Shown here: one piece after another, positions 1 through 64,000 of the stretch
Numbering within the stretch: the first letter of the stretch is position 1
Layout of the letters: every line of letters begins with the position of its first letter
From: Desulfovibrionaceae bacterium
GTDB taxonomy: Bacteria > Desulfobacterota > Desulfovibrionia > Desulfovibrionales > Desulfovibrionaceae
NCBI GenBank assembly: GCA_028689675.1
Contig: JAQVCS010000010.1
Location: 1-64,000, forward strand
Length of the DNA: 64,000 nucleotides
Reading direction: 5' to 3'
Program-made: the position numbers and the translations under genes
Notes under the pieces: model-generated
What the model saw: only the letters and a program-made list of their open reading frames with translations
Told to the model about the DNA's origin: nothing
Database searches by the model: none

Positions 1-252
1 TTTTTTTAAAAACTTTTTCGCTCTTTTCGCTTCCGTCATGCTGTGCAGCCTGCCGTACCGCGAAACTTGAACCTAGTGGAAATGCTACTTGCTGTCAACC
101 AGAAATTTGCACTTCCGTAACAAAACTTAACTAAACTATGGAATTTGATTTTACCAGCCTGCGGCTTCCGCTCTTTCCCTCAGCGGCGAAGTGGACTTAT
201 GTCCCTTTTCGCCGCCAAGGTCAAGCAGAAATTGCAGAAAATTCAAAAAAAC

Positions 253-1665
253 TTACATTTGTACAATAAGTGTATCGCCAGGGTGAATTGCCCCATCGTC
301 ACGCTTATTCCAACGCATCAAATCATTGGGGCTGACATTATAGCGCTGGGCAATGCTCCACATGCTGTCACCAGCGCGTACCGTGTGCGTTGTTTTTGAT
401 GAAACATTGTCAGCCATGGCAAAGCTGCGTGTGGATGGACGCGCTTTGGCTGCATCTCCCACTTGCTGCATGGCGGGGATGCGCACACTTACAGTGCCTT
501 TGCCCAGTTTTACCCCCTTATTCGCGCTGAGCAGCACACGCACAGGCACCCCCGTTTTACGGCTTATGCTCACCCAAGTATCGCTGCGCCCCGCAGTGAT
601 AATGCGCCCTTTGCCGCTGGCCAGCATAGTGGGCGCGGGGCTGTCGCCGCCTCTGCCACCGCCGTTCATATAGGCCAGCGCCACGGGCACGCGGCTATCG
701 GGCACATACACATTAGTCAGGCGGGAAGTGCAGGTGATAGTCTTTTTATGGGCAGCGTTATGCAGGGTAAATTCATCCCAAGGCACACGCGTTGCCCTTG
801 CCAGACCTTTTAAATCTGTGCCCGGCTTGGCAGTGATGCACATCATCTTAGGGGCGCTTTCAGGCTGAATAGGCCTAAAACCCAAGGGCCCAAGGTTACG
901 CATTATTTTGCTGACGGCCAAAAAGCGCGGTACATAATTGATAGTTTCCGCCTTTAATTGTTCTTTGCTGCCAAGGCTGTTGTTCCGCTCTACAATAGCA
1001 AAAAATTCCTTCTCGCCAGTCCCTTTGCGTGCCCGCATCATTTTACCTTCACCAGAATTGTAGGCGGCAATAGCCACATTCCAGTCGCCAAACTGGTTAT
1101 ACAGCTTTTTGAGGTAACGGGCAGCTGCTTCTGCTGAACGATAAGGGTCAAGGCGTTCATCCATCCATTTATCCTGCGTTAAGCCAAAGCGCCTGCCTGT
1201 GGAAGGAATGAACTGCCATGCACCAGCCGCACCTGCCGAAGAACGCGCCCGCGTATTATAACCGCTTTCCACTATGGCAAGATAGACCAGCTCTTCAGGC
1301 ACGCCCTGCTCACGAAAGGTGCGCCTTGTATGTGTCAAAAATTTGTTAGCCCTTTGTGAGCTCACGGCTATTGTCGACCGTTTTTGGCGAAGATAACAAG
1401 AATATTCATATAATACCGCACGTCTGGCATCGCTAGATAAATTTTTGTCCAGCTGCCCTGTTTCTTCAAAAATCGTCAATTCTTTGGCAGAAAGGGGCTT
1501 GGGGGCATCCCACATAGCTGGTGAGCCTCCTGTGCCCACACTGCCACAGCCTGCCAGCACAAAGGAAAAGCAGGCAAGCAACACCAAGCGCAGGCAAGGC
1601 AGGCTACCAGCCCGCCATGAATGCCCTAACGGTATGCAGGCAATGTCATTACTTTCTTTTTTCAT
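253..1665 (-). CDS. mltD: Membrane-bound lytic murein transglycosylase, MltD-like lipoprotein
   Basis: The product should cleave peptidoglycan glycan strands between MurNAc and GlcNAc in the periplasm. It is 470 residues from the chosen ATG, which follows a GAGGAG-type ribosome site; an upstream in-frame extension lacks one. The N-terminus has a hydrophobic stretch ending in lipobox LAGC (Cys40), so it is probably outer-membrane anchored. The SLT/GH23 domain spans about residues 110-230: Glu133 in IVESGY is the catalytic acid, followed by AGAWQFIPSTGRRFGL and AYNSGEG. A LysM peptidoglycan-binding domain lies at about residues 425-468 (VRAGDSMWSIAQRYNV). It is monocistronic as far as visible. 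Family assignment is firm; the exact Mlt subclass is inferred from the SLT plus LysM order. Confidence 0.9.
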   Translation of the reverse strand: MKKESNDIACIPLGHSWRAGSLPCLRLVLLACFSFVLAGCGSVGTGGSPAMWDAPKPLSAKELTIFEETGQLDKNLSSDARRAVLYEYSCYLRQKRSTIAVSSQRANKFLTHTRRTFREQGVPEELVYLAIVESGYNTRARSSAGAAGAWQFIPSTGRRFGLTQDKWMDERLDPYRSAEAAARYLKKLYNQFGDWNVAIAAYNSGEGKMMRARKGTGEKEFFAIVERNNSLGSKEQLKAETINYVPRFLAVSKIMRNLGPLGFRPIQPESAPKMMCITAKPGTDLKGLARATRVPWDEFTLHNAAHKKTITCTSRLTNVYVPDSRVPVALAYMNGGGRGGDSPAPTMLASGKGRIITAGRSDTWVSISRKTGVPVRVLLSANKGVKLGKGTVSVRIPAMQQVGDAAKARPSTRSFAMADNVSSKTTHTVRAGDSMWSIAQRYNVSPNDLMRWNKRDDGAIHPGDTLIVQM

Positions 1666-1794
1666 AATTCTTACTCCTCTCCTGCAATGCGCCCTTGAAG
1701 GCGCCAATTTGAACTTGGCAGAGCCTTCCCTGCCATGTATGCTTTTGCAATGCGCTTTGCCGCATGGTATCCTTCCTCGCAAATTGGAGTCTGC

Positions 1795-2589
1795 ATGAAT
1801 ACACATTCTCTTGATGAACAAGCCCCGCTGCTGCCTGGCATAAAACCCGTGCTGGAATTGCTGGAAAGCGAACCAGCGCGCATAGATTTGCTTCTCTTAC
1901 GCAAGGGCTTACGCAGCAAAGAAACAGCCCGTATGCTGGATATTTGCCGCAGCGCTGGGGTACGCTTTTCTCTTGTGGAAAGCGCCGCCCTAGACCGCCT
2001 TTGCCCACAACACGGTGGGGAAAGCAGCCCGCGCACTGCCCATCAGGGTGTCATTGCCCGCCTTGCTGCCACAGAATTTACCGACCTTTCCGAGCTTATT
2101 GCTGCGGTGGAGCAAGCCCCTCTGCCCTTACTGGTTGCGCTTGACCAAGTGCAAGACCCCGGCAATGTGGGCACATTGGCGCGCACCCTGTATGCTCTGG
2201 GTGGGGCAGGGCTTATTTTGCCACGCCACAATTCTGCCTATTTGGGGCCTGCTGCCCGCCGCTCGGCCGCTGGTGCGCTGGAAAAGCTGCCCATTGCCCG
2301 CGTGGCTAATTTGGGGCATGCGCTTGACAGCTGCGAAGAAGCCGGGCTGACTATTTATGGCACGGGCATGAACACGCACAGCCTGAATGCCTTTAACGAA
2401 GCCTTAACCTTGCCCGCCGTGCTTGTGCTGGGCAATGAAGACAAGGGCATGCGCCCCGGTGTGACTAAACGCTGCTCGCAATTGATTCATATTCCCATGC
2501 CCCGCGATTTTGATTCCCTTAATGTTGCCCAAGCTGGGGCTGTGCTGCTGGGCTTGACAGCCAGCCGCCTGTACCCTTCAGGCAAATAA
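1795..2589 (+). CDS. rlmB: 23S rRNA 2'-O-methyltransferase, TrmH/SpoU family (RlmB-like)
   Basis: A SPOUT-class SAM-dependent RNA ribose methyltransferase of 264 residues. The N-terminal 80 residues resemble the substrate-binding domain of RlmB, which methylates G2251 of 23S rRNA. The SPOUT core starts near residue 110 with LDQVQDPGNVGTLART and continues through LGNEDKGMRPGV to the knot motif IPMPRDFDSLNVAQAGAVLL. The ATG at 1795 follows GGAG at a good distance; a longer frame upstream has no ribosome site. It is divergent from the mltD-like gene (about 130 bp between starts). Family is certain; the exact target nucleotide is inferred. Confidence 0.88.
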   Translation: MNTHSLDEQAPLLPGIKPVLELLESEPARIDLLLLRKGLRSKETARMLDICRSAGVRFSLVESAALDRLCPQHGGESSPRTAHQGVIARLAATEFTDLSELIAAVEQAPLPLLVALDQVQDPGNVGTLARTLYALGGAGLILPRHNSAYLGPAARRSAAGALEKLPIARVANLGHALDSCEEAGLTIYGTGMNTHSLNAFNEALTLPAVLVLGNEDKGMRPGVTKRCSQLIHIPMPRDFDSLNVAQAGAVLLGLTASRLYPSGK

Positions 2590-2611
2590 GCAAAAAAGAC
2601 AGCTCTTCAAA

Positions 2612-2660
2612 AAATAAAATGCAGGAAGGATGCCAGTTCCGCATCCTTCCTGCATTTGTA
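2612..2660. terminator. Bidirectional intrinsic terminator between convergent rlmB and yggS
   Basis: A perfect 13-bp inverted repeat, GCAGGAAGGATGC at 2621-2633 and GCATCCTTCCTGC at 2641-2653, has a 7-nt loop. A-rich sequence to the left gives a strong U-tract on the minus strand, and ATTTGTA follows on the plus strand. It sits 30 bp after the rlmB stop. Confidence 0.8.
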
Positions 2661-2731
2661 AGGCCTTAAAATTTCTCTAGAAATTCTCTATTTGCTTATT
2701 TTCCCCTTCTGCCATTTTTTTGAACAGCCTC

Positions 2732-2845
2732 TAGAACATTGTATCTTTGAAAATGCTCGCAAGGTTTCGTAAGAAATCCTTGCCATTCAAAGCTCACAGG
2801 GGAATGCCCCCCCGTTACATAAACTTTGAGGGTGAATCTACTCTA
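2732..2845. repeat. Dispersed TAGAGC-ended repeat, about 115-bp class (copy 1)
   Basis: Homologous to copies at 32090-32205, 46641-46760 and, inverted, 18334-18444. Shared blocks are GGTTTCGTAAGAAATCCTTG, then CAAAG near the middle, and CTTTGA...GAATCT.CTCTA at the right end. This copy starts TAGAACATT and ends TACTCTA, so its termini are more degenerate. With the terminator at 2612-2660 it accounts for most of the 360-bp gene-free gap. Confidence 0.75.
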
Positions 2846-2949
2846 CAGCGTATCCTCTTCACCTGCACGCATTATCAGCCTGTAAAGCAGCATAAAAAAA
2901 GGCCTGCTGCCTTGGCAACAAGCCCTTTCTTGCTATTTTCTTGTGCAGC

Positions 2950-3669
2950 TTACAGCTTTTTGGGTGGGCGTGCGCCAAAAATATCTGTGCCTATGCGCAC
3001 CAGCGTTGCCCCTTCCAGCACGGCCTCGGCAAAATCGCCAGACATGCCCATAGAAAGATGGGGCAAAGGCATAGCCAGCCTTGTGGATAAATCATCACGC
3101 AGGGCACGCAATTGGGCAAAATATGGCCGCGCCAAAGCGCCATTATCAAATACTGGCGGCAGGCACATCAAGCCCTGCAAGTCCAAATGCGGGCAGGCAA
3201 GCACCTGCTCTGCCAAGGCTGGCAAAGCCGCTGCCATCACGCCAGATTTTTGCTCTTCTGCCCCAATATTCACCTGAATAAGCACGGGCTGCCGCTTGTT
3301 CACAGCCAAGCATTGCTTTTCTAAAGCCTGTGCCAGCTTGGCAGAATCGACCGTATGTACCAGCGCAAAAGCCCCGCCCACCTGCGCGGCCTTGCGGCTT
3401 TGCACATGGCCAATAAAGTGCCAGCGCACTTGCTGGCAAGCGGGGTTCAGCAACAAATCCTGCTGCTTAGCACAGGCTTCCTGCACATAATTTTCGCCAA
3501 AATCCACCTGCCCCAATGCGGCAAGGGTGGCAATATCCGCAGCTTCGTGCAATTTGGAAACTGCCACCAAGGTTATTTCGGAAGGATGCCGCCCAGAAGC
3601 CGCCACAGCACTGGCAAGGCGCTCTTTCACGCTTTGCCAGCGCTCATGCAATTCTTGCTGCCTGTTCAT
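2950..3669 (-). CDS. yggS: PLP homeostasis protein, YggS/PROSC family
   Basis: A 239-residue cytoplasmic pyridoxal-phosphate-binding protein with no known enzymatic reaction; the family maintains PLP and amino-acid pools. The PLP-binding lysine is Lys39 in LVAVSKLHE, followed by VDFGENYVQEA and RWHFIGHVQSRKA. The C-terminal LSMGMSGDFAEAVLEGATLVRIG is the phosphate-binding segment typical of the family. Length is standard. The gene begins 10 bp after the era stop, so the two are probably cotranscribed. Confidence 0.94.
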   Translation of the reverse strand: MNRQQELHERWQSVKERLASAVAASGRHPSEITLVAVSKLHEAADIATLAALGQVDFGENYVQEACAKQQDLLLNPACQQVRWHFIGHVQSRKAAQVGGAFALVHTVDSAKLAQALEKQCLAVNKRQPVLIQVNIGAEEQKSGVMAAALPALAEQVLACPHLDLQGLMCLPPVFDNGALARPYFAQLRALRDDLSTRLAMPLPHLSMGMSGDFAEAVLEGATLVRIGTDIFGARPPKKL

Positions 3670-3679
3670 TGTTTGCTCT

Positions 3680-4603
3680 TTATTCGGCTATCATGCCCAA
3701 ATCCCGCAGGAAGGACACATCTTCAGACCAATTTTCACGCACTTTCACCCACAGCTCCAAATGCACTTTGCCGCCCACAAGTGCCTTGATGTCTTTACGG
3801 GCTTCTGTGCCAATTTCCTTAATGCTTGCCCCAGCACGGCCAATAACCATAGATTTATGCGAAGGGCGCGCCACATAAATAATGGCATTAATAATGGTTT
3901 GATTTTTTTCTGGATCTTCTTCCCAGTTTTCCACTTCAACAGCAACAGAATAGGGCACTTCCTGCTTCATATGCAAAAAGAGTTTTTCACGAATGATTTC
4001 TGCCACCATAAAGCGCATGGGCGCGGTAGAAAGCTGGTCTTCGGGGAATTGGAATTCCGCTTCGGGCAAGTAGCCCACAATCAGCTTTTTCAGTGCTTCC
4101 AGCCCGTCTTTGTTCATGGCGGACATGGGGAAAATTTCTGCCTGCGGCAGCATTTCGTGCAATTGCGTCAGCAGGGGCAGCATTTTGCTTTTATCGCTGA
4201 AGAGGTCAATTTTATTGACTACAATCACAATGGGGCGCTTTTCTTCTGCTAAAGCCTGCATCAAAGCCTGTGTGTCATTGGCAAGAAATTCTGGACGGCG
4301 AATGTACAAGTCGGCATCCAGCATAAGCATAATGACATCCGCAGTGGCAAGGCTTTGCCACACAGCCTGAATCATGGCTTTAGAAAGACGCCCGCGTGCC
4401 TGCGCTATGCCTGGCGTATCCATAAAGATAGCCTGCGTTTCGCCTTCTGTCATAATGCCCACAATCTGGTTGCGGGTTGTTTGCGGTTTGGGCGTAACAA
4501 TAGTAATTTTCTGCCCCAGCAGGGCATTCATCAGGGTAGATTTGCCAGCATTTGGGGGGCCCATCAAGGCAACCCAACCACAGCGCTTGGTAGCTTCAGA
4601 CAT
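3680..4603 (-). CDS. era: GTPase Era
   Basis: A 307-residue GTPase that binds the 3' end of 16S rRNA and acts in 30S subunit maturation. G1 is GPPNAGKS (residues 15-22), G3 DTPG, G4 NKID, then the C-terminal KH RNA-binding domain with [20 protein letters not shown]. The ATG at 4603 has GGAG seven bases upstream and matches the usual Era N-terminus; the open frame extends 86 codons further without support. The C-terminal [14 protein letters not shown] is typical. It is the first gene of an era-yggS pair. Confidence 0.95.
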
Positions 4604-4875
4604 ATATAAAACTCCGTCACGAAATTGTCGTGTGTAAAAGGTGATCAGAAAATGGCTTGTGCCATCTCTAAAAAAAGTTTTGTCCCACACTCCAGCCCCT
4701 GCCGTCAAGCCTTGCTGCCCGCAAGAGCCGCAGAAAACAAGCCAGAGCAATAAAAAAACTGGCTTGCCTGCCAGCATTGTGCCCTTTCCCTTCGCGGCAG
4801 GCTGTGCTATGCTGACCAAAGGCACAGGGCTTGCGCTGTGCCCTTTCACACTGAATTGCAACGTAAGGGGCTTTC

Positions 4876-5343
4876 ATGGCAAAATTACTTGTGCTTGGTA
4901 TTGGCAATATGCTGCTTACCGATGAAGGGGTGGGCGTTTTTGCCGCACAAGCATTGCAAAAGGAATCGTGGCCAGACAATGTGACCATTATAGAAGGCGG
5001 CACATTTACGCAGGATATTTTTTACCTTTTTGAAGGGTATGATGCCCTGCTGGTGCTGGATATTGTGCATGCCCAATGCCCCCCCGGCACTATTTACCGC
5101 TTTACCGAAGCCCAGCTTGTGAATAATGACAAGCAGCGTCTTTCCATTCACGATATCGACCTTATAGATTCTTTACGCATGGCGGCCTTGCTGCACAAAA
5201 AAAAGCCAGAGCTTATTGTCATTGGCATGGAGCCGCATGACTATACCTCATGGAATATCGGCCTTTCCGAGGTGGTACAGCCGCAATTTGACGCTTTTTT
5301 GGCTGCTGCGCGTGAAGAAATAACAAAGCTTGCCGCGCTGTAG
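4876..5343 (+). CDS. NiFe-hydrogenase maturation protease (HyaD/HybD family)
   Basis: An endopeptidase of 155 residues that removes the C-terminal extension of a group 1 NiFe-hydrogenase large subunit after nickel insertion. Nickel ligands expected from HybD are present: Glu17 in GNMLLTDEGVG, Asp62 in LVLDIVHA and His92 in SIHDIDL. GMEPHDY near residue 125 is also family-typical. Start has a GGGG-type ribosome site. hypC follows 89 bp downstream, so the pair probably works in hydrogenase assembly. The hydrogenase structural genes are not in the window. Confidence 0.9.
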   Translation: MAKLLVLGIGNMLLTDEGVGVFAAQALQKESWPDNVTIIEGGTFTQDIFYLFEGYDALLVLDIVHAQCPPGTIYRFTEAQLVNNDKQRLSIHDIDLIDSLRMAALLHKKKPELIVIGMEPHDYTSWNIGLSEVVQPQFDAFLAAAREEITKLAAL

Positions 5344-5432
5344 CAAGGCAGGCAGAGCAAAATAAAACCCCTTCGTGACAAAACTCTGGCTGCCCAACAC
5401 CCCCAGAGGCAAAAGAATAAAGGAGCATCGCC

Positions 5433-5699
5433 ATGTGTCTGGCCATTCCTGCACAAATTACAGAAATTCTTGAAAATAATATGGCAAAAGCCCGTGTGGG
5501 TGAAAGTGATACCTACCTCACCTCTTCCACCATGCTGCTGCCCGAGCCGCCCACCGTGGGGCAGTATGTCATTGTTCATGCAGGTTTTTGCCTGCACACC
5601 CTTTCTGAAGAAGAAGCCCAAGAAAGCCTTAAAATGTTTCGTGATATTGCTGCCGTGCTGGAGACAGAAAATCAGGGCTGTACAGTCAAGCCGCTGTAG
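5433..5699 (+). CDS. hypC: Hydrogenase assembly chaperone HypC/HupF
   Basis: An 88-residue chaperone that, with HypD, carries the Fe(CN)2CO unit to the large-subunit precursor. It begins MCLAIPAQI, with the essential Cys2 exposed after Met removal, and contains VGQYVIVHAGFCLHTLSEEEA, the classic HypC OB-fold segment. AGGAG precedes the ATG. It follows the hydrogenase protease gene. HypA, B, D, E and F are not in this window. Confidence 0.94.
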   Translation: MCLAIPAQITEILENNMAKARVGESDTYLTSSTMLLPEPPTVGQYVIVHAGFCLHTLSEEEAQESLKMFRDIAAVLETENQGCTVKPL

Positions 5700-5756
5700 C
5701 CAAGCCAGTGCCTCAGCGCCGCTGTGCCCCTGCCCGCAGGCAGAAATTATTCAATA

Positions 5757-5806
5757 AAAATCCGCTTCCCCTCTGCCCTTGGGCACAAGGAGAGGCGGAT
5801 TCTTAC
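5757..5806 (+). terminator. Probable terminator after hypC
   Basis: Imperfect hairpin: ATCCGC plus CCTCT on the left (5760-5774) pairs with AGAGGCGGAT (5791-5800), with an inner GCCC/GGGC pairing. Only a short U-rich tail follows, so efficiency is uncertain. Confidence 0.45.
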
Positions 5807-5852
5807 TGTGTAAGGCGCAACAAGACAGCACCAGCGCAGCATAGGGCAGCCC

Positions 5853-6003
5853 CTAAAGCAGAATAACTTTATATTCTATACTGTGAACATAAAAAGATAA
5901 ATGCACTGCAGCACTGAACAGCGCACAGAGAGTATGCTTATGCCTTTGCCGCGGGCTGCTGCTCCCGCTCTTGCCAGAGCAAGTTCAAGGCAAAATTGCT
6001 CTA
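5853..6003 (-). repeat. Dispersed TAGAGC-ended repeat, about 150-bp class, supplying the ruvB stop codon
   Basis: Read on the minus strand the element begins TAGAGCAATTTTGCC at the ruvB stop codon and ends near TTCTGCTTTAG. It contains the hairpin AGAGCAA...TTGCTCT, then GGCAAGAGC and a GGCATAAGC block. Related copies lie at 12370-12519, about 56659-56792 and 60621-60770. With the hypC terminator it fills the 300-bp gap. Confidence 0.65.
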
Positions 6004-7002
6004 GGTGCGCAGCAGCATTTTCATGTGAGCATAGGCCTTGCTGGTAGCCATGCGCCCACGCGAAGTGCGCTTTAAATAGCCGTGCTGGATAAGATAGGGT
6101 TCATAAATATCTTCAATAGTGCGCTCTTCTTCAGCGCAGGCCGCGGCAAGGGCTTTAATGCCCACAGGCCCGCCGTCATAATGGCGTATAACCACTTCCA
6201 AAATGCGCCTGTCCATTTGGTCTAGCCCGCTGGCGTCCACATCCATGCGCTCCATGGCGTGAGCAGCATTGCCACTGTCAATAGCGCCGCCATCTTGCAT
6301 GGCAAAATCGCGCACACGGCGCAGCAGGCGGTTGGCTATGCGCGGTGTGCCGCGCGCGCGGCGGCCAATTTCCAGCGCACCCTCTGGGCTTAAAGGCACA
6401 CCCAAAATGCGCGCTGTGCGCTGCACAATGCGCGACAAATCTTCAGGCGAATAATATTCCAGCCTTGCCACAATGCCAAAGCGGTCGCGCAGGGGGTTGG
6501 AAATAAGCCCCATGCGCGTGGTCGCCCCCACCAAGGTAAAAGGCTCTAAATCTATTTTTACTGTGCGGGCGGCAGGCCCCTGCCCTATGACCAAATCCAA
6601 AGTAAAATCTTCCAACGCGGGGTACAGCACCTCTTCCACAGCAATGGGCATACGGTGAATTTCATCCACAAATAAAATATCGTGCCTTTGCAGATTGGTG
6701 AGAATAGCGGCCAAATCGCCGCTGCGCTCAAGCACAGGCCCCGAAGTGCTGACTAAGTTGACCCCCAATTCAGAGGCCATAATCTGCGCCAGCGTGGTTT
6801 TGCCAAGGCCTGGGTTGCCATAAAATAAGGTATGGTCAAGCGCCTTGCCGCGTTCTTTTGCCGCGCGCAAATACACGCGCAAATTGGCACGCAATTCATT
6901 TTGTCCAATAAAATCATCCAGCGAGGCAGGCCGCACCGAGTCGTCCACCCGTGCCCGCGCGGCTGCTAAGGCGGCAGCTTCTTGTGCATCCAAGTCTGTC
7001 AT
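6001..7002 (-). CDS. ruvB: Holliday junction branch migration helicase RuvB
   Basis: A 333-residue AAA+ motor that drives Holliday-junction branch migration with RuvA. Walker A is GNPGLGKTT (residues 62-70), Walker [11 protein letters not shown] (about 110-118), the sensor region [20 protein letters not shown], and the winged-helix DNA-binding tail [17 protein letters not shown]. Length is normal. Its start abuts the ruvA stop, so translation is likely coupled. Its TAG stop codon is the first three bases of a dispersed repeat. Confidence 0.97.
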
Positions 7003-7608
7003 TTATTTCCCTTTACCCAATTGTTTCAAGGCGGCACGCAGCAGGCCAGACACATCCAAGTCTGGCTCGGCATGCAAAATGGTGCGCACTATGGGGGCGG
7101 CTTCTGCTTCACTGTAGCCCAAGTTGCCCAGCGCAGCCAAAGCATCCTTAAAGAGCAGACCGGGCACAGAGCCTGTTAAAGCTGCCGCCTGCGGGCAGGC
7201 TTCCACCTTGAGCTTATATTTAAGCTCTAAAAAAATATGCTGTGCTGTTTTTTTGCCAATGCCCGAAACACGCATTAAATCGTCTTCGCTGTCGCTGGCC
7301 ACCATTTGGCGCAAATCATCGGGGCGAAAAATGCTTAAAATACCTAAAGCTGTGCGTGCACCCACCTTAGAAATAGTGGTCAGCACAGTAAAGGTCTGGC
7401 GCTCATCCCATGTTTCAAAGCCATACAGCTCTTGGGCATCTTCGCGCACCACAAAGGCAGTAAAAAAATGCACTATGCTGTCGGCCTCGGGCAGGCGCGA
7501 AAGGGTGTGCGCTGGCAAGGCCACAGCATAGCCCACCCCGCCAGCCGTGATGACAAGGCAGGTATTGCCCCATTGTTGCGCTATGCGCCCTTCAATATAT
7601 GCTATCAT
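7003..7608 (-). CDS. ruvA: Holliday junction binding protein RuvA
   Basis: A 201-residue junction-binding protein that loads RuvB. It starts MIAYIEGRIAQQWGN, has the N-terminal OB fold, tandem helix-hairpin-helix motifs (VSGIGKKTAQHIFLELK) and the C-terminal RuvB-contact domain (DALAALGNLGYSEAEA). The ATG at 7608 is preceded by AAGGTGAGGA; the frame is open eight codons further upstream without need. ruvA-ruvB are adjacent with no gap; ruvC is not nearby. moaA ends about 105 bp upstream on the same strand. Confidence 0.96.
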   Translation of the reverse strand: MIAYIEGRIAQQWGNTCLVITAGGVGYAVALPAHTLSRLPEADSIVHFFTAFVVREDAQELYGFETWDERQTFTVLTTISKVGARTALGILSIFRPDDLRQMVASDSEDDLMRVSGIGKKTAQHIFLELKYKLKVEACPQAAALTGSVPGLLFKDALAALGNLGYSEAEAAPIVRTILHAEPDLDVSGLLRAALKQLGKGK

Positions 7609-7713
7609 ATTCCTCACCTTCAGGCCAAGCAAAGCTCAGCCAGCCCCATTTCGCGGCAAGGTTTTGCAGGCAAATTTGTGCTGGGCAGACGCACAGCGGC
7701 AATGCCCCTCTGC

Positions 7714-8718
7714 CTACCCGCCTATCTTAGACATGCCCTTTTGTGCCACAGCCATCAGCCCGCGCTGGCGCAGCAATTCCACACCCACAGGCTTGTGCGT
7801 AATAGCTTGCTCTAGGGCGGCCATTAGGGCAGCATCACCTTGGCTTGGGTCGCGCAAAATTTCCCGCAAGGGGTATTCTTTATCGTCAAAAAGGCAGGTG
7901 CGCACCGCGCCCTCTGGGGTAATGCGCAAGCGGTTACAGCTGGCACAAAAATGATTGCTCAAGGGTGTAATAAGGCCAAAGCGCCCCTTGCCCCCTACTA
8001 CAGTAAACATGCGGGCAGGGCCGCTGCGCGCCTGCACCCGCTCCACAGGCTGTAAAGTGGCAAAGCTGCGCGCCTGCGCCAAAATATCTTCAGCAGACCA
8101 AAAATACTCTTCAGACCAGCAGGTTTCTGCCCCCATGGGCATAAATTCTATAAAGCGAACATCCACAGGCTCTTTGGCCGCAAGGCGCAGAAATTCGGGC
8201 AAGTCTGCATCGTTCACCCCTTTCAAGCCCACGGCATTTATTTTGACCCTTATGCCAGCGCTCAGCAAGGCTTCCAAAGCCTTGAGCACCGTATGTAAAG
8301 CATCTGTACCCGTAATGCGGGCAAAGCGATCGGCATCAAAAGTATCCAGCGAAAGATTGACCGCACCAATTTTCATGCGGGCAAGTGCAGGAATGTGGTC
8401 ATAGAGCAGCGTGCCATTGGTGGTGACGCGCACATCAAGCTGAGGGAATTCTGCCCGCAGCATGCCAATAAATTCTGTGCAGCCCTTGCGAGCAAAGGGT
8501 TCACCGCCAGTAAGGCGCACTTTTTCAATACCGCGCGCGCTCATCAGGCGCACAATGCGCAACAATTCTTCATAACGCAGCACATCGGGGTGCGAAATAA
8601 ATTTTTGATACTGGCTGGCATTACAGCAATATAAACAGCGTAAATTACACCTGTCTGTAATAGAAAGGCGTAAATAACGCACAGCACGCCCGTGCATATC
8701 TGTTAGATACGTAAGCAT
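7714..8718 (-). CDS. moaA: GTP 3',8-cyclase MoaA (molybdenum cofactor synthesis)
   Basis: A radical-SAM enzyme of 334 residues that converts GTP to 3',8-cyclo-GTP, the first step of molybdopterin synthesis. The SAM cluster motif is Cys24, Cys28, Cys31 (CNLRCLYC); the second 4Fe-4S cluster uses Cys258, Cys261 and Cys275 (CASCNRLR...TCLF). The C-terminus ends in the conserved GG needed for activity. No other moa gene is adjacent; a MobB-type protein lies at 53.4 kb. It is divergent from a small secreted protein gene with about 70 bp between starts. Confidence 0.96.
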   Translation of the reverse strand: MLTYLTDMHGRAVRYLRLSITDRCNLRCLYCCNASQYQKFISHPDVLRYEELLRIVRLMSARGIEKVRLTGGEPFARKGCTEFIGMLRAEFPQLDVRVTTNGTLLYDHIPALARMKIGAVNLSLDTFDADRFARITGTDALHTVLKALEALLSAGIRVKINAVGLKGVNDADLPEFLRLAAKEPVDVRFIEFMPMGAETCWSEEYFWSAEDILAQARSFATLQPVERVQARSGPARMFTVVGGKGRFGLITPLSNHFCASCNRLRITPEGAVRTCLFDDKEYPLREILRDPSQGDAALMAALEQAITHKPVGVELLRQRGLMAVAQKGMSKIGG

Positions 8719-8789
8719 AATGGGCAGTCTCCCTTTTCAGGCTTGCAAGACCTGTTGCCAAGAATGTTTTTTGGCAGTACAAGAACCTC

Positions 8790-9068
8790 ATGAACAAAGC
8801 AATTTTTTCTATTGCCGTTGGTATTTTTCTTGCTGCTGCCAGCATAGCCTGCGCGTGGGATGGCTTTGATGCCAGCACCACCGAGCTTGTCGAAATCAAA
8901 CCCCCTGTCATTCCCTCTGTTGGGGCTTTTGTGGAAGTGCGTGACTATGAATCGGACAGCACCATTACTTGTGTTGTGCACAGTGTCACGCGCAATTCCC
9001 GCACGGTGGAGGTCACCGTATACACCCCCAGCGAAGAGCAACGCATCTTGGTTATGACCCTGCCCTAG
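8790..9068 (+). CDS. Small secreted protein, possibly DUF5334-like
   Basis: A 92-residue protein with a clear Sec signal peptide (about residues 1-22, ending SIACA) and a mature part starting WDGFDASTTELVEI. The mature domain is about 70 residues, acidic and beta-rich, with one cysteine (TCVV). From memory this resembles the family DUF5334 of desulfovibrios; that is a recollection, not a search result. No function is known. The gene is divergent from moaA and followed by a convergent gene. Confidence 0.72.
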   Translation: MNKAIFSIAVGIFLAAASIACAWDGFDASTTELVEIKPPVIPSVGAFVEVRDYESDSTITCVVHSVTRNSRTVEVTVYTPSEEQRILVMTLP

Positions 9069-9112
9069 CCGCGGGCTTTACCCACAAAGGGCAAAACCCG
9101 CACCATATTGAT

Positions 9113-9679
9113 CTAATCCTTACCCTGTTCAAAGCCGGGCAGCACAAAGCTACTTTCTTCTTCAGCTCTGCCCTGCCCCTTGGGGCATTGCGGCTGTAAA
9201 TAGCAAATATCACAAGCCCCCTTAAAGGGATAATGCGTTACCAAGGCATAGCGGCGCTGCAAGGTGGCCTCGCCCTCTTTGTAGGGCAGGTGCAGTTCTT
9301 CCAATGCCGCGCGCAGGGTTTCTGTGGGGCGGGGCGCGGGGGCACAGCCTGCCTCCACCACATCGGGCAGCACTTCCTGCACAGCGCTCATGCACAGTAA
9401 TTGTGCCAGCACATTATCTTGATAGCCGTCTGAAGGCGAGCTGTCCCACGCGGCGTCTACGCATTCTTCCACCTCTTCAGCCAGCCACACCACCAGATAT
9501 TTTGTTTTGCCAGCGTCAATCACGCGCACAGAAAGCTGGGGCAGCCACTGCCCCCACAGCTTGTACAAGCGCTCAAGCACAGCCCCGCCCAAGCGCTTTT
9601 CCTGAGACATGCCCATAAAGGCTTCTATGTCAAATTCGGGAACTATATCCATTTTTTCAAGAGTATACGAGTTAATCAC
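9113..9679 (-). CDS. Uncharacterised protein with C-terminal cysteine cluster
   Basis: I do not recognise this 188-residue protein. The preferred start is GTG at 9679 because CAGGAG lies five bases upstream; an ATG at 9652 and a TTG at 9727 are alternatives without a good ribosome site. It has no signal peptide. Near the C-terminus CDICYLQPQC (Cys156, Cys159, Cys165) and KGACD suggest a metal or Fe-S site, reminiscent of the C-terminal cysteines of Cas4/PD-(D/E)XK-type proteins, but no catalytic residues were identified. It is a lone gene between two plus-strand genes. Confidence 0.7.
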   Translation of the reverse strand: MINSYTLEKMDIVPEFDIEAFMGMSQEKRLGGAVLERLYKLWGQWLPQLSVRVIDAGKTKYLVVWLAEEVEECVDAAWDSSPSDGYQDNVLAQLLCMSAVQEVLPDVVEAGCAPAPRPTETLRAALEELHLPYKEGEATLQRRYALVTHYPFKGACDICYLQPQCPKGQGRAEEESSFVLPGFEQGKD

Positions 9680-9900
9680 AAAAGCTCCTGCTGCTTGAGG
9701 TATCAATAAAAAGTAAGTGTATGCCAAAGCGTAATTTTACCCAAGCGGCATGTTACGTCAAGAGGCATCTGGCACGGGCGCAGGGCATACAGGCTAAGGC
9801 CTGTTTTTCTACCTTTACAACTGAAGCACCATTGTATAAATTTTGGCCGCATCGGGCGCCATTGCACACCCAGCCCCACGGTGCGCCATAAGGAGAAACC

Positions 9901-10278
9901 ATGAGCCACACAGTTCACCCTGCCAAAATTCGCTATGAATATGACACTCTGCCCGAGGCTCGCCTGCAATATGTGCACGGAGTATGGGGGGGCATTAACC
10001 CCCAAGGCGATATTGAAATGAATTTTTATTTAGAAAGCGACAAAATGCCCGCTTTTTCTGAAAGGATCATCAGCCCCGACGGCTCTTTGGGGCATGAAAT
10101 TACCCCTGAAGATACGCAGGTACGCACTATCACCCGCCAAATCAATGCCAAAATAGCCCTGAATTACAGCACAGCGCGGGCTATATTGGAATGGCTGGAA
10201 GATAAAGTGGAAATGCTGGAAATGGAAGAAAACAACCCCGCCATGCTGTTTAACGATGACGCTGGCTTGGAGCAATAA
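9901..10278 (+). CDS. Conserved-looking uncharacterised protein coupled to miaB
   Basis: A 125-residue soluble, acidic protein of unknown function. AAGGAG lies seven bases before the ATG. Its TAA stop overlaps the miaB ATG by one base (TAATG), implying translational coupling. A central block, YVHGVWGGINPQGDIEMNF, looks like a beta hairpin; the C-terminal half is helical (INAKIALNYSTARAILEWLEDKVEML). The layout loosely recalls DUF3467 proteins, but this is not established. Confidence 0.75.
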   Translation: MSHTVHPAKIRYEYDTLPEARLQYVHGVWGGINPQGDIEMNFYLESDKMPAFSERIISPDGSLGHEITPEDTQVRTITRQINAKIALNYSTARAILEWLEDKVEMLEMEENNPAMLFNDDAGLEQ

Positions 10279-11630
10279 TGTCGCATACCTTCCATGTGAT
10301 GACCTTTGGCTGTCAGATGAATGTGAACGATTCTGAATGGCTGGAACGAGCCCTCATGCAGCGCGGCATGCAGCCCGCCCCTTTGGAAGAGGCGGATGTT
10401 GTGGTGCTCAACACCTGCTCGGTGCGCGACAAGCCAGAGCAAAAGGTCTATAGCGCTCTTGGGCGTGTGCGGCAGGCCACGGGCGGCAAAAAAAGTGTCT
10501 TGGTGGCCGTGGCTGGCTGTGTTGCCCAGCAAATTGGCCAAGGCTTTTTTGAGCGCTTCCCTCAGGTGCGCCTTGTGCTTGGCACAGACGGCATAGCCCA
10601 AGCCCCCGAAGCCATAGAGCGCCTGCTGGCGCAACCCAAGCTTAAGCTTTCGCTCATTGATTTTTCTGCCCGCTACCCCGAGCGGGATGCCGCCCTGCCG
10701 CAAAGCACCTGCCCGCCCTCTGCTTTTGTAAATATTATGCAGGGCTGCAATAATTATTGCACCTATTGCATTGTGCCCTTTACCCGTGGCAGGCAAAAAT
10801 CGCGGTACACGCAGGCTATTCTTGAAGAATGCCGCAGCCTTGTGGCTGGTGGCAGCCGTGAAATCACGCTGCTGGGGCAAAATGTCAACTCTTTTGGGCA
10901 GGATGATTGCGGGGACGGCACCAGCTTTGAAAGCTTGCTGCGGGCTGTGGCAGGCATACAGGGCTTGCAGCGCCTGCGCTTTGTTTCACCCCACCCCAAA
11001 GATATTTCGCCCAGTGTCATCCGCGCCTTTGGTGAGCTAGAAAATTTATGTCCGCGTCTGCATTTGCCCCTGCAAGCTGGCTCGGACAGAGTGCTTAAAA
11101 CGATGAACCGAAAATATGACGGCCAGCGTTTTTTGCAAATTTGTGCCGACTTGCGCGCCGCACGCCCCGATATGGCCTTATCCACTGACCTTATTGTAGG
11201 CTTTCCCGGTGAAACGGAAGACGATTTTCAAGAAACCTTACGCCTGATGCGCGAGGCAAATTTTGTTGCCTCCTTCTCCTTTGCCTATTCAGACAGGCCG
11301 GGCACGCGAGCCAGCCTCTACCCCGACAAAATAGACCCCGAGGTCAAGCAAGACCGCTTGGTGCGCCTGCAAGCCTTGCAGGATGAGCTGGGTGCCGCAT
11401 GGCTGCAAAGCCGCGTGGGCACAGAAAGCACCCTGCTGCTCGAAAGCACAAGCCGCAAAAATACCGATGCCCAAGGGCTGGAGCAGTGGCAGGGGCGCGA
11501 CACGCATGGCAATACCGTCAACGTGGAGCTTGCCGCTGGCATGGGCAAAAAGGGTCTGCTGCTGCCCGTGCACATTCAGGCCGCCAAAAAACACAGCTTA
11601 TTAGGCATTGCCACGGGGGAAGCATGGTAG
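10278..11630 (+). CDS. miaB: tRNA-2-methylthio-N6-dimethylallyladenosine synthase MiaB
   Basis: A 450-residue radical-SAM methylthiotransferase that modifies A37 in tRNAs reading UNN codons. The N-terminal cluster cysteines are Cys12 (TFGCQMN), Cys47 (NTCSVR) and Cys81 (AGCVAQ); the SAM cluster is Cys157, Cys161, Cys164 (CNNYCTYC). STDLIVGFPGETEDDF and a C-terminal TRAM domain follow. It overlaps an upstream hypothetical gene by 1 bp and the downstream nuclease-family gene by 7 bp. Confidence 0.97.
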   Translation: MSHTFHVMTFGCQMNVNDSEWLERALMQRGMQPAPLEEADVVVLNTCSVRDKPEQKVYSALGRVRQATGGKKSVLVAVAGCVAQQIGQGFFERFPQVRLVLGTDGIAQAPEAIERLLAQPKLKLSLIDFSARYPERDAALPQSTCPPSAFVNIMQGCNNYCTYCIVPFTRGRQKSRYTQAILEECRSLVAGGSREITLLGQNVNSFGQDDCGDGTSFESLLRAVAGIQGLQRLRFVSPHPKDISPSVIRAFGELENLCPRLHLPLQAGSDRVLKTMNRKYDGQRFLQICADLRAARPDMALSTDLIVGFPGETEDDFQETLRLMREANFVASFSFAYSDRPGTRASLYPDKIDPEVKQDRLVRLQALQDELGAAWLQSRVGTESTLLLESTSRKNTDAQGLEQWQGRDTHGNTVNVELAAGMGKKGLLLPVHIQAAKKHSLLGIATGEAW

Positions 11631-12175
11631 AAATGCGCCTTGCAGGCTTGAGCCTTGACCGCGAACAAAAAGTACCCCTTGCCTTGTTGCAGGAAGTGGA
11701 AGGCAGTCGCACTCTGCCCCTTGCCCTTGCCCCCACCGAGGCTATGGCGCTGTCTTTAGCCCTGAACCAAACAGGGCAGACACTGCCAGCCACGCATGCC
11801 CTGCTGCTCAACCTGTTGCAGCATTGCAAGCACAGCCTGCGCACGGTGGAACTGACAGCCATTCGCAATGGCGTGCTGCATGCCTGCCTTGTGTTGGACG
11901 ACGGCACGCTATTTTCTCAAGTAACCTGCCGCCCAGCCGATGCCCTTACCCTAGCAACACAGGCTGCTGTGCCCATTTGTGTGCACGAAGCGGTGTTTCA
12001 AGACATAGACAGCCTGCGCATACCCGCTGGGGTGGACAGCCTGAGCATGCCCGTAGCCGCACCGCGCCGCCCCAACCTTGATTTTTCCCGACCAGAAAAC
12101 AGGCAAAACAGCAGCGAAAAAACGTGGGAAGAAATTTTGCGGCGTATGGACCCTGTTTCATCACGCAAAATGTGA
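11624..12175 (+). CDS. Bifunctional nuclease family protein (DUF151)
   Basis: A 183-residue protein of the BFN/DUF151 family, named from a plant DNase/RNase; the bacterial role is unsettled. The motif region includes LAPTEAMALSLAL, LLNLLQHC, VELTAIRNGVLHACLVLDDG and the typical RPADALTLATQAAVPICVHEAVF. The C-terminal 45 residues are a polar, probably disordered tail. The ATG at 11624 follows GGGGGA and overlaps the end of miaB by 7 bp; an ATG at 11633 is an alternative. Last gene of the hypothetical-miaB-BFN operon, ending at a strong terminator. Confidence 0.88.
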   Translation: MVEMRLAGLSLDREQKVPLALLQEVEGSRTLPLALAPTEAMALSLALNQTGQTLPATHALLLNLLQHCKHSLRTVELTAIRNGVLHACLVLDDGTLFSQVTCRPADALTLATQAAVPICVHEAVFQDIDSLRIPAGVDSLSMPVAAPRRPNLDFSRPENRQNSSEKTWEEILRRMDPVSSRKM

Positions 12176-12264
12176 GCCCGCGGCGCACAGCGGCAGCACT
12201 TGTTCCCGCCCGCAAGCTCTGCACATTTCACCGCAGACAAAAGCCCAAAGGCTACAGCATAAAC

Positions 12265-12303
12265 AAACACTGCGCCAACAGCATTGAAGGCGCAGTGTTT
12301 TTT
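12265..12303 (+). terminator. Intrinsic terminator of the miaB operon
   Basis: A perfect 12-bp stem, AAACACTGCGCC at 12265-12276 and GGCGCAGTGTTT at 12289-12300, with a 12-nt loop, runs straight into a T-tract. Confidence 0.9.
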
Positions 12304-12369
12304 GGTATGTGCCTGCCAGAATGGAGGCCGTAGTATTTGTGGTATATGCCAGCCGCAAGTAAAGGCGTA

Positions 12370-12519
12370 CTAGCAAATTAACTTTAAATTATATAATGTT
12401 AGCGTTGCAAGACAGGTACACTTTGGCTCGTAACAGCGCAAATAAATTGCGCTTATGCCTTCGTTGCGGGCATCTGCCCCAGCCCTTGCCAGAGCAGTTT
12501 CAAAAAAAATTGCTCTGTT
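12370..12519 (-). repeat. Dispersed TAGAGC-type repeat, about 150-bp class
   Basis: On the minus strand it begins AGAGCAATTTTTTTTGAAACTGCTCT (hairpin arms AGAGCA/TGCTCT), continues with GGCAAGGGC and a GGCATAAGCGC block, and ends near AATTTGCTAG. Order and blocks match 5853-6003. It lies 43 bp beyond the MATE gene stop, and with the terminator at 12265-12303 it fills the 387-bp gene-free gap. Confidence 0.6.
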
Positions 12520-12562
12520 TTTGCCTATCGTACCTGCATCAATGAAGAACGTACTGTTTGCA

Positions 12563-13981
12563 TCATCGTGCCAGCCGCACCTGCACAGCATCCTTGCCCA
12601 GCTTGTGCAGCCAGCGCACACGCCATAAATAGCAGCACATGCCCACAGAAAGAGCTACAATATAGGCTGTCCAAAAGCCCTGTGCGCCCATGGGCTGCGC
12701 TGTCAGCCATGTCGTATAGGTCAGGGTATAGCCCAAGGGCAAACCAATAAGCCAATAGGTGACAAAACACACATAAGAAATAATGCGCGTGTCATTATAG
12801 CCGCGTAAAATACCCAAGGATACCGCCTGAACAGCATCCACAAGCTGATAGGTTGCCATATAGGCAAAAAGCCCCACGGCAAGCTCCACCACCGCAGGCG
12901 TATCCCCATAGAGGGCAACAAATTGATAGCGGAAGGTATAGGAAAGCAAGGCCATGCACACAGCGCAGCACAGTGCTGCCACAAGGGCAGTGCGGGCTGC
13001 CAAATGCGCCTGCTGCACCTTGCCAGCGCCAAGGCAATAGCCTGTGCGTATGGCAATAGTCATGCTCAAGGCCAAGGGCAGCATAAAAATCATGCTGCTG
13101 AAGTTCAAGGCCACCTGATGCCCCGCCACCACCACTGTGCCCAAGGGTGCTAAAAGCAAGGCCGTAAGCGTAAAGAGCGACACTTCAAAAAACACAGCAA
13201 AAGCAGAGGGTATGCCCAAGCGCAGCACGCGCTTAATCATAGCGCCATCGACACGCTTTTGCCCCTCCAAAGGGCGCAGCATAGGCAAAAATAGGGGGCG
13301 CAAGGCGCTGAACAGCGGCTCGCGGCGCACATAGCACAGCATGGCCACAGCCATGACCCAATAGCAAAAGGCCGAAGCCACCCCGCAGCCCACAGCCCCC
13401 AAAGCAGGGAAGCCCAGCTTGCCATAAATAAGCACATAATTGCAGGGTATATTGAGGGCAAGCGCCACTATGCCAATAACCATAGAAGGGCGCACACAAG
13501 AATGCCCCTCGGCAAGGCTGCGTATGCAGCAAAAAAGCAATAAACCAGGGAAACCCCACATAATAGCGCGCAAATAGCCGCCAGCCAGTGCTGCCAGTTC
13601 TGGCTCAAGCCCAAACAAGCCGAGCCGCCATGAAACCATGTAAAAAAAGAGCATGAACAGCAGCGAAAGCAGGGCAGCCAGCCACAAGCCCTGCCGCACA
13701 CAATGGGCAGCCTGCTGCGGCTGGCGTGCGCCCACGCTTTGCGCCACAAGGGGGGTGAGCGGCATAAGCACACCCACACCCAGCATGCAAAAAGGTGCCC
13801 ATACCGAGGTGGCCACGCCCACAGCCGCAAGGTCAGCGGCGCTGGCCTGCCCTGTCATGACAGTATCCACAAAGGCCATGCCCTGCTGCGAGGTCTGGGC
13901 AATAAGCACAGGTACCCCTAGGGCAAATAATTGGCGTAATTCAGAACCAGAAAAAAACATTTTTTTAAGACGAGAACTCAT
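12563..13981 (-). CDS. MATE family multidrug/cation exporter (NorM-like)
   Basis: A 472-residue inner-membrane exporter with about 12 hydrophobic segments in two homologous halves. The N-terminal block ALGVPVLIAQTSQQGMAFVDTVMTG and a corresponding region near residue 240 (RVLRLGIPSAFAVFFEVSLF) are typical MATE signatures. Substrates cannot be read from the sequence; family members export drugs by Na+ or H+ antiport. GGGATGA precedes the ATG. mqnD lies 81 bp upstream on the same strand and could share a transcript. Confidence 0.9.
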   Translation of the reverse strand: MSSRLKKMFFSGSELRQLFALGVPVLIAQTSQQGMAFVDTVMTGQASAADLAAVGVATSVWAPFCMLGVGVLMPLTPLVAQSVGARQPQQAAHCVRQGLWLAALLSLLFMLFFYMVSWRLGLFGLEPELAALAGGYLRAIMWGFPGLLLFCCIRSLAEGHSCVRPSMVIGIVALALNIPCNYVLIYGKLGFPALGAVGCGVASAFCYWVMAVAMLCYVRREPLFSALRPLFLPMLRPLEGQKRVDGAMIKRVLRLGIPSAFAVFFEVSLFTLTALLLAPLGTVVVAGHQVALNFSSMIFMLPLALSMTIAIRTGYCLGAGKVQQAHLAARTALVAALCCAVCMALLSYTFRYQFVALYGDTPAVVELAVGLFAYMATYQLVDAVQAVSLGILRGYNDTRIISYVCFVTYWLIGLPLGYTLTYTTWLTAQPMGAQGFWTAYIVALSVGMCCYLWRVRWLHKLGKDAVQVRLAR

Positions 13982-14062
13982 TCATCCCTACAACTTTGTT
14001 GCGGCCTTCCTTGGCAGAAGAGGGGTACATGCAACATGGGGCAGGCTCGTGGCCTTTTCCCC

Positions 14063-14890
14063 TTAAACAAATAAACCTGCCGCAGGAAGCTGCCTGCCCT
14101 GTGCCTGTGCTGCTTTTTGCACCAGCATGGTAATGGCATTTTTTCCCTGCTCTCCTAAATCCATTGAAAAATCAGTTACAAAGGTAGCTATGTGGGCATC
14201 AATCACGCTGGGCGCAAGCTCCTGCGCATGACTTTGTATAAAGCTACGCCCCGCTTCGGGGTGGGCATGGGCATAGCGCAGGCTTTGCGCAATAGCCTCT
14301 TGCATAGCAAGGGCTATGCCCACCGCCACGTCACGCCGCACGACAATGACGCCCAAGGGCAGGGGGGCATGATATGCCTCTTCCCACCACTGCCCCAAAT
14401 CCAGCAGCTTTACCAAGCCTTCTTTTTCAAAAGTAAAGCGCCCTTCATGAATAATCACGCCGGCATCAGCCCTGCCAGCTTTCACTGCGGGCATCACATC
14501 GCTAAACAGCATGGCCTCGCGCCTGCCCTGAAACTGCCCTGTGAGCGTAAGCAGCAAATTGGCCGTGGTGTGCTCGCCCGGGGTGGCAATGCGCGCCTGT
14601 GCTCTGGCTTGGGCATCCAAGGGCGTGCGCGCCACCACCAAAGGCCCGCAGCCCCAGCCCAAGGCCGCCCCAGAAGAAAAGAGGGCATACTCGTCCATAA
14701 TTTCAGGCACAACACCCAGCGAAACTTTGCTCATGGGCAAAGCGCGTGCCAAAGCAAGGTGGTTGAGCTCTTCCACATCGGCCATGTGCATGGCAAGCGG
14801 CACAGGGCTGGGCACAAGGCCAGCAAACAGGGCATGAAAAATATAGGTATCATTGGGGCATGAAGAAATGCCCAGCGTCATGCTTTCCAT
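14063..14890 (-). CDS. mqnD: 1,4-dihydroxy-6-naphthoate synthase MqnD
   Basis: Converts cyclic dehypoxanthine futalosine to 1,4-dihydroxy-6-naphthoate in the futalosine menaquinone route. The 275-residue product has a periplasmic-binding-protein fold; the N-terminus LGISSCPNDTYIFHAL is diagnostic, followed by DVEELNHLAL, SSGAALGWGCGPLVVA and the C-terminal-half motif DAGVIIHEGRFTF. The ATG at 14890 follows AAGGA; a TTG two codons upstream is less likely. It is divergent from mqnECA. Confidence 0.95.
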   Translation of the reverse strand: MESMTLGISSCPNDTYIFHALFAGLVPSPVPLAMHMADVEELNHLALARALPMSKVSLGVVPEIMDEYALFSSGAALGWGCGPLVVARTPLDAQARAQARIATPGEHTTANLLLTLTGQFQGRREAMLFSDVMPAVKAGRADAGVIIHEGRFTFEKEGLVKLLDLGQWWEEAYHAPLPLGVIVVRRDVAVGIALAMQEAIAQSLRYAHAHPEAGRSFIQSHAQELAPSVIDAHIATFVTDFSMDLGEQGKNAITMLVQKAAQAQGRQLPAAGLFV

Positions 14891-15231
14891 AAACAATCCT
14901 TCAGGGGCTGCTACCCTTCTTTGCGAAAAAGGGGATTGACAATCAATGCTGTCGGTGAAAATCTTTCGCGTTGGTCACGTTTTTCCACACGCTGCTGCCC
15001 GCAGTGGCACAGGGCACAGGCCATACATACACAAGGCATGGCAAAGGCAACATACTTGCCCCTTGCCCCCTTGGCAAGCAACAAAATACCGCCGCCCCTT
15101 GCCCCCGCCGCCACATGAGAGTACAAAACCACAGGGCGCATGTGGCAGCAAAAGCGCTGCCAGCACAGCAGCCCCCTGCTGCGCACGCATTGTTTACGGG
15201 CGCATAATACCATGCCTTACGAGGAGACGCT
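14891..15231. promoter_or_regulatory. Divergent intergenic region between mqnD and mqnE
   Basis: This 341-bp gene-free stretch must hold the promoters of both mqn transcripts. A TTGACA hexamer lies at 14936-14941 on the plus strand but lacks a convincing -10 box at 17 bp. A strong GAGGAG ribosome site precedes mqnE. The middle is C-rich on the plus strand with several ACATAC/CACA tracts. No repeat copy or gene was found. Confidence 0.4.
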
Positions 15232-16347
15232 ATGTTTGACGCATCCCGCTATGCCGCGCTGGGCTTAGCCACCATATTTGAAAAAGTCCTCGCTGGTGAA
15301 AGACTCAGCGCCCAAGACGGCCTTGACCTCTTTGCCTGCCCCGATGTGAATGCCGTGGGCGCGCTGGCACACCATGTGCGCACCCGCCTGCATGGCGATA
15401 AAACCTATTATGTGGTCAACCGCCATATTAATTATACTAATGTTTGCGTCAATGGCTGTGTCTTTTGCGCCTTCCGCCGCGATGAAGAAAGCCAAAAGGG
15501 TGCTTTTACCCTCAGCAAAGAAGCTATCTTGGCACGTCTGCGCGGCGAACATGACAGCCCCCTGCATTTGGATGAATTGCACATTGTGGGCGGCTGCCAC
15601 CCCCAATTACGCCTTGCATGGTTTGAAGATGTGTTCCGCTCTGTGCATCAGGCCTACCCCGACTTACTCATCAAGGCCTTTACCTGTGTGGAAATAGCCC
15701 ATTTTGCCCATTTGGAAGGCATCAGTACGCTGGAAGTGCTGCAACGTCTACAGCGCGTAGGGCTTGCCATGATGCCGGGCGGCGGGGCAGAAATTTTTGC
15801 CGAAGCTGTGCGCAAGCAAATTTGCCCGCACAAGGCCGATGCCCAAACATGGCTGCGCATTGCAGGTGAAGCCCATTCCCTCGGCATCCGCACCAATTGC
15901 ACCATGCTTTTTGGCCACCTAGAAAGTGCCGCAGACCGCATTGACCACCTGTGCCGCCTGCGCGAACAGCAAGACCGCAGCGGCGGCTTTACCTGCTTTA
16001 TTCCCCTGCCCTTTTTAACAGAAAACAGCATGCTCACCCTGCCGCCCGAGCAGGTGGGGCAGCACCGCGGGCTGGATCAGCTGCGCACCGTGGCCATTGC
16101 CCGCCTTATGCTGGACAACATCCCGCATATTAAGGCCTATTGGGTGATGCTGGGTGAAAAATTGGCGCAAACAGCCCTGTGGTATGGCGCAAATGACCTA
16201 GACGGCACTATTGTGGAAGAAAAAATAGGACATATGGCGGGGGCGTCTTCTCAGCAGGGCATGACCTTGCCGCAGCTCGAACAAATGATTCGCGAATCGG
16301 GCTTTTGCCCTGTGCGCCGCAACGCTGTTTTTGACACCATAGCTTAA
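15232..16347 (+). CDS. mqnE: Aminofutalosine synthase MqnE
   Basis: A 371-residue radical-SAM enzyme that joins the adenosyl radical to 3-[(1-carboxyvinyl)oxy]benzoate, made by MqnA, giving aminofutalosine. The cluster motif is Cys72, Cys76, Cys79 within NRHINYTNVCVNGCVFCAF. Further family motifs are HIVGGCHP and the MMPGGGAEIF loop. First gene of mqnE-mqnC-mqnA with 9-bp spacings. It shares its radical-SAM layout with MqnC next door. Confidence 0.96.
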   Translation: MFDASRYAALGLATIFEKVLAGERLSAQDGLDLFACPDVNAVGALAHHVRTRLHGDKTYYVVNRHINYTNVCVNGCVFCAFRRDEESQKGAFTLSKEAILARLRGEHDSPLHLDELHIVGGCHPQLRLAWFEDVFRSVHQAYPDLLIKAFTCVEIAHFAHLEGISTLEVLQRLQRVGLAMMPGGGAEIFAEAVRKQICPHKADAQTWLRIAGEAHSLGIRTNCTMLFGHLESAADRIDHLCRLREQQDRSGGFTCFIPLPFLTENSMLTLPPEQVGQHRGLDQLRTVAIARLMLDNIPHIKAYWVMLGEKLAQTALWYGANDLDGTIVEEKIGHMAGASSQQGMTLPQLEQMIRESGFCPVRRNAVFDTIA

Positions 16348-16356
16348 GAGGCCGCC

Positions 16357-17487
16357 ATGACTATAGCATCTTCCCCCTTTGCCCCTTCCCATTCCGCTTT
16401 TGACGAGCCGCAGGCAGTGCAGGCGGCGGCCGCTGCCGTGCTGGCAGGCCAGCGCCTGAACCGCGCTCAGGCAGAAGCCTTGTATTATCAGGCCGCCCTG
16501 CCCACCTTAGCAAGCCTTGCCCACCATGTGCGCCTGCAAAAGCACCCCCAGCCCATTGTTACCTATGTGGCCGACCGCAACATCAATTATTCCAATGTGT
16601 GCGTGTGCGCCTGCCGCTTTTGCGCTTTTTACCGTGCGCCCGAAGCTGAGGGCAGCTATTGCATCAGCCGCGAAGAGATGACACAAAAAATTGAAGAAAC
16701 CCTTGCGCTGGGCGGCACGCAAATTTTATTGCAGGGCGGGCATCACCCCAGCCTGCCCTTTAGCTGGTATGAAGACCTGCTGCGCTGGATGCGCCAAACA
16801 TGGCCCAGCCTGCACATTCACGCCTTTTCTCCGCCCGAAATTTTCTTTTGGAGCAAGCTCTACAGCATGAGCGTGGCCGACATTATTGCCCGCCTCAAAG
16901 CCGCAGGGCTGGATTCCATTCCCGGCGGCGGTGCAGAAATTTTGCAAACACAGGTGCGGGCACAGGTTTCGCCCAATAAATGCACGGCCGAAGAATGGCT
17001 AATGGTGATGGAAGAAGCCCACAAGCAGGGTTTGCGCACCACAGCCACCATGATGTTTGGGCATGAAGAAGAGCCGCGCCACAGGCTGGATCACCTCTTT
17101 GCCGTGCGCGATACCCAAGACAAAACGCAGGGCTTCACAGCCTTTATTCCGTGGACATTCCAGCCAGACCACACCAATATTCATGTGCGCCCCCAGCCTG
17201 CCCCTGCTTATTTGCGCTTGCTGGCTGTTTCACGCCTTGTGCTGGATAATATTGACAATATCCAATCCTCATGGGTCACCATGGGCCCCCAAGTGGCGCA
17301 ATTAGCCCTGTTTTATGGCGCAAACGACTTTGGCTCGCTGATGATAGAAGAAAATGTTGTGGCCGCCGCTGGCTGTTCCTTCCATTTGGAACGCAGTGAT
17401 ATTCACCAAATTATCCGTGCCGCAGGCTTTAGGCCAGTGCAGCGCACCATGAATTACAGCCCTGTGGCCAACCAACCCCAGTGCTAG
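16357..17487 (+). CDS. mqnC: Cyclic dehypoxanthine futalosine synthase MqnC
   Basis: A 376-residue radical-SAM enzyme that cyclises dehypoxanthine futalosine. The cluster motif is Cys82, Cys86, Cys89 within DRNINYSNVCVCACRFCAF; LLQGGHHP and SIPGGGAEIL follow, and MMFGHEE is typical. An extra Cys84 lies inside the motif, as in other MqnC proteins. It begins 9 bp after mqnE and ends 9 bp before mqnA. Confidence 0.96.
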   Translation: MTIASSPFAPSHSAFDEPQAVQAAAAAVLAGQRLNRAQAEALYYQAALPTLASLAHHVRLQKHPQPIVTYVADRNINYSNVCVCACRFCAFYRAPEAEGSYCISREEMTQKIEETLALGGTQILLQGGHHPSLPFSWYEDLLRWMRQTWPSLHIHAFSPPEIFFWSKLYSMSVADIIARLKAAGLDSIPGGGAEILQTQVRAQVSPNKCTAEEWLMVMEEAHKQGLRTTATMMFGHEEEPRHRLDHLFAVRDTQDKTQGFTAFIPWTFQPDHTNIHVRPQPAPAYLRLLAVSRLVLDNIDNIQSSWVTMGPQVAQLALFYGANDFGSLMIEENVVAAAGCSFHLERSDIHQIIRAAGFRPVQRTMNYSPVANQPQC

Positions 17488-17496
17488 GAGCTTGCC

Positions 17497-18336
17497 ATGC
17501 CTAAAACCGCTACCCTGCGCATGGGGCGCATAGGTTACCTTAATGTACTGCCCCTCTATCATCCGCTGGAGGCTGGCATTATTCCCCATGAATATGAGCT
17601 GGTTGCTGGCCCCCCAGCCGTGCTGAACGCCATGATGGCACGCGGCGAGCTGCATGTTTCTTCTTCCTCATGCTTTGAATATGCCAGCCGCCCCGAGCAA
17701 TATTATCTGATTGATGACCTTTCCATTGGCTCGCGCGGGCCCGTGATGAGCGTACTGCTGCTTGCGCGCTGCCCTATCAGCGAGCTTGAGGGTGAGACAG
17801 TGCTTATTAGCGGCGAAACAGCCACCTCTGTTGCCCTGCTGAAATTGCTTATGCAGGATAAATATGGCGTGCATGTGCAGTATGAAACAGGCTCTGTCAC
17901 GGCGGCATTGAGCAGGGGCGAAAGACCCAAAGCCTTTCTTGCCATTGGCGATGAAGCCCTGCGCCTGCGCGCCCACCCAGAATACCCCTACCGCATAGAC
18001 CTTGCCGAAGCATGGCGCGAGTGGACAGGCCTGCCCTTTATTTTCGGCCTGTGGGTGGTGAGCCGCAAAGCTGCCGATGCTGGGCTTTTTACCAGCGACC
18101 CCGGCGTGCTTATGCGCAAGGCGCGGGACTGGGGCTATGAGCACATGGACGTGATTTTAGACCTGACCGCCCACGGCTGCCCCCTTTCGCGTGAAGAGCT
18201 TATTACCTATTACCGCGATGGCCTGCTCTACACCCTTGGGGAAGAAGAAAAAAAGGCATTATTGCTTTTTTATACCAAGCTGGCAGAGCATGGCATGATA
18301 CCTGCTGTGCCTACACTAGATTTTTTCAGCCTCTAG
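17497..18336 (+). CDS. mqnA: Chorismate dehydratase MqnA
   Basis: A 279-residue enzyme that dehydrates chorismate to 3-[(1-carboxyvinyl)oxy]benzoate, the entry step of the futalosine route. The N-terminus MGRIGYLNVLPLYHPLE is diagnostic, followed by SSSCFEYASRPEQYYLI and SIGSRGPVMSVLLL. GGAG lies seven bases before the ATG. Last gene of mqnECA. Its TAG stop codon is also the first triplet of an inverted copy of the 115-bp dispersed repeat. Confidence 0.95.
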   Translation: MPKTATLRMGRIGYLNVLPLYHPLEAGIIPHEYELVAGPPAVLNAMMARGELHVSSSSCFEYASRPEQYYLIDDLSIGSRGPVMSVLLLARCPISELEGETVLISGETATSVALLKLLMQDKYGVHVQYETGSVTAALSRGERPKAFLAIGDEALRLRAHPEYPYRIDLAEAWREWTGLPFIFGLWVVSRKAADAGLFTSDPGVLMRKARDWGYEHMDVILDLTAHGCPLSREELITYYRDGLLYTLGEEEKKALLLFYTKLAEHGMIPAVPTLDFFSL

Positions 18337-18444
18337 GGCAAACTCACTTGCAAAGCTCGCAAGGGAGAAGCGAATTCCCCTTACGCGCTTTGAGTAGCAA
18401 GAATTGCTTATGAAGCCGTGCGAGCATTGCAAAGGTCAAAGCCT
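18334..18444 (-). repeat. Dispersed TAGAGC-type repeat, inverted copy at the mqnA stop codon
   Basis: The plus strand reads TAGGGCAAACTCACTTGCAA from the mqnA stop onward. It aligns to the reverse complement of the copy at 32090-32205: shared blocks are CAAAGCTC, AAGGG.GAAG, ATTCCCCTT and GCGCTTTGAG, ending near GAGCATTG. Diverged but collinear. Confidence 0.65.
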
Positions 18445-18526
18445 CTCAACGGCATTATCGCTTCAGATTGTTTACAAGAGCACGGCTTCTCTCTGGATTT
18501 GAACTGACCATACAAGGGGAAATTCT

Positions 18527-20005
18527 ATGTCCATCACGCGAAGAGCCTTTTTAAGCCTGTCCTGTGCAGGTATGCTGAGCACGCTGTCCCCGCTAAAAAC
18601 GTGGGCAGGCTTTGACCCATTGTGGCGTTCAGGCCTCCCCGTGGGGCGGCCTATTGATACCTCTGTGCTGGAAATCTTCAAAATAGGCCCTGGCCCGTCC
18701 AGTTCGCATACCATAGCCCCTATGAAGGCTGGCAATGACTTTCTTGCACTGGCAAAAGCTCTTCCCCAAGAGCAACTGGCCTCTGCCGATATGCTCAGGG
18801 TGCGTCTTTTCAATAGTATGAGCTCCACAGGTATAGGGCACCATACAGATAAGGCCATACTTGCTGGTCTGCTGGGAGAAGAGCCAGAAACCTGCTCTGG
18901 CGAATTGCTGGACGGGCTTTTTGCCCAGCCCAATGACACGCGCACGGTGGCTATAGGTTCGGTGCGCCTCCCCTTCAGCAGACAAAATATCGTTTTTGAA
19001 AAAGAACACCGCAAAGCGCCAGTCAGCGATGTCTTCACGATCAGCCTTCATGCTGGGGAAAAGACGCTGCTTGAACGGGAATATTATTCGGTTGGGGGCG
19101 GCTTTCTTCAATGGAAAGGCTGGACGCCACCCGAAAGGGGAAAACCGCGCCATAGCTTTGATTCCATGAATGGCCTGCTGCAGCTTTGTCAATCTGGGCT
19201 GTCCATTCCCCAAATTATGCTTGAAAATGAAATGGCCATTACTGGCTTGAGCAAGGCAACTATCCTGAAAAGGCTTGAAGATATTGTGCTGGCTATGGAT
19301 TCTTCCGTCACCGCTGGGCTTTCCATAGAGGGCAAGCTTGAAGGCCCTTATAAGCTCGAACGCCGTGCCGCTTCCATGTACAAAGAGGCGTTGGCGCTTC
19401 CTGCAGAAGAACGCTTCCTCGCCTCTCTCAGTGCCTTTGCCCATGCTGCGGCAGAAGAAAATTCTCAAGGGCATCGCATTGTTACCGCTCCCACAGCGGG
19501 TTCGGCAGGGGTAATGCCCGCGCTCGTTCACATGCTGCTCAGCGAAAGAAAAAAAGCCATGCCCGCACTCATTGATGGCCTGCTCACCGCTTCCGTTGTG
19601 GGCATGCTTATCAAACGGCATGCCAGTGTTGCTGGTGCCGATGTTGGCTGTCAGGGGGAAATTGGCTCGGCCTCTGCCATGAGTGCCGCCCTGCTTGCAC
19701 AGGTGCAGGGGGAAGCACCTGAAATAATAGAAAATGCCGCCGAGCATGCCTTGGAACACCATTTGGGGATGACCTGCGACCCTGTGGACGGCTACGTTCA
19801 AATTCCCTGCATAGCCCGTTGCGCTATGGGGGCTGTCAAGGCATGGAATGCCTTCCTGATGGCAAAGACAGGGCGCGGTACCTTCCACCCTGTAGGCCTT
19901 GACGTGACTATTCGAACCATGGCCGCGACAGGGCAGGATATGGACGCCCGCTATAGAGAAACTGCCCAAGGCGGGCTCGCTCTTTTTTACGTTCAGGGCT
20001 GCTAA
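18527..20005 (+). CDS. sdaA: Iron-sulfur L-serine ammonia-lyase with twin-arginine signal
   Basis: Deaminates L-serine to pyruvate and ammonia using a 4Fe-4S cluster. The 492-residue protein has the SDH beta domain (about 45-190, with FKIGPGPSSSHTIAPMKAG) and the SDH alpha domain (about 215-485). Cys375, Cys417 and Cys428 have the C-X41-C-X10-C spacing known from the Legionella enzyme, and the last residue is Cys492, matching its tail-in-mouth fourth ligand. Unusually the N-terminus reads SITRRAFLSLS followed by a hydrophobic stretch to about residue 28, a twin-arginine signal, so export of the folded enzyme is inferred. AAGGGG precedes the ATG. Single gene, ending at a bidirectional terminator. 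Confidence 0.9.
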   Translation: MSITRRAFLSLSCAGMLSTLSPLKTWAGFDPLWRSGLPVGRPIDTSVLEIFKIGPGPSSSHTIAPMKAGNDFLALAKALPQEQLASADMLRVRLFNSMSSTGIGHHTDKAILAGLLGEEPETCSGELLDGLFAQPNDTRTVAIGSVRLPFSRQNIVFEKEHRKAPVSDVFTISLHAGEKTLLEREYYSVGGGFLQWKGWTPPERGKPRHSFDSMNGLLQLCQSGLSIPQIMLENEMAITGLSKATILKRLEDIVLAMDSSVTAGLSIEGKLEGPYKLERRAASMYKEALALPAEERFLASLSAFAHAAAEENSQGHRIVTAPTAGSAGVMPALVHMLLSERKKAMPALIDGLLTASVVGMLIKRHASVAGADVGCQGEIGSASAMSAALLAQVQGEAPEIIENAAEHALEHHLGMTCDPVDGYVQIPCIARCAMGAVKAWNAFLMAKTGRGTFHPVGLDVTIRTMAATGQDMDARYRETAQGGLALFYVQGC

Positions 20006-20235
20006 AGGCTGGGCGGTATGCCATACTACCTGTGTGCCTATACTGAAATTCTTCAGGCTCTCAAGAATGTCATCACAGCAGTGTAGCCATAGGGCTTGAA
20101 CCATTTCACTATATTATAGCCGTGTATAGGCAAGTCAAAGCTCGCCTAGGCCTTTTCATAGCAAAGTTTTACCAGCAACATTCTTGCAGAGCACATGCAG
20201 CATGGTAAGGCTTCTTTGTTTCAGCTTTTACCCTG

Positions 20236-20274
20236 CAAAAAGCCCCGCCTGTGTATGCAGACGGGGCTTTTTTT
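20236..20274. terminator. Bidirectional terminator between sdaA and ctpA-type gene
   Basis: Stem AAAAGCCCCGCCTG (20238-20251) pairs with CAGACGGGGCTTTT (20258-20271) with one mismatch and a short loop. Poly-A before and poly-T after make it usable on both strands, matching the convergent genes. Confidence 0.88.
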
Positions 20275-20294
20275 GTGCCGCAGCACGGTACTGC

Positions 20295-21599
20295 TTATTT
20301 AAGAATTTCTTTCAGGCGTGGCATCTTCTTGACCACCTGCAAGGCTATGCGCAATTGATTATCCTGCTTAAGCTGGTCAAGGGCTTTTTCGCGTTCTTCG
20401 GTTTCTTTTTTGCTCAGGCTGGCATCTTTGCCCTTGGCATTCTTTTCATTTTCCAAATGCTTTTTCAAATCCTGCTCGCGCACGGTCAAAAAGGCCTGCT
20501 GCCCTGCCTCGCTGGTTACTTCAAAGGGCACTTCAATATCGGGCACAATGCCTTCTGCCTGAATAGAGCTGCCATTGGGCGTGTAATAACGGGCAATGGT
20601 CAGCTTTAATGCCGAGCCATCAGACAGGGGAATAAGGTTTTGCACCGAGCCCTTGCCAAAAGTACGCTCACCCAAAATAACAGCGCGTTTTTGGTCGCGC
20701 AAAGCCCCTGCCACAATTTCAGAAGCAGAAGCCGAACCCGCATTTACCAGCACCACAAGGGGCTGCGAAAGCACATCATTTCTGCTGGACGAGGCTTTAA
20801 AGAACTTTTCCGAAGCACTGTCGCGGCCACGAATGGACACAATAGTGCCGCTTTTCAAAAACACGTCCGAAACATCCACAGCCTGATCAAGCAAGCCGCC
20901 AGGGTTATTGCGTAAATCAAGCACAATGCCCTTAATGCCGCCTGTTTTTGCGGCTTCTTTGCTGGCAGCGTTTAAGGCGTCCTGCAATTCTTCTGTTGTT
21001 TTTTCAGAAAAACGGGTCAGGCGCACCCAATAATAGCCTTCTTCCAAACGGCGCGATTTCACGCTGTGCAGGGGGATAGCATCGCGCACAATTTTAATGG
21101 TCTGCGGCTCTTTGGCATTTTGGTGCAGAATGGTCAGCTCCACATCCGTGCCCTTGGGGCCACGAATTTGCGTTACCACATCTTGCAGCGAAAGCCCCAT
21201 GGTCACTTTGCCATTGATAGAAAGAATAGTATCCCCCGCTTTCATGCCCGCCTTATAGGCAGGGGTGTCTTCAATGGGGGTTACTACTTTAATTGCGCCA
21301 CTTTCTTGCGTAATTTCAACGCCTATGCCAAAAAACTCACCCGAGGTCGTTTCTTGCATGGCCTTATATTCTTCAGGCGTCATATAGGTGGAATGGGCAT
21401 CCAAATTTTCCAGCATGCCCTTGATTGCACCATTCAGCAAATCGGCACGTTTTGTTTCAGAAACATACGAGCGTTCTACCATATCCATAATTTGGCTGAA
21501 ACGCTTCAGCGATTCCACATCGCTTTTGTCGGCGGCGTGCACAGGCATACACAGCAGCATTAAAAGCGCTGCCAAACATAAGGGGGAGAACACTGGCAT
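20295..21599 (-). CDS. S41 carboxy-terminal processing protease (CtpA family)
   Basis: A 434-residue periplasmic serine protease. A signal peptide ends near MPVHA-AD (residue 22). The PDZ domain covers about 85-165 (GIGVEITQESG...GDTILSING), and the S41 core follows: IVLDLRNNPGG, the serine motif NAGSASASEI (Ser at 289-293) and Lys316 in GERTFGKGS, forming the Ser-Lys dyad. The C-terminal 60 residues are charged and probably coiled coil. The ATG at 21599 is chosen because TGAGGA lies eight bases upstream; an ATG at 21614 lacks a ribosome site. Substrate unknown. Confidence 0.93.
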   Translation of the reverse strand: MPVFSPLCLAALLMLLCMPVHAADKSDVESLKRFSQIMDMVERSYVSETKRADLLNGAIKGMLENLDAHSTYMTPEEYKAMQETTSGEFFGIGVEITQESGAIKVVTPIEDTPAYKAGMKAGDTILSINGKVTMGLSLQDVVTQIRGPKGTDVELTILHQNAKEPQTIKIVRDAIPLHSVKSRRLEEGYYWVRLTRFSEKTTEELQDALNAASKEAAKTGGIKGIVLDLRNNPGGLLDQAVDVSDVFLKSGTIVSIRGRDSASEKFFKASSSRNDVLSQPLVVLVNAGSASASEIVAGALRDQKRAVILGERTFGKGSVQNLIPLSDGSALKLTIARYYTPNGSSIQAEGIVPDIEVPFEVTSEAGQQAFLTVREQDLKKHLENEKNAKGKDASLSKKETEEREKALDQLKQDNQLRIALQVVKKMPRLKEILK

Positions 21600-21756
21600 G
21601 AAAAAAATCCTCATTCTATTGCGGCAAAAAGCCAAAAAAAGGGCATTCTCGGGCACAACAGCCGCCCGCAAGCACACGCACCCACTGCGCGGCAGGGGCA
21701 AAGTGTGAATCACTACGCGCAAAAAGGCAAGCAGTTCTTCTACAAATCCCCTATAA

Positions 21757-21861
21757 GGGCTTGTTACCGACAGCGCCTAAAGACGCTGGCTTTCTCTTCG
21801 TTCAAGCCGTATTGTCATTGCCGCTTTTGCTACCCCTGAAGGGGCATTTGTGCGGTTTTTG
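21757..21861 (+). ncRNA. Candidate small structured RNA with intrinsic terminator
   Basis: GGCTTG (21758-21763) pairs with CAAGCC (21803-21808), enclosing CAGCG (21771-21775) paired with CGCTG (21784-21788). Next comes a terminator-like stem, CCGC (21821-21824) with GCGG (21852-21855) around CCCC-TGAA-GGGG, followed by TTTTT. No known RNA family was recognised and no good promoter was found, so this is inferred from structure only. Confidence 0.3.
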
Positions 21862-21886
21862 GGCTATAAGCCCTGTCGGGCTTTTT

Positions 21887-21923
21887 GGTTGAAGCTGCTG
21901 CGCAGCTCCAACAGGCTAAAGCC
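21887..21923. repeat. REP-like 37-bp palindromic repeat (copy 1)
   Basis: GGTTGAAGCTGC and GCAGCTCCAAC form a near-perfect palindrome, followed by AGGCTAAAGCC. A second copy lies at 30466-30502. In both cases a terminator-like stem follows within 15 bp. Confidence 0.75.
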
Positions 21924-21932
21924 ATCCAACAA

Positions 21933-21966
21933 GAGAAAAGACCAGAAGGGTTGCTGGTCTTTTCTC
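21933..21966. terminator. Strong hairpin beyond the REP-like repeat
   Basis: Perfect 13-bp stem, GAGAAAAGACCAG at 21933-21945 and CTGGTCTTTTCTC at 21954-21966, with an 8-nt loop. There is no true T-tract afterwards, so it could be a terminator with the U-run inside the stem or a protein/RNA site. Confidence 0.5.
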
Positions 21967-22067
21967 GGAGTATGATGCTGCACATCAAGTGCATGTCCCC
22001 ATGGCTCACAAAAGCCTGCTACTGGCTATAGCTGAGCATGGAAAATTGGGAAAACTATGTTGCTGCG

Positions 22068-22095
22068 GGGGGGAGGCTGCCCTCCCCCCTATTTT
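22068..22095 (+). terminator. GC-only hairpin with T-tract
   Basis: GGGGGGAGG (22068-22076) pairs perfectly with CCTCCCCCC (22081-22089) across a 4-nt loop, followed by TATTTTTG. It would stop plus-strand transcription converging on the autotransporter 3' end, but no gene lies upstream. Confidence 0.65.
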
Positions 22096-22251
22096 TGTTG
22101 TTGTTTACCCTGTGTTTAGAAACGCAGGATTGTTGCTTGGCTGGCAAGGAAACAGGTCTTTTTTATGCAATGAATGTCCTTTTATAGTACATGACCGCAA
22201 TAACAATGCCCTGTTGAGGCCGCCAGCCGATAAAACACGTTCTATAGCGCT

Positions 22252-25200
22252 TTAGAACTCGTAACGGAACGTAGCCTGCACGCCATGGTCTGTGGTGTGT
22301 GCGCCAGCCTGTAAGGTGTAATTCACACCTACAGACACGCCATTGTCGTTCTTAGCGCTCAAGCCAAGGCTGCCCTGATAGGAAATAGCATCCATAATGT
22401 TGCTTTCCATCGAGGCAGAGCCATTCACGCCAGCAATCTTGATATCCTGCTTGGCTTCAATGTCGCCAGCGGCGGGAATGATTGCCAAATCAAGCGAAGG
22501 CTTGATTGTCCAGCCGTTCGAGGTTTCGATATCCTTAGAGAAGGTCACGCCCACGGGGAAAGTCCACACGGTGGCGTTCATATCGTCAGCCTTGAAGACC
22601 TTGTGCTTGTCGCTCTTCACATTAAAGCTGTCCATGTGCATATTGGTCATACGCACGCCGATATGAGGCACAATGTCCATGGCATCGGTGGTGATTTTAT
22701 ATTCGCCGCGCAGGCCAGCAGTGATGGTGTCGGTCTTGGCATCAGCCTTCAGCTTTGCCATTTGCATGGCCGAGGGTAAAGACTGCTCCAGCTCGTTGTT
22801 GTTGGCGCTGTAGCCAAAGTCCGCAGTCAGGCCAAAGTTCTGGTACTGGTAACCAGCGTACAAGCCTAAGCCCCAGTAATTGAAGCGGTTGTCCGTGGAA
22901 TTAAAGTCGCCTGTGGATTCAGCATAGCCGCCGCCCACGTTGAACTGTGCACCCACGCGGAACATGTCGTTGAAGGTGTAGTCTGCGCCCAAAGCCACGC
23001 CAGCGGCGTTGGACTTGTAGCCTGTTTCAAAGTCACCAGACTCAAAGCCAAAGCCCTGCTGGTTTTGATAGGTGGGCATAACCCACAAGCCCAAGCCGTT
23101 CTTCATGCCGTCGCCAGCCGAGAGGCCTTCGTGCGCGCTTGTGCCATCGGCATTCAGCGCTACCACAGCGCCCTGCGGCGCAGCAGATAAAGAGTTACGC
23201 AGGCCAGCAATATTGCCCGCCGCATTGGCCAAGTTCAAACCCATTTGCGGGGCTGCACCAGCAAAGGCCATCTTTGCTGCACCTTCGATGGTGGCGGCAC
23301 GTTCTTTCATATTCCCCACATTGCGGGTGGGGTCGACAGCACGGTTAATAAGGCGTTCCCCATAATTGGAAGAATCTTGATTCGTCATGCCCGCTGCCAT
23401 CATGGTATTGACCAAGCCAGCCAAATTCTTGTCCAACTTGGGCAGCACTTTTTGTGCATCTTTTGCGGAAACGCTTACAGAGATCGTCTTATTATCAGTA
23501 CCCCTATTCAAGGTGGCATTGAGCAAAAGGTTGTCTTGCACGCTTAAATTCGTGCCCTGCCAACCTGTTTTTTCTCCTTCAAGCGTGGTGTCAAAACCCT
23601 GTAAAATGGTGTAGTCACCAACGGTTGCCTTGGTCAGATGCAGCTTGGCACTGTCTGCTATAGTGGCTGTTGCACCAGTAACTCCTTCTGCTGTGCTTAA
23701 TGCCGCAGAACCGTTCAGGTTGCCAGCGTTCACTACCAGCAGGGAGTTAGCGGCGAAGGCAGCGGTACTGCCTCCAGAGGCAGATAACACACTAGCTAAC
23801 GCTGTATTATCCTTCGAACCATCAACCATAATCTTAGCGCCGCTAGCCAAGGTCTGCGGAGCATAAATGCCCATAGCAGCGGTAATACCTTTTTCTGTCA
23901 GACTACCAAGAGCAGCAACTTCACCCGCAAGCCATGTTTTATCGGTCGTGCCAATGCTCAGCATGGAATTTTTCCCCACACCGATTTTGCCATCAATCTT
24001 ACTAATATCAGGTGTAGCTGTTATATCATCAGTGAATTGTGCAATAGCAACCTGCGTAGAAGCCTTGTCCCATGCGGGGTCAAGAAGCAAAGAGCCACCG
24101 TTCAAGTTCAAGCTGTTTACTGTCAGACTGGAGCCACCAGTGGTATCTGTGGCATCGCCTACGGTAATAGTGGTGCTGCTGCTGGCGGTCAGCGTATCTG
24201 CCGTAACGGCAGCATTATTTTTCAGACTTGTTGTGCCAGTACCAAGGGAAATATTTTTAGCTGCAACCGTACCAGCATCAGCCGTAACAGTGGTGGCATG
24301 AATTGCAGCAGCCTCAACAGCCCCGCCTTCAGCCTTCACTGCTGCTACGGCAACACCTTCAGCACCAATACCCCCCGTCACCTTCAGCGTGCCGCCAGCA
24401 GAGGCAGTCACTGCGCTTGAGACTATACCTTCGCTGCCAGACGCACCTGTAATTGAAGCAACGGTAAAGTTACCATTTACGGCAGTTAATGCGCCAGCAT
24501 TCCCTAAAGCCACCGTGCCCTTCAGTGTACCACCGCTTTTTGCACCTTCAGCACCAAGCTGCAATGTGCCCTTTTCTATTTTGAGCTCAACTTGATTGTT
24601 CTCATTGCTTGTTTTTACAAGCTCACCTGAACCATCGCCCACCAAGGTCAGCGTTTTATCCCCCTTAACAGTAACATTGGTAGCCGAGCCAAGGTCTATA
24701 TTTTTTACACCAAGGTCATTCTCTCGGCTTGCTTCTGCGCCGCTACCTGTGCCACCAATAACAAGATTTTTATTACCTGTGGTAGCTTCTACTTTTGCTA
24801 AGGTCGCGTCCGACCCTGCATTGTCTGGTAAGTTATCAATACTGGTAGAATTGTCTACGACAGGCTTTCCGCTGGCATCTTGAATAAGATCGCCCAGCAT
24901 TGTTACCTTTTTTCCGCCAGCATTTTTTACCAAAATATTGGCAGACTCTGCATAAGCAAGAGAATAGAGTTTATCGGTTAAGGCTATGCTGCCACCAGCT
25001 ACATCATTTTCTTTAAAAGAAATACCTTCCTTAATTGCACCTGCGGCTTCTGTTTTGCCATCATCAGCAATAGCTGCGGTGAAAGCCTGGCTAGAACCAG
25101 TCTTCAGTATGCCCGTTGCAGAGAGAGCAATTGTTCCATCTTTAGCAAAAGAAAACTCCTTTACATCCAGCGTGCCGCCGCTAACATTCACTGCGCCTTG

Positions 25201-27615
25201 CATATTCCATGCTCTGGCTACATCCAGCGTACCGCCGCTAACATTCACCGTGCCAAGGAAGTCATTCATGCTGGAATTTACCAGCATTGTGCCCTCACCT
25301 GTTTTGGTTAGAGATGCGCTGGCGACACCAGCAATGGAATCAAGATTCTTGTCGGCAGCGTAATCGGCATTTGCCGCGCCAATGGTCAATGTGGCGTCTT
25401 TGGCTATGGCGAAGGTTGCGGAAGAGGCTAAACCTGCACCACTTGCTTCATTATGATCAAGGTACAAAAAACCACCCTGTGCTGTCTGCCCGCTCACTGT
25501 ATTACCAGTAATGTCTGTGTTCTTAGTGTAGGTAAAGCTTAGGGGGGAATCTAAAGCGTAAACAGCCCCGCCATACGCTGAACCAGAAGCCGCATGTGCG
25601 CTGTTATTGGTAAAAGAGACATCGGTTACATCAACAGCCATTTTACCATTTTTCTCATTGGTGCTCGTTGATTCATTACCTGTAAGAGCGTCCCCTTTCA
25701 CATACAATGCACCGCCATAGGAGATAGTGCCTTGAGCACCTGATGCTGTAATTTTATTATTAGAGAATGAAGAATTGTTAAGAGCCAAATTCAAATTGGC
25801 ATCTCCACCCCAGCGCGCACCGCGCACATACAGCGCACCACCAGCGTTCCATTCATTATTGCCAGTAACTGTTGTTTGGTTACCAGAGAATGTTGCATTG
25901 CTGATTGTGCCACCTGTGCCAAAGAGTGACATCCCACTGCCCAATATCGTCGCTGAATTTGTAAACGTGGTATCTTTTATTGTAATACTATCAGCCGTTA
26001 ACGTGCCTACACTTTGATAATAAGATCCGCCTGTCACCTGCCTATCACTACTGGCACTGTTATTTATGAATTTCACATCTTGCAGTGTCGTATCTGCACC
26101 TTGTATACCAACAGCACCACCATAAGCACCATTAGCATCAGTTCCTGTCACTTTGAACGTATTGCTTTCAAAAATTGTATCACTAATAGCAACCTTGCCA
26201 TCGTTTACAGCACGAATAGCAACTATACCAGCAGAATTACCACTTGTCGTTGTTACTGAAATAGTATTATTTTTGAACGTAGAGCCAGAAATTGTTAAAG
26301 AGTCTGTACTAGCAAGGCTTGCAGAGACAATACCAATAAGAGGGTTATTATTGCTTGCAGAAAGGCCATACCCAGTAAAGTTTGCCCCGTCCAATGCTAA
26401 TGCGGTGCTTGTTTTATCAATCGTCGTTATGGAAGAAGCTGTTCCAGCCGTCTTCAGCCCACCGTTTAAGGTCAATACGCCCTGCGAGAAATTTACAAAG
26501 GATTTATCGGCTGTCGTTTCACCTTGTGCAAAGTCAACATTTTTTAAGGTCGTGGTAGAATCTTTATCAATAGTTGATGTGCCAGTGAGCGTCAGCTTAG
26601 ACTTATCAGTAAAGATAATATTGCTGTTTACCATTGTCAGACTTGCTAAGTCATCACTGGTAACATAAAGGCTTTCTGCTGCTTCTGCTGTTGTGCCTAC
26701 AGTGTTTATATCTAATTTATTCCCCGTACCTGCAAGATCAACAAGCCCTGTAATTTTGCTGCCAGTCGTCAGATTTATGCTTGCGCCTGTGGTACCTATA
26801 ACACAAATTGCTTTTGAATTTGAATCAGCAGTAATAGTACCACTATTGGTAAAAATTTTATCATTATAGCCATTAGCGGTCGTATCATTTGTGAGTAATA
26901 CCCCTGTGCCACCACCAGACACATATATTGCACCAGCATTTTTCACATTGCCGTCAGTAAGTGCTTCTTTGCGGTAGAAGATACCAACGCCGCCTTTATT
27001 TTCAATATATATTTTTCCGCTTGTATCATTCAATATCTTTTTATATACGCTTCCAGAGTTATCAACAATGCCGCCACCATTTTTGATAACAATAGTACCC
27101 TTATTGATAGCAGAACCGCTGGGGTCTACCCCCATCGCCTTTGCTTTGTACGCATCTCGTCCATCAACATAAATAGTTCCTGTATTTACTATAAAAGAAT
27201 TAACCGCTGTCGCGTTTGCATCATAATAAATGCCCATGCCTTGAGCATAGCCATTAGTTCCATTTACTTCTCCGCTAAGAACCCAAATTGTACCAGCATT
27301 AGTTAGTGTTGTTTCCTTCGCCGCAATAACAGAGGATGTTTGTGCACCACTAGCCGTTGTTGCCCCACTAATGACCGCTGTTTGCCCCTGTGTAAGGCTA
27401 CTCTGACCTTGATAATCAGATTTCTCTATTTTCTCTACAGTAGGATTACTAGGCGCATCCATCCACTGGCTTTCAGCCATCGCCCCACTCACCCCGCCAG
27501 CCACCAGCATACCCGCCACAGCAAGCGAGCCAAAGGTATTCATCAAAGAACATTTCTTTAATACAGCTGAATAGCGATTAATCAAATTGCCAATTGCACC
27601 CTTAGTCAACATCAT
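22252..27615 (-). CDS. Large type V autotransporter (beta-barrel plus repeat-rich passenger)
   Basis: A 1787-residue secreted surface protein. The first 47 residues form an extended signal peptide (LNRYSAVLKK-type basic part, then GSLAVAGMLVAGGVSGAMA). The passenger, about 48-1500, is Gly/Ser/Thr/Asn-rich and beta-helical in style, with autotransporter repeats near 770-815 (two NVSGGTLDV units after LTKTGEGTMLVN). The C-terminal barrel, about 1505-1787, starts GLGLWVMPTYQ and ends in Tyr-Glu-Phe, the terminal aromatic expected by the BAM machinery. The start at 27615 follows GGAGG by eight bases; an ATG at 27630 overlaps that site. Composition is more AT-rich than its neighbours. The ligand is unknown. 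An inverted-repeat-bounded AT-rich segment lies just upstream. Confidence 0.93.
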   Translation of the reverse strand: MMLTKGAIGNLINRYSAVLKKCSLMNTFGSLAVAGMLVAGGVSGAMAESQWMDAPSNPTVEKIEKSDYQGQSSLTQGQTAVISGATTASGAQTSSVIAAKETTLTNAGTIWVLSGEVNGTNGYAQGMGIYYDANATAVNSFIVNTGTIYVDGRDAYKAKAMGVDPSGSAINKGTIVIKNGGGIVDNSGSVYKKILNDTSGKIYIENKGGVGIFYRKEALTDGNVKNAGAIYVSGGGTGVLLTNDTTANGYNDKIFTNSGTITADSNSKAICVIGTTGASINLTTGSKITGLVDLAGTGNKLDINTVGTTAEAAESLYVTSDDLASLTMVNSNIIFTDKSKLTLTGTSTIDKDSTTTLKNVDFAQGETTADKSFVNFSQGVLTLNGGLKTAGTASSITTIDKTSTALALDGANFTGYGLSASNNNPLIGIVSASLASTDSLTISGSTFKNNTISVTTTSGNSAGIVAIRAVNDGKVAISDTIFESNTFKVTGTDANGAYGGAVGIQGADTTLQDVKFINNSASSDRQVTGGSYYQSVGTLTADSITIKDTTFTNSATILGSGMSLFGTGGTISNATFSGNQTTVTGNNEWNAGGALYVRGARWGGDANLNLALNNSSFSNNKITASGAQGTISYGGALYVKGDALTGNESTSTNEKNGKMAVDVTDVSFTNNSAHAASGSAYGGAVYALDSPLSFTYTKNTDITGNTVSGQTAQGGFLYLDHNEASGAGLASSATFAIAKDATLTIGAANADYAADKNLDSIAGVASASLTKTGEGTMLVNSSMNDFLGTVNVSGGTLDVARAWNMQGAVNVSGGTLDVKEFSFAKDGTIALSATGILKTGSSQAFTAAIADDGKTEAAGAIKEGISFKENDVAGGSIALTDKLYSLAYAESANILVKNAGGKKVTMLGDLIQDASGKPVVDNSTSIDNLPDNAGSDATLAKVEATTGNKNLVIGGTGSGAEASRENDLGVKNIDLGSATNVTVKGDKTLTLVGDGSGELVKTSNENNQVELKIEKGTLQLGAEGAKSGGTLKGTVALGNAGALTAVNGNFTVASITGASGSEGIVSSAVTASAGGTLKVTGGIGAEGVAVAAVKAEGGAVEAAAIHATTVTADAGTVAAKNISLGTGTTSLKNNAAVTADTLTASSSTTITVGDATDTTGGSSLTVNSLNLNGGSLLLDPAWDKASTQVAIAQFTDDITATPDISKIDGKIGVGKNSMLSIGTTDKTWLAGEVAALGSLTEKGITAAMGIYAPQTLASGAKIMVDGSKDNTALASVLSASGGSTAAFAANSLLVVNAGNLNGSAALSTAEGVTGATATIADSAKLHLTKATVGDYTILQGFDTTLEGEKTGWQGTNLSVQDNLLLNATLNRGTDNKTISVSVSAKDAQKVLPKLDKNLAGLVNTMMAAGMTNQDSSNYGERLINRAVDPTRNVGNMKERAATIEGAAKMAFAGAAPQMGLNLANAAGNIAGLRNSLSAAPQGAVVALNADGTSAHEGLSAGDGMKNGLGLWVMPTYQNQQGFGFESGDFETGYKSNAAGVALGADYTFNDMFRVGAQFNVGGGYAESTGDFNSTDNRFNYWGLGLYAGYQYQNFGLTADFGYSANNNELEQSLPSAMQMAKLKADAKTDTITAGLRGEYKITTDAMDIVPHIGVRMTNMHMDSFNVKSDKHKVFKADDMNATVWTFPVGVTFSKDIETSNGWTIKPSLDLAIIPAAGDIEAKQDIKIAGVNGSASMESNIMDAISYQGSLGLSAKNDNGVSVGVNYTLQAGAHTTDHGVQATFRYEF

Positions 27616-27690
27616 ACTCTCAGCCTCCATAGTGTGAACAAAAGGTCTATGTATACTGCAATAGTAAGAAACAATTACAACAGTGATACT

Positions 27691-27982
27691 AACAGTGAGA
27701 CTGTTAGCAATTTAATTTTTTATTTATATAAATTATATAATTACAGGGAAGCTGGGAGTAGATGAGAAAGAGAAAATGAATATCTCGGATGGAGATGCAA
27801 ATATTTTTAACGAGATATAAAAATATACGGTATCAATTTTCTAATTTCTTGATTTAATTATCTTTATAGTTAAGATATCATGTTTTTATGAATATATTTG
27901 CATGTAACTTTTTTAATTTATCTTGAATTATTTGATAGTAAGCGCTAACAATTACAACAGTGATACTAACAGTCTCACTGTT
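27691..27982. repeat. AT-rich segment bounded by 17-bp inverted repeats (possible invertible promoter)
   Basis: Left end AACAGTGAGACTGTTAG (27691-27707) is exactly the reverse complement of right end CTAACAGTCTCACTGTT (27966-27982). Each core is a palindrome AACAGT-N3-ACTGTT whose centre is GAG on the left and CTC on the right. The 27 bp ending in the left half-site (27670-27696, beginning AACAATTACAACAGTG) recur directly at 27947-27973. The interior is very AT-rich and holds TATAAT hexamers on both strands (27732-27737 minus, 27736-27741 plus). It lies 76 bp upstream of the autotransporter start. Confidence 0.6.
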
Positions 27983-28438
27983 CATATTTCCCCCCCCAAA
28001 AAAAAATCCTGCTAGCCTTGGGAAATGTGGGCGAGCAATCCCCGCCCCTACCTGCAAATTTCCTCAAAAAAACTGAAAAACACATTCCACTTGACAGGCT
28101 TATTTTTTTACTCCGCCCCTACCAGAGTCTCGGTCATCCCCTCATCCACAAAGCCCCTGCTGATACGACAAGCCCCTCACAGCGTAATGCACGTTGCAAG
28201 CCTCTCCCCAGCCCTCAAAACTTTACAGCCGCGTAGTATAAAGGCAAAAAAACCTCCTGAAAACCTGTGATATATACAGGCAGGAGGTATCGCGCGTGCA
28301 ATTTTATATAGTTCAATAATGCAAATAGCCCCGTAATCTGGTGGAGCTTGGAGCAGCAAACCAAAACCAGAAAACGAGGCTACAAATTATTGTAGGAAAG
28401 GCGTTGCCCAAGTGCTTACGAGGAGCACAGGGCTTTGT
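27983..28438. other. Gene-free region upstream of the autotransporter switch region
   Basis: It contains a homopolymer junction of eight C then nine A (27990-28006), a stretch with no ORF of interest, and the terminator of the minus-strand ATPase-like gene at 28245-28288. No repeat copy or RNA gene was recognised. Confidence 0.5.
28245..28288 (-). terminator. Intrinsic terminator for the PD-(D/E)XK/AAA-like gene
   Basis: Nested stem ACCTCCTG (28252-28259) with CAGGAGGT (28281-28288) and inner CCTGT/ACAGG. The poly-A on its left reads as a seven-base U-tract on the minus strand, about 150 bp beyond the stop at 28439. Confidence 0.75.
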
Positions 28439-30151
28439 TTATTCTGCGGGCACTTCTTCTTCCCCGCCAAGCACCAAGCATTCTTTTTTCCAGAAGGCGA
28501 CGCCGTATTTATACACCTTGGTAAGAATTGAGGGTAGACCAAGGGCATAGTCCTGCGCTTCAATTTGTGCAAGAGCACTTTGTGCAGCTTCCTTCATGCT
28601 AGCGCGGTCTTTGGCTATCTTGATTTCAATAATGGCGGCACGCTTACCATGCAGATCGAGGACAAAAATGTCTGGTCTGCCATTGCCTAACTCATGGTTG
28701 GAACGCACCCGCCATCTGCTGAAAGATAATATGCCTGTAAGAAAGGCATGATAATAATCTTCGTGTGCGTCATAGTAGCTGATCGTAGCATACAGTTGTT
28801 CTGTTAGCATTGCCGCAAGCTGTGCAGCATCTCCAGCCCACAGGTGATTAAAAAGAACTGTTCTGTCAGTTGTTTGCACTGTATCAGTGAACCATGCCGC
28901 TATGGAAGAAGTAAATATTTTACGCACTTCCTTATTGGGAATGGTAAGCGCTGTCGCCTCGCTATCAGAAGTCATGCCGCAATCTTCCATCTGCTCAGGG
29001 CTTGCCTTGGTCAAATAGCCTGTAAGGTAGAGCAATGTCCACAAATTGTCTTCCGAGGCGTGTAGGGCGTCATAGGTAAGGTTTTCAACAATGGTCGCTT
29101 CCACGCAGCCACCAGCAAGGAGAGCCTCAAACTTGTCACCAATATTCAGATCAGTACGCCCCACAAAACTGCGGACAATGCGGTTGCCGCTGGAATTATT
29201 CCAATACGCCTGCGGCTTAGCTAAAGGATTTTTTTGCAGCTTTGCCACATGCTGAAGCACGTCCCAAGGGCAGTATATCTCTTTGCCATTACCAAAACGG
29301 TAGCCGTCATACCATTCCTTCAGTTCGGCTTTTTTGTGAAACAATCCAGCTTGGCTCAGCAAAGAGTCCACTTCCTCTTCTGTGAAGCCAAATTTGTCAG
29401 CAAATTCTTCATCAGAAATTGTATAGCAAGCGAAATTATTCAACCCAGTGAAAATACTTTCCTTGGAAATACGCAGACAGCCTGTCAGCACGGCAAGCTG
29501 AAGCGTGTCATTGGTTTTGAGTGCCGCCCCCAGCATATTGCGGAGAAAAGACACCATTTCAGCGTAATAGCCATTTTCTTCTGCCCTCGCGAGCGGGACA
29601 TCATATTCATCAATGAGCAGAATGACTGGTTTGCCCCAATGGTCACGCAGGGCACGGCTAACCATCTTTAATGCATTTTCTAATTCAGGCTGAGAAACCG
29701 TAGCATCTAACAACTTTTGTAAGGCTGTCTTATCACTCTCGGAAAGAGCATTATTGTTCAGCAAATAGCGGTGTTCAATGGCAAGAACACGAAACAATTC
29801 TGTTACCTGCCCCAAGGCATGGGCAAAATTCAAGCCTTCCACCTGCTTGAGCGAAATGAACACCACAGGATACTTATTCATCCACGCATCGCACAGGGTG
29901 GTGTTCTTTGCAATGTTTAGCCCTGCGAAAATATCTTTACTGTCCTTCTGAATGTCAAAGAACTCACGCAGCATGGTCATGGTCAGTGTCTTACCAAAGC
30001 GGCGCGGGCGCGTGAGCAGAGAGACCATTGCTGATGTCGACTCCCCCACCAGTTCTTCAATAAGCGCCGTTTTATCTGCATAAAAGCACTGTTCTTCCCG
30101 CAATCTGCGGAAAAATTCACCACCAATAAGGATGCGCAGGGCGTTTGACAT
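28439..30151 (-). CDS. AAA-ATPase-like / PD-(D/E)XK nuclease superfamily protein
   Basis: A 570-residue protein of the family combining AAA-ATPase_like (PF09820-type) and PDDEXK_9/DUF1703 domains. The N-terminus has FYADKTALIEEL and the Walker-like SLLTRPRRFGKTLTMTML (about 45-60); Walker B is VILLIDEYDVPLA (about 180). The nuclease-like end has NGRPDIFVLD and AAIIEIKIAKD (Asp and Glu-x-Lys) near 495-520. These proteins are abundant, often in many copies, in gut anaerobes; their role is not established. The ATG has AAGGAGAG upstream. It stands alone between the autotransporter and rubrerythrin and fits an accessory region. Confidence 0.9.
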   Translation of the reverse strand: MSNALRILIGGEFFRRLREEQCFYADKTALIEELVGESTSAMVSLLTRPRRFGKTLTMTMLREFFDIQKDSKDIFAGLNIAKNTTLCDAWMNKYPVVFISLKQVEGLNFAHALGQVTELFRVLAIEHRYLLNNNALSESDKTALQKLLDATVSQPELENALKMVSRALRDHWGKPVILLIDEYDVPLARAEENGYYAEMVSFLRNMLGAALKTNDTLQLAVLTGCLRISKESIFTGLNNFACYTISDEEFADKFGFTEEEVDSLLSQAGLFHKKAELKEWYDGYRFGNGKEIYCPWDVLQHVAKLQKNPLAKPQAYWNNSSGNRIVRSFVGRTDLNIGDKFEALLAGGCVEATIVENLTYDALHASEDNLWTLLYLTGYLTKASPEQMEDCGMTSDSEATALTIPNKEVRKIFTSSIAAWFTDTVQTTDRTVLFNHLWAGDAAQLAAMLTEQLYATISYYDAHEDYYHAFLTGILSFSRWRVRSNHELGNGRPDIFVLDLHGKRAAIIEIKIAKDRASMKEAAQSALAQIEAQDYALGLPSILTKVYKYGVAFWKKECLVLGGEEEVPAE

Positions 30152-30465
30152 AATTTCTCTCCTTGTGTGCCAGTATCCTAATAAGGCAAGGGGCTGTCAA
30201 TGGTGTCAGGGACGATAGCGCGCTGTCACTCATCTCAGTTGAATATATATTACCTCCTTGAAAAGATAAAATACTTCTCATTTTTCCAAATACAAGCACA
30301 GCTTCCTGCCCTCTTCACTGGGGACGGAGACTTTCTTTTCTGCATCATATTTCAAGGAGACCACAAAGCATCAAATCTAACAACTGACGAAGTAGTGCAT
30401 TGGTTTTCTTACTGAGATAACAGGATATGCCAATGCCCAAACAGGCCTGACATATTCTTAAGTTT

Positions 30466-30502
30466 GGTTGAAGCTGCCATGCAGCTTCAACAGGCTAAAG
30501 CC
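30466..30502. repeat. REP-like 37-bp palindromic repeat (copy 2)
   Basis: GGTTGAAGCTGC-CAT-GCAGCTTCAAC is a perfect 11-bp palindrome (GTTGAAGCTGC and its complement), followed by AGGCTAAAGCC. It matches copy 1 at 21887-21923 except for the central three bases and one compensating change. Confidence 0.78.
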
Positions 30503-30504
30503 TA

Positions 30505-30540
30505 CAACAAAAACGCGGCAGGCTTGCACCCACCGCGTTG
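30505..30540 (-). terminator. Intrinsic terminator of rubrerythrin gene
   Basis: Stem AACGCGG (30512-30518) with CCGCGTT (30533-30539); read on the minus strand it is followed by TTTTGTTG. It lies about 20 bp after the rubrerythrin stop. Confidence 0.8.
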
Positions 30541-30561
30541 AATATACTTTTTTATGGTAAA

Positions 30562-31065
30562 TTACAGGGCTGTTTCATCAACCTTAAAGAAAGCCATGGC
30601 GCCGCCGCCACACACGGGGCACTTTTCGCAAGGGCCTTCGCTGGTGTAGCCACAAACCTTACAGACATAATAGTCGGTTTCAGCAAGAGCGGCGGGGTTT
30701 TCCAAAGCTTTTTTGTACAGGTTGGCATGCACTTCTTCCACAGCATTTGCCCAGCCAAAATATTTGGCCACAGCGGCATTGCCTTCGGCTTCGGCTTCCT
30801 GCTTCATTACAGGGTACATTTTGGTGAATTCGTAGGTTTCACCTTCCAGAGCATCCTGCAAGTTGGCAGCCGTGTCTTTAATCATGCCAAGGTTTTTCCA
30901 ATGGGCATGGGCATGAATGGTTTCAGCAGCGGCGGCAGCGCGGAAGAGCTTGCTCACCTGCTTTAAGCCTTCTTTTTCAGCTGCAACGGCATAGGCAAGG
31001 TATTTACGGTTAGCCTGAGATTCACCAGCAAAAGCTTCTTTCAAATTCTGTTCGGTCTTGCTCAT
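30562..31065 (-). CDS. rbr: Rubrerythrin
   Basis: A non-haem iron peroxidase that reduces hydrogen peroxide in anaerobes. The 167-residue protein has a ferritin-like four-helix di-iron domain (FAGESQANRKYLAYA with its Glu, then AAAETIHAHAH and NAVEEVHANLY) and a C-terminal rubredoxin-type Fe(Cys)4 site (YYVCKVCGY and CPVCGG; Cys135, Cys138, Cys149, Cys152). Two ATGs occur in tandem; the second, at 31065, is six bases from AGGAG and preferred over 31068. Single gene with its own terminator. Confidence 0.95.
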   Translation of the reverse strand: MSKTEQNLKEAFAGESQANRKYLAYAVAAEKEGLKQVSKLFRAAAAAETIHAHAHWKNLGMIKDTAANLQDALEGETYEFTKMYPVMKQEAEAEGNAAVAKYFGWANAVEEVHANLYKKALENPAALAETDYYVCKVCGYTSEGPCEKCPVCGGGAMAFFKVDETAL

Positions 31066-31125
31066 CATAGTCTCCTATTCGATATATGTGGTAAAAAAAA
31101 AGTGTTTATTGTTGCGAACGATTCC

Positions 31126-31154
31126 TATTTACAAAAAAGCTCTGCCTTTGTAAA
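31126..31154 (-). promoter_or_regulatory. Possible rubrerythrin promoter
   Basis: On the minus strand TTTACA (31154-31149) is separated by 17 bp from TAAATA (31131-31126), about 55 bp before the start codon. The -10 match is only moderate. No PerR-type box was recognised. Confidence 0.35.
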
Positions 31155-31200
31155 GCACTTTTTGAAATTTTTTTTCTTTTTTTTGCCGCAGGGGCATACA

Positions 31201-31229
31201 TTGACGGAACAGTCCACAACCGTTACATA
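31201..31229 (+). promoter_or_regulatory. Possible yigZ promoter giving a leaderless mRNA
   Basis: TTGACG (31201-31206), a 17-bp spacer and TACATA (31224-31229) would start transcription at or next to the ATG at 31236. That ATG has no Shine-Dalgarno sequence, which fits a leaderless message. Confidence 0.4.
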
Positions 31230-31235
31230 AAAAGT

Positions 31236-31865
31236 ATGTCTGGACGTTACCCTATACCGCACCTTGCACCGCACAGCCTGCACCGCACCGAGTGTCTTAT
31301 TAAGCGCAGCCGTTTTATTACCAGCCTTGCCCACAGCCCCGATGCTGCCTCTGCCCGTGCCTTTGTCGAGCGCATTGCCCGTGAATTTCCCGACGCCACA
31401 CACAATTGCTGGGCTTTTGCTGCTGGTGCGCCAGGGCACACGGCCGCGGTGGGCTTTTCAGACGATGGCGAGCCCCATGGCACAGCAGGCCGCCCCATGC
31501 TCACCGTGCTGCTGCACAGCTCTGTGGGGGAAATTGCCGCTGTTGTTACACGCTATTTTGGCGGCATCAAGCTGGGCACGGGCGGGCTGGTGCGGGCTTA
31601 TCAAAGCTGTATACAGGAATGCCTAGAAAGCCTGCCCCTACACGAGCGCATTATTCCCGCCTATCTTGATATTGTTATAGAATACCCTTTTGTCACGCCG
31701 CTGCAACGCCTGCTACCGCAATTTGAAGCCTGCATCGAGCGCGAAGAATTTGGCGCCGATGCCAGCTTTCGCCTGCGCCTGCCGCAAGAGCATGTGGCTG
31801 CCTTTACCGCCGCCCTAACCAATTTGACCGACGGCAATGCCCTTATTGAGCTGTGCCAAGCATAA
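31236..31865 (+). CDS. yigZ: IMPACT/YigZ family protein
   Basis: A 209-residue protein with the two-domain YigZ layout: the UPF0029 IMPACT N-terminal domain (IKRSRFITSLAHSPDAASARAF... with GFSDDGEPHGTAGRPML and VTRYFGGIKLGTGGLVRAY) and a C-terminal DUF1949-like domain from about residue 140. Bacterial members are linked to translation or nucleic-acid binding, without a firm reaction. No ribosome site precedes the ATG, and no better internal start exists because the conserved block begins at about residue 20. Divergent from rubrerythrin. Confidence 0.9.
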   Translation: MSGRYPIPHLAPHSLHRTECLIKRSRFITSLAHSPDAASARAFVERIAREFPDATHNCWAFAAGAPGHTAAVGFSDDGEPHGTAGRPMLTVLLHSSVGEIAAVVTRYFGGIKLGTGGLVRAYQSCIQECLESLPLHERIIPAYLDIVIEYPFVTPLQRLLPQFEACIEREEFGADASFRLRLPQEHVAAFTAALTNLTDGNALIELCQA

Positions 31866-32089
31866 ACACATATTCGGCACAAATACAAGCATGAAAAAGG
31901 GGAATTACGCGGCAAGCCAATATACAAAGTACAGGGCAAGCGCATTTATAAACTTTTCTGTGCTCTTCGTGGCAATAAAGGGAGCAAAACTGCCCCGTCA
32001 ATGCCATTATTTCAAAGCATCGGCAATGCAATTGCGTGCCCCTGTGGGAAAGACAAGCCAGACAGGCAGCAGGCTTTTTATTAATTTTT

Positions 32090-32205
32090 TAGAGCATGTT
32101 AACTTAAACATGCTCACAAGGTTTCGTAAGAAATCCTTGCCGCTCAAAGCGCACAAGGGGAATGTACTTCCCCCTTACATGAGCTTTGAAAGGGAATCTG
32201 CTCTA
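32090..32205. repeat. Dispersed TAGAGC-ended repeat, about 115-bp class, at the trmL stop codon
   Basis: Best-preserved copy: starts TAGAGCATGTTAACTT, contains GGTTTCGTAAGAAATCCTTG and a GGGGAA...TTCCCCCTT hairpin, and ends GAATCTGCTCTA. The ends form a terminal inverted repeat TAGAGCA/TGCTCTA. The terminal TAG on the minus strand is the trmL stop codon. The 220 bp to its left (31866-32089) hold nothing recognisable. Confidence 0.8.
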
Positions 32206-32685
32206 GTGATGAATATGCTCTGGCGTGCACCAAGCATCAAGTTGCTGGCAATGCGCCAAAGCCGCATACAGCACAATGCCCACAGAAGTGGAAAGGTTGA
32301 GGCTGCGCACCACCCCGCGTATGGGAATACGCACACGGTGCGGCGAACGCTCCAGCATACTTTGCGGCAGCCCGCGTGATTCGGGGCCAAAAATTAGGGC
32401 ATCGTCATCAGAAAAATCAAAATGATGCATGGGCGTGCCCCCTTTGGAGGAGGTCATAACCAAACGCTTGCCCTGCCCTGCCTCGCGCAAATAGCTTTCA
32501 AAATCTGACCAGACATACTTTTGCACATGTGGCCAATAATCCAGCCCTGCACGCTTTAAATATTTATCGTCCAAGCGAAAGCCCAAGGGCTCAATTAAGT
32601 GCAGTACGGTATCGGTTGCACCGCACAAGCGCGCAATATTGCCCGTATTGGGCGGAATTTCTGGTTCAAAAAGCACAATTTCCAT
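32203..32685 (-). CDS. trmL: tRNA (cytidine/uridine-34-2'-O)-methyltransferase TrmL
   Basis: A 160-residue minimalist SPOUT enzyme that 2'-O-methylates the wobble base of tRNA-Leu. It has EPEIPPNTGNIARLCGAT at the N-terminus, LIFGPESRGLP in the middle, and the knot IPIRGVVRSLNLSTSVGIVLYAAL. Length is typical. It begins 21 bp after the hydantoinase-like gene and is probably cotranscribed. Its TAG stop is provided by the end of a dispersed repeat. Confidence 0.95.
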   Translation of the reverse strand: MEIVLFEPEIPPNTGNIARLCGATDTVLHLIEPLGFRLDDKYLKRAGLDYWPHVQKYVWSDFESYLREAGQGKRLVMTSSKGGTPMHHFDFSDDDALIFGPESRGLPQSMLERSPHRVRIPIRGVVRSLNLSTSVGIVLYAALAHCQQLDAWCTPEHIHH

Positions 32686-32706
32686 ACAAACCTATCCTAC
32701 ACCTTG

Positions 32707-34395
32707 TTATACACAATGCGGGCAGACAAGCCCGGGCACAAGCTGCGCCTGCACACGAATATCTTTACTGCCATACCCTTGATCATTAAGCGTGGCAAAC
32801 ATATCAGAAGCCACAATTTCCACAGGCAACTCGGGTAAACCCTGCGTGGCAAGGCTTGCCTTCAGCACTGCTTTTGCATCTGCCTCGGCCTGCTGCACAG
32901 AATAGCTGCGGCTGATGGGGCGCGTAATATCGGCTGTAGGCACACGCATAAAGCCAGCGCCCGTGTCGGCAAGCAGGGTAAGCGAGGCCGTGGGCTGGGT
33001 CAGCGCTGCGCCCACAGCATTGGCACAGGCCGCATGCGGCGGCACATGCACAGGCAAGCCCAAGCCCTGCGCCAAAGGCTGGCGCAGCAAGGCCGCAGGC
33101 GCGCCCACCAGCCACACAGCCGCAGGCCGCAATGCTGCCCCTTCCATAAGCGCCGCAAGGGTATACACGGGCGCGGCATTAATGTGCTGCACCAGCTCGT
33201 GCACGGCCGCAGCAATAGCCTGCACGGCCGCCTGTCGGGCAGCCTTGGCACAGCCAAGCGCATCCTCTGCCCAGCCTGTGCGCTGCGCCACAGCGTCAAG
33301 GGCGTGGCGCGAAGCCTCAGCATCCCCCGCTGTCAGACCTTGCTCAGCCAGCCCCACAACATTCAAGGCGTCCAGCAAGGTGGCTTCGTGCCCGCCAAAG
33401 GCCACAGCACGGCCGCGCCGCTCTGGGCCTACCAGCACCTGCCCCCCTGCGCCATGCAATAAAGAATCCCCACCAATACCCAGTGAAACAGTGGCAAGAG
33501 AGCGCACCAAGGTAGCCCGCCCGCCAAGGCGCATGCCGTCGCGCTCCAGCACAGGCGAGCCTGCGGTAAACAGGGCAATATCTGTTGTTGTGCCCCCAAT
33601 ATCCAGCAGCAGGCTGTCTTGCTGGGCAAGCTCTGGGCACAGAGCAAGCAGCCCCATTACGCTGGCCGCAGGCCCCGACAAGGCCGACTGCACAGGCTCG
33701 CGCCGTGAAAGAGCAAAGGGCAGCGCCCCGCCGTCCGCCTTCAGCAAATAGGCGGGGGCATGAATGCCCGCCGCAGCAAGGGCTTGCTCAAGCGCATCAA
33801 TAAATTGAGTATGCAAATGCGTAAACGCTGCGTTATAATAGGCTGTTGCCACACGGCGGGGAAAATTCAATGCCCCAGAAAGGCTGTGCCCTTGTGTCAG
33901 GCTTAGGCCGGGGGCGGCACGGTGTACTGCCTTGGCAAGCTGCTGCTCATGCTCTGGGTTGCGCGGTGAAAACTTCCCCACCACGGCACAGGCTTGCACA
34001 CCCTGCTGCACCCATGCACGCGCCGCGGCACAAGCCCCCTGCACATCAAGGCGCGTCACTTCCTGCCCGCGGTGGTCAAGCCCGCCGCCAGCCACATAAA
34101 CATGCTGCCCTAGGGCAGCGCGCTCGGGCGCAAGCCCAGGGCCAGCGCTCAGCACCAGCCCCACGGGGTCAAGCTTGCCCTGCACCACAGCATTTACCGC
34201 CAGCGTTGTGCCCACTGTCACGCGCGACACTGCCGCCAGCGCCGCGGGCTCACAAGGCAATGCCGCCAACACAGCCGCCACCGAAGCTGGCAAATTATCG
34301 TGCTGCGTGGGCACTTTAGCCTGTGCCACCACATGCCCCTGTTCCACCAGCACGGCATCTGTGTGCGTGCCACCCGCATCTATACCTAAATACAT
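32707..34395 (-). CDS. Hydantoinase/oxoprolinase family protein (HyuA-like)
   Basis: A 562-residue ASKHA-fold protein. The N-terminal Hydant_A_N phosphate motif is LGIDAGGTHTDAVLV, and the second motif SLLLDIGGTTTDIALF lies near residue 265. Family members hydrolyse hydantoins, 5-oxoproline or N-methylhydantoin with ATP, or act as acetone carboxylase subunits; no HyuB-type partner is here, so the substrate is unknown. It is alanine-rich and ends PGLVCPHCV. The ATG at 34395 follows GAGG; the frame is open 36 codons further. It lies 21 bp upstream of trmL and 28 bp downstream of a small membrane ORF. Confidence 0.85.
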   Translation of the reverse strand: MYLGIDAGGTHTDAVLVEQGHVVAQAKVPTQHDNLPASVAAVLAALPCEPAALAAVSRVTVGTTLAVNAVVQGKLDPVGLVLSAGPGLAPERAALGQHVYVAGGGLDHRGQEVTRLDVQGACAAARAWVQQGVQACAVVGKFSPRNPEHEQQLAKAVHRAAPGLSLTQGHSLSGALNFPRRVATAYYNAAFTHLHTQFIDALEQALAAAGIHAPAYLLKADGGALPFALSRREPVQSALSGPAASVMGLLALCPELAQQDSLLLDIGGTTTDIALFTAGSPVLERDGMRLGGRATLVRSLATVSLGIGGDSLLHGAGGQVLVGPERRGRAVAFGGHEATLLDALNVVGLAEQGLTAGDAEASRHALDAVAQRTGWAEDALGCAKAARQAAVQAIAAAVHELVQHINAAPVYTLAALMEGAALRPAAVWLVGAPAALLRQPLAQGLGLPVHVPPHAACANAVGAALTQPTASLTLLADTGAGFMRVPTADITRPISRSYSVQQAEADAKAVLKASLATQGLPELPVEIVASDMFATLNDQGYGSKDIRVQAQLVPGLVCPHCV

Positions 34396-34423
34396 GATAA
34401 ACCTCGCTTGCTCTGCTTTCTTT

Positions 34424-34552
34424 CTACCCCCAGAGCAGCACTTTGACAAGAAAAGCCAAGCTGGCTGCCGCAAAAAATAAAAGCCCTGTAAGCACTTCAG
34501 CAAAATTCCTTGACCGCAGGGCTTTGTTCCAGTAATTTTTATCCCTTGCCAT
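34424..34552 (-). CDS. Possible 42-residue single-pass membrane protein
   Basis: Starts at the ATG at 34552 with GGGGA five bases upstream. The sequence is basic at first (MARDKNYWNKALRSRNFAEV) and then has one hydrophobic segment, LTGLLFFAAASLAFLVKVLLW. It sits 28 bp before the hydantoinase-like gene on the same strand, so it could be first in that operon. No family recognised; it could also be a chance ORF. Confidence 0.45.
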   Translation of the reverse strand: MARDKNYWNKALRSRNFAEVLTGLLFFAAASLAFLVKVLLWG

Positions 34553-34601
34553 GTATCCCCGTGTTCTTCGGTGGTGCACGAGCCAAACCAAGAGGTATAT
34601 T

Positions 34602-35522
34602 ATGAATAAAACTGAATTTATCTGGTTTGATGGTAAAATGGTTCCTTGGGAAGAAGCCAACGTGCCCGTTATGACGCATGCCCTGCACTATGGCAGTGCT
34701 GTTTTTGAAGGCATTCGTTGCTATGCCTGTACCGATGGTTCTTCTGCCGTGTTCCGCCTGCAAGAACATGCTCAGCGTCTAGTCAATTCTGCTAAAATTA
34801 TGGGCTTGGCCATGCCCCTGACAGTAGACGAAGTGAGCGCTGGTATTCTTGAAACGGTTACTGTCAACAAGCTCAAAGAAGGCTATATTCGCCCCCTCAC
34901 CTTTGTGGGGTCTGGCGAAATGGGCGTGTACCCCGGCAGCAACCCCGTGCACACCATTATTGCCGCGTGGCCTTGGGGTGCATACCTTGGTGCAGAAGCG
35001 CTGGATATGGGCATTCGCACCAAAATCAGCTCTTTTGCCCGTATGCATGTCAACACCCACATGAGCAAGTGCAAGGCCGCTGGCAACTATGTCAACTCTA
35101 TTCTTGCCAAGGTGGAAGCAAAAGAAGATGGCTATGATGAAGCCATTATGCTGGATACGCAGGGCTTTATTTCAGAAGCCACTGGCGAAAATATCTTTAT
35201 TGTGCGTAACGGTATTATCAAAACCACGCCCCTTACCTCCATTTTGGGCGGCATCACGCGCGATTCTATTATGACCGTGGCGCGTGATCTTGGCTACACC
35301 GTGGAAGAACAGCTCTTCACCCGCGATGAACTCTACATTGCCGATGAAGCCTTCTTTACAGGCACGGCCGCTGAAGTGACCCCCATTCGTGAAGTGGATC
35401 ACCGCACCATTGGTGCAGGCCGCGCTGGCGCTGTGACCAAGCACATCCAAAAAGTCTTTTTTGATGTGGTCAAGGGCGGCAATGCCCAGTATGAAAGCTG
35501 GCTGAACCGCTATACTGTGTAA
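34602..35522 (+). CDS. ilvE: Branched-chain amino acid aminotransferase
   Basis: A class IV PLP aminotransferase of 306 residues for Val/Leu/Ile synthesis and breakdown. The PLP lysine is Lys158 in SKCKAAGNYVNS; other marks are HYGSAVFEGIRCY near residue 30, ISEATGENIFIVRNG and FFTGTAAEVTPIREVD. The ATG at 34602 follows AGAGG; the frame continues 17 codons upstream without support. It is divergent from the hydantoinase-trmL operon, only 49 bp from the small ORF start. Confidence 0.95.
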   Translation: MNKTEFIWFDGKMVPWEEANVPVMTHALHYGSAVFEGIRCYACTDGSSAVFRLQEHAQRLVNSAKIMGLAMPLTVDEVSAGILETVTVNKLKEGYIRPLTFVGSGEMGVYPGSNPVHTIIAAWPWGAYLGAEALDMGIRTKISSFARMHVNTHMSKCKAAGNYVNSILAKVEAKEDGYDEAIMLDTQGFISEATGENIFIVRNGIIKTTPLTSILGGITRDSIMTVARDLGYTVEEQLFTRDELYIADEAFFTGTAAEVTPIREVDHRTIGAGRAGAVTKHIQKVFFDVVKGGNAQYESWLNRYTV

Positions 35523-35600
35523 TTTGTCTTTTAACGGGGTGCGCCCTGCCCTGCTCTGCTTATCAGGGCAATGCAGTGCGGGGCGCACTCGGTGCTGTGC

Positions 35601-37676
35601 ATGAAATACATTTCGCTCGCTTCGCGCTACCGCCCCCAAACCTTTGCCGATGTTGCTGGCCAAGATATGGTAAAGGCCGTGCTTTCCCGCGCTGCTCAAG
35701 AAGACAAGGTTGCTCCAGCCTATCTTTTCAGCGGCACTCGCGGCGTGGGCAAAACCACCATTGCACGCATTTTTGCCAAGGCGCTGAATTGTGCCCATGC
35801 CCCCGCGGCCGAACCCTGCAATGACTGTGAGCAATGCCGCAAAATTACTCAGGGCGTGCATGTTGACGTTACAGAAATTGACGGCGCTTCCAACAACAGT
35901 GTGGAAGATGCCCGCGCCCTGCGCGAAACCATAGGCTATGCAGCCATGGAAGGGCGCTACAAAGTCTTTATTATTGACGAAGCCCACATGCTTTCGCGCT
36001 CTGCCTTTAATGCTTTGCTCAAAACGCTGGAAGAACCCCCAGCCCGCGTTGTTTTTATTTTTGCCACCACAGAAGCGCATAAATTTCCTGTTACCATTGT
36101 GAGCCGTTGCCAGCACTTTATATTTAAGCATCTGCCCGAAAGTGCTCTTATTGCCCATCTGAATAAAATCTTGCAGGCAGAAGGCATGCACTTTGACGCT
36201 GGGGCTGTGGCACTTATTGCCCGACGGGCTGCTGGCTCGGTGCGCGATGCCATGAGCCTGCTTGACCAATGCCTTGCCTTGGGCGGGGATGCCCTTACGC
36301 AGGAAAGCGCCCGCGCAGTGCTGGGCGTGGCTGGGCAGGATTTATTTATTGCCCTGCTGGATGCTCTGGTGGCGCAAGACTGCGCAGCCATTGCGCGCTT
36401 GCTGCGCCGTCTGCTTGACCAAGGCGTGGATATTGGCTTTTTCTTGCGTGAGCTGGGCACGCTGTGGCGCACCCTTTTCTTGCTGCGTCAATCTGGCGAA
36501 AGCATTGTACCTGTGCTTGATATGCCTGCCGATGAATGCGCCCTGTGGTTAGCGCAAGCGCCGCGCTTCAGCCTGCAGCACATTCATGCCGCGTGGCAAA
36601 TGGTGCTGGATGCCCAGCGCCGCATTACGCACAGCCCAGAGCCAGCTGCCGCGCTTGAGCTGCTGCTGCTGCATTTGGCACTGCTGCCGCGCCTACTGCC
36701 ACTGGAACAGCTGCCTAGCTTTGCCCAAGGCCATGCTGCCCCCAATAGTGCCGCCAGCCCCGCAGCACCTGCTGCTTCTGTGCCCCCAGCCGCTGTGCCT
36801 TCAACCGCAGCTCCCTCTGTGCCATACGGGGCAGACTCTGCTGCGCCTGTGGCCTCGGTTATACCCACCGCCTCTGCGGCCTCTGCACCTGCGGCCTCGT
36901 TTGCGCCTGCCCCGACACTGGCACAAAGCACTGCGTACATGCCTGCGGCCTCGGCTGCCCCCACAGCACAGTCTGCGCCCATAGGCTCTGCCATGCGCGT
37001 TGCACAGCCTGCACCCGCTACCAAGCCTACCAGCGCAGAGCATAACAAGCCTGCCCCAGCAAGCCCACGGCAAGAGCCACAAGCTCAAGGGCAAGGCCTG
37101 CCCGCCGCACCTGCCCAGCCAGCCTTAGCGCAGGCAGCAGAAGCGCGCGCGCAGGAACAGTATGCACCAGAAAAAACAACGCAAACACAGGCAACAAGCC
37201 AGCCCAGTTCTGCACAGGCTGCCCCAGAGCAAACAAGAGCAGCGCAATCTGCCCCAAAGCCGCTTGCCCCAGTGCAGGCAGCGCCCCCTGCTGCCGAGCA
37301 AAAAACAGCGGGGGAAGGCCTTTCGTGGGAGCATTTTTGTGAATTTTGCGCCTCGGTGCAGGAACAGGGGGGCACAAGCCTGCCCCTGCGCATGATGCGC
37401 TCTGTTTCGGGGCACTTCAGCGCACAAGGCTGCCGCATACAAACACCGTCACAGCAGCAATGCGATTCGCTTGAACGCAGCCGCCCTGTGCTGGAAAACC
37501 TGCTGGCACAATATTGCCACCAAGCAATAGGCCTGCTTATTGTGCCCCCAGCCCGTGCCCCCAGAACAGAGGCACAGCTTAAAGATGAATTTTCACAGCG
37601 AGCTGAAGTAAAGCTTTGCTGCGAATTATTGGATGCCCGCCTTGACAGGGTGCATCCCCTCAGCAAAAACCCCTAG
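35601..37676 (+). CDS. dnaX: DNA polymerase III subunit gamma/tau
   Basis: A 691-residue clamp-loader subunit. The AAA+ core has Walker A GTRGVGKTT (45-53), zinc cysteines Cys64, Cys73, Cys76 and Cys79, and IIDEAHML. Residues about 385-585 are an unusually long Ala/Pro/Gln/Ser low-complexity linker, followed by a tau-type C-terminal domain of about 100 residues beginning LSWEHFCEF. No slippery heptamer in the correct frame was found for a gamma-type frameshift. The ATG at 35601 gives the canonical MKYISLASRYRPQTF start but has a weak ribosome site. First gene of dnaX-ybaB-recR. Confidence 0.95.
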   Translation: MKYISLASRYRPQTFADVAGQDMVKAVLSRAAQEDKVAPAYLFSGTRGVGKTTIARIFAKALNCAHAPAAEPCNDCEQCRKITQGVHVDVTEIDGASNNSVEDARALRETIGYAAMEGRYKVFIIDEAHMLSRSAFNALLKTLEEPPARVVFIFATTEAHKFPVTIVSRCQHFIFKHLPESALIAHLNKILQAEGMHFDAGAVALIARRAAGSVRDAMSLLDQCLALGGDALTQESARAVLGVAGQDLFIALLDALVAQDCAAIARLLRRLLDQGVDIGFFLRELGTLWRTLFLLRQSGESIVPVLDMPADECALWLAQAPRFSLQHIHAAWQMVLDAQRRITHSPEPAAALELLLLHLALLPRLLPLEQLPSFAQGHAAPNSAASPAAPAASVPPAAVPSTAAPSVPYGADSAAPVASVIPTASAASAPAASFAPAPTLAQSTAYMPAASAAPTAQSAPIGSAMRVAQPAPATKPTSAEHNKPAPASPRQEPQAQGQGLPAAPAQPALAQAAEARAQEQYAPEKTTQTQATSQPSSAQAAPEQTRAAQSAPKPLAPVQAAPPAAEQKTAGEGLSWEHFCEFCASVQEQGGTSLPLRMMRSVSGHFSAQGCRIQTPSQQQCDSLERSRPVLENLLAQYCHQAIGLLIVPPARAPRTEAQLKDEFSQRAEVKLCCELLDARLDRVHPLSKNP

Positions 37677-37741
37677 GGCAAGCGTCTGGCGCACGGTGTT
37701 GCCACCGCGCCTGCCCGACAGACCATACAAGGAGTATAAAC

Positions 37742-38053
37742 ATGAAAAATATGGGTGATATTCTGCGTCAAGCTCAGGTTATGCAGCACAAATTGGCCAA
37801 AGTGCAGCAGCAAATGGCTGAAGCCGATTTTGAGGCCTCCAGCGGCGGCGGCATGGTCAAGGCCGTGATGACGGGCAAGCAAGAGCTGAAATCGCTTGTT
37901 ATTGACCCCAAGGCTCTGGAAGGGAATGACGTGGAAATGCTGCAAGACCTCATTCTTGCCGCAGTAAACGAAGCTGGCCGCATTGCCCGCGACAGCATGG
38001 AACGTGAAATGAGCGCCATTTCTGGCGGCATCAAGCTGCCCGGCGTTTTTTAA
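37742..38053 (+). CDS. ybaB: Nucleoid-associated protein YbaB/EbfC
   Basis: A 103-residue DNA-binding protein, dimeric, usually encoded between dnaX and recR. It begins MKNMGDILRQAQVMQHKLAKVQ and contains the core GGGMVKAVMTGKQELKSLVID. AAGGAG precedes the ATG. The stop is followed 8 bp later by a 150-bp MITE-like element. Confidence 0.95.
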   Translation: MKNMGDILRQAQVMQHKLAKVQQQMAEADFEASSGGGMVKAVMTGKQELKSLVIDPKALEGNDVEMLQDLILAAVNEAGRIARDSMEREMSAISGGIKLPGVF

Positions 38054-38060
38054 ATTATCT

Positions 38061-38210
38061 TGGGGCGTGTTCACACTACAGGAATGTTGTTCGCTGGCAA
38101 GGAAGACGAGGCCTGTATGCAGGGAATGTATTCTTATGGTACTAACCCGAAATACAAGCCGAAGTCTCACGCCGACAGAGGGCAAAAAAACGTAGTGTGA
38201 ATACGCCCTA
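38061..38210. mobile_element. MITE-like element, copy A (150 bp), between ybaB and recR
   Basis: The ends TGGGGCGTGTTCACACTA (38061-38078) and TAGTGTGAATACGCCCTA (38193-38210) are near-perfect inverted repeats. The interior is about 90 percent identical to 60281-60440, apart from a 10-bp insertion there. It has no ORF. The rest of the 343-bp gap to recR holds a C/T-rich stretch and a good ribosome site. Confidence 0.8.
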
Positions 38211-38397
38211 GGGCGCAGGGGGCTTTTATGGCTTCCTGTGTCCTCTTGCTCTGCGGCAACAGCAAGCAGGCACTATGCATATTTTCTGTCTTTGCCCTGC
38301 CCTTCCGCGCAGGTCTTTTCTTTTTTACTCTTTGTTTATGCCTGCAGTGCTGTGTGCGCTGCGGGGTAAGCCCCGTGTTCTGCGGGGAGGATGACGT

Positions 38398-39003
38398 ATG
38401 CACAATATTCCCGCACCCTTGGCAGCATTGGTAGAGCAGCTTTCGCGCCTGCCCGGCTTGGGGCCCAAATCTGCCCTGCGCGTTGCCATGAGCCTGCTGC
38501 AATGGCCTGTGGCCGAAACCCGCCGTCTGGGCGCTTCTATTCACGATTTGCGCGACAACCTGCACTTGTGCTCGCGCTGCGGGGGGCTTGCCGCCACAGA
38601 CCCCTGCCCCATCTGCACCGACCCTGCCCGCGCGCCAGACACCCTATGCCTTGTGGCAGAATGGGACAGCATGCTCACCATGGAAGAAGGCGGCTTTTAC
38701 CATGGGCAATATCTCATTTTGGGCGGCCTGCTTGCCCCCCTTGAGCAAATGAATGCTGAAGCCCTGCACATAGACCGCCTGCTTGCCCGCCTGCGTGAAG
38801 GGCAGGTAACAGAGCTGGTGCTGGCGCTGGGGGCAACTGCCGAAGCAGAAAATACAGCCTCGTATGTGTGCAATCAGGTGCGGGCACACGCGCCGCAGGT
38901 GCATTTAAGCCGCTTGGCGCAGGGCATACCGCTGGGGGCAGAAGTAAAATTTATGGATAAAGAAACCTTGAAGCAGTCCATGCGTTTTCGTCAGGTTTTA
39001 TAG
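38398..39003 (+). CDS. recR: Recombination mediator RecR
   Basis: A 201-residue protein of the RecFOR loading pathway. It has a helix-hairpin-helix at about 15-30 (LPGLGPKSALRVAM), a zinc finger of Cys58, Cys61, Cys70 and Cys73, and a Toprim domain at about 80-175 (LCLVAEWDSMLTMEE). GGGGAGGA precedes the ATG. It ends at a terminator at 39035-39075. Confidence 0.96.
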   Translation: MHNIPAPLAALVEQLSRLPGLGPKSALRVAMSLLQWPVAETRRLGASIHDLRDNLHLCSRCGGLAATDPCPICTDPARAPDTLCLVAEWDSMLTMEEGGFYHGQYLILGGLLAPLEQMNAEALHIDRLLARLREGQVTELVLALGATAEAENTASYVCNQVRAHAPQVHLSRLAQGIPLGAEVKFMDKETLKQSMRFRQVL

Positions 39004-39034
39004 AAAAAACACCGCTGTGCTGCCTCTTCTTGCC

Positions 39035-39075
39035 CAAGCCGCTTTGCACTCTAGAGCGGCTTGTATACTTTTTTT
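39035..39075 (+). terminator. Intrinsic terminator after recR
   Basis: Stem CAAGCCGCT (39035-39043) pairs with AGCGGCTTG (39055-39063), and a seven-base T-run begins at 39069. Confidence 0.8.
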
Positions 39076-39178
39076 CGCTTTTTTTCCCTTTTGCCCCTAG
39101 ACGATGCCCAAGAAAGACTTACATTTTCGTCGCACAGCAATGTGCCTTACTGAAGTAAATTTTCTGGAGGGTATATAT

Positions 39179-41080
39179 ATGTCTAAGATTATCGGTATTG
39201 ACCTTGGCACAACAAACTCTTGTGTCTATGTTATGGAAGGAAAAGACCCCAAGTGCATAAGCAACCCTGAAGGGGGGCGCACTACGCCTTCTGTTGTTGC
39301 TTTTACAGATAAAGAACGCCTTGTGGGTGAAATTGCCAAGCGTCAGGCTGTAACCAACCCCCAGCGCACCATTTTTGCCATCAAGCGCCTTATGGGGCGT
39401 AAGTTTGATACCCCCGAAGTGGATCGCTGGAAGCAGCATTCCCCCTATGTTATTGCCAAGGGCGCCAATGGCGATGCCGCTGTGGAAGTGGACGCCCGCT
39501 CTTACAGCGCCCCTGAAGTTTCGGCCATGATTTTGGCCAAGCTGAAGGCCGATGCTGAAGCCTACCTTGGCGAAAGCGTGACAGAAGCCGTTATTACTGT
39601 TCCCGCCTACTTTAACGATGCCCAGCGTCAGGCCACCAAGGATGCTGGCCGCATTGCAGGCTTGGAAGTAAAACGTATTATCAACGAGCCTACAGCAGCC
39701 TCGCTGGCGTATGGCTTTGATAAAAAGGCCAATGAAAAGATTGCCGTTTTTGACTTGGGCGGCGGCACTTTTGATATTTCCATTCTGGAAGTGGGCGATA
39801 ATGTTGTGGAAGTGCGCGCCACCAATGGTGATACCTTCCTTGGCGGTGAAGACTTTGACCAGCGCGTCATCAACTTCTTGGTTGAAGAATTTAAACACGA
39901 CAATGGCATTGACCTTTCCAAAGATTCTATGGCCTTGCAGCGCTTGAAAGAATCGGCTGAAAAGGCGAAAAAAGACCTTTCCACCGCTATGGAAGCCGAA
40001 GTAAACCTGCCCTTTATTACGGCAGACCAAAACGGCCCCAAGCATTTAATGGTGAAAATTTCACGCGCCAAGCTGGAACAGCTGGTAAGTGATTTGGTAG
40101 ACCGCACCATTGCCCCCTGCAAAAAGGCTTTGGCCGACGCTGGCTTGAATGCCAAGGATATTGACGAAGTGGTGCTGGTTGGCGGTATGACCCGTATGCC
40201 CTTGGTACAGCAGAAGGTGCAGGAATTCTTTGGTAAAGAACCCAACCGTTCTGTGAACCCCGATGAAGTGGTGGCCATGGGTGCTGCCATTCAGGGCGGC
40301 ATTTTGACTGGTGATGTGAAAGACGTGCTTTTGCTGGACGTGACCCCGCTTTCGCTGGGTATTGAAACTATGGGTGCTGTGTTTACCAAGCTGATTGACC
40401 GCAACACCACCATTCCTACCCGCAAATCACAGGTGTTCACCACGGCTGCCGACAATCAGCCTTCTGTGTCCATCCATGTTTTGCAGGGTGAGCGCCCCAT
40501 GGCTGCCGACAACATGACCTTGGCACGCTTTGAATTGACGGGCATTCCTCCAGCGCCCCGCGGCATTCCGCAAATCGAAGTTTCTTTCGATATTGATGCC
40601 AACGGTATTGTGAATGTTTCTGCCAAAGATATGGGCACAGGCAAGCAGCAGTCTATCCAGATTACGGCTTCCTCTGGCCTTTCCGAAGAAGACATTCAGC
40701 GCATGGTGCACGAAGCCGAAGCCCATGCTGGCGAAGACAAGAAGCGTCAAGAATTGATTGAAGCCCGCAATCAGGCAGACAGCCTCATTTATGGCACTGA
40801 AAAATCTATGAATGACTTGGGCGACAAGGTTGATGCGGCCACCAAGAGCGATGTGACGGCAAAAATTGCAGACCTGCGCAAAGTGATGGAAGCTGACGAT
40901 GCCGATGCCATCAAGCAGGCTAGCGACGCCCTTGCCAAGGCTTCGCACAAGCTGGCCGAGCAATTGTACCAGCAGCAGGCACAGCAGCAGGGGGCACAGC
41001 CCGAAGCTGATGCAGCCCAGCAGGCACACAAAGATGGTGATGACGTTGTGGATGCTGACTTTACTGAAGTTAAAAAATAA
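39179..41080 (+). CDS. dnaK: Chaperone DnaK (Hsp70)
   Basis: A 633-residue ATP-dependent chaperone. The N-terminus is [20 protein letters not shown], with [14 protein letters not shown], the linker [15 protein letters not shown] and a glutamine-rich C-terminal tail ending [13 protein letters not shown]. Gram-negative-type length. The ATG at 39179 follows TGGAGGG; the frame extends upstream without need. No CIRCE operator was found and no confident sigma-32 promoter was seen. grpE and dnaJ are not adjacent; it has its own terminator. Confidence 0.97.
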
Positions 41081-41151
41081 ATCGGGCAACTGCCTTTGTG
41101 GTATAGCGCCTGTGCATAGGCAATATATCGCTTAGAAAAAGTAGTATTCTG

Positions 41152-41190
41152 AAAAAAGGGTGGATTCTTACAGGAATCTGCCCTTTTTTT
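41152..41190 (+). terminator. Intrinsic terminator after dnaK
   Basis: AAAAAAGGGTGGATTC (41152-41167) pairs with GAATCTGCCCTTTTTT (41174-41189), allowing two G-U pairs, and ends in a T7 tract. Confidence 0.9.
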
Positions 41191-41319
41191 ATGCACATCT
41201 CTATGCAGCAGGGGGCTGGGCAGCGCTACCCTTGCCACAAAGTCACTTATGCAGTAGAAAAATAAGGACATCACACTCTAAGAGCAGTGCGCCATGTGCC
41301 GCACACCAAGGAGATTGCC

Positions 41320-43302
41320 ATGCTCTTCCCCCTTTACCCCTCACAGCGCACACTGCATATGTTTGCTGCTGTGTTGCTATGCTGCGCCCTTGCAGCATGC
41401 ACCCAATTGCCTTTCTATAATAATAGCGCCCCCTCGCTGCCCGTGGTGCAAGAGGCTCGCAATGCTTGGCAGGCAGAAAATATGCCGCTGGCACTCAAGC
41501 TGTATAAAACTATTGTTTCCACCAAGGGCATTACCACGGCAGAATACCGCGAGGCCTACAGCCGCTATGCCATTGCCACAGCCAAAACAGGCAAGGCTGG
41601 CGACGGCCTAGCCATTTTAAAGCGCTGGCAAAAACAAGACCCCAGCGCCAATACCTTGCCCGAATGGCAGGATGCTTGGTTTTTATGCACACGAGAGCTC
41701 AGCCCCAGCCGTGCTGTTGCACAGGCCAAAACCTTATGGCTTACCCAAAAAGCTCCCGATACGTTACGCATGCAGGCAGCCTTTATTTTGATAGGCCGCT
41801 CTTTTTCGGCAGCCCAGTGCAAGCAGACCTTCCCCCTGCTTTCTTCCCTGTATGGTCAGCGCGATGCCTCACGCCGCGCAGTGCTTGAGCAGCACTTGCT
41901 TATGGAAACGCGCTATATCAGCTCAAACACCCTAAAAGACCTTATGGCGTTCATTCCCAGCGGAAGGGAAAAGGTCTTCCCCTATTCCATTATAATTGTC
42001 GAGCAGGCACGCCGCCTTGCCCCTAGCAATGCGGCCGAAAGCGCACGCCTGCTTGGCCTTGTGCGCGGCGCTTTTGCCGATAAAAGCCTGCCCGAAAGCG
42101 CCCTAAAGGCTGGGCAGCAAAACGCGCTGTGTATTGTGCTGGCCTTGCCTCAGTCTGGCTCTATTGCGCCCATTGCCAACAAAATTTCCAATGGCGCCAG
42201 CATAGCCCGTCAAGAATTGGAGCAAAGCGGCACACAAGTGCAGCTTGAAATTATCAATTCCGACGTTTCTGACTGGCTCAGCCGCCTTGATGCCCTGCCG
42301 CCCCATTGCGTGGTGGTGGGCGGGCCTTTGCGCGCCAACAAAATGACTGAACTCAAAAAAAGCAACAGCCTGCAACAGCGCGCCGTGTTCAGCTTCTTGT
42401 CTGAACTGGAAGGCGATGACGAAGGCAAAACAGCATGGCGCTTCTTCCCCAGCAACCGCGATCAAATCAATGCCCTGCTGCGCTTTAGCTATGACACGCT
42501 GGGCTTGCGTTCTTTTGCGGCCTTCTACCCTGAAGATAGCTATGGCACGCATATGACAGGCATTTTAGAAACAGCCCTGTCTGGCCGTGGTGCACGCTTT
42601 GCCAAGCAAAACTATGAGCCGCAGGCTTCTATCACATGGGCAGACAGCGCAGGCAAGCTGCTGCAAAAGCCAGACGGCATGGCTGCCAATGTGGATGCCA
42701 TTTTCCTGCCCGATAGCTGGAAAAACATGGATGCGCTGAGCAAAAGCTTCAGCTATTATGGCGCAAACAATATGGTAATGCTGGGTACTGCCCTGTGGGA
42801 ACAAAGCCTTGCCGACAGATTTGTTGCCCAAGCCGACAATTATGCCCTTGCTGTCTTTCCTGCCGCGTGGAACCCGCAGCAATTGCCAGCAGCCCTGACA
42901 GCCTCGGGCAGCACCGACTTTTGGAAATGCCTTGGCTATGACTTTGTCCGTTTTGCCGCTGGCATGAAGCTGTCGGATATGCACAATGGCGCAGTGGCAG
43001 TTAATAACAGTGCCCGCAATGCCCAAAACATGGCGTGGACTTTAGCCCCCATACAGTGGGATGCCTTTGGTAAGGCCAGCCAAGCCTTATACCTGTTCAC
43101 CCCCTCTACCCATGGCATGGCTTTGCTCAACCCCGATGCTTTTGCTCTGCAGCGCAAGGCAAGGCTTGAAGGGGCGGCATCCCAGCCAGCCGCACAGGCA
43201 GGAGAAGCCGCTGCCGCCACGCTGCCGCAGGGTGAGCAAGCGCCAGCCCCCCTGCCCACCACGCCGCGGCCTTCGCACAAGCTGCAGCTCCCCGGAATGT
43301 AA
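41320..43302 (+). CDS. LpoA/LppC-like lipoprotein, penicillin-binding-protein activator
   Basis: A 660-residue lipoprotein with lipobox LAAC (Cys about 28) and a two-part layout as in LpoA: an N-terminal helical repeat region (about 35-270; AWQAENMPLALKLYKTI looks TPR-like) and a C-terminal type I periplasmic-binding fold (about 270-600; IVLALPQSGSIAPIANKISNGASIA, FPSNRDQINALLRFSYDTLGLRSFAAFYPEDSYG). By homology it may stimulate a class A PBP at the outer membrane; a solute-binding role cannot be excluded. The tail after about 610 is Ala/Pro-rich. AAGGAG precedes the ATG. gatC follows after 64 bp. Confidence 0.8.
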   Translation: MLFPLYPSQRTLHMFAAVLLCCALAACTQLPFYNNSAPSLPVVQEARNAWQAENMPLALKLYKTIVSTKGITTAEYREAYSRYAIATAKTGKAGDGLAILKRWQKQDPSANTLPEWQDAWFLCTRELSPSRAVAQAKTLWLTQKAPDTLRMQAAFILIGRSFSAAQCKQTFPLLSSLYGQRDASRRAVLEQHLLMETRYISSNTLKDLMAFIPSGREKVFPYSIIIVEQARRLAPSNAAESARLLGLVRGAFADKSLPESALKAGQQNALCIVLALPQSGSIAPIANKISNGASIARQELEQSGTQVQLEIINSDVSDWLSRLDALPPHCVVVGGPLRANKMTELKKSNSLQQRAVFSFLSELEGDDEGKTAWRFFPSNRDQINALLRFSYDTLGLRSFAAFYPEDSYGTHMTGILETALSGRGARFAKQNYEPQASITWADSAGKLLQKPDGMAANVDAIFLPDSWKNMDALSKSFSYYGANNMVMLGTALWEQSLADRFVAQADNYALAVFPAAWNPQQLPAALTASGSTDFWKCLGYDFVRFAAGMKLSDMHNGAVAVNNSARNAQNMAWTLAPIQWDAFGKASQALYLFTPSTHGMALLNPDAFALQRKARLEGAASQPAAQAGEAAAATLPQGEQAPAPLPTTPRPSHKLQLPGM

Positions 43303-43366
43303 TACCGTGCCCCGCCCTGTGCGGGGCGCATAAAGCACTATAGCCTCATTGAAAAAAGGATAAATC

Positions 43367-43660
43367 ATGCCCACACAAAGCGTCAGTGTTGCCGATGTAA
43401 CCACTATGGCGCAGCTTGCCCGCCTTGACGTGCCCGAAGAGCACAAAGAGCAGCTTGCCCGCCAATTTGGTGATATTCTTGCCTATATGGATGTACTAAG
43501 CTCAATTGACACCAGCACTGTCGAACCTTTGTACAGCCCAGTGCTGCACAAGGCAGCCCCACGCCCCGATATTGCCGTCAATACGCGCCAGCGTGAGGCC
43601 ATGCTGCACAATTCCCCAGCACAGAATAGTGAATATTTTACTGTGCCCCGCATCGTCTAA
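43367..43660 (+). CDS. gatC: Asp/Glu-tRNA amidotransferase subunit GatC
   Basis: A 97-residue subunit of the amidotransferase that makes Asn-tRNA and/or Gln-tRNA by transamidation. It has [23 protein letters not shown] and ends FTVPRIV, both typical. AAAAGGA precedes the ATG. gatA follows 16 bp later; gatB is not in this window. Confidence 0.95.
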
Positions 43661-43676
43661 GCCAGCAGAGAAAAGC

Positions 43677-45140
43677 ATGAATACAGTCTATACAGAAACG
43701 CTCATAAGCCTGCGCGACAAGCTTGCCGCACACGAAATTACTGCCACACAGGCCGTACAGGCCTGCCTTGACCGCATTGCCGCCACAGAGCCAGCCCTGC
43801 ACGCCCTTTTGGCCATAGATGCAGACAATGCCCTTGCTCAGGCACGCGCGCTGGACGCACAGGGCTATGATGCCAGCAAAGCCCTGTGGGGCGTGCCCGT
43901 AACCATTAAAGATGCCCTCAGCACGCAGGGCTTGGCCACCACGGCAGGCTCTGCCATGCTTGCTGGCTTTGTGCCCGTCTACGATGCCTTTGTGGTGCAG
44001 AAATTAAAAGAAGCAGGGGCAATTATTCTGGGCAAAAATAATATGGATGAATTTGCCATGGGCTCGACTACAGAAAAATCGGCCTTTCAGGTAACGGGCA
44101 ACCCTTGGGATATGAGCCGCGTGCCCGGTGGCTCGAGCGGCGGCTCGGCAGCTTCAGTTGCGGCCTGCCAATGCTTTGCTTCGCTGGGTTCAGACACGGG
44201 TGGCTCAATACGCCAGCCCGCTTCGCTGTGCGGCTGCGTGGGTTTAAAGCCCACCTATGGGCGCGTTTCGCGCTATGGCCTTATTGCCTATGGCTCATCG
44301 CTTGATCAGGTGGGGCCGCTCACGCGCACCGTTGCCGACTGTGCCTTGGTGCTGCAAACTATTGCAGGCTACGATGAGCGGGACAGCACCAGCGACCCGC
44401 GCCCTGTGGATGACTATATGGCAGCGCTGGGCGCAAGGCGCGACCTTACAGGCATCAAGCTGGGGGTGCCGCAGGAATTTTTTGGGGAAGGTTTGTCCGC
44501 AGAAGTGCGCCATGCCTGCGAGGCTGCTTTGAAAAAGGCGCAAGAGCTTGGGGCAAGCCTTGTGCCTATCAGCATGCCGCACACCAATGCCGCCATTGCC
44601 ACCTATTATATTATTGCCATGGCCGAAGCCAGCTCCAACCTTGCCCGCTTTGACGGCGTGCGCTATGGGCACCGCAGCCCTGCCCCCGAGCAATTGCAGG
44701 ACTTGTACGTCAAGTCACGCAGTGAAGGCTTTGGGGAAGAAGTGCAGCGCCGCATTATGCTGGGCACCTATGTGCTTTCTTCTGGCTATTATGATGCCTA
44801 TTACCGCAAGGCCGCGCAGGTGCGCCGCCTTATTCGCAATGATTATGAGCAGGCTTTGCAGCACTGTGATATTATTTGCGCCCCCGCATCGCCAGTAACA
44901 GCATGGAAAGCTGGCTCTCACAGCCAAAACCCGCTTGAAATGTATTTGATGGATGTGTATACCCTCTCCCTCAACCTTGCTGGCCTGCCCGGGCTTTCCC
45001 TGCCTGTAGGCAAGGGGGAAGAAAGCGGGCTGCCCGTGGGTATGCAGCTTTTTGGACGGGCTTTTGACGAAGCCACCCTGCTTGCTGTGGGGCATGTGCT
45101 TGAACAAGCCCTGCCTTCTTTTGGCCTGCCCGCGCTATAA
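43677..45140 (+). CDS. gatA: Asp/Glu-tRNA amidotransferase subunit GatA
   Basis: A 487-residue amidase-signature enzyme that releases ammonia from glutamine for GatB. The catalytic triad is Lys78 (VTIKDAL), cis-Ser153 ([11 protein letters not shown]) and Ser177 ([12 protein letters not shown]). The ATG at 43677 matches the usual N-terminus; the same frame extends 57 codons upstream over gatC as a shadow. Second gene of the gatC-gatA pair. Confidence 0.97.
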
Positions 45141-45206
45141 AAAGTGTTTTTTGTGCCCGCTGCCTCTTGGGTGGCGGGCACACAAGCTCAAAGACAAGAG
45201 GAAAGT

Positions 45207-45554
45207 ATGCCAATACAGCACCAGCCCGATCAAGTGCCCAACCTGCTTGAGCAACAGGCAAAAATTTTTAAAGCCCTTGGTCACCCCAGCCGCCTCAGTA
45301 TGGCTGAGGCTCTGCGTGAAGGGGAAAAATGTGTTTGTGAACTGCAAGAGCATGTGGGGGCAGATATGTCCACCATTTCAAAGCATTTAACTGTATTACG
45401 CAATGCAGGTATTGTTACCTCGCAAAAAAGGGGAACCAATATCTATTATAGCCTTGCCCTTCCTTGCCTTGAGGTTTTTTTGCAATGCACAGGCTCTATG
45501 ATACAAAGCCGTGTGCTCTTGCACATGTCTTTGCTGCCCAACAAAGAGCGCTGA
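45207..45554 (+). CDS. ArsR family metalloregulator (orphan)
   Basis: A 115-residue winged-helix repressor. The metal site motif is CVCEL (Cys42, Cys44), the alpha-3 type As/Sb site of ArsR-family proteins, directly before the recognition region MSTISKHLTVLRNAGIV. Near the C-terminus, Cys86 (PCLEVFLQC) could join the site. AGAGGAAA precedes the ATG. No ars, thioredoxin or permease gene lies alongside, so its regulon is elsewhere or only itself. A GTGCCCGC/GCGGGCAC stem (45154-45182) lies just upstream and may be the gatA terminator or an operator. Confidence 0.9.
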   Translation: MPIQHQPDQVPNLLEQQAKIFKALGHPSRLSMAEALREGEKCVCELQEHVGADMSTISKHLTVLRNAGIVTSQKRGTNIYYSLALPCLEVFLQCTGSMIQSRVLLHMSLLPNKER

Positions 45555-45575
45555 GCCCTGCATTAGGTAGCCAGC

Positions 45576-45610
45576 TAGAGCCTTTTACCATTGAAAGTGA
45601 ACCTGCTCTA
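45576..45610. repeat. Short (35-bp) TAGAGC-ended repeat at the ykgJ-like stop codon
   Basis: TAGAGC at the left and GAACCTGCTCTA at the right with TTGAAAGTG between: it is the two ends of the 115-bp element without the middle. An almost identical copy lies at 60248-60282. Both are preceded by CCAGC. The terminal TAG on the minus strand is the stop codon of the ykgJ-like gene. Confidence 0.75.
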
Positions 45611-46384
45611 GGCCTGCGGGGCATAATAGTTGCGGCCAATAATGCCAAGGCCAAGCCTGCCCTCGGGCAAAAGGCAGAGCTTCATGCCTGCCCCGTCAAG
45701 CAGGCTTGGCAAGGCGCGCCCAAGCAAAAAGGGCAAGTTTTCTGCCGCAATGCCCCCCTTGCTGCTGCACGCAGCTCTAAAGGAATAATCATAGCGCACC
45801 AAATCGAGAAGTTGCTGCACGGCATGGGCTTGTGTGGGGCATGGCGGCACAGCCTGTGTGGTGCTTGCTTTGCTTGCGGCCTCTTCCTCCAAAGCCTGCC
45901 GCGCCAACAGCAGGCAGGGCAGCACCAGCTCAAGGGCACAGCGCTCTTCATAGGCAGCCAACACAGCAGCCCAGCCCTGCACCTGCGCGGCGGGCAAAGC
46001 CAGCAGCACCTCATGCCTTGTGGCCTGCCCTTGGGCATATAAAGCCTCCAGCGCGGCGGTATCACGGCAAAAAAGGGCACGGCACTGGGCTGGGCGGTGC
46101 TCATGAATGCCGCATAGCTTATCGGCACGGTGCAGCACGCAATGCCAAGGGTGGGCGGCCTCCCCCGTACCCGCCAGCTTGACCATTTCTGCCTTGCGCG
46201 GGCTCAGGCTGTGCTGTGCTTCATCATACGCAAGCTCACCTGCCCGCACGGTAACAAGCACACGCGGCGGCAAAAAACCCGCCGCCACAAGGGGCATATC
46301 TTCCTTTTGTAATGTTGCACCGCCCTTTTGGCAGCACAGGCCGCAACAAGAGCACTGTGCCTGCGCTTTTTCTTCTTCCTGCAT
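45608..46384 (-). CDS. YkgJ-like cysteine-cluster protein
   Basis: A 258-residue cytoplasmic protein whose N-terminus has the YkgJ cysteine motif CSCCGLCC (Cys11, 13, 14, 17, 18), with further cysteines in HCVLHRADKLCGIHEHRPAQCRALFC. This family is thought to bind zinc or an Fe-S cluster; the function is unknown. The second half is alanine-rich and not characteristic. The ATG at 46384 is chosen because GAGGGA lies six bases upstream; ATGs at 46396 and 46432 lack that. It converges with the arsR gene. Confidence 0.82.
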   Translation of the reverse strand: MQEEEKAQAQCSCCGLCCQKGGATLQKEDMPLVAAGFLPPRVLVTVRAGELAYDEAQHSLSPRKAEMVKLAGTGEAAHPWHCVLHRADKLCGIHEHRPAQCRALFCRDTAALEALYAQGQATRHEVLLALPAAQVQGWAAVLAAYEERCALELVLPCLLLARQALEEEAASKASTTQAVPPCPTQAHAVQQLLDLVRYDYSFRAACSSKGGIAAENLPFLLGRALPSLLDGAGMKLCLLPEGRLGLGIIGRNYYAPQA

Positions 46385-46883
46385 ACTTTCCCTCATAGCT
46401 GAAAAGGGGCGCAGCCTGCGCCTTTGCGCCAAAAACCTTTGGCAGTGTATTTTTTGCTTGCCTGTCTTAACAAATTATTTTTTTGTAGAGCAAATTCGTT
46501 GTGCAGCTGCCACGCAAAGGCAGGCAAAGCTGTGCAGAGCGGGGGCATATTTTTACTGTGCATCTGCTCTCATCATGCACCATACCAATGTACACTCTTT
46601 TTTTGCCAGCAGGCAACAAGCCAGCGTGCACAAACAGGGCTAAAGCATGGTAACTTTGAACATACTCGCACGGTTTCGTAAGAAATTCTTGCCGCTCAAC
46701 GCCCATGTAAGGGGGAATATACTTCCCCCTTACATGGGCTTTGAAAGTGAATCTGCTCTAAAGTACACAGAGCAGCGTGCAAGAGCAAGCCTTGCTGCCC
46801 TTGACAGAGCCCTGCGCTCCATCTAAAGCTAAGAAGCATTTTGCTCCTTTTTGGGGGGCTGTATTTTCATCTTGGAGGAAGTG
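46385..46883. other. Gene-free region upstream of speA
   Basis: About 250 bp without recognisable features are followed by a dispersed repeat (46641-46760) and then 120 bp ending in the GGAGG ribosome site of speA. No promoter with a consensus match was seen. Confidence 0.4.
46641..46760. repeat. Dispersed TAGAGC-type repeat, about 115-bp class (copy 3)
   Basis: Starts TAAAGCATGGTAACTT, contains GGTTTCGTAAGAAATTCTTG, then a long hairpin CCCATGTAAGGGGGAA...TTCCCCCTTACATGGG, and ends GAATCTGCTCTA. Collinear with 32090-32205 and 2732-2845. Confidence 0.8.
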
Positions 46884-48803
46884 GTGGCAAAAAGTCGTGT
46901 TTTGCAGCAATGGCGTCTGGAAGATTCCATAGAACTCTATGGCATACGCAGCTGGGGCGCTGGTTTTTTTGATGTTTCTGATAAGGGCGAAGTTATTATT
47001 TGCCCTCAGGGCAAGGGGCGCGGGCCGCAGGTAAGCATGATGGACGTAATTAGCGGCCTTAAAGACCGCGGCTATGATATGCCCGTATTGCTGCGCATTG
47101 AAAATATTCTTGATTCGCGCATTTCGCGCCTGCATGAATGCTTCCGTAAAGCCATCCACAAGCTGGGCTATCAGGGGCAGTATCGCGGCGTTTTCCCTAT
47201 CAAGGTGAATCAGCAGCAGCAAGTGTTAGAAAAAATAGCCCAATTTGGCAGTAAATATCATCATGGTATGGAAGTAGGCTCTAAGGCCGAGCTTATTGCC
47301 GCCGTTTCACAATTTTGCGATAAAGAAGCCTGTCTTATCTGCAATGGCTATAAAGACGAGGAATTTATTGACCTTGGCTTGCAGGCCATGCGCATGGGCT
47401 TTAACTGTTTTTTTGTGCTGGAAATGCCGGGTGAGCTTGACCTTATTTTAGAGCGCGGCGCACGCATGGGCGTCAAACCCAATATTGGCGTGCGTGCCAA
47501 GCTGGCCGTAAAAGCAGGCGGGCATTGGACAGAATCGGGCGGCGAGCGCTCTACCTTTGGGCTTTCACCAGCGCAAATTGTGGACGTTATTGACAAGCTC
47601 AAAGATATGGGCATGCTGGACTGCCTCAAACTCTTGCACTACCACTTAGGCTCGCAAGTGCCCAATATTCGCGACATACGCACCGCGGTAACCGAGGCCG
47701 GGCGCTTGTATATGGAGCTGGTGGCAGAAGGTGCTGCAATGGGCTATTTGGATTTGGGCGGCGGGCTGGCTGTAGATTATGACGGCTCGCATACCAATTA
47801 TGTTTCAAGCCGCAACTACCACCTTGACGAATATTGCACAGACGTCGTTGAAGCTGTCATGACTATTCTCGATGAGCGTGACGTACCCCACCCGCATATT
47901 ATTACCGAATCGGGGCGCGCCACTGTGGCCTATTATTCTGCCCTGCTGTTTAATATTTTAGATTACAGCGTGGTAGAAAGCGGCACTCTGCCCGAAACCC
48001 TGCCCGAAGACAGCCCCGAAACCGTGGTGAACCTGAAGGAAGTATATAATTCCATCAGTCTGCGTAACCTTCAGGAATGCTACAACGACGCCATTTATTA
48101 CCGTGATGAAATGCGCCAGCAATTTTCTGCTGGGCAGGTGAACCTGCGCCAGCGCACTTTGGCCGAGCATTTTTTCTGGGCAATCATCAAGCGTATCAGT
48201 CAGGAAAAATCGCGCCTCAAGCATGTGCCCCGCGATTTGGAAGGCATTGATGCCAACCTTGCCGACATTTATTATGCCAATTTCAGCGTGTTTCAGTCGC
48301 TGACCGATTCATGGGCTATTGACCAGCTTTTCCCTGTTATGCCGCTGCACCGCCTTGCCGAATGCCCCACGCAGCATTGCATTATTTCTGATATTACCTG
48401 TGATTCTGACGGTAAAATTGATAAATTCATTGACCCACAGGGCATGAAATCTACCCTAGAGCTGCACCGCCTTAAAGAAGGCGAAGAATATTATATGGGC
48501 GTGTTCCTTGTGGGGGCGTATCAGGAAACCTTGGGGGATTTGCATAACCTTCTGGGCGACACGCATGTGGTTTCCATACGCATTCATGAAGATAACAGCT
48601 ATGAATATGTGCGTGAAATTCGCGGTGATACCGTGGCGGATGTGCTTTCGTATGTGGAATATGACCCGCGCCGCATTTTAGAAGATATTCGCGCGGCTGC
48701 TGAAGCCGCTGTGCGCGAAGGGCGCATTACCCCCTCAGACCGCTTTGAAATTCTGCAATCATTTGAAGATGGCCTGCGTGGCTATACCTATTTTGAACGC
48801 TAG
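46884..48803 (+). CDS. speA: Biosynthetic arginine decarboxylase SpeA
   Basis: A PLP enzyme of 639 residues that decarboxylates arginine to agmatine for polyamine synthesis. The PLP lysine is Lys107 in GVFPIKVNQQQ; LHYHLGSQVPNIR, LDLGGGLAVDYDGSH and HPHIITESGRA are the usual fold III motifs. No ATG is suitable; GTG at 46884, five bases after GGAGG, is chosen, with GTG at 46881 as alternative. Agmatine-processing genes are not adjacent. A bidirectional terminator follows. Confidence 0.94.
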   Translation: MAKSRVLQQWRLEDSIELYGIRSWGAGFFDVSDKGEVIICPQGKGRGPQVSMMDVISGLKDRGYDMPVLLRIENILDSRISRLHECFRKAIHKLGYQGQYRGVFPIKVNQQQQVLEKIAQFGSKYHHGMEVGSKAELIAAVSQFCDKEACLICNGYKDEEFIDLGLQAMRMGFNCFFVLEMPGELDLILERGARMGVKPNIGVRAKLAVKAGGHWTESGGERSTFGLSPAQIVDVIDKLKDMGMLDCLKLLHYHLGSQVPNIRDIRTAVTEAGRLYMELVAEGAAMGYLDLGGGLAVDYDGSHTNYVSSRNYHLDEYCTDVVEAVMTILDERDVPHPHIITESGRATVAYYSALLFNILDYSVVESGTLPETLPEDSPETVVNLKEVYNSISLRNLQECYNDAIYYRDEMRQQFSAGQVNLRQRTLAEHFFWAIIKRISQEKSRLKHVPRDLEGIDANLADIYYANFSVFQSLTDSWAIDQLFPVMPLHRLAECPTQHCIISDITCDSDGKIDKFIDPQGMKSTLELHRLKEGEEYYMGVFLVGAYQETLGDLHNLLGDTHVVSIRIHEDNSYEYVREIRGDTVADVLSYVEYDPRRILEDIRAAAEAAVREGRITPSDRFEILQSFEDGLRGYTYFER

Positions 48804-48829
48804 GCCGCCAGCCCCGCGCTGAACACGAC

Positions 48830-48863
48830 AAAGCCCGCTCTGCGTAAACAGCGCGGGCTTTTT
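48830..48863. terminator. Bidirectional terminator between speA and the glycosyltransferase
   Basis: Stem AAAGCCCGC (48830-48838) with GCGGGCTTT (48853-48861) and a following T-tract; the flanking genes converge. Confidence 0.85.
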
Positions 48864-49016
48864 ATGTGCTCTTGTGTGTACTGTATTTTTGCCGCTGGTG
48901 CAGCACGGCAAGCCTTGATAGCCTTTGGGCACGTCAATCACAGGCTTTTTTATGCTCTTGCACCGCGCGTCCAGACAGCAGGGCTTTCCTGTTGCCGCAG
49001 GTGCAGGCTTTTGCCC

Positions 49017-50099
49017 CTATTCCACTACAGCGGGCTGCCCTGTGGCAGGAATAAAGCCGTGGCGTATAAAATGGTCTGTCAGCCCAAATACAGCATCATT
49101 GCCACAAAAATTTCCTTGTGCAATAGCGGCTTTCAATTGCGGCAAGCTGGCTTCAAAATTTTCCAGCAAGGCAGGGCTAAGCTTGTTCATATCTGCCTGT
49201 ATGCCATAGCCCAGTTTTTCAATATACAGGGCATTAAAACGCTGTTCAACCATGGCCTTAATGGGCATAGTCAGCACGGGCTTGCCACAGTACAGCGATT
49301 CTGTCATCAAAGTATGCCCGCCGCCCTGCACCACATAGCTTGCGCCTTCCAGCAAATCCAAAAAGCCCTGTTCTGACTTTTTCATAAAAATTACATTGCC
49401 GTCACGGCCTTCTGTTTTGTCATAACCAAAAACATAGCAAGGGCGATGCGTGGCGCGGCGCAGAAATTCAATAAGCTTTTTATCGGTGCTGTTGCTTTGG
49501 TACACCAGCACATGCCCGTCATCACGAGGGCGCAGGGCAAGCACTTTTTCACGCAAAATAGGCGGCACCACGCGCGCTTTATAGCGCGGCAGCACAGGCG
49601 GGGCATAAAAGGCCACCAGCAAATTCTCTTGGGTAGGGCGAAAGAGGTATTTGGGCGTCAGCCCCTGCACAGCATAGTCAAGCCACATATCTATGGGCAG
49701 CTCGTGTTTGCAGCAAGTAATAATGTGCTGATGATCCAAGGTAAGGCAGGGCAGGCCAGCGCGCTCTGCCGCCCGCGGCACAAAATATTCCAAATCAGTC
49801 ATGCACACGTCTGGCTTAAATTCCTCAATCAGCGCAAGGGTCTGCTTGATATAGCGCTCTCTGTGCCACAGCAGGGGCAAGGCCTTACGCACTGTGGCGG
49901 GAAAATCCACAGAATAATGCTTGAACACCGTGCCTAAATTAGGCAGACGCCGCACAGGAAATTCGGGCGAAAGCACAGACAAAGCATCGTCATTGGCAAC
50001 AAAAAGAAAATCGTGCTGCCCCAGTCTGCGGGCTATGGTTAAGCCGCGCATGGCGTGCCCATGCCCTGTGCCGTGTATGCCGTAAAGAATGCGTGCCAT
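49017..50099 (-). CDS. Glycosyltransferase, MJ1255/VC2487-type family
   Basis: A 360-residue GT-B fold protein. The N-terminus MARILYGIHGTGHGHAMRGLTIARRL is the nucleotide-sugar transferase motif of this family, and the C-terminal half has YVVQGGGHTLMTESLYCGKPVLTMP, the GT28-like donor-binding loop. Acceptor and sugar are unknown. The ATG at 50099 follows AGGAAAG; the frame extends 33 codons further. It is downstream of the amidohydrolase gene by 155 bp on the same strand. Confidence 0.85.
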   Translation of the reverse strand: MARILYGIHGTGHGHAMRGLTIARRLGQHDFLFVANDDALSVLSPEFPVRRLPNLGTVFKHYSVDFPATVRKALPLLWHRERYIKQTLALIEEFKPDVCMTDLEYFVPRAAERAGLPCLTLDHQHIITCCKHELPIDMWLDYAVQGLTPKYLFRPTQENLLVAFYAPPVLPRYKARVVPPILREKVLALRPRDDGHVLVYQSNSTDKKLIEFLRRATHRPCYVFGYDKTEGRDGNVIFMKKSEQGFLDLLEGASYVVQGGGHTLMTESLYCGKPVLTMPIKAMVEQRFNALYIEKLGYGIQADMNKLSPALLENFEASLPQLKAAIAQGNFCGNDAVFGLTDHFIRHGFIPATGQPAVVE

Positions 50100-50254
50100 A
50101 CTCTTTCCTGTAAAAAATATCGTTATACGGCAGGGCGCGCTTGTGCCCCCTGCCCCTTGCTGCTTGTTCAGTCTGCCCCAGAAAAAGACTTTGGGCAAGG
50201 GGCAAGCGTAAAGCGGCAGGCAACAGGGCAGTAAGCGCCCTCTGCTTAAAAGCC

Positions 50255-51469
50255 CTACAGCGCGGCTTCAAGCTCAGGGGCAAGCACAGCCCAGCGCGCC
50301 TGTGCCCCAGCCGCCAGCGGCATGGCAGGCAGGTGCAAGGCCGCCGCGCCGTTCACTGTCAGCATACGCAGCAAGGCTTTGGGTGCCATACCCTGCCCAA
50401 GCAGGGCAACAGCCTCGTTTTGCACATCAAGATCACTGTTTGAGGTCAGACCATCTGTGCCAAGGCAAAGCAGCGTGCCCGATGCCGCCCAAGCCTGCAC
50501 AGGCGCCTGCCCCACGGCTAAAGCGGCATTAGAGCGCGGGCACAGGCACAGGGCAGCGCCGCTAGCCGCCACAGTGGCACGGTCTGCGGCAGTGCAATGC
50601 ACCCCGTGCACGGCCAGCGTGCGGGCAGAAAGCAAGCCCAAAGCCGCCGCATAGGGCACAGGGCGCAGGGCTGGCGCACGCCATGCTGGCGGCAGCACTG
50701 CGGGGGTGTAGAGCTCAACCAAAGCGCCATCCCCCTGCGCCAATGCTTGCTCTTCTTCAACAAATTCTGCTAGATGCAGGGCAAACACCCCGCCATGTGC
50801 GGCACAATAGGCATGGGCATCCTGCAGCACAGCCCCGTCTGTGGAATAGAGCGCATGCCCGCAAGGCCATGCCCGCCACTGCTCTTGCCTGCGTAGCGCT
50901 TGCGCCTGCGTGCAATAAGCACGGCACAGAGGCGGCCAAGGGCGCTGTTCATCAATAAAGGGCGCAGCAAAGCCAAACCATTCACAAAATGCCGTTATGC
51001 CAATGCCAGCAGCATAGGCAGCCTCACGCACAGCCTGTATGCCAAGGCCTGTATAATCCCCCACATGCACCGTGCCGCAGGCTTGCAAGGCCTGCATAGC
51101 CTGCGCAAGCACCTCTGGCGGCAAAGGCTGGCGCACTTGGGGGATAAGCGAGCGCAGCCAAGGCACAAAGCCCTGCCCCCACAATGTTTTGCCCGCCAAA
51201 TGCGAAAGCTGCACATGGCAATGCGCATTCACCAGCCCAGGAATAAGGGTAACATCGCCAAGGTCATGCACAGGGCAGCCCGCAGGCAGGCGCATGCTGC
51301 CAGCCTGCCCCACCTCAACAATGCGCCCCTCTGCCAGCAGCATTATGCCATTCTCCAGCACGGGCAAGGGCTGGTTTAGGGCGGCTATGCCACGCGCTGG
51401 CTTTTCCCCAGCCATGCAGATCATACGGCGGGCACGAATTGTCCTTGGGGGCATTGCTTGTGTGGGCAT
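50255..51469 (-). CDS. Amidohydrolase, candidate aminofutalosine deaminase
   Basis: A 404-residue metal-dependent deaminase of the TrzN/SAH-deaminase subgroup. Metal ligands visible are His83 and His85 (VNAHCHVQLSHLAG), a His in FALHLAEF, another in LAVHGVHC, and the Asp of CLGTDGLTSN. Members deaminate purines, triazines or 6-aminodeoxyfutalosine. Because mqnA, mqnC, mqnD and mqnE are in this window, deamination of aminofutalosine (MqnX-type) is an attractive role; guanine or SAH deaminase are alternatives. The ATG at 51469 gives MPTQAMPPRT. Cysteine- and alanine-rich. Confidence 0.8.
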   Translation of the reverse strand: MPTQAMPPRTIRARRMICMAGEKPARGIAALNQPLPVLENGIMLLAEGRIVEVGQAGSMRLPAGCPVHDLGDVTLIPGLVNAHCHVQLSHLAGKTLWGQGFVPWLRSLIPQVRQPLPPEVLAQAMQALQACGTVHVGDYTGLGIQAVREAAYAAGIGITAFCEWFGFAAPFIDEQRPWPPLCRAYCTQAQALRRQEQWRAWPCGHALYSTDGAVLQDAHAYCAAHGGVFALHLAEFVEEEQALAQGDGALVELYTPAVLPPAWRAPALRPVPYAAALGLLSARTLAVHGVHCTAADRATVAASGAALCLCPRSNAALAVGQAPVQAWAASGTLLCLGTDGLTSNSDLDVQNEAVALLGQGMAPKALLRMLTVNGAAALHLPAMPLAAGAQARWAVLAPELEAAL

Positions 51470-51600
51470 ACTTTCTTTGTCCTCTTTTTTCAGGCTGGGG
51501 CGGCACAAAAGCCACGCGTGGGCTAGAGTAGATGCGCATTGCACATGTCTTTCTACAAGAGCTTTGCTTACCCGTACGCGACAATGTCACGTCAAACTGT

Positions 51601-52470
51601 TTAGCGGGGCTTGCGGGCAAACTGCCCACCAGAAACATAAAAAGTATTTTCAACAATGAACAAGGCATGCGGGTCTATAGAAAAAACAATATGCTCCAAA
51701 TTTTTCAGCGCCATATTGGTGGTTACAGTAACAAGAACCTCGCGGTCATTACCAGAATATGCCCCCTTCCCGCGCAAAAGCGTTGCCCCAAAGCGCTGTG
51801 AAACAAGAATGGCTTCAGTAATGGCCTCACCATTTTCGCTGATAATCATTACAAGCTTGCGCTGGTTAAACATGCCCAGCACATATTCCAGCACCGAAGA
51901 GGAAATAAACATCATAATAATGGAAACAATGACCGCATCAAGGGACATAAATGTGCCCCCTGCTAAAAAAATAAGCATATTCACAAAAAAATTGAATTGC
52001 CCCACGGGGATATTCCAGCGCTCTTTCAGCGCCACGGCAATAATATCTGTGCCCCCAGAGCTGCCCAAGCTGCGCAGCATAATGCCGCTGCCCGTGCCCA
52101 AAATTGCCCCGCCCACAATGGCCGCATACAGTTCAGAAGAAAGAGGAATAGTAAAATGAATAAGCGAACCAAACAAGGTGGTCATAAGCGTGCCATAAAT
52201 AGTATAGGCCAAAAAACGCCGTCCAATCACAAACCACGCGGCCACATACACAGGTAAGCACAGCAGCAAATACCACAAAAGCACGGGCAAGCCGCCCACG
52301 GCATAAGAAATAAGCAGGGCAATGCCCATAAGCCCGCCAGAAAGCATACCGTGGGGCTGAATAACCGCATTCACACCCAAGGCAAACAAAAAAGCCCCTA
52401 TGGTCAGCAGCAGCAAGTTCCACCAAATAGCTTCGCTTAGGGCGCGATTATATTTATATAATGATGACAT
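51601..52470 (-). CDS. YitT family membrane protein (DUF161/DUF2179)
   Basis: A 289-residue inner-membrane protein with five or six hydrophobic segments (about 15-200) and a soluble C-terminal DUF2179 domain (ERKLVMIISENGEAI... KGAYSGNDREVLVTVTT). LGSSGGTDIIAVAL is a strong family motif. The transported or sensed molecule is unknown. The ATG at 52470 follows AAGGAAG; a TTG six codons upstream is less likely. A terminator of the upstream gene lies just before it. Confidence 0.9.
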   Translation of the reverse strand: MSSLYKYNRALSEAIWWNLLLLTIGAFLFALGVNAVIQPHGMLSGGLMGIALLISYAVGGLPVLLWYLLLCLPVYVAAWFVIGRRFLAYTIYGTLMTTLFGSLIHFTIPLSSELYAAIVGGAILGTGSGIMLRSLGSSGGTDIIAVALKERWNIPVGQFNFFVNMLIFLAGGTFMSLDAVIVSIIMMFISSSVLEYVLGMFNQRKLVMIISENGEAITEAILVSQRFGATLLRGKGAYSGNDREVLVTVTTNMALKNLEHIVFSIDPHALFIVENTFYVSGGQFARKPR

Positions 52471-52495
52471 AGGTTCTTCCTTGTGCAAAAAATGA

Positions 52496-52519
52496 AAAAA
52501 GGCGGCATACAGCCGCCTT
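52496..52519 (-). terminator. Intrinsic terminator of the TauE/SafE gene
   Basis: AAGGCGGC (52497-52504 region) pairs with GCCGCCTT around a 5-nt loop; on the minus strand it is followed by a TTTTTTCATTTTTT tract. It separates tauE-type from yitT. Confidence 0.85.
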
Positions 52520-52551
52520 CACTCGCTTGCAAAGCGTGCATGCAGCATAAT

Positions 52552-53346
52552 TTATAACGATAACAACATCTTGGTGGCAATAATCACCACAAAAAGCGCA
52601 AAGGCTCGTTTAAGCGTTTTTACAGGCAGGGAATGTGCCAGCTTTGCCCCAAGGGGTGCTGTGCAAAAACTGGCAGAAGCCAGCCCCAGCAAGGCCCATA
52701 AGTTCACAAAACCCAAGCAGCCAGCAGGCAAGTTGGGCACAGACCAGCCACCCACTATATAGCCTAGGGTGCCCGCTACAGCAATAGGAAAGCCTATGGC
52801 TGCCGATGTGCCCACGGCATGGTGCAGCGGTACATTACAAAAGGACATAAAAGGCACAGAAAGCGTGCCGCCGCCAATGCCCACAAAGCTGGAAATCAGC
52901 CCAATGCCGCCGCCCACAAGGCTTGTGCCCGTTTTGCCCGGCATTTCACGCGCGGCAGAGGGGCGGTAATTCAACAGCATTTGCACGGCCACAAAATAAA
53001 GGAAGCAAATAAAAAATACTTTCAGCAGCATGGTGGGCATGTGGGTTGCCACAAGGCCGCCCAAAAATGTGCCCACCAAAATGCCGGGGGTGATGGCCTT
53101 CCAAATATCCCAATGCACGGCACCGCGGGCATGGTGGGCGCGCGTGCTTGAAATGGAGGTAAACATAATGCTGGCAAGCGATGTGCCCAAGGCAAGCTGC
53201 TGAATATATTCGGGGTTAAAACCCTGTGCCCCAAAAACCATCACCAACATGGGTACAATAACAATGCCCCCGCCCACACCCAGCAGCCCTGCCAGCACAC
53301 CAGCCACAGCACCGCAACATAAATACACCAATAATGAAAGAAGCAT
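52552..53346 (-). CDS. TauE/SafE family sulfite or organosulfonate exporter
   Basis: A 264-residue permease with about eight transmembrane segments in two halves, each starting with a glycine-rich loop (AGLLGVGGGIVIVPML and SSFVGIGGGTLSVPFM). Members export sulfite, sulfoacetate or related anions, which would fit a sulfur-respiring organism, but specificity cannot be read here. The ATG at 53346 follows GAGGGGGGAAG. It starts 58 bp after the MobB-FeS gene on the same strand and may share its transcript. Confidence 0.9.
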   Translation of the reverse strand: MLLSLLVYLCCGAVAGVLAGLLGVGGGIVIVPMLVMVFGAQGFNPEYIQQLALGTSLASIMFTSISSTRAHHARGAVHWDIWKAITPGILVGTFLGGLVATHMPTMLLKVFFICFLYFVAVQMLLNYRPSAAREMPGKTGTSLVGGGIGLISSFVGIGGGTLSVPFMSFCNVPLHHAVGTSAAIGFPIAVAGTLGYIVGGWSVPNLPAGCLGFVNLWALLGLASASFCTAPLGAKLAHSLPVKTLKRAFALFVVIIATKMLLSL

Positions 53347-53404
53347 CTTCCCCCCCTCACACCATGGCCTGCCTGCCATACCACATGACGGCAGGTGTAT
53401 GAGC

Positions 53405-54115
53405 CTATATTTTAAAAGAAATAGTTACATTGCAGCCCGGTGTTACGCCCTTTAAGCTGCGCACCATACCCGCAATGCCCCCTTCCAGCAAGGAAGCCGT
53501 AAAAGGATTCAAGCCCACAGGCTGTCCATTCACCGTGACAGAAAAAGAAGCGTTCAGGGCGCGACAGGCTTGTGGGCTTTCTGTGCCAGCCACAATACCC
53601 GCGGCCATGCCACGGCAGCCCTCATAGCCACAAGCTTTGCAGTCAAGGCCAGGCAGGTAAAAAGCCTTTTCTGCTACCAAAGCCCCTAGGCTTTCCACCG
53701 ATTCCGCCGTAAAGGCGGGCTTGTCTGGCAGTGTAACAGAGCCCCATGTGGCAATGGCCAGCTCGGGCATCAGCTCGGCAGCTTCTTCCTCGTTATGCAG
53801 GCACAGCACGCGCGGCAAAAAATCAAGAGCCTTGCCCCCCTCCACCAGCACAATATCGGCATTCAGCACCCCAAGCATATCCTGCACAGAGCGGCGGTAG
53901 CTCCAAAAAACGGCGCTTTCGCCCTCGGCCAGCGCTGCCACATCTCTGTCTTTGGTGCGCAGGGTAAAGGTATCGGTATTAGGCAAATCTAGGCCATGGT
54001 GTGTGCATTTCACAATGCCCACACGCAAGCCCCGAGCCTCAAGCACATGCGCCAATAAAGACATCAGCGTTGTTTTGCCAGACTTTTTAAAACCAGTAAT
54101 ACTGACAGCCCTCAT
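53405..54115 (-). CDS. MobB-type P-loop protein fused to a 4Fe-4S domain
   Basis: A 236-residue protein. The N-terminal 150 residues match MobB, the P-loop GTPase helping form molybdopterin dinucleotide (Walker A GFKKSGKTT at 8-16; NADIVLVEGGK). The C-terminal part has Cys159, Cys162, Cys167 and Cys184 in DCKACGYEGCRGM...PQAC, the PF04060-type 4Fe-4S pattern. This fusion suggests redox-linked cofactor insertion into an anaerobic molybdo- or tungsto-enzyme, which is inference. The ATG follows GGAAGG. Confidence 0.85.
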   Translation of the reverse strand: MRAVSITGFKKSGKTTLMSLLAHVLEARGLRVGIVKCTHHGLDLPNTDTFTLRTKDRDVAALAEGESAVFWSYRRSVQDMLGVLNADIVLVEGGKALDFLPRVLCLHNEEEAAELMPELAIATWGSVTLPDKPAFTAESVESLGALVAEKAFYLPGLDCKACGYEGCRGMAAGIVAGTESPQACRALNASFSVTVNGQPVGLNPFTASLLEGGIAGMVRSLKGVTPGCNVTISFKI

Positions 54116-54235
54116 AATAACCTTCCTTTGTTCGGCGGCTTTCTGATAATGCGGCAGCATCAGTGCCGCGTGCACAAGGTAGCCAATTTCTTTGCCCTCG
54201 GCAAGCCCTGCCCCCTGCTTTATAAGGATAACAGC

Positions 54236-54264
54236 TTTACAGTGCCCTCCCCTGCGCGTATACT
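54236..54264 (+). promoter_or_regulatory. Sigma-70-type promoter of pyrB-pyrC
   Basis: TTTACA (54236-54241) is followed after exactly 17 bp by TATACT (54259-54264). The inferred start near 54271 leaves a leader of about 77 nt containing TACCGC-ACA-GCGGTA and a duplicated GCGGCGTC (54299-54306, 54313-54320). Confidence 0.65.
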
Positions 54265-54347
54265 AAAGGCGTTTACCGCACAGCGGTAGCCAGACCGCGC
54301 GGCGTCCGGCCTGCGGCGTCCCGCAACCTTAACCCCACCGCACATTC

Positions 54348-55304
54348 ATGGAAAACGACAAAGCTTACCTCTGGTCACACAAAGACCTGCTCGACGTCAC
54401 ACAGCTTTCTTTGCCCGATGTGACCCACATTTTGGACCTTGCGGCCTCTTTTGAACTGGTGAATCAGCGCCCTGTAAAAAAAGTTCCCACGCTCAAGGGT
54501 AAAAGCATTGTGCTTTTTTTTGCCGAAAACAGCACGCGCACCAAAACATCCTTTGATGTGGCTGGCAAACGCCTTTCTGCCGATACTTTTTCGCTGGCCA
54601 AAAGCGGCTCTAGTATTAGCAAGGGTGAAAGCCTGCAAGATACCGTATGGACCTTACAGGCTATGAACCCCGATGTGATTGTCATACGCCATTCCAGCAG
54701 CGGCGCAGCACAATTTATTGCCGAACGCCTGCAATGCGGCGTGGTGAACGGGGGCGATGGCTGGCATGCCCACCCCACGCAGGCCTTGCTGGATTGCTTT
54801 ACCCTGCGCCGTGCATGGCAGGGGCAATTTGCTGGCAAAACCCTGCTGATTGCTGGGGATATTGCCCATAGCCGCGTAGCGCGCTCTAATGTGCATTTAC
54901 TCACCAAGCTGGGGGTTAATGTGCGCATTTGCGCCCCCCGCACCCTGCTGCCTGCGGGCAGGCAAACATGGCCTGTGGAATATTTTGATACACTGCGCGA
55001 TGCCGTTAAGGGTGTAGATGCCGTCATGTGCCTGCGCTTGCAGCTGGAACGCATGCTGGATGGCCTGCTGCCTGACCTTGCCGAATATTCGCGCCGCTTT
55101 TGCCTGACACCCGAGCTTTTGTCCCTTGCCAACAGCCAAGCACCTGTGCTGCACCCCGGCCCCATTAACCGCGGTATGGAAATTGCCGCTGCCGTGGCCG
55201 ATGGCGCGCAAAGCCGCATTCTTGATCAGGTTGCCGCTGGTGTGGCCACGCGCATGGCTGTGCTCTACCTGCTGGCACAGCGCAAGGACGGAGGAAATAA
55301 ATAA
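54348..55304 (+). CDS. pyrB: Aspartate carbamoyltransferase catalytic subunit
   Basis: Catalyses the first committed pyrimidine step. The 318-residue protein has the carbamoyl-phosphate loop STRTKT at residues 62-67 ([11 protein letters not shown]), RHSSSGA in the middle and [13 protein letters not shown] near the C-terminus. No clear ribosome site precedes the ATG, although the start fits the family ([11 protein letters not shown] near residue 12). Its stop overlaps the pyrC ribosome site, with pyrC starting directly after the stop codon. Confidence 0.96.
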
Positions 55305-56570
55305 ATGACGCTTTGCATTACCAATGCCCGCTATCTTGGTGCTTTAGTTGATGTTTTTGTCAAGGGCGGCCTTATTGAAAATATGATACAGGCTGGCCAC
55401 CACAAGGCTGATGCTGGTACAGAAGTTTTTGATGCCCAAGGGCAGGTGCTCTTTCCCAGCTTTATTGACTGCCATGTGCATTTGCGCGAACCTGGCTATG
55501 AATATAAAGAAGATGTTGCTTCTGGCTTGCAGGCCGCTGTGCACGGGGGTTTTGGCGCGGTTATGTGCATGGCCAACACCAAGCCTGTGAATGATTGCGC
55601 GGCGGTGACCGAATATATTCTTCAGGCCGCCCGCAAGGCCTTCCCGCAAGGGGGGCCGCATGTATACCCTGTGGGGGCAGCCACGGTGGGGCTGCTTGGG
55701 CAGGAAATGGCGCCTTTGGCAGAGCTAGCGCAGGCTGGCTGTGTGGCTATTTCCAACGATGGGCATTCTATGGAAAATAGCGAGCTGATGCGCCGCGTTA
55801 TGGAATATGCCGCTGACCTCAAGCGCATTGTGATTGACCATTGTGAAGATGCCTCTTTGGCGCGCGGTACGCACATGAATGAGGGCATTACCAGTGGCAT
55901 GATTGGCGTGAAGGGGCAGCCAGACGTGGGGGAAGCCCTGCACGTTGCCCGTGATATTCTGCTGGCAGACTATTTAGACCTGCCCGTACACATTGCCCAT
56001 GTTTCCTGCAAGCGTGCTGTTGACCTTATACGCTGGGGCAAGGCGCGCGGTGTTAAAGTAACGGCAGAAACCTGCCCGCACTATTTGTTGCTGGATGACA
56101 GCGCACTTGAAAATTATGGCACCAATGCTAAAGTGAACCCGCCCCTGCGCACCCCTGCCGATGTGGCAGCCCTGCGCGAGGCCGTAAAAGACGGCACTAT
56201 TGATATTTTTGTTACCGACCACGCCCCCCATGCCGCCCATGAAAAGGAATGCCCTCTGGACGAGGCACCCAATGGCTTTACTGGCCTTGACCTTGCCCTG
56301 AGCCTTACCTACACGCTGGTGCGGGAAGGTTTTTTGCAAGAGGCAGATTTGGAACGCCTGTGGAGCCGCAAGCCAGCAGAAATTTTTGACCTGCCTGTCA
56401 ATATGTTTGCCCCCGGTGACCCCGCAAACTTTTTCTTGTTTGACCCAGAGGCACGCTGGCTTGTCAGCCCCGAAACAATCTATTCAAAAAGCTGCAATAC
56501 CCCCTATGCAGGGCAGGAATTGCGCGGGCGCGTCAGTGCCCATTGGCTGGAGGGCAAACGCATTTTTTAG
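55305..56570 (+). CDS. pyrC: Dihydroorotase, class I
   Basis: A zinc amidohydrolase of 421 residues that closes carbamoyl-aspartate to dihydroorotate. Zinc histidines His57 and His59 lie in FIDCHVHLREPG; GFGAVMCMANTKP and FVTDHAPH are also typical. The pyrB stop TAA is at 55302-55304 and the ATG follows directly; GGAGG at the pyrB end serves as ribosome site. Its TAG stop codon is the first triplet of a dispersed repeat. Confidence 0.96.
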   Translation: MTLCITNARYLGALVDVFVKGGLIENMIQAGHHKADAGTEVFDAQGQVLFPSFIDCHVHLREPGYEYKEDVASGLQAAVHGGFGAVMCMANTKPVNDCAAVTEYILQAARKAFPQGGPHVYPVGAATVGLLGQEMAPLAELAQAGCVAISNDGHSMENSELMRRVMEYAADLKRIVIDHCEDASLARGTHMNEGITSGMIGVKGQPDVGEALHVARDILLADYLDLPVHIAHVSCKRAVDLIRWGKARGVKVTAETCPHYLLLDDSALENYGTNAKVNPPLRTPADVAALREAVKDGTIDIFVTDHAPHAAHEKECPLDEAPNGFTGLDLALSLTYTLVREGFLQEADLERLWSRKPAEIFDLPVNMFAPGDPANFFLFDPEARWLVSPETIYSKSCNTPYAGQELRGRVSAHWLEGKRIF

Positions 56571-56658
56571 AGCAATTCCGCTGTGAAATAGTCATGCAAG
56601 GGCAAGCAAAACCTGCCTGCGCCTATTTCGTGGCAAAAAATTGCAGGCAAATTCTTAC

Positions 56659-56792
56659 AGAGCAGATGCCCATTTTTTACGGTGAAAGACAAGTTCACTT
56701 CGGCACATCACAGCGCATAGAGCGTGCGCTTATGCTGTCTGTGGCGGGCATCTGCTCTGGCTCTTGCCAGTGCAATTGCAAAACACAATTGC
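56659..56792 (+). repeat. Dispersed TAGAGC-type repeat, about 150-bp class (diverged copy)
   Basis: Starts AGAGCAGATGCCC, contains GCGCTTATGCTGT and CTCTTGCCAG, ends ACACAATTGCTC. Its blocks are in the same order as at 12370-12519. A separate TAGAGCAATTCC start at 56568 suggests a second, broken copy nested beside it. Confidence 0.5.
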
Positions 56793-57055
56793 TCGCAAGG
56801 CAGGGCACGGGGCACGATATAACTGTTTTTACCTATAAAAACAGCATAGTATACAAAAAAATAAAGCTCAATTCCATGCTTGAGCTTTGTGCCATGGCAT
56901 AATAAAGGCTATACGCATAGCCGAGCCACATATTTTTATCTGCTATACTCTAAAATTATTTATTTACATCATACTCCCATTATGGTAGTCGTGCCGACTT
57001 GCTATTTTAAAAATATTCTTTATTCTTATTTTTCCTTATTATTGTCACAACAATA

Positions 57056-57080
57056 ACGCAAAAAGTCATTATTTTTGCGT
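57056..57080. promoter_or_regulatory. Perfect 9-bp inverted repeat, possible operator
   Basis: ACGCAAAAA (57056-57064) and TTTTTGCGT (57072-57080) flank a 7-bp spacer about 75 bp before the yeiH start. Its position suits a regulator-binding site; terminator use is less likely because no gene on the plus strand ends just upstream. Confidence 0.4.
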
Positions 57081-57136
57081 ATTGTATAGAGCGTGCTGTT
57101 TTTTTATGCTATAAAAAATGGCCCTGTCGAACAACT

Positions 57137-57154
57137 TGTGATGGAGGTATCACA
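57137..57154 (+). promoter_or_regulatory. Palindrome enclosing the yeiH ribosome site
   Basis: TGTGAT-GGAGGT-ATCACA is a perfect 6-bp inverted repeat with the Shine-Dalgarno GGAGG in its 6-nt loop and the start codon at its right edge. It could hold the ribosome site in a loop in the mRNA or be a protein site in the DNA. Confidence 0.4.
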
Positions 57155-58899
57155 TGTCTCAAAATCAGGATGTCGTTATCGACAAAGCCCAGTCAACATG
57201 GTCTGACTTATGGAAAAAAGAAGACTATTGGGCTATTTGGCTTGGCCTCGCTTTTTCTTTGCTGGCATTGTATTTGTATGTTTTCAGCTATCCTGCTGAC
57301 AAACTGGCACAGAACAATGACGTCATAGCAAAAGCCGAAGCTACCATGCAGGCTGAAGCTGCCCGTGCCCCTTTTAAAACCATTGAATGGTATCAGGCAC
57401 AAAGCACCAAAAAAGTTAAGCCCGCGGCCAGCGATTTTGCTAAATCGCTCAATACCTACATGGGCAGACCCGGCTCTTGGTCGAGCTCTCCCATGGACGG
57501 GCTGATTGTGGACAAAGCCAAGGCTGAAGCAAAGGCCGAAAAAGCCAAGCCTGCTGCTGAAAAAGCCAAGGCTGCCGCTGCCGAAGCCCTTGCCACCGCT
57601 ACCCTTGCCCAAGAAGCTGCCGCTGCTGCCCAATTTGGCGACACCGCGCTGAACAGCGCTGCCGACAAAAAAATTCAGGACTGGCGCGCCGCAGAACGCA
57701 AGGCAAGCAAGGCTGCCGATAAAACCAAGGTAAAATCATACAACCTGCTCACCACTCTGCCCGTGCTTTTTGTGGGGCTGGCTCTTGCTTTTGGCATAGG
57801 CATAGCTGTGATGGGGCAGGCTTTTATGCCCTTTGTTATTGGCTTTGCTGGCGTTTTTGTCTTTACCGTTCTGGCCATGGTGCTGGGCAGCTGGAGCGTA
57901 ACCAAATATTATGGCGTCAGCACAGAAGCTTGGGCCATTTTGCTGGGTATGCTGCTTGCCAACACCATTGGTACACCCAAATGGATCAAACCCGCTCTGC
58001 AGGTGGAATTTTACATCAAAACGGGTCTGGTGCTGTTGGGCTGCGAAATTCTGCTGGATAAAATCATTGCCATTGGTATTCCCGGGCTGTTCGTTGCTTG
58101 GGTGGTTACCCCCATTGTCTTGATTGGTACCTATATTTTCGGTCAGAAAATTGTCAAAATGCCTTCCAAGACCTTGAATATCACCATTTCTGCCGACATG
58201 TCCGTGTGCGGCACCTCTGCTGCTATTGCCGCAGCCGCTGCCTGCCGTGCAAAGAAAGAAGAATTAGCCCTTTCTGTGGGTATTTCTCTGCTCTTTACCG
58301 CCATTATGATGATTGTGATGCCTATTGTTATTAAAGCCTTGGGCTTGCCCGATGTGCTGGGCGGTGCGTGGATTGGCGGCACTATCGACTCCACTGGTGC
58401 TGTGGCCGCAGCCGGCGCCTTCCTTGGCGAACGTGCCATGTATGTGGCAGCCACCATTAAGATGATTCAGAACGTGCTGATTGGCGTTTCTGCCTTCTGC
58501 ATTGCTGTTTACTGGGTCACCAAGGTAGACCGCGTGGAAGGTGCAGAAGTGCACTTTACTGAAGTGTGGCACCGTTTCCCCAAGTTCGTCTTGGGCTTCC
58601 TTGCTGCCTCTGTTATTTTCTCTTACTACTCTGGCCTGCTTGGGCCTGATGTTTCCAATGGTCTCATCACCGCTGGCGCAATTAAGAGTGCCACCTCGCC
58701 CCTGCGCGCTTGGTGCTTTACCCTTTCTTTTGCTGCCATTGGTCTTGCTACCAACTTCCGCGAGCTTGCCAGCTACTTCAAGGGCGGCAAACCCGTTATT
58801 CTGTATGTGTGCGGCCAAAGCTTCAACTTGGCCTTAACGCTGGCCATGGCTTATGTCATGTTCTATCTGGTCTTCCCTGAAATTACTGCTCGCATCTAA
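57154..58899 (+). CDS. yeiH: Enlarged YeiH-type putative sulfate exporter family transporter
   Basis: A 581-residue membrane protein. The PF03601-type YeiH core covers about 195-581 with 10 or so hydrophobic segments (GVSTEAWAILLGMLLANTIGTP, ISADMSVCGTSAAIAAAAA, GGAWIGGTIDSTGAVAAAGAF). Unlike 340-residue YeiH it has one extra N-terminal transmembrane segment (about 29-50) and then a 140-residue Ala/Lys/Glu-rich insert, probably coiled coil, before the core. The substrate is unproven; sulfur oxyanions or sulfonates are suspected. Single gene with its own terminator. Confidence 0.85.
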   Translation: MSQNQDVVIDKAQSTWSDLWKKEDYWAIWLGLAFSLLALYLYVFSYPADKLAQNNDVIAKAEATMQAEAARAPFKTIEWYQAQSTKKVKPAASDFAKSLNTYMGRPGSWSSSPMDGLIVDKAKAEAKAEKAKPAAEKAKAAAAEALATATLAQEAAAAAQFGDTALNSAADKKIQDWRAAERKASKAADKTKVKSYNLLTTLPVLFVGLALAFGIGIAVMGQAFMPFVIGFAGVFVFTVLAMVLGSWSVTKYYGVSTEAWAILLGMLLANTIGTPKWIKPALQVEFYIKTGLVLLGCEILLDKIIAIGIPGLFVAWVVTPIVLIGTYIFGQKIVKMPSKTLNITISADMSVCGTSAAIAAAAACRAKKEELALSVGISLLFTAIMMIVMPIVIKALGLPDVLGGAWIGGTIDSTGAVAAAGAFLGERAMYVAATIKMIQNVLIGVSAFCIAVYWVTKVDRVEGAEVHFTEVWHRFPKFVLGFLAASVIFSYYSGLLGPDVSNGLITAGAIKSATSPLRAWCFTLSFAAIGLATNFRELASYFKGGKPVILYVCGQSFNLALTLAMAYVMFYLVFPEITARI

Positions 58900-58921
58900 A
58901 ACAGCAGTCAGGTAAAAAACT

Positions 58922-58957
58922 ATGCGGCTCGGAACACTCTGTTTCGAGCCGCATTTT
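58922..58957 (+). terminator. Intrinsic terminator after yeiH
   Basis: ATGCGGCTCG (58922-58931) pairs perfectly with CGAGCCGCAT (58945-58954), followed by TTTT. Confidence 0.9.
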
Positions 58958-59123
58958 CACTTGATAGCGGGCAAGGCTTGTTTCATACTAAAGCAGATGA
59001 GCACTCATAATGGGCATCTGCCCTGCTACAAAGCCTTACCACACAATAACCATAGGCGCGCTTTGCACCTTTAGCCTATTTCACAGTGACCTTGCTCTCG
59101 CAAGAGAATAACTGAGGTTTTTT

Positions 59124-59381
59124 ATGCAACGTAATCTTTTCTTACGCACGGCAGCCTTTGTGGGCATTCCTTGTTTTGTATGGATTTTTATGATGTACAT
59201 CACGCCCTACATGCTGCAATTTTGCCCAAACTGGCAGCACTATGTAAACCATGTGGAAGATGCGGGCATAACAAACCCAGGTGTGCTGTATTATAATGAC
59301 GTGCCCGCAGCTGCTGAAGCAGAGCGTATTTTTCGGGATACTGTGCGCTTTTTACCCAAAGAACAACAGCCAGAGCAATGA
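59124..59381 (+). CDS. Small membrane-anchored protein of unknown function
   Basis: An 85-residue protein with one N-terminal hydrophobic segment (about 8-32, AAFVGIPCFVWIFMMYITPYML) and a short acidic tail. CTGAGG precedes the ATG. Its stop overlaps the next start by four bases (ATGA), so it is translationally coupled to the DMT transporter. No family recognised. Confidence 0.75.
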   Translation: MQRNLFLRTAAFVGIPCFVWIFMMYITPYMLQFCPNWQHYVNHVEDAGITNPGVLYYNDVPAAAEAERIFRDTVRFLPKEQQPEQ

Positions 59382-60250
59382 TAAGCACACAATACAGCGG
59401 GCTGGCCTTTATTTTGCTGGCGGCTTTTTTGTGGTCTTTGCTGGGCTCTCTTTCCCATTATTGCTTTGCCGCAGGGCTTGCCCCGCTGGAGGTGGCCTTT
59501 TGGCGGGCGCTTTTTGCCTGCCTATGCTTTGCCGTCCATGCCGCCCTGCACCACAGCCTGCGCATACCCATGCGCCATGCCGCAAGCTTTGCCGCTTTTG
59601 GCATTGTGGGCATTGGGGCATTTTTTGGCACATTTCAGCTTGCTGTCTTTAATGGCGGCGCTGCCACAGCCGTTATTTTGCTCTACACCGCCCCCCTGTG
59701 GGTGGCGCTCTTTTCCCGCCTGCTTTTTCACGAAGCTTTGCCCCCGCGCAAGCTGCTTGCCATTGGCATTGCCCTAGCAGGCACTATGCTTGTGTGCTTT
59801 TCAGGGGGCAGCCTGCCCAGCCACAACAGCACGCTGGGCATAGCCTTTGGCCTGCTGGCTGGCTTTTGCTATGCCCTGCACTATCCTTTTTATGTCTGGT
59901 GGCAAAGCCGCCACAGCACAGCCACCATTTATGCCTATATGCAATTGGGCGGCCTGCTGTGCCTGCTGCCCTTTGTAAGCATAAGCGGCAGCTATTCATG
60001 GCAAATATGGCTTACCCTGCTGGCACTGGGGGCAATTACTGGCTATGGGGCATATTGGGCTTATGGACAAAGCCTGCAACGCATCAGCCCTGTGCAGGTG
60101 GCTATTTGCGCCAATATGGAGCCCGTGCTGGGCACGCTGTGGGCATGGCTTTTTTGGCAGGAAAATTTCAGCCCCTTGGGCTGGGCTGGCGGGGCGCTGG
60201 TGTGTGGAGCGCTGTTGCTTATTGCAGCCCAAAGGCAGAAAGCCAGCTAG
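59378..60250 (+). CDS. EamA/DMT superfamily transporter
   Basis: A 290-residue permease with ten hydrophobic segments and two EamA domains (about 8-140 and 150-285). The metabolite exported is unknown; family members handle amino acids, nucleobases or sugars. It overlaps the small membrane protein gene by 4 bp. Its TAG stop codon is the first triplet of the 35-bp TAGAGC repeat. Confidence 0.9.
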   Translation: MISTQYSGLAFILLAAFLWSLLGSLSHYCFAAGLAPLEVAFWRALFACLCFAVHAALHHSLRIPMRHAASFAAFGIVGIGAFFGTFQLAVFNGGAATAVILLYTAPLWVALFSRLLFHEALPPRKLLAIGIALAGTMLVCFSGGSLPSHNSTLGIAFGLLAGFCYALHYPFYVWWQSRHSTATIYAYMQLGGLLCLLPFVSISGSYSWQIWLTLLALGAITGYGAYWAYGQSLQRISPVQVAICANMEPVLGTLWAWLFWQENFSPLGWAGGALVCGALLLIAAQRQKAS

Positions 60251-60282
60251 AGCTTTTTACCTTTGAAAGTAACTCTGCTCTA
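60248..60282. repeat. Short (35-bp) TAGAGC-ended repeat at the DMT-transporter stop codon
   Basis: TAGAGCTTTTTACCTTTGAAAGT then AACTCTGCTCTA: nearly the same as 45576-45610. Its last TA is shared with the first TA of the MITE-like element that follows. Confidence 0.78.
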
Positions 60283-60440
60283 GGGTGTGTTCACACTACA
60301 GGAATTTTGTTCGCTGGCAAGGAAGACGAGGCCTGTATGCAGGAAGTGTCCTCTTATGGTACTAAATGGTACTAACCCGAAATACAAGCCGAAGTCTGAC
60401 GCCGACAGAGGGCAAAAGAACATAGTGTGAACACGCCCTA
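60281..60440. mobile_element. MITE-like element, copy B (160 bp)
   Basis: Terminal inverted repeats TAGGGTGTGTTCACACTA (60281-60298) and TAGTGTGAACACGCCCTA (60423-60440) match at 17 of 18 positions. The interior equals copy A at 38061-38210 except for substitutions and a 10-bp duplication (GGTACTAAAT repeated at about 60359-60378). TA-flanked ends suggest TA-targeting insertion. No ORF. Confidence 0.82.
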
Positions 60441-60567
60441 AAGAGAGCAAGTCTCTGGCAGGCTGCACCTTCAGGCGTGCCCAAAGGGCAATCTTCTCAT
60501 AAATAACTGCTTGTCCACTTTGCTTGAAGATTGGCCTTTGCTTCTTGAAAAAGCATCACAGCGCAGA

Positions 60568-60599
60568 CAAAAAAAGCCCGCTCAACCAAGAACGGGCTT
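60568..60599 (-). terminator. Intrinsic terminator of the liv operon
   Basis: AAGCCCG (60574-60580) with CGGGCTT (60593-60599); on the minus strand it is followed by TTTTTTTGTC. It lies about 175 bp past the livF stop, with a repeat between. Confidence 0.7.
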
Positions 60600-60620
60600 A
60601 ACAATATGGCCTTTGGCTGC

Positions 60621-60770
60621 CAGAGCAATTTTGCTTTAAAATTGCCCTGCTCTCTGCGGCGCTTATGCTCCTCACGCGCAGCATAAGCGCACTCTCTATG
60701 CGCTGTTACAAGCCGAAGTGCTTTTATCTTTCATCGTGATAGTGTATATACTTTTACCATTAAGCTGCTC
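60621..60770 (+). repeat. Dispersed TAGAGC-type repeat, about 150-bp class, next to livF
   Basis: AGAGCAATTTTGCTTTAAAATTGCCCTGCTCT hairpin, then GCGCTTATGCTC, CTATGCGCTGTTAC, CTTTTATCTTTC, ending TTAAGCTGCTCT. The plus-strand block order matches the minus-strand reading of 5853-6003. With the terminator and the MITE it accounts for most of the 523-bp gene-free gap from 60251. Confidence 0.65.
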
Positions 60771-60773
60771 TCA

Positions 60774-61484
60774 TTAGCTGCCCAAATAGGCCTCGCGCAC
60801 CTGCGGGTTTGCCAGCAGGCTGGCGGCGCTGTCTTCCATCACCACATTGCCCACTTCCAGCACATAGCCACGGGTGGCCAGCTTGAGCGCGGCACGGGCA
60901 TTTTGTTCCACCAGCACCACAGTAACGCCGCGCTGGTTAATTTCCCGCACCGTTTCAAAAATAGAGCGCACCAAGAGCGGCGCCAGCCCCAGCGAAGGCT
61001 CATCCAGCAGCAATACGCGCGGCTCGCCCATCAGGGCGCGGCCTATGGCCAGCATTTGCTGTTCCCCGCCCGAAAGTGTGCCAGCCAGCTGGTCGCGCCG
61101 CTCTAGCAAACGCGGAAAGAGCGAAAAAATCCACTCTAAGGTTGTATTGCTGCGCTGCTTATCGTGCAGGGTAAAAGCCCCAAGCTGCAAATTTTCAAGC
61201 ACGGTCATAGTGCCAAACACGCGGCGGCCTTCGGGCGACTGCGTAATGCCGCGCTTTACAATATCAAAGCTGTGTATGGTATGCAGGGGCTTGCCTTCAA
61301 AGAAAATTCCCCCAGAGGAAGGCTTGACCAAGCCGCTTATAGAAAGCAGGGTGGTGCTTTTTCCAGCACCATTTGCCCCCAAAATGGTCACAATTTCCCC
61401 TTCCTCCACGCGCATACTAATGCCATGCAAGGCTTCCACATTGCCATAGCGCACACAAACATTCTGCAATTCCAAAAATGCCAT
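60774..61484 (-). CDS. livF: Branched-chain amino acid ABC transporter ATPase LivF
   Basis: A 236-residue cytoplasmic ATPase subunit of a LIV-type importer. Walker A is GANGAGKST (36-44), the signature TLSGGEQQMLAIGRAL and Walker B VLLLDEPSLGLAP are normal. It starts at the ATG at 61484, just after the livG stop (TAATATG), so translation is coupled. Last gene of livH-livM-livG-livF. Confidence 0.95.
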   Translation of the reverse strand: MAFLELQNVCVRYGNVEALHGISMRVEEGEIVTILGANGAGKSTTLLSISGLVKPSSGGIFFEGKPLHTIHSFDIVKRGITQSPEGRRVFGTMTVLENLQLGAFTLHDKQRSNTTLEWIFSLFPRLLERRDQLAGTLSGGEQQMLAIGRALMGEPRVLLLDEPSLGLAPLLVRSIFETVREINQRGVTVVLVEQNARAALKLATRGYVLEVGNVVMEDSAASLLANPQVREAYLGS

Positions 61485-61485
61485 A

Positions 61486-62265
61486 TTACAGCTCGTCTTC
61501 CGCACCAAGGTAGGCGCGTATTACGTCGGGGTGCTTGCTCACCACATCGGGCGCGCCTTCGGCTATCATGGTGCCGTGTTCAAGCACCACAAGGTGCTTG
61601 CACACCTGCATAACAAGGCGCATATCGTGCTCTATAAGCAAGACCGTAATGCCGCGGGCACGAATGTGGTTAATGGTATCAACCAGCGCCACTGTTTCTT
61701 GGTCATTCATGCCGCCAGCGGGTTCATCAAGAATAAGCAGGCGCGGGTCAGAAGCCAGCGCGCGGGCAATTTCCACAAGGCGCTGGTTGCCATAGGAAAG
61801 GCTGCCCGCTTCTTCGGCATGCTTATCGGCAAGGCCAACAAAATCAAGCTCGTCCATGGCGCGCTCTAGGGCACGTTTTTCTTCCTGCCTTTGGGCTGGC
61901 GTGTGCAGCATAGAAGCAAACAAGCCCGATCGTAGGCGGCAATGCTGCCCTGCCAGCACATTTTCCACCACGGGCAGCGAGCTGAAGAGGCGTATACTTT
62001 GAAAGGTGCGGGCTATGCCCATTTCCACAATGGCATGGGGCTTTTTGCCCACCAGCTTGTGCCCCATAAAGGTGATGCTGCCCTGCTCTGGCACATAATT
62101 GCCTGTTATGCAGTTAAACACCGTGGTTTTGCCAGCGCCATTGGGGCCAATAAGCCCCACTATGCTGTTTTCACGCACATCAAAAGCAATATCATTCAGG
62201 GCAACAAGGCCGCCAAAAATTTTGGTTACCTCACACAAAGACAATAAGGGGCTGACGGTGCTCAT
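61486..62265 (-). CDS. livG: Branched-chain amino acid ABC transporter ATPase LivG
   Basis: A 259-residue ATPase partner of LivF. Walker A GPNGAGKTT (40-48), GIARTFQSIRLF, the LivG-type signature SLSYGNQRLVEIARAL and Walker B LLILDEPAGGMN are present. It directly follows livM, whose stop abuts its start. Confidence 0.95.
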   Translation of the reverse strand: MSTVSPLLSLCEVTKIFGGLVALNDIAFDVRENSIVGLIGPNGAGKTTVFNCITGNYVPEQGSITFMGHKLVGKKPHAIVEMGIARTFQSIRLFSSLPVVENVLAGQHCRLRSGLFASMLHTPAQRQEEKRALERAMDELDFVGLADKHAEEAGSLSYGNQRLVEIARALASDPRLLILDEPAGGMNDQETVALVDTINHIRARGITVLLIEHDMRLVMQVCKHLVVLEHGTMIAEGAPDVVSKHPDVIRAYLGAEDEL

Positions 62266-63273
62266 TTATGCTTCCCCCTGCTTTGCTTTTGCCTTGTGCT
62301 CTGGCTCGGCCTCTGCCTTGCGGCGGCGCAGCGCGGCCAGCGCAGCCTGCACATTATAGCGGCGTGGCAAGGGCGGCAGCAAGCCCTGCGGGCGCCAAAT
62401 CATCATGAGCATCATAGCCAAACCAAAAAGCAGCATACGGGCATTGGAAAATTCGCGCAGCAATTCGGGCAGGCCAATAAACAAAAAAGTGCTGACCAAC
62501 ACGCCTAATTGGCTGCCGCCGCTTAAAATAACCACAGCAAAAATAATGACAGATTCCATAAAACTAAACGATTCTGGCGCAATAATTGTCATTTTTGCGG
62601 CATACAGCGTGCCCGCCATGCCTGCCCAAAAAGCGCCAAACACAAAGGCCATCAATTTATAGCGGGCAACGTCCACGCCGCAGCCCTCGGCCGCCACGTC
62701 ATCTTCTTTAATATAGCTTAAAGCCCGCCCAAAGCGCGAGCGCGCAAGCCAGCCCAGCAAAAGCACACTGCACCCCACCATACCCCACACAAGGTAATAA
62801 AATTGCATGCTTTTTTTAATGGTAAAGCCAAAAATTTCTGGGCGGCTGATGCCAAAAATACCATTAGCCCCACCCGTGAGCCCACCCACGTCATTTATCA
62901 GGGCAATGCGCACAATTTCCACAATACCTATGGTGACAATAAGCAAATAGTCGCCGCGTAAATGAATAATGGGGCGCGCCACCAGCAGGGCAAACAAGGC
63001 CGCTGCACAGCCAGCCAAAGGCATGAGCCACAGCACAGGAATGTGGAACTGCGTGTTCACAATAGCGGTAACATAGGCGCCCACGGCATAAAAAGCCGCA
63101 TGCCCCATATGAAAAATGCCTGCCTGCCCCAAAATGACATTGAGCGAAAGTGCCAATAAAGCATACAAGCCAATGCTCACGCACACATCTATCCAATAGC
63201 GGTCAAGCATGTGCGGCAGCACACAGAGCAAAGCAACCAAAACAAAGGCGCTGTAACGGCGGCACTGTATCAT
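62266..63273 (-). CDS. livM: Branched-chain amino acid ABC transporter permease LivM
   Basis: A 335-residue inner-membrane permease with about nine hydrophobic segments and LSLNVILGQAGIFHMGHAAFYAVGAY, the LivM signature. The cytoplasmic GRALSYIKEDDVAAEGCGVDVARYK loop contacts the ATPases. The C-terminal 30 residues are charged (RRRKAEAEPEHKAKAKQ). Its ATG overlaps the livH stop (ATGA). Confidence 0.94.
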   Translation of the reverse strand: MIQCRRYSAFVLVALLCVLPHMLDRYWIDVCVSIGLYALLALSLNVILGQAGIFHMGHAAFYAVGAYVTAIVNTQFHIPVLWLMPLAGCAAALFALLVARPIIHLRGDYLLIVTIGIVEIVRIALINDVGGLTGGANGIFGISRPEIFGFTIKKSMQFYYLVWGMVGCSVLLLGWLARSRFGRALSYIKEDDVAAEGCGVDVARYKLMAFVFGAFWAGMAGTLYAAKMTIIAPESFSFMESVIIFAVVILSGGSQLGVLVSTFLFIGLPELLREFSNARMLLFGLAMMLMMIWRPQGLLPPLPRRYNVQAALAALRRRKAEAEPEHKAKAKQGEA

Positions 63274-64000
63274 AATTTATCTGCCACCCTTTCGCCCAAA
63301 AGCCCTGTGGGGCGGATGATCAAAATGAGAATGAGCACAAGAAAGGCAATGGCATCTTTCCACGCCATAGAAATATAGGCAGAAGAAAGTGCTTCTATCA
63401 CGCCCAGCAAAAGCCCGCCCAGCATAGCACCGGGAATATTGCCTATGCCGCCCAAAATAGCGGCAGTAAAAGCTTTCAGGCCATAGCTCCAGCCCATGGT
63501 AAAATCAATTTGCCCATAATAAATACCCACCATCATGCCCGCAGCCCCACCAAGGCCGGGGCCAATAAGAAAGACGAGGGAAATAATGCGGTCTACATTG
63601 ATGCCCATAAGGCGCGCGGCACTTTGGTCTATAGCCACAGCGCGAATGGCCGCACCTGTGCGCGTGCGCTGAATAAAAGAATGCAGGGCAAACATCAAAA
63701 GCAAGCTGGCCATAATTACCAACAAGCGCACCCCGGGCACGGTAAAGCCCAAAATATCAACAGTAAAATCAGGCCGCCAATCTTCGGGGTAGACATATAA
63801 ACGTGCCCCATAAATAAGCATAACGGCATTTTGGAAAAAAATAGAAGCCCCTAGGGCAGAAACCACGGCAGAAAGCCTGTTTGCTTTGCGCAAGGGGCGG
63901 TAGGCAGCGCGCTCAAGCAGGCAGCCCACAAGGGCAACCAGCAAGGCCACCATAATAAAGACCACCAGCAGCACCAGCAGGGGCGAAAGCGAGCCCGCCA
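63270..64000 (-). CDS. livH: Branched-chain amino acid ABC transporter permease LivH (5' end beyond window)
   Basis: The visible 243 codons are the C-terminal four fifths of LivH; the N-terminal segments continue past base 64000. ERAAYRPLRKANRLSAVVSALGASIF, GAAIRAVAIDQSAARLMGINVDRII and FTAAILGGIGNIPGAMLGGLLLG are typical. A GTG at 63974 gives an internal frame start only and is not the true start. First visible gene of the liv operon; the periplasmic binding protein gene is probably further upstream. Confidence 0.92.
   Translation of the reverse strand, partial: AGSLSPLLVLLVVFIMVALLVALVGCLLERAAYRPLRKANRLSAVVSALGASIFFQNAVMLIYGARLYVYPEDWRPDFTVDILGFTVPGVRLLVIMASLLLMFALHSFIQRTRTGAAIRAVAIDQSAARLMGINVDRIISLVFLIGPGLGGAAGMMVGIYYGQIDFTMGWSYGLKAFTAAILGGIGNIPGAMLGGLLLGVIEALSSAYISMAWKDAIAFLVLILILIIRPTGLLGERVADKL

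Follow-up and report, generated by a model that had tools for sequence, protein, structure and literature searches.

The window (the whole stretch of 64,000 nucleotides of Desulfovibrionaceae DNA that was analysed) contains on its minus strand a gene for an autotransporter adhesin with an ESPR-type signal peptide and a beta-domain (Table 1). A GGAGG-type ribosome-binding site lies immediately 5' of an ATG-ATG in this gene, and the ORF from the ATG at 27615 encodes 1787 residues. Seventy-six bp separate this ATG from a segment enclosed by 17-bp exact inverted repeats, AACAGTGAGACTGTTAG at 27691-27707 being repeated in inverse orientation at 27966-27982. No exact inverted repeat in the window was longer at spacings of 60-600 bp, the runner-up being 14 bp long and unrelated. 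Arms of at least 17 bp appeared in one out of 100 shuffles of the whole window, and arms of at least 13 bp in one out of 500 local shuffles. The cores of the repeats are AACAGT-N3-ACTGTT palindromes in opposite orientations, with GAG as the centre of one and CTC as the centre of the other. They belong to a 36-bp direct repeat (27670-27705 and 27947-27982; 92% identical), in which the central triplet is the sole difference. The AT content is 77% inside the segment and 47% in the window. A sequence-only reading of the window had described the repeats, the cores, the duplicated block, the AT-rich interior and the 76-bp distance to a 1787-residue surface protein, and all of these were confirmed.

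Table 1. Genes, repeats and predicted elements at the locus, and related site pairs in the same genome (C1, C4 and C16 are other contigs)
Feature	Position	Strand	Description
Target gene	22252..27615	-	1787-aa autotransporter adhesin; ESPR-type signal peptide and beta-domain (PF03797, E 2.4e-32)
27-nt block	27670..27696	+	Second, direct copy at 27947-27973; makes the proximal site's outer flank identical to the distal site's inner flank
Proximal recombination site (predicted)	27691..27707	+	AACAGT-GAG-ACTGTT plus AG; core ACAGTGAGACTGT at 27692-27704; predicted from the inverted partner and the ACAGW-N3-WCTGT family in relatives
Invertible promoter segment (inverton; predicted)	27691..27982		77% AT inside; same geometry at C1, C4, C16 and in 20 other family genomes
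Switch promoter (predicted)	27923..27951	+	TTGAAT-N17-TAACAA; 30 nt between the end of the -10 and the distal site's outer edge; directed away from the target gene
Distal recombination site (predicted)	27966..27982	-	Core at 27969-27981; centre CTC on + = GAG on -
Far-side neighbour of the segment	28439..30151	-	AAA-ATPase_like / PDDEXK_9; not a recombinase
Second pair	C1:7554-7845		Upstream of a second ESPR autotransporter (gene from 7923); same leader as the window gene
Third pair	C4:210-503		At contig start
Fourth pair (looser motif)	C16:about 96636-96923 (L257 3137-3424)		AGA/TCT; 275 bp apart

The sequence-only reading had suggested a search of the genome for other AACAGT-N3-ACTGTT pairs. 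A motif search of the 2.36-Mb genome identified six such sites, compared with a calculated chance expectation of about 0.14 for 12 specified bases, and all six were in three opposed pairs about 277 bp apart with complementary centres, GAG/CTC in the window and GGT/ACC in both the C1 and the C4 pairs. The C1 pair precedes a second ESPR autotransporter gene, in which the ESPR and the 5' leader of the window gene recur. On the gene side of the C4 segment, the sequence (L008, 1-210) resembles, by eye, the end of an IS transposase gene, which separates the segment from its presumed target. On C16, a group-1 glycosyltransferase gene follows at about 150 bp from the fourth pair, which was found with a looser motif. 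This glycosyltransferase is 54% identical to one in another genome (G069) that also has a segment; a phage-type integrase gene is found upstream.

We then compared these loci with those of relatives. For family genes with the same ESPR, 63 regions were inspected, namely the sequences upstream of the genes and, at one divergent pair, both sides. Of these, 22 had an exact inverted repeat of at least 13 bp, vs 0.25 expected from shuffles. The strict motif at 277-bp spacing was absent from the 287 other family genomes, and the family-wide search for pairs therefore needed a looser motif with gaps of 110-170 bp, the centre being ignored. The site common to relatives is ACAGW-N3-WCTGT. Among 288 Desulfovibrionaceae genomes, paired sites of this type flank AT-rich segments in 20 further genomes, while a control pattern gave 0 matches. 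Outside the family, a phylum-wide sample yielded a single pair, with non-complementary centres, and a scan of viral contigs for the site pair gave no match. Most relatives have GACAGA-N3-ACTGTC arms about 165 bp apart, vs AACAGT-N3-ACTGTT and 277 bp here, a slight difference that was counted against the inverton reading. The genes behind the segments, assigned with Pfam or by eye, encode ESPR autotransporters, glycosyltransferases, DegT aminotransferases, polyketide synthases/ketosynthases, SIS-CBS (KdsD-like) isomerases and flagellin. Two loci (L158 and L136; G021) have three sites in place of two, which would permit nested inversions.

Although the centre had played no part in the search, a reverse-complementary pair of triplets was present in all 45 loci examined (44 plus C16; one three-site locus matches only through its third site), and 20 different triplets were used. 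Since the centres vary from locus to locus yet stay reverse-complementary within a pair, they behave as a recombination overlap rather than as part of an operator.

A recombinase of the Int/Hin type had also been proposed as a target for searches. A tyrosine recombinase (PF00589) is encoded next to 19 of 41 segments of relatives, and always transcribed toward the segment; a few of these 19 copies are fragments, partial or divergent. Among the tyrosine recombinases of the genome studied here is a homologue (L011; C11:151025-151864), 46-54% identical to the recombinases adjoining segments in relatives. Members of this clade occur in 20 of the 21 genomes with pairs, vs 14 of the 267 others (Fisher p about 1e-20), the clade profile matching 34 genomes at E below 1e-70 (counted from the table of matches). 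The relatives that bear names in GTDB are Mailhella and Desulfovibrio. The candidate catalytic positions R142, K167, H228, R231, H254 and Y263 (A1 numbering) are invariant, also in the copy of this genome. A cognate recombinase can thus be assigned by association, through linkage and co-occurrence in the family. Counting against an inverton, the recombinase of this genome adjoins none of its four segments. More distant homologues, from Stutzerimonas and others (about 40% identity), were not accompanied by matching pairs of sites. A serine invertase was rejected for the window in view of the three-base centre and of the position of the genome's only small serine recombinase, which is encoded beside a relaxase-like ORF.

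The recombinase of this genome consists of a 273-aa core ORF preceded, in another frame, by an ORF for an Arm DNA-binding domain. The two ORFs (L175, G000:C11, 2520-3670, minus strand) overlap beside T6/A6 tracts, and the frame break may correspond to a frameshift, damage, an assembly error or a programmed shift. The homologue in G001, another species of the same genus, is devoid of an Arm domain, and so are other homologues.

In relatives, an outward promoter (TTGCCA-N17-TATTGA) is found at one end of the segment. In most loci its -10 stops 28-31 nt short of the site's outer edge. At the same position, the loci of the present genome have TTGAAT-N17-TAACAA (window), TTGAAT-N17-TAATTA (C1) and TTGAAT-N17-TATATA (C4). 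Their -10 hexamers are weak, a point against the inverton reading, and a consensus scan did not list these promoters. A weight matrix trained on other family genomes only placed the promoter end on the gene-distal side in the window, C1 and C4 by 17-35 bits (17 in the window). The directional promoter of the window is a prediction, made from a promoter that in relatives keeps its position at one end of the segment and reads outward. The three autotransporter-type loci therefore share one orientation, and this was counted against inversion. Among relatives, the promoter end points away from the target in about 30 loci and faces it in at least six (L137, L147, L149, L153, L158 and L171). Homologous polyketide synthases are preceded by segments in opposite orientations (away in L138, facing in L158), each enzyme being 65-69% identical to a third one (L160). 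At the right end of contig G173:C20 (L168), the other segment end is joined to 23 nt of the contig's own left flank in reverse complement; this is suggestive of both orientations being present in the sample, the alternative being a longer inverted repeat that is genuine.

Inverted repeats thus surround an intergenic segment upstream of the gene to be regulated, and comparative genomics (site pairs, locus-specific complementary centres, a recombinase, and both promoter orientations in relatives) strongly supports the invertible promoter put forward in the sequence-only reading. Judging from these sequence comparisons, we estimate the probability that 27691-27982 is an inverton at about 0.9. A tyrosine recombinase, most likely the product of C11:151025-151864 acting in trans, would bind the two opposed ACAGT-N3-ACTGT sites and carry out strand exchange over a short overlap. 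As this overlap would contain the central triplet, only sites with matching triplets would recombine, and the segment of about 277 bp would flip. The outward promoter would be present at one end only; when this end faces the autotransporter, transcription would cross the site into the leader (ON), and when it faces away, the gene would be OFF. What we infer in this way is the action of this recombinase on the sites, flipping of the segment in this strain, the identity of the expressing orientation and a phase-variation phenotype of the adhesin.

As the predicted promoter end faces away from the autotransporter, the assembly probably shows the OFF state. The sequence-only reading had suggested that TATAAT hexamers could drive the gene, and TATAAT-like hexamers near the proximal end would indeed allow a flipping segment to have been assembled in the ON orientation. 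We find this unlikely, because relatives have no positionally conserved promoter at the proximal end and a consensus promoter at the other, and because the proximal ends of C1 and C4 have no TATAAT; the switch promoter is probably the positionally conserved one listed in Table 1. It is also rather improbable that the segment is a former inverton, now locked because the recombinase has been inactivated or lost. In favour of a locked system, the Arm domain of the sole close homologue in the genome is in another frame, three loci have the same orientation, and the C4 locus has, by eye, IS-like sequence on its gene side. Against this, four pairs with different triplets are perfectly conserved, which decay would have erased; the recombinase retains an intact catalytic domain, and an Arm domain is absent from the G001 homologue and from others; and the uniform orientation concerns three of four loci, the promoter end of C16 not being assignable.

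The other alternative raised from the sequence was a pair of palindromic repressor operators forming a repression loop over a promoter, without inversion. The sites are near-perfect palindromes and their spacing of about 277 bp is plausible for a DNA loop. Operators would, however, have no reason to keep reverse-complementary centres within pairs whose triplets differ between loci, as in 45 out of 45 loci. The occurrence of the palindromes as single sites had been named as an observation that would speak for operators. The strict motif is never single in the genome, and single matches of ACAGW-N3-WCTGT (four) are about as numerous as those of the reversed control pattern (three), which counts against this explanation. 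With, in addition, a recombinase clade that co-occurs with the pairs and adjoins them, and both promoter orientations among relatives, we rejected operators as highly improbable and retained inversion.

The 27-nt direct repeat deserves a separate comment. Its flank identity is 20/20, and this combination of flanks was not seen in the other loci tested. As a consequence of the repeat, flipping of the segment would surround the proximal site with a near-perfect palindrome, and the ON leader would open with a 22-bp hairpin, as seen when the flipped junction was joined in silico. The repeat could be a relic of template switching during the flipped state, but a direct gene conversion from one site to the other would leave an identical product.

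Extending this reading, we think it likely that the loci belong to a family-wide, apparently undescribed phase-variation system, in which a dedicated clade of tyrosine recombinases would flip promoters that lie between ACAGW-N3-WCTGT sites and serve genes for adhesins, polysaccharide enzymes, polyketide synthases and flagellin in Desulfovibrionaceae (Desulfovibrio, Mailhella and relatives). Locus-specific triplets would set the pairing, and other species would switch the same ESPR adhesin genes with an unrelated serine invertase. Nothing relevant on invertons or DNA inversion in Desulfovibrio or Desulfovibrionaceae was found in the open-access literature; while the inverton itself is of a known kind, this family of recombinases and sites has apparently not been reported in Desulfovibrionaceae before. 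These sulfate reducers are common gut and rumen bacteria, for which we found no phase-variation system described, and related gut bacteria have dozens of such putative switches before adhesin, sugar-coat and flagellin genes. If the reading is correct, stochastic switching of adhesins and surface sugars is the work of one recombinase family, whose code can be read from the central triplet. The signature (pairs of ACAGW-N3-WCTGT sites with an outward promoter 30 nt inside) would then allow the putative ON/OFF states of dozens of loci to be read from existing metagenomes.

Comparison with known systems sets these sites apart from those of Hin/Gin-type serine invertases, which have a two-base centre, whereas the window has a three-base centre and the linked enzyme belongs to PF00589. 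In some Desulfovibrionaceae, the same kind of ESPR autotransporter gene is preceded by inverted TGGCGAAAAAGT-NN-ACTTTTTCGCCA sites, which have a two-base centre and 12-bp arms. One locus with such sites (L075, G099:C1:790900-792700) has a small serine recombinase gene (PF00239) directly upstream of the ESPR autotransporter gene. In another (L057, G098:C104:3000-6000), a single serine-type segment inside 53-bp inverted repeats serves two divergent ESPR autotransporter genes, and flipping would swap the gene that is expressed. Among solved structures, the best sequence matches of the recombinase profile were XerC/XerD/XerA (PDB 1a0p, 4a8e and 5hxy) and the integrase 5c6k, but the recombinase is far below the curated Xer cut-offs and separate from the Xer-like proteins of the genome (L009 and L010). 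Mpi is a serine recombinase, whereas the recombinase linked here is of the tyrosine type, and the site sequences differ. What would be shared with the Mpi/Tsr invertible promoters of Bacteroides fragilis, as these are cited in PMC11892184, is that small promoter segments are flipped at many surface loci of one genome, probably by one or few recombinases. The layout resembles that of the E. coli fim switch, which uses the tyrosine recombinases FimB and FimE, and of the gut-bacterial invertons detected by PhaseFinder (Jiang et al. 2019), as cited in PMC11868660 and PMC11892184. Shared features are an AT-rich promoter segment of about 150-300 bp, placed between inverted repeats and before a surface-structure gene, and a tyrosine recombinase. 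The present recombinase belongs to a different clade from the Fim type, scoring 32.4 bits with the NCBIfam tyrosine-type DNA invertase model NF007370 (cut-off 221). It also differs from fim in being encoded elsewhere in the genome, and the centre of the near-palindromic window-type site is 3 nt long and specific to the locus.
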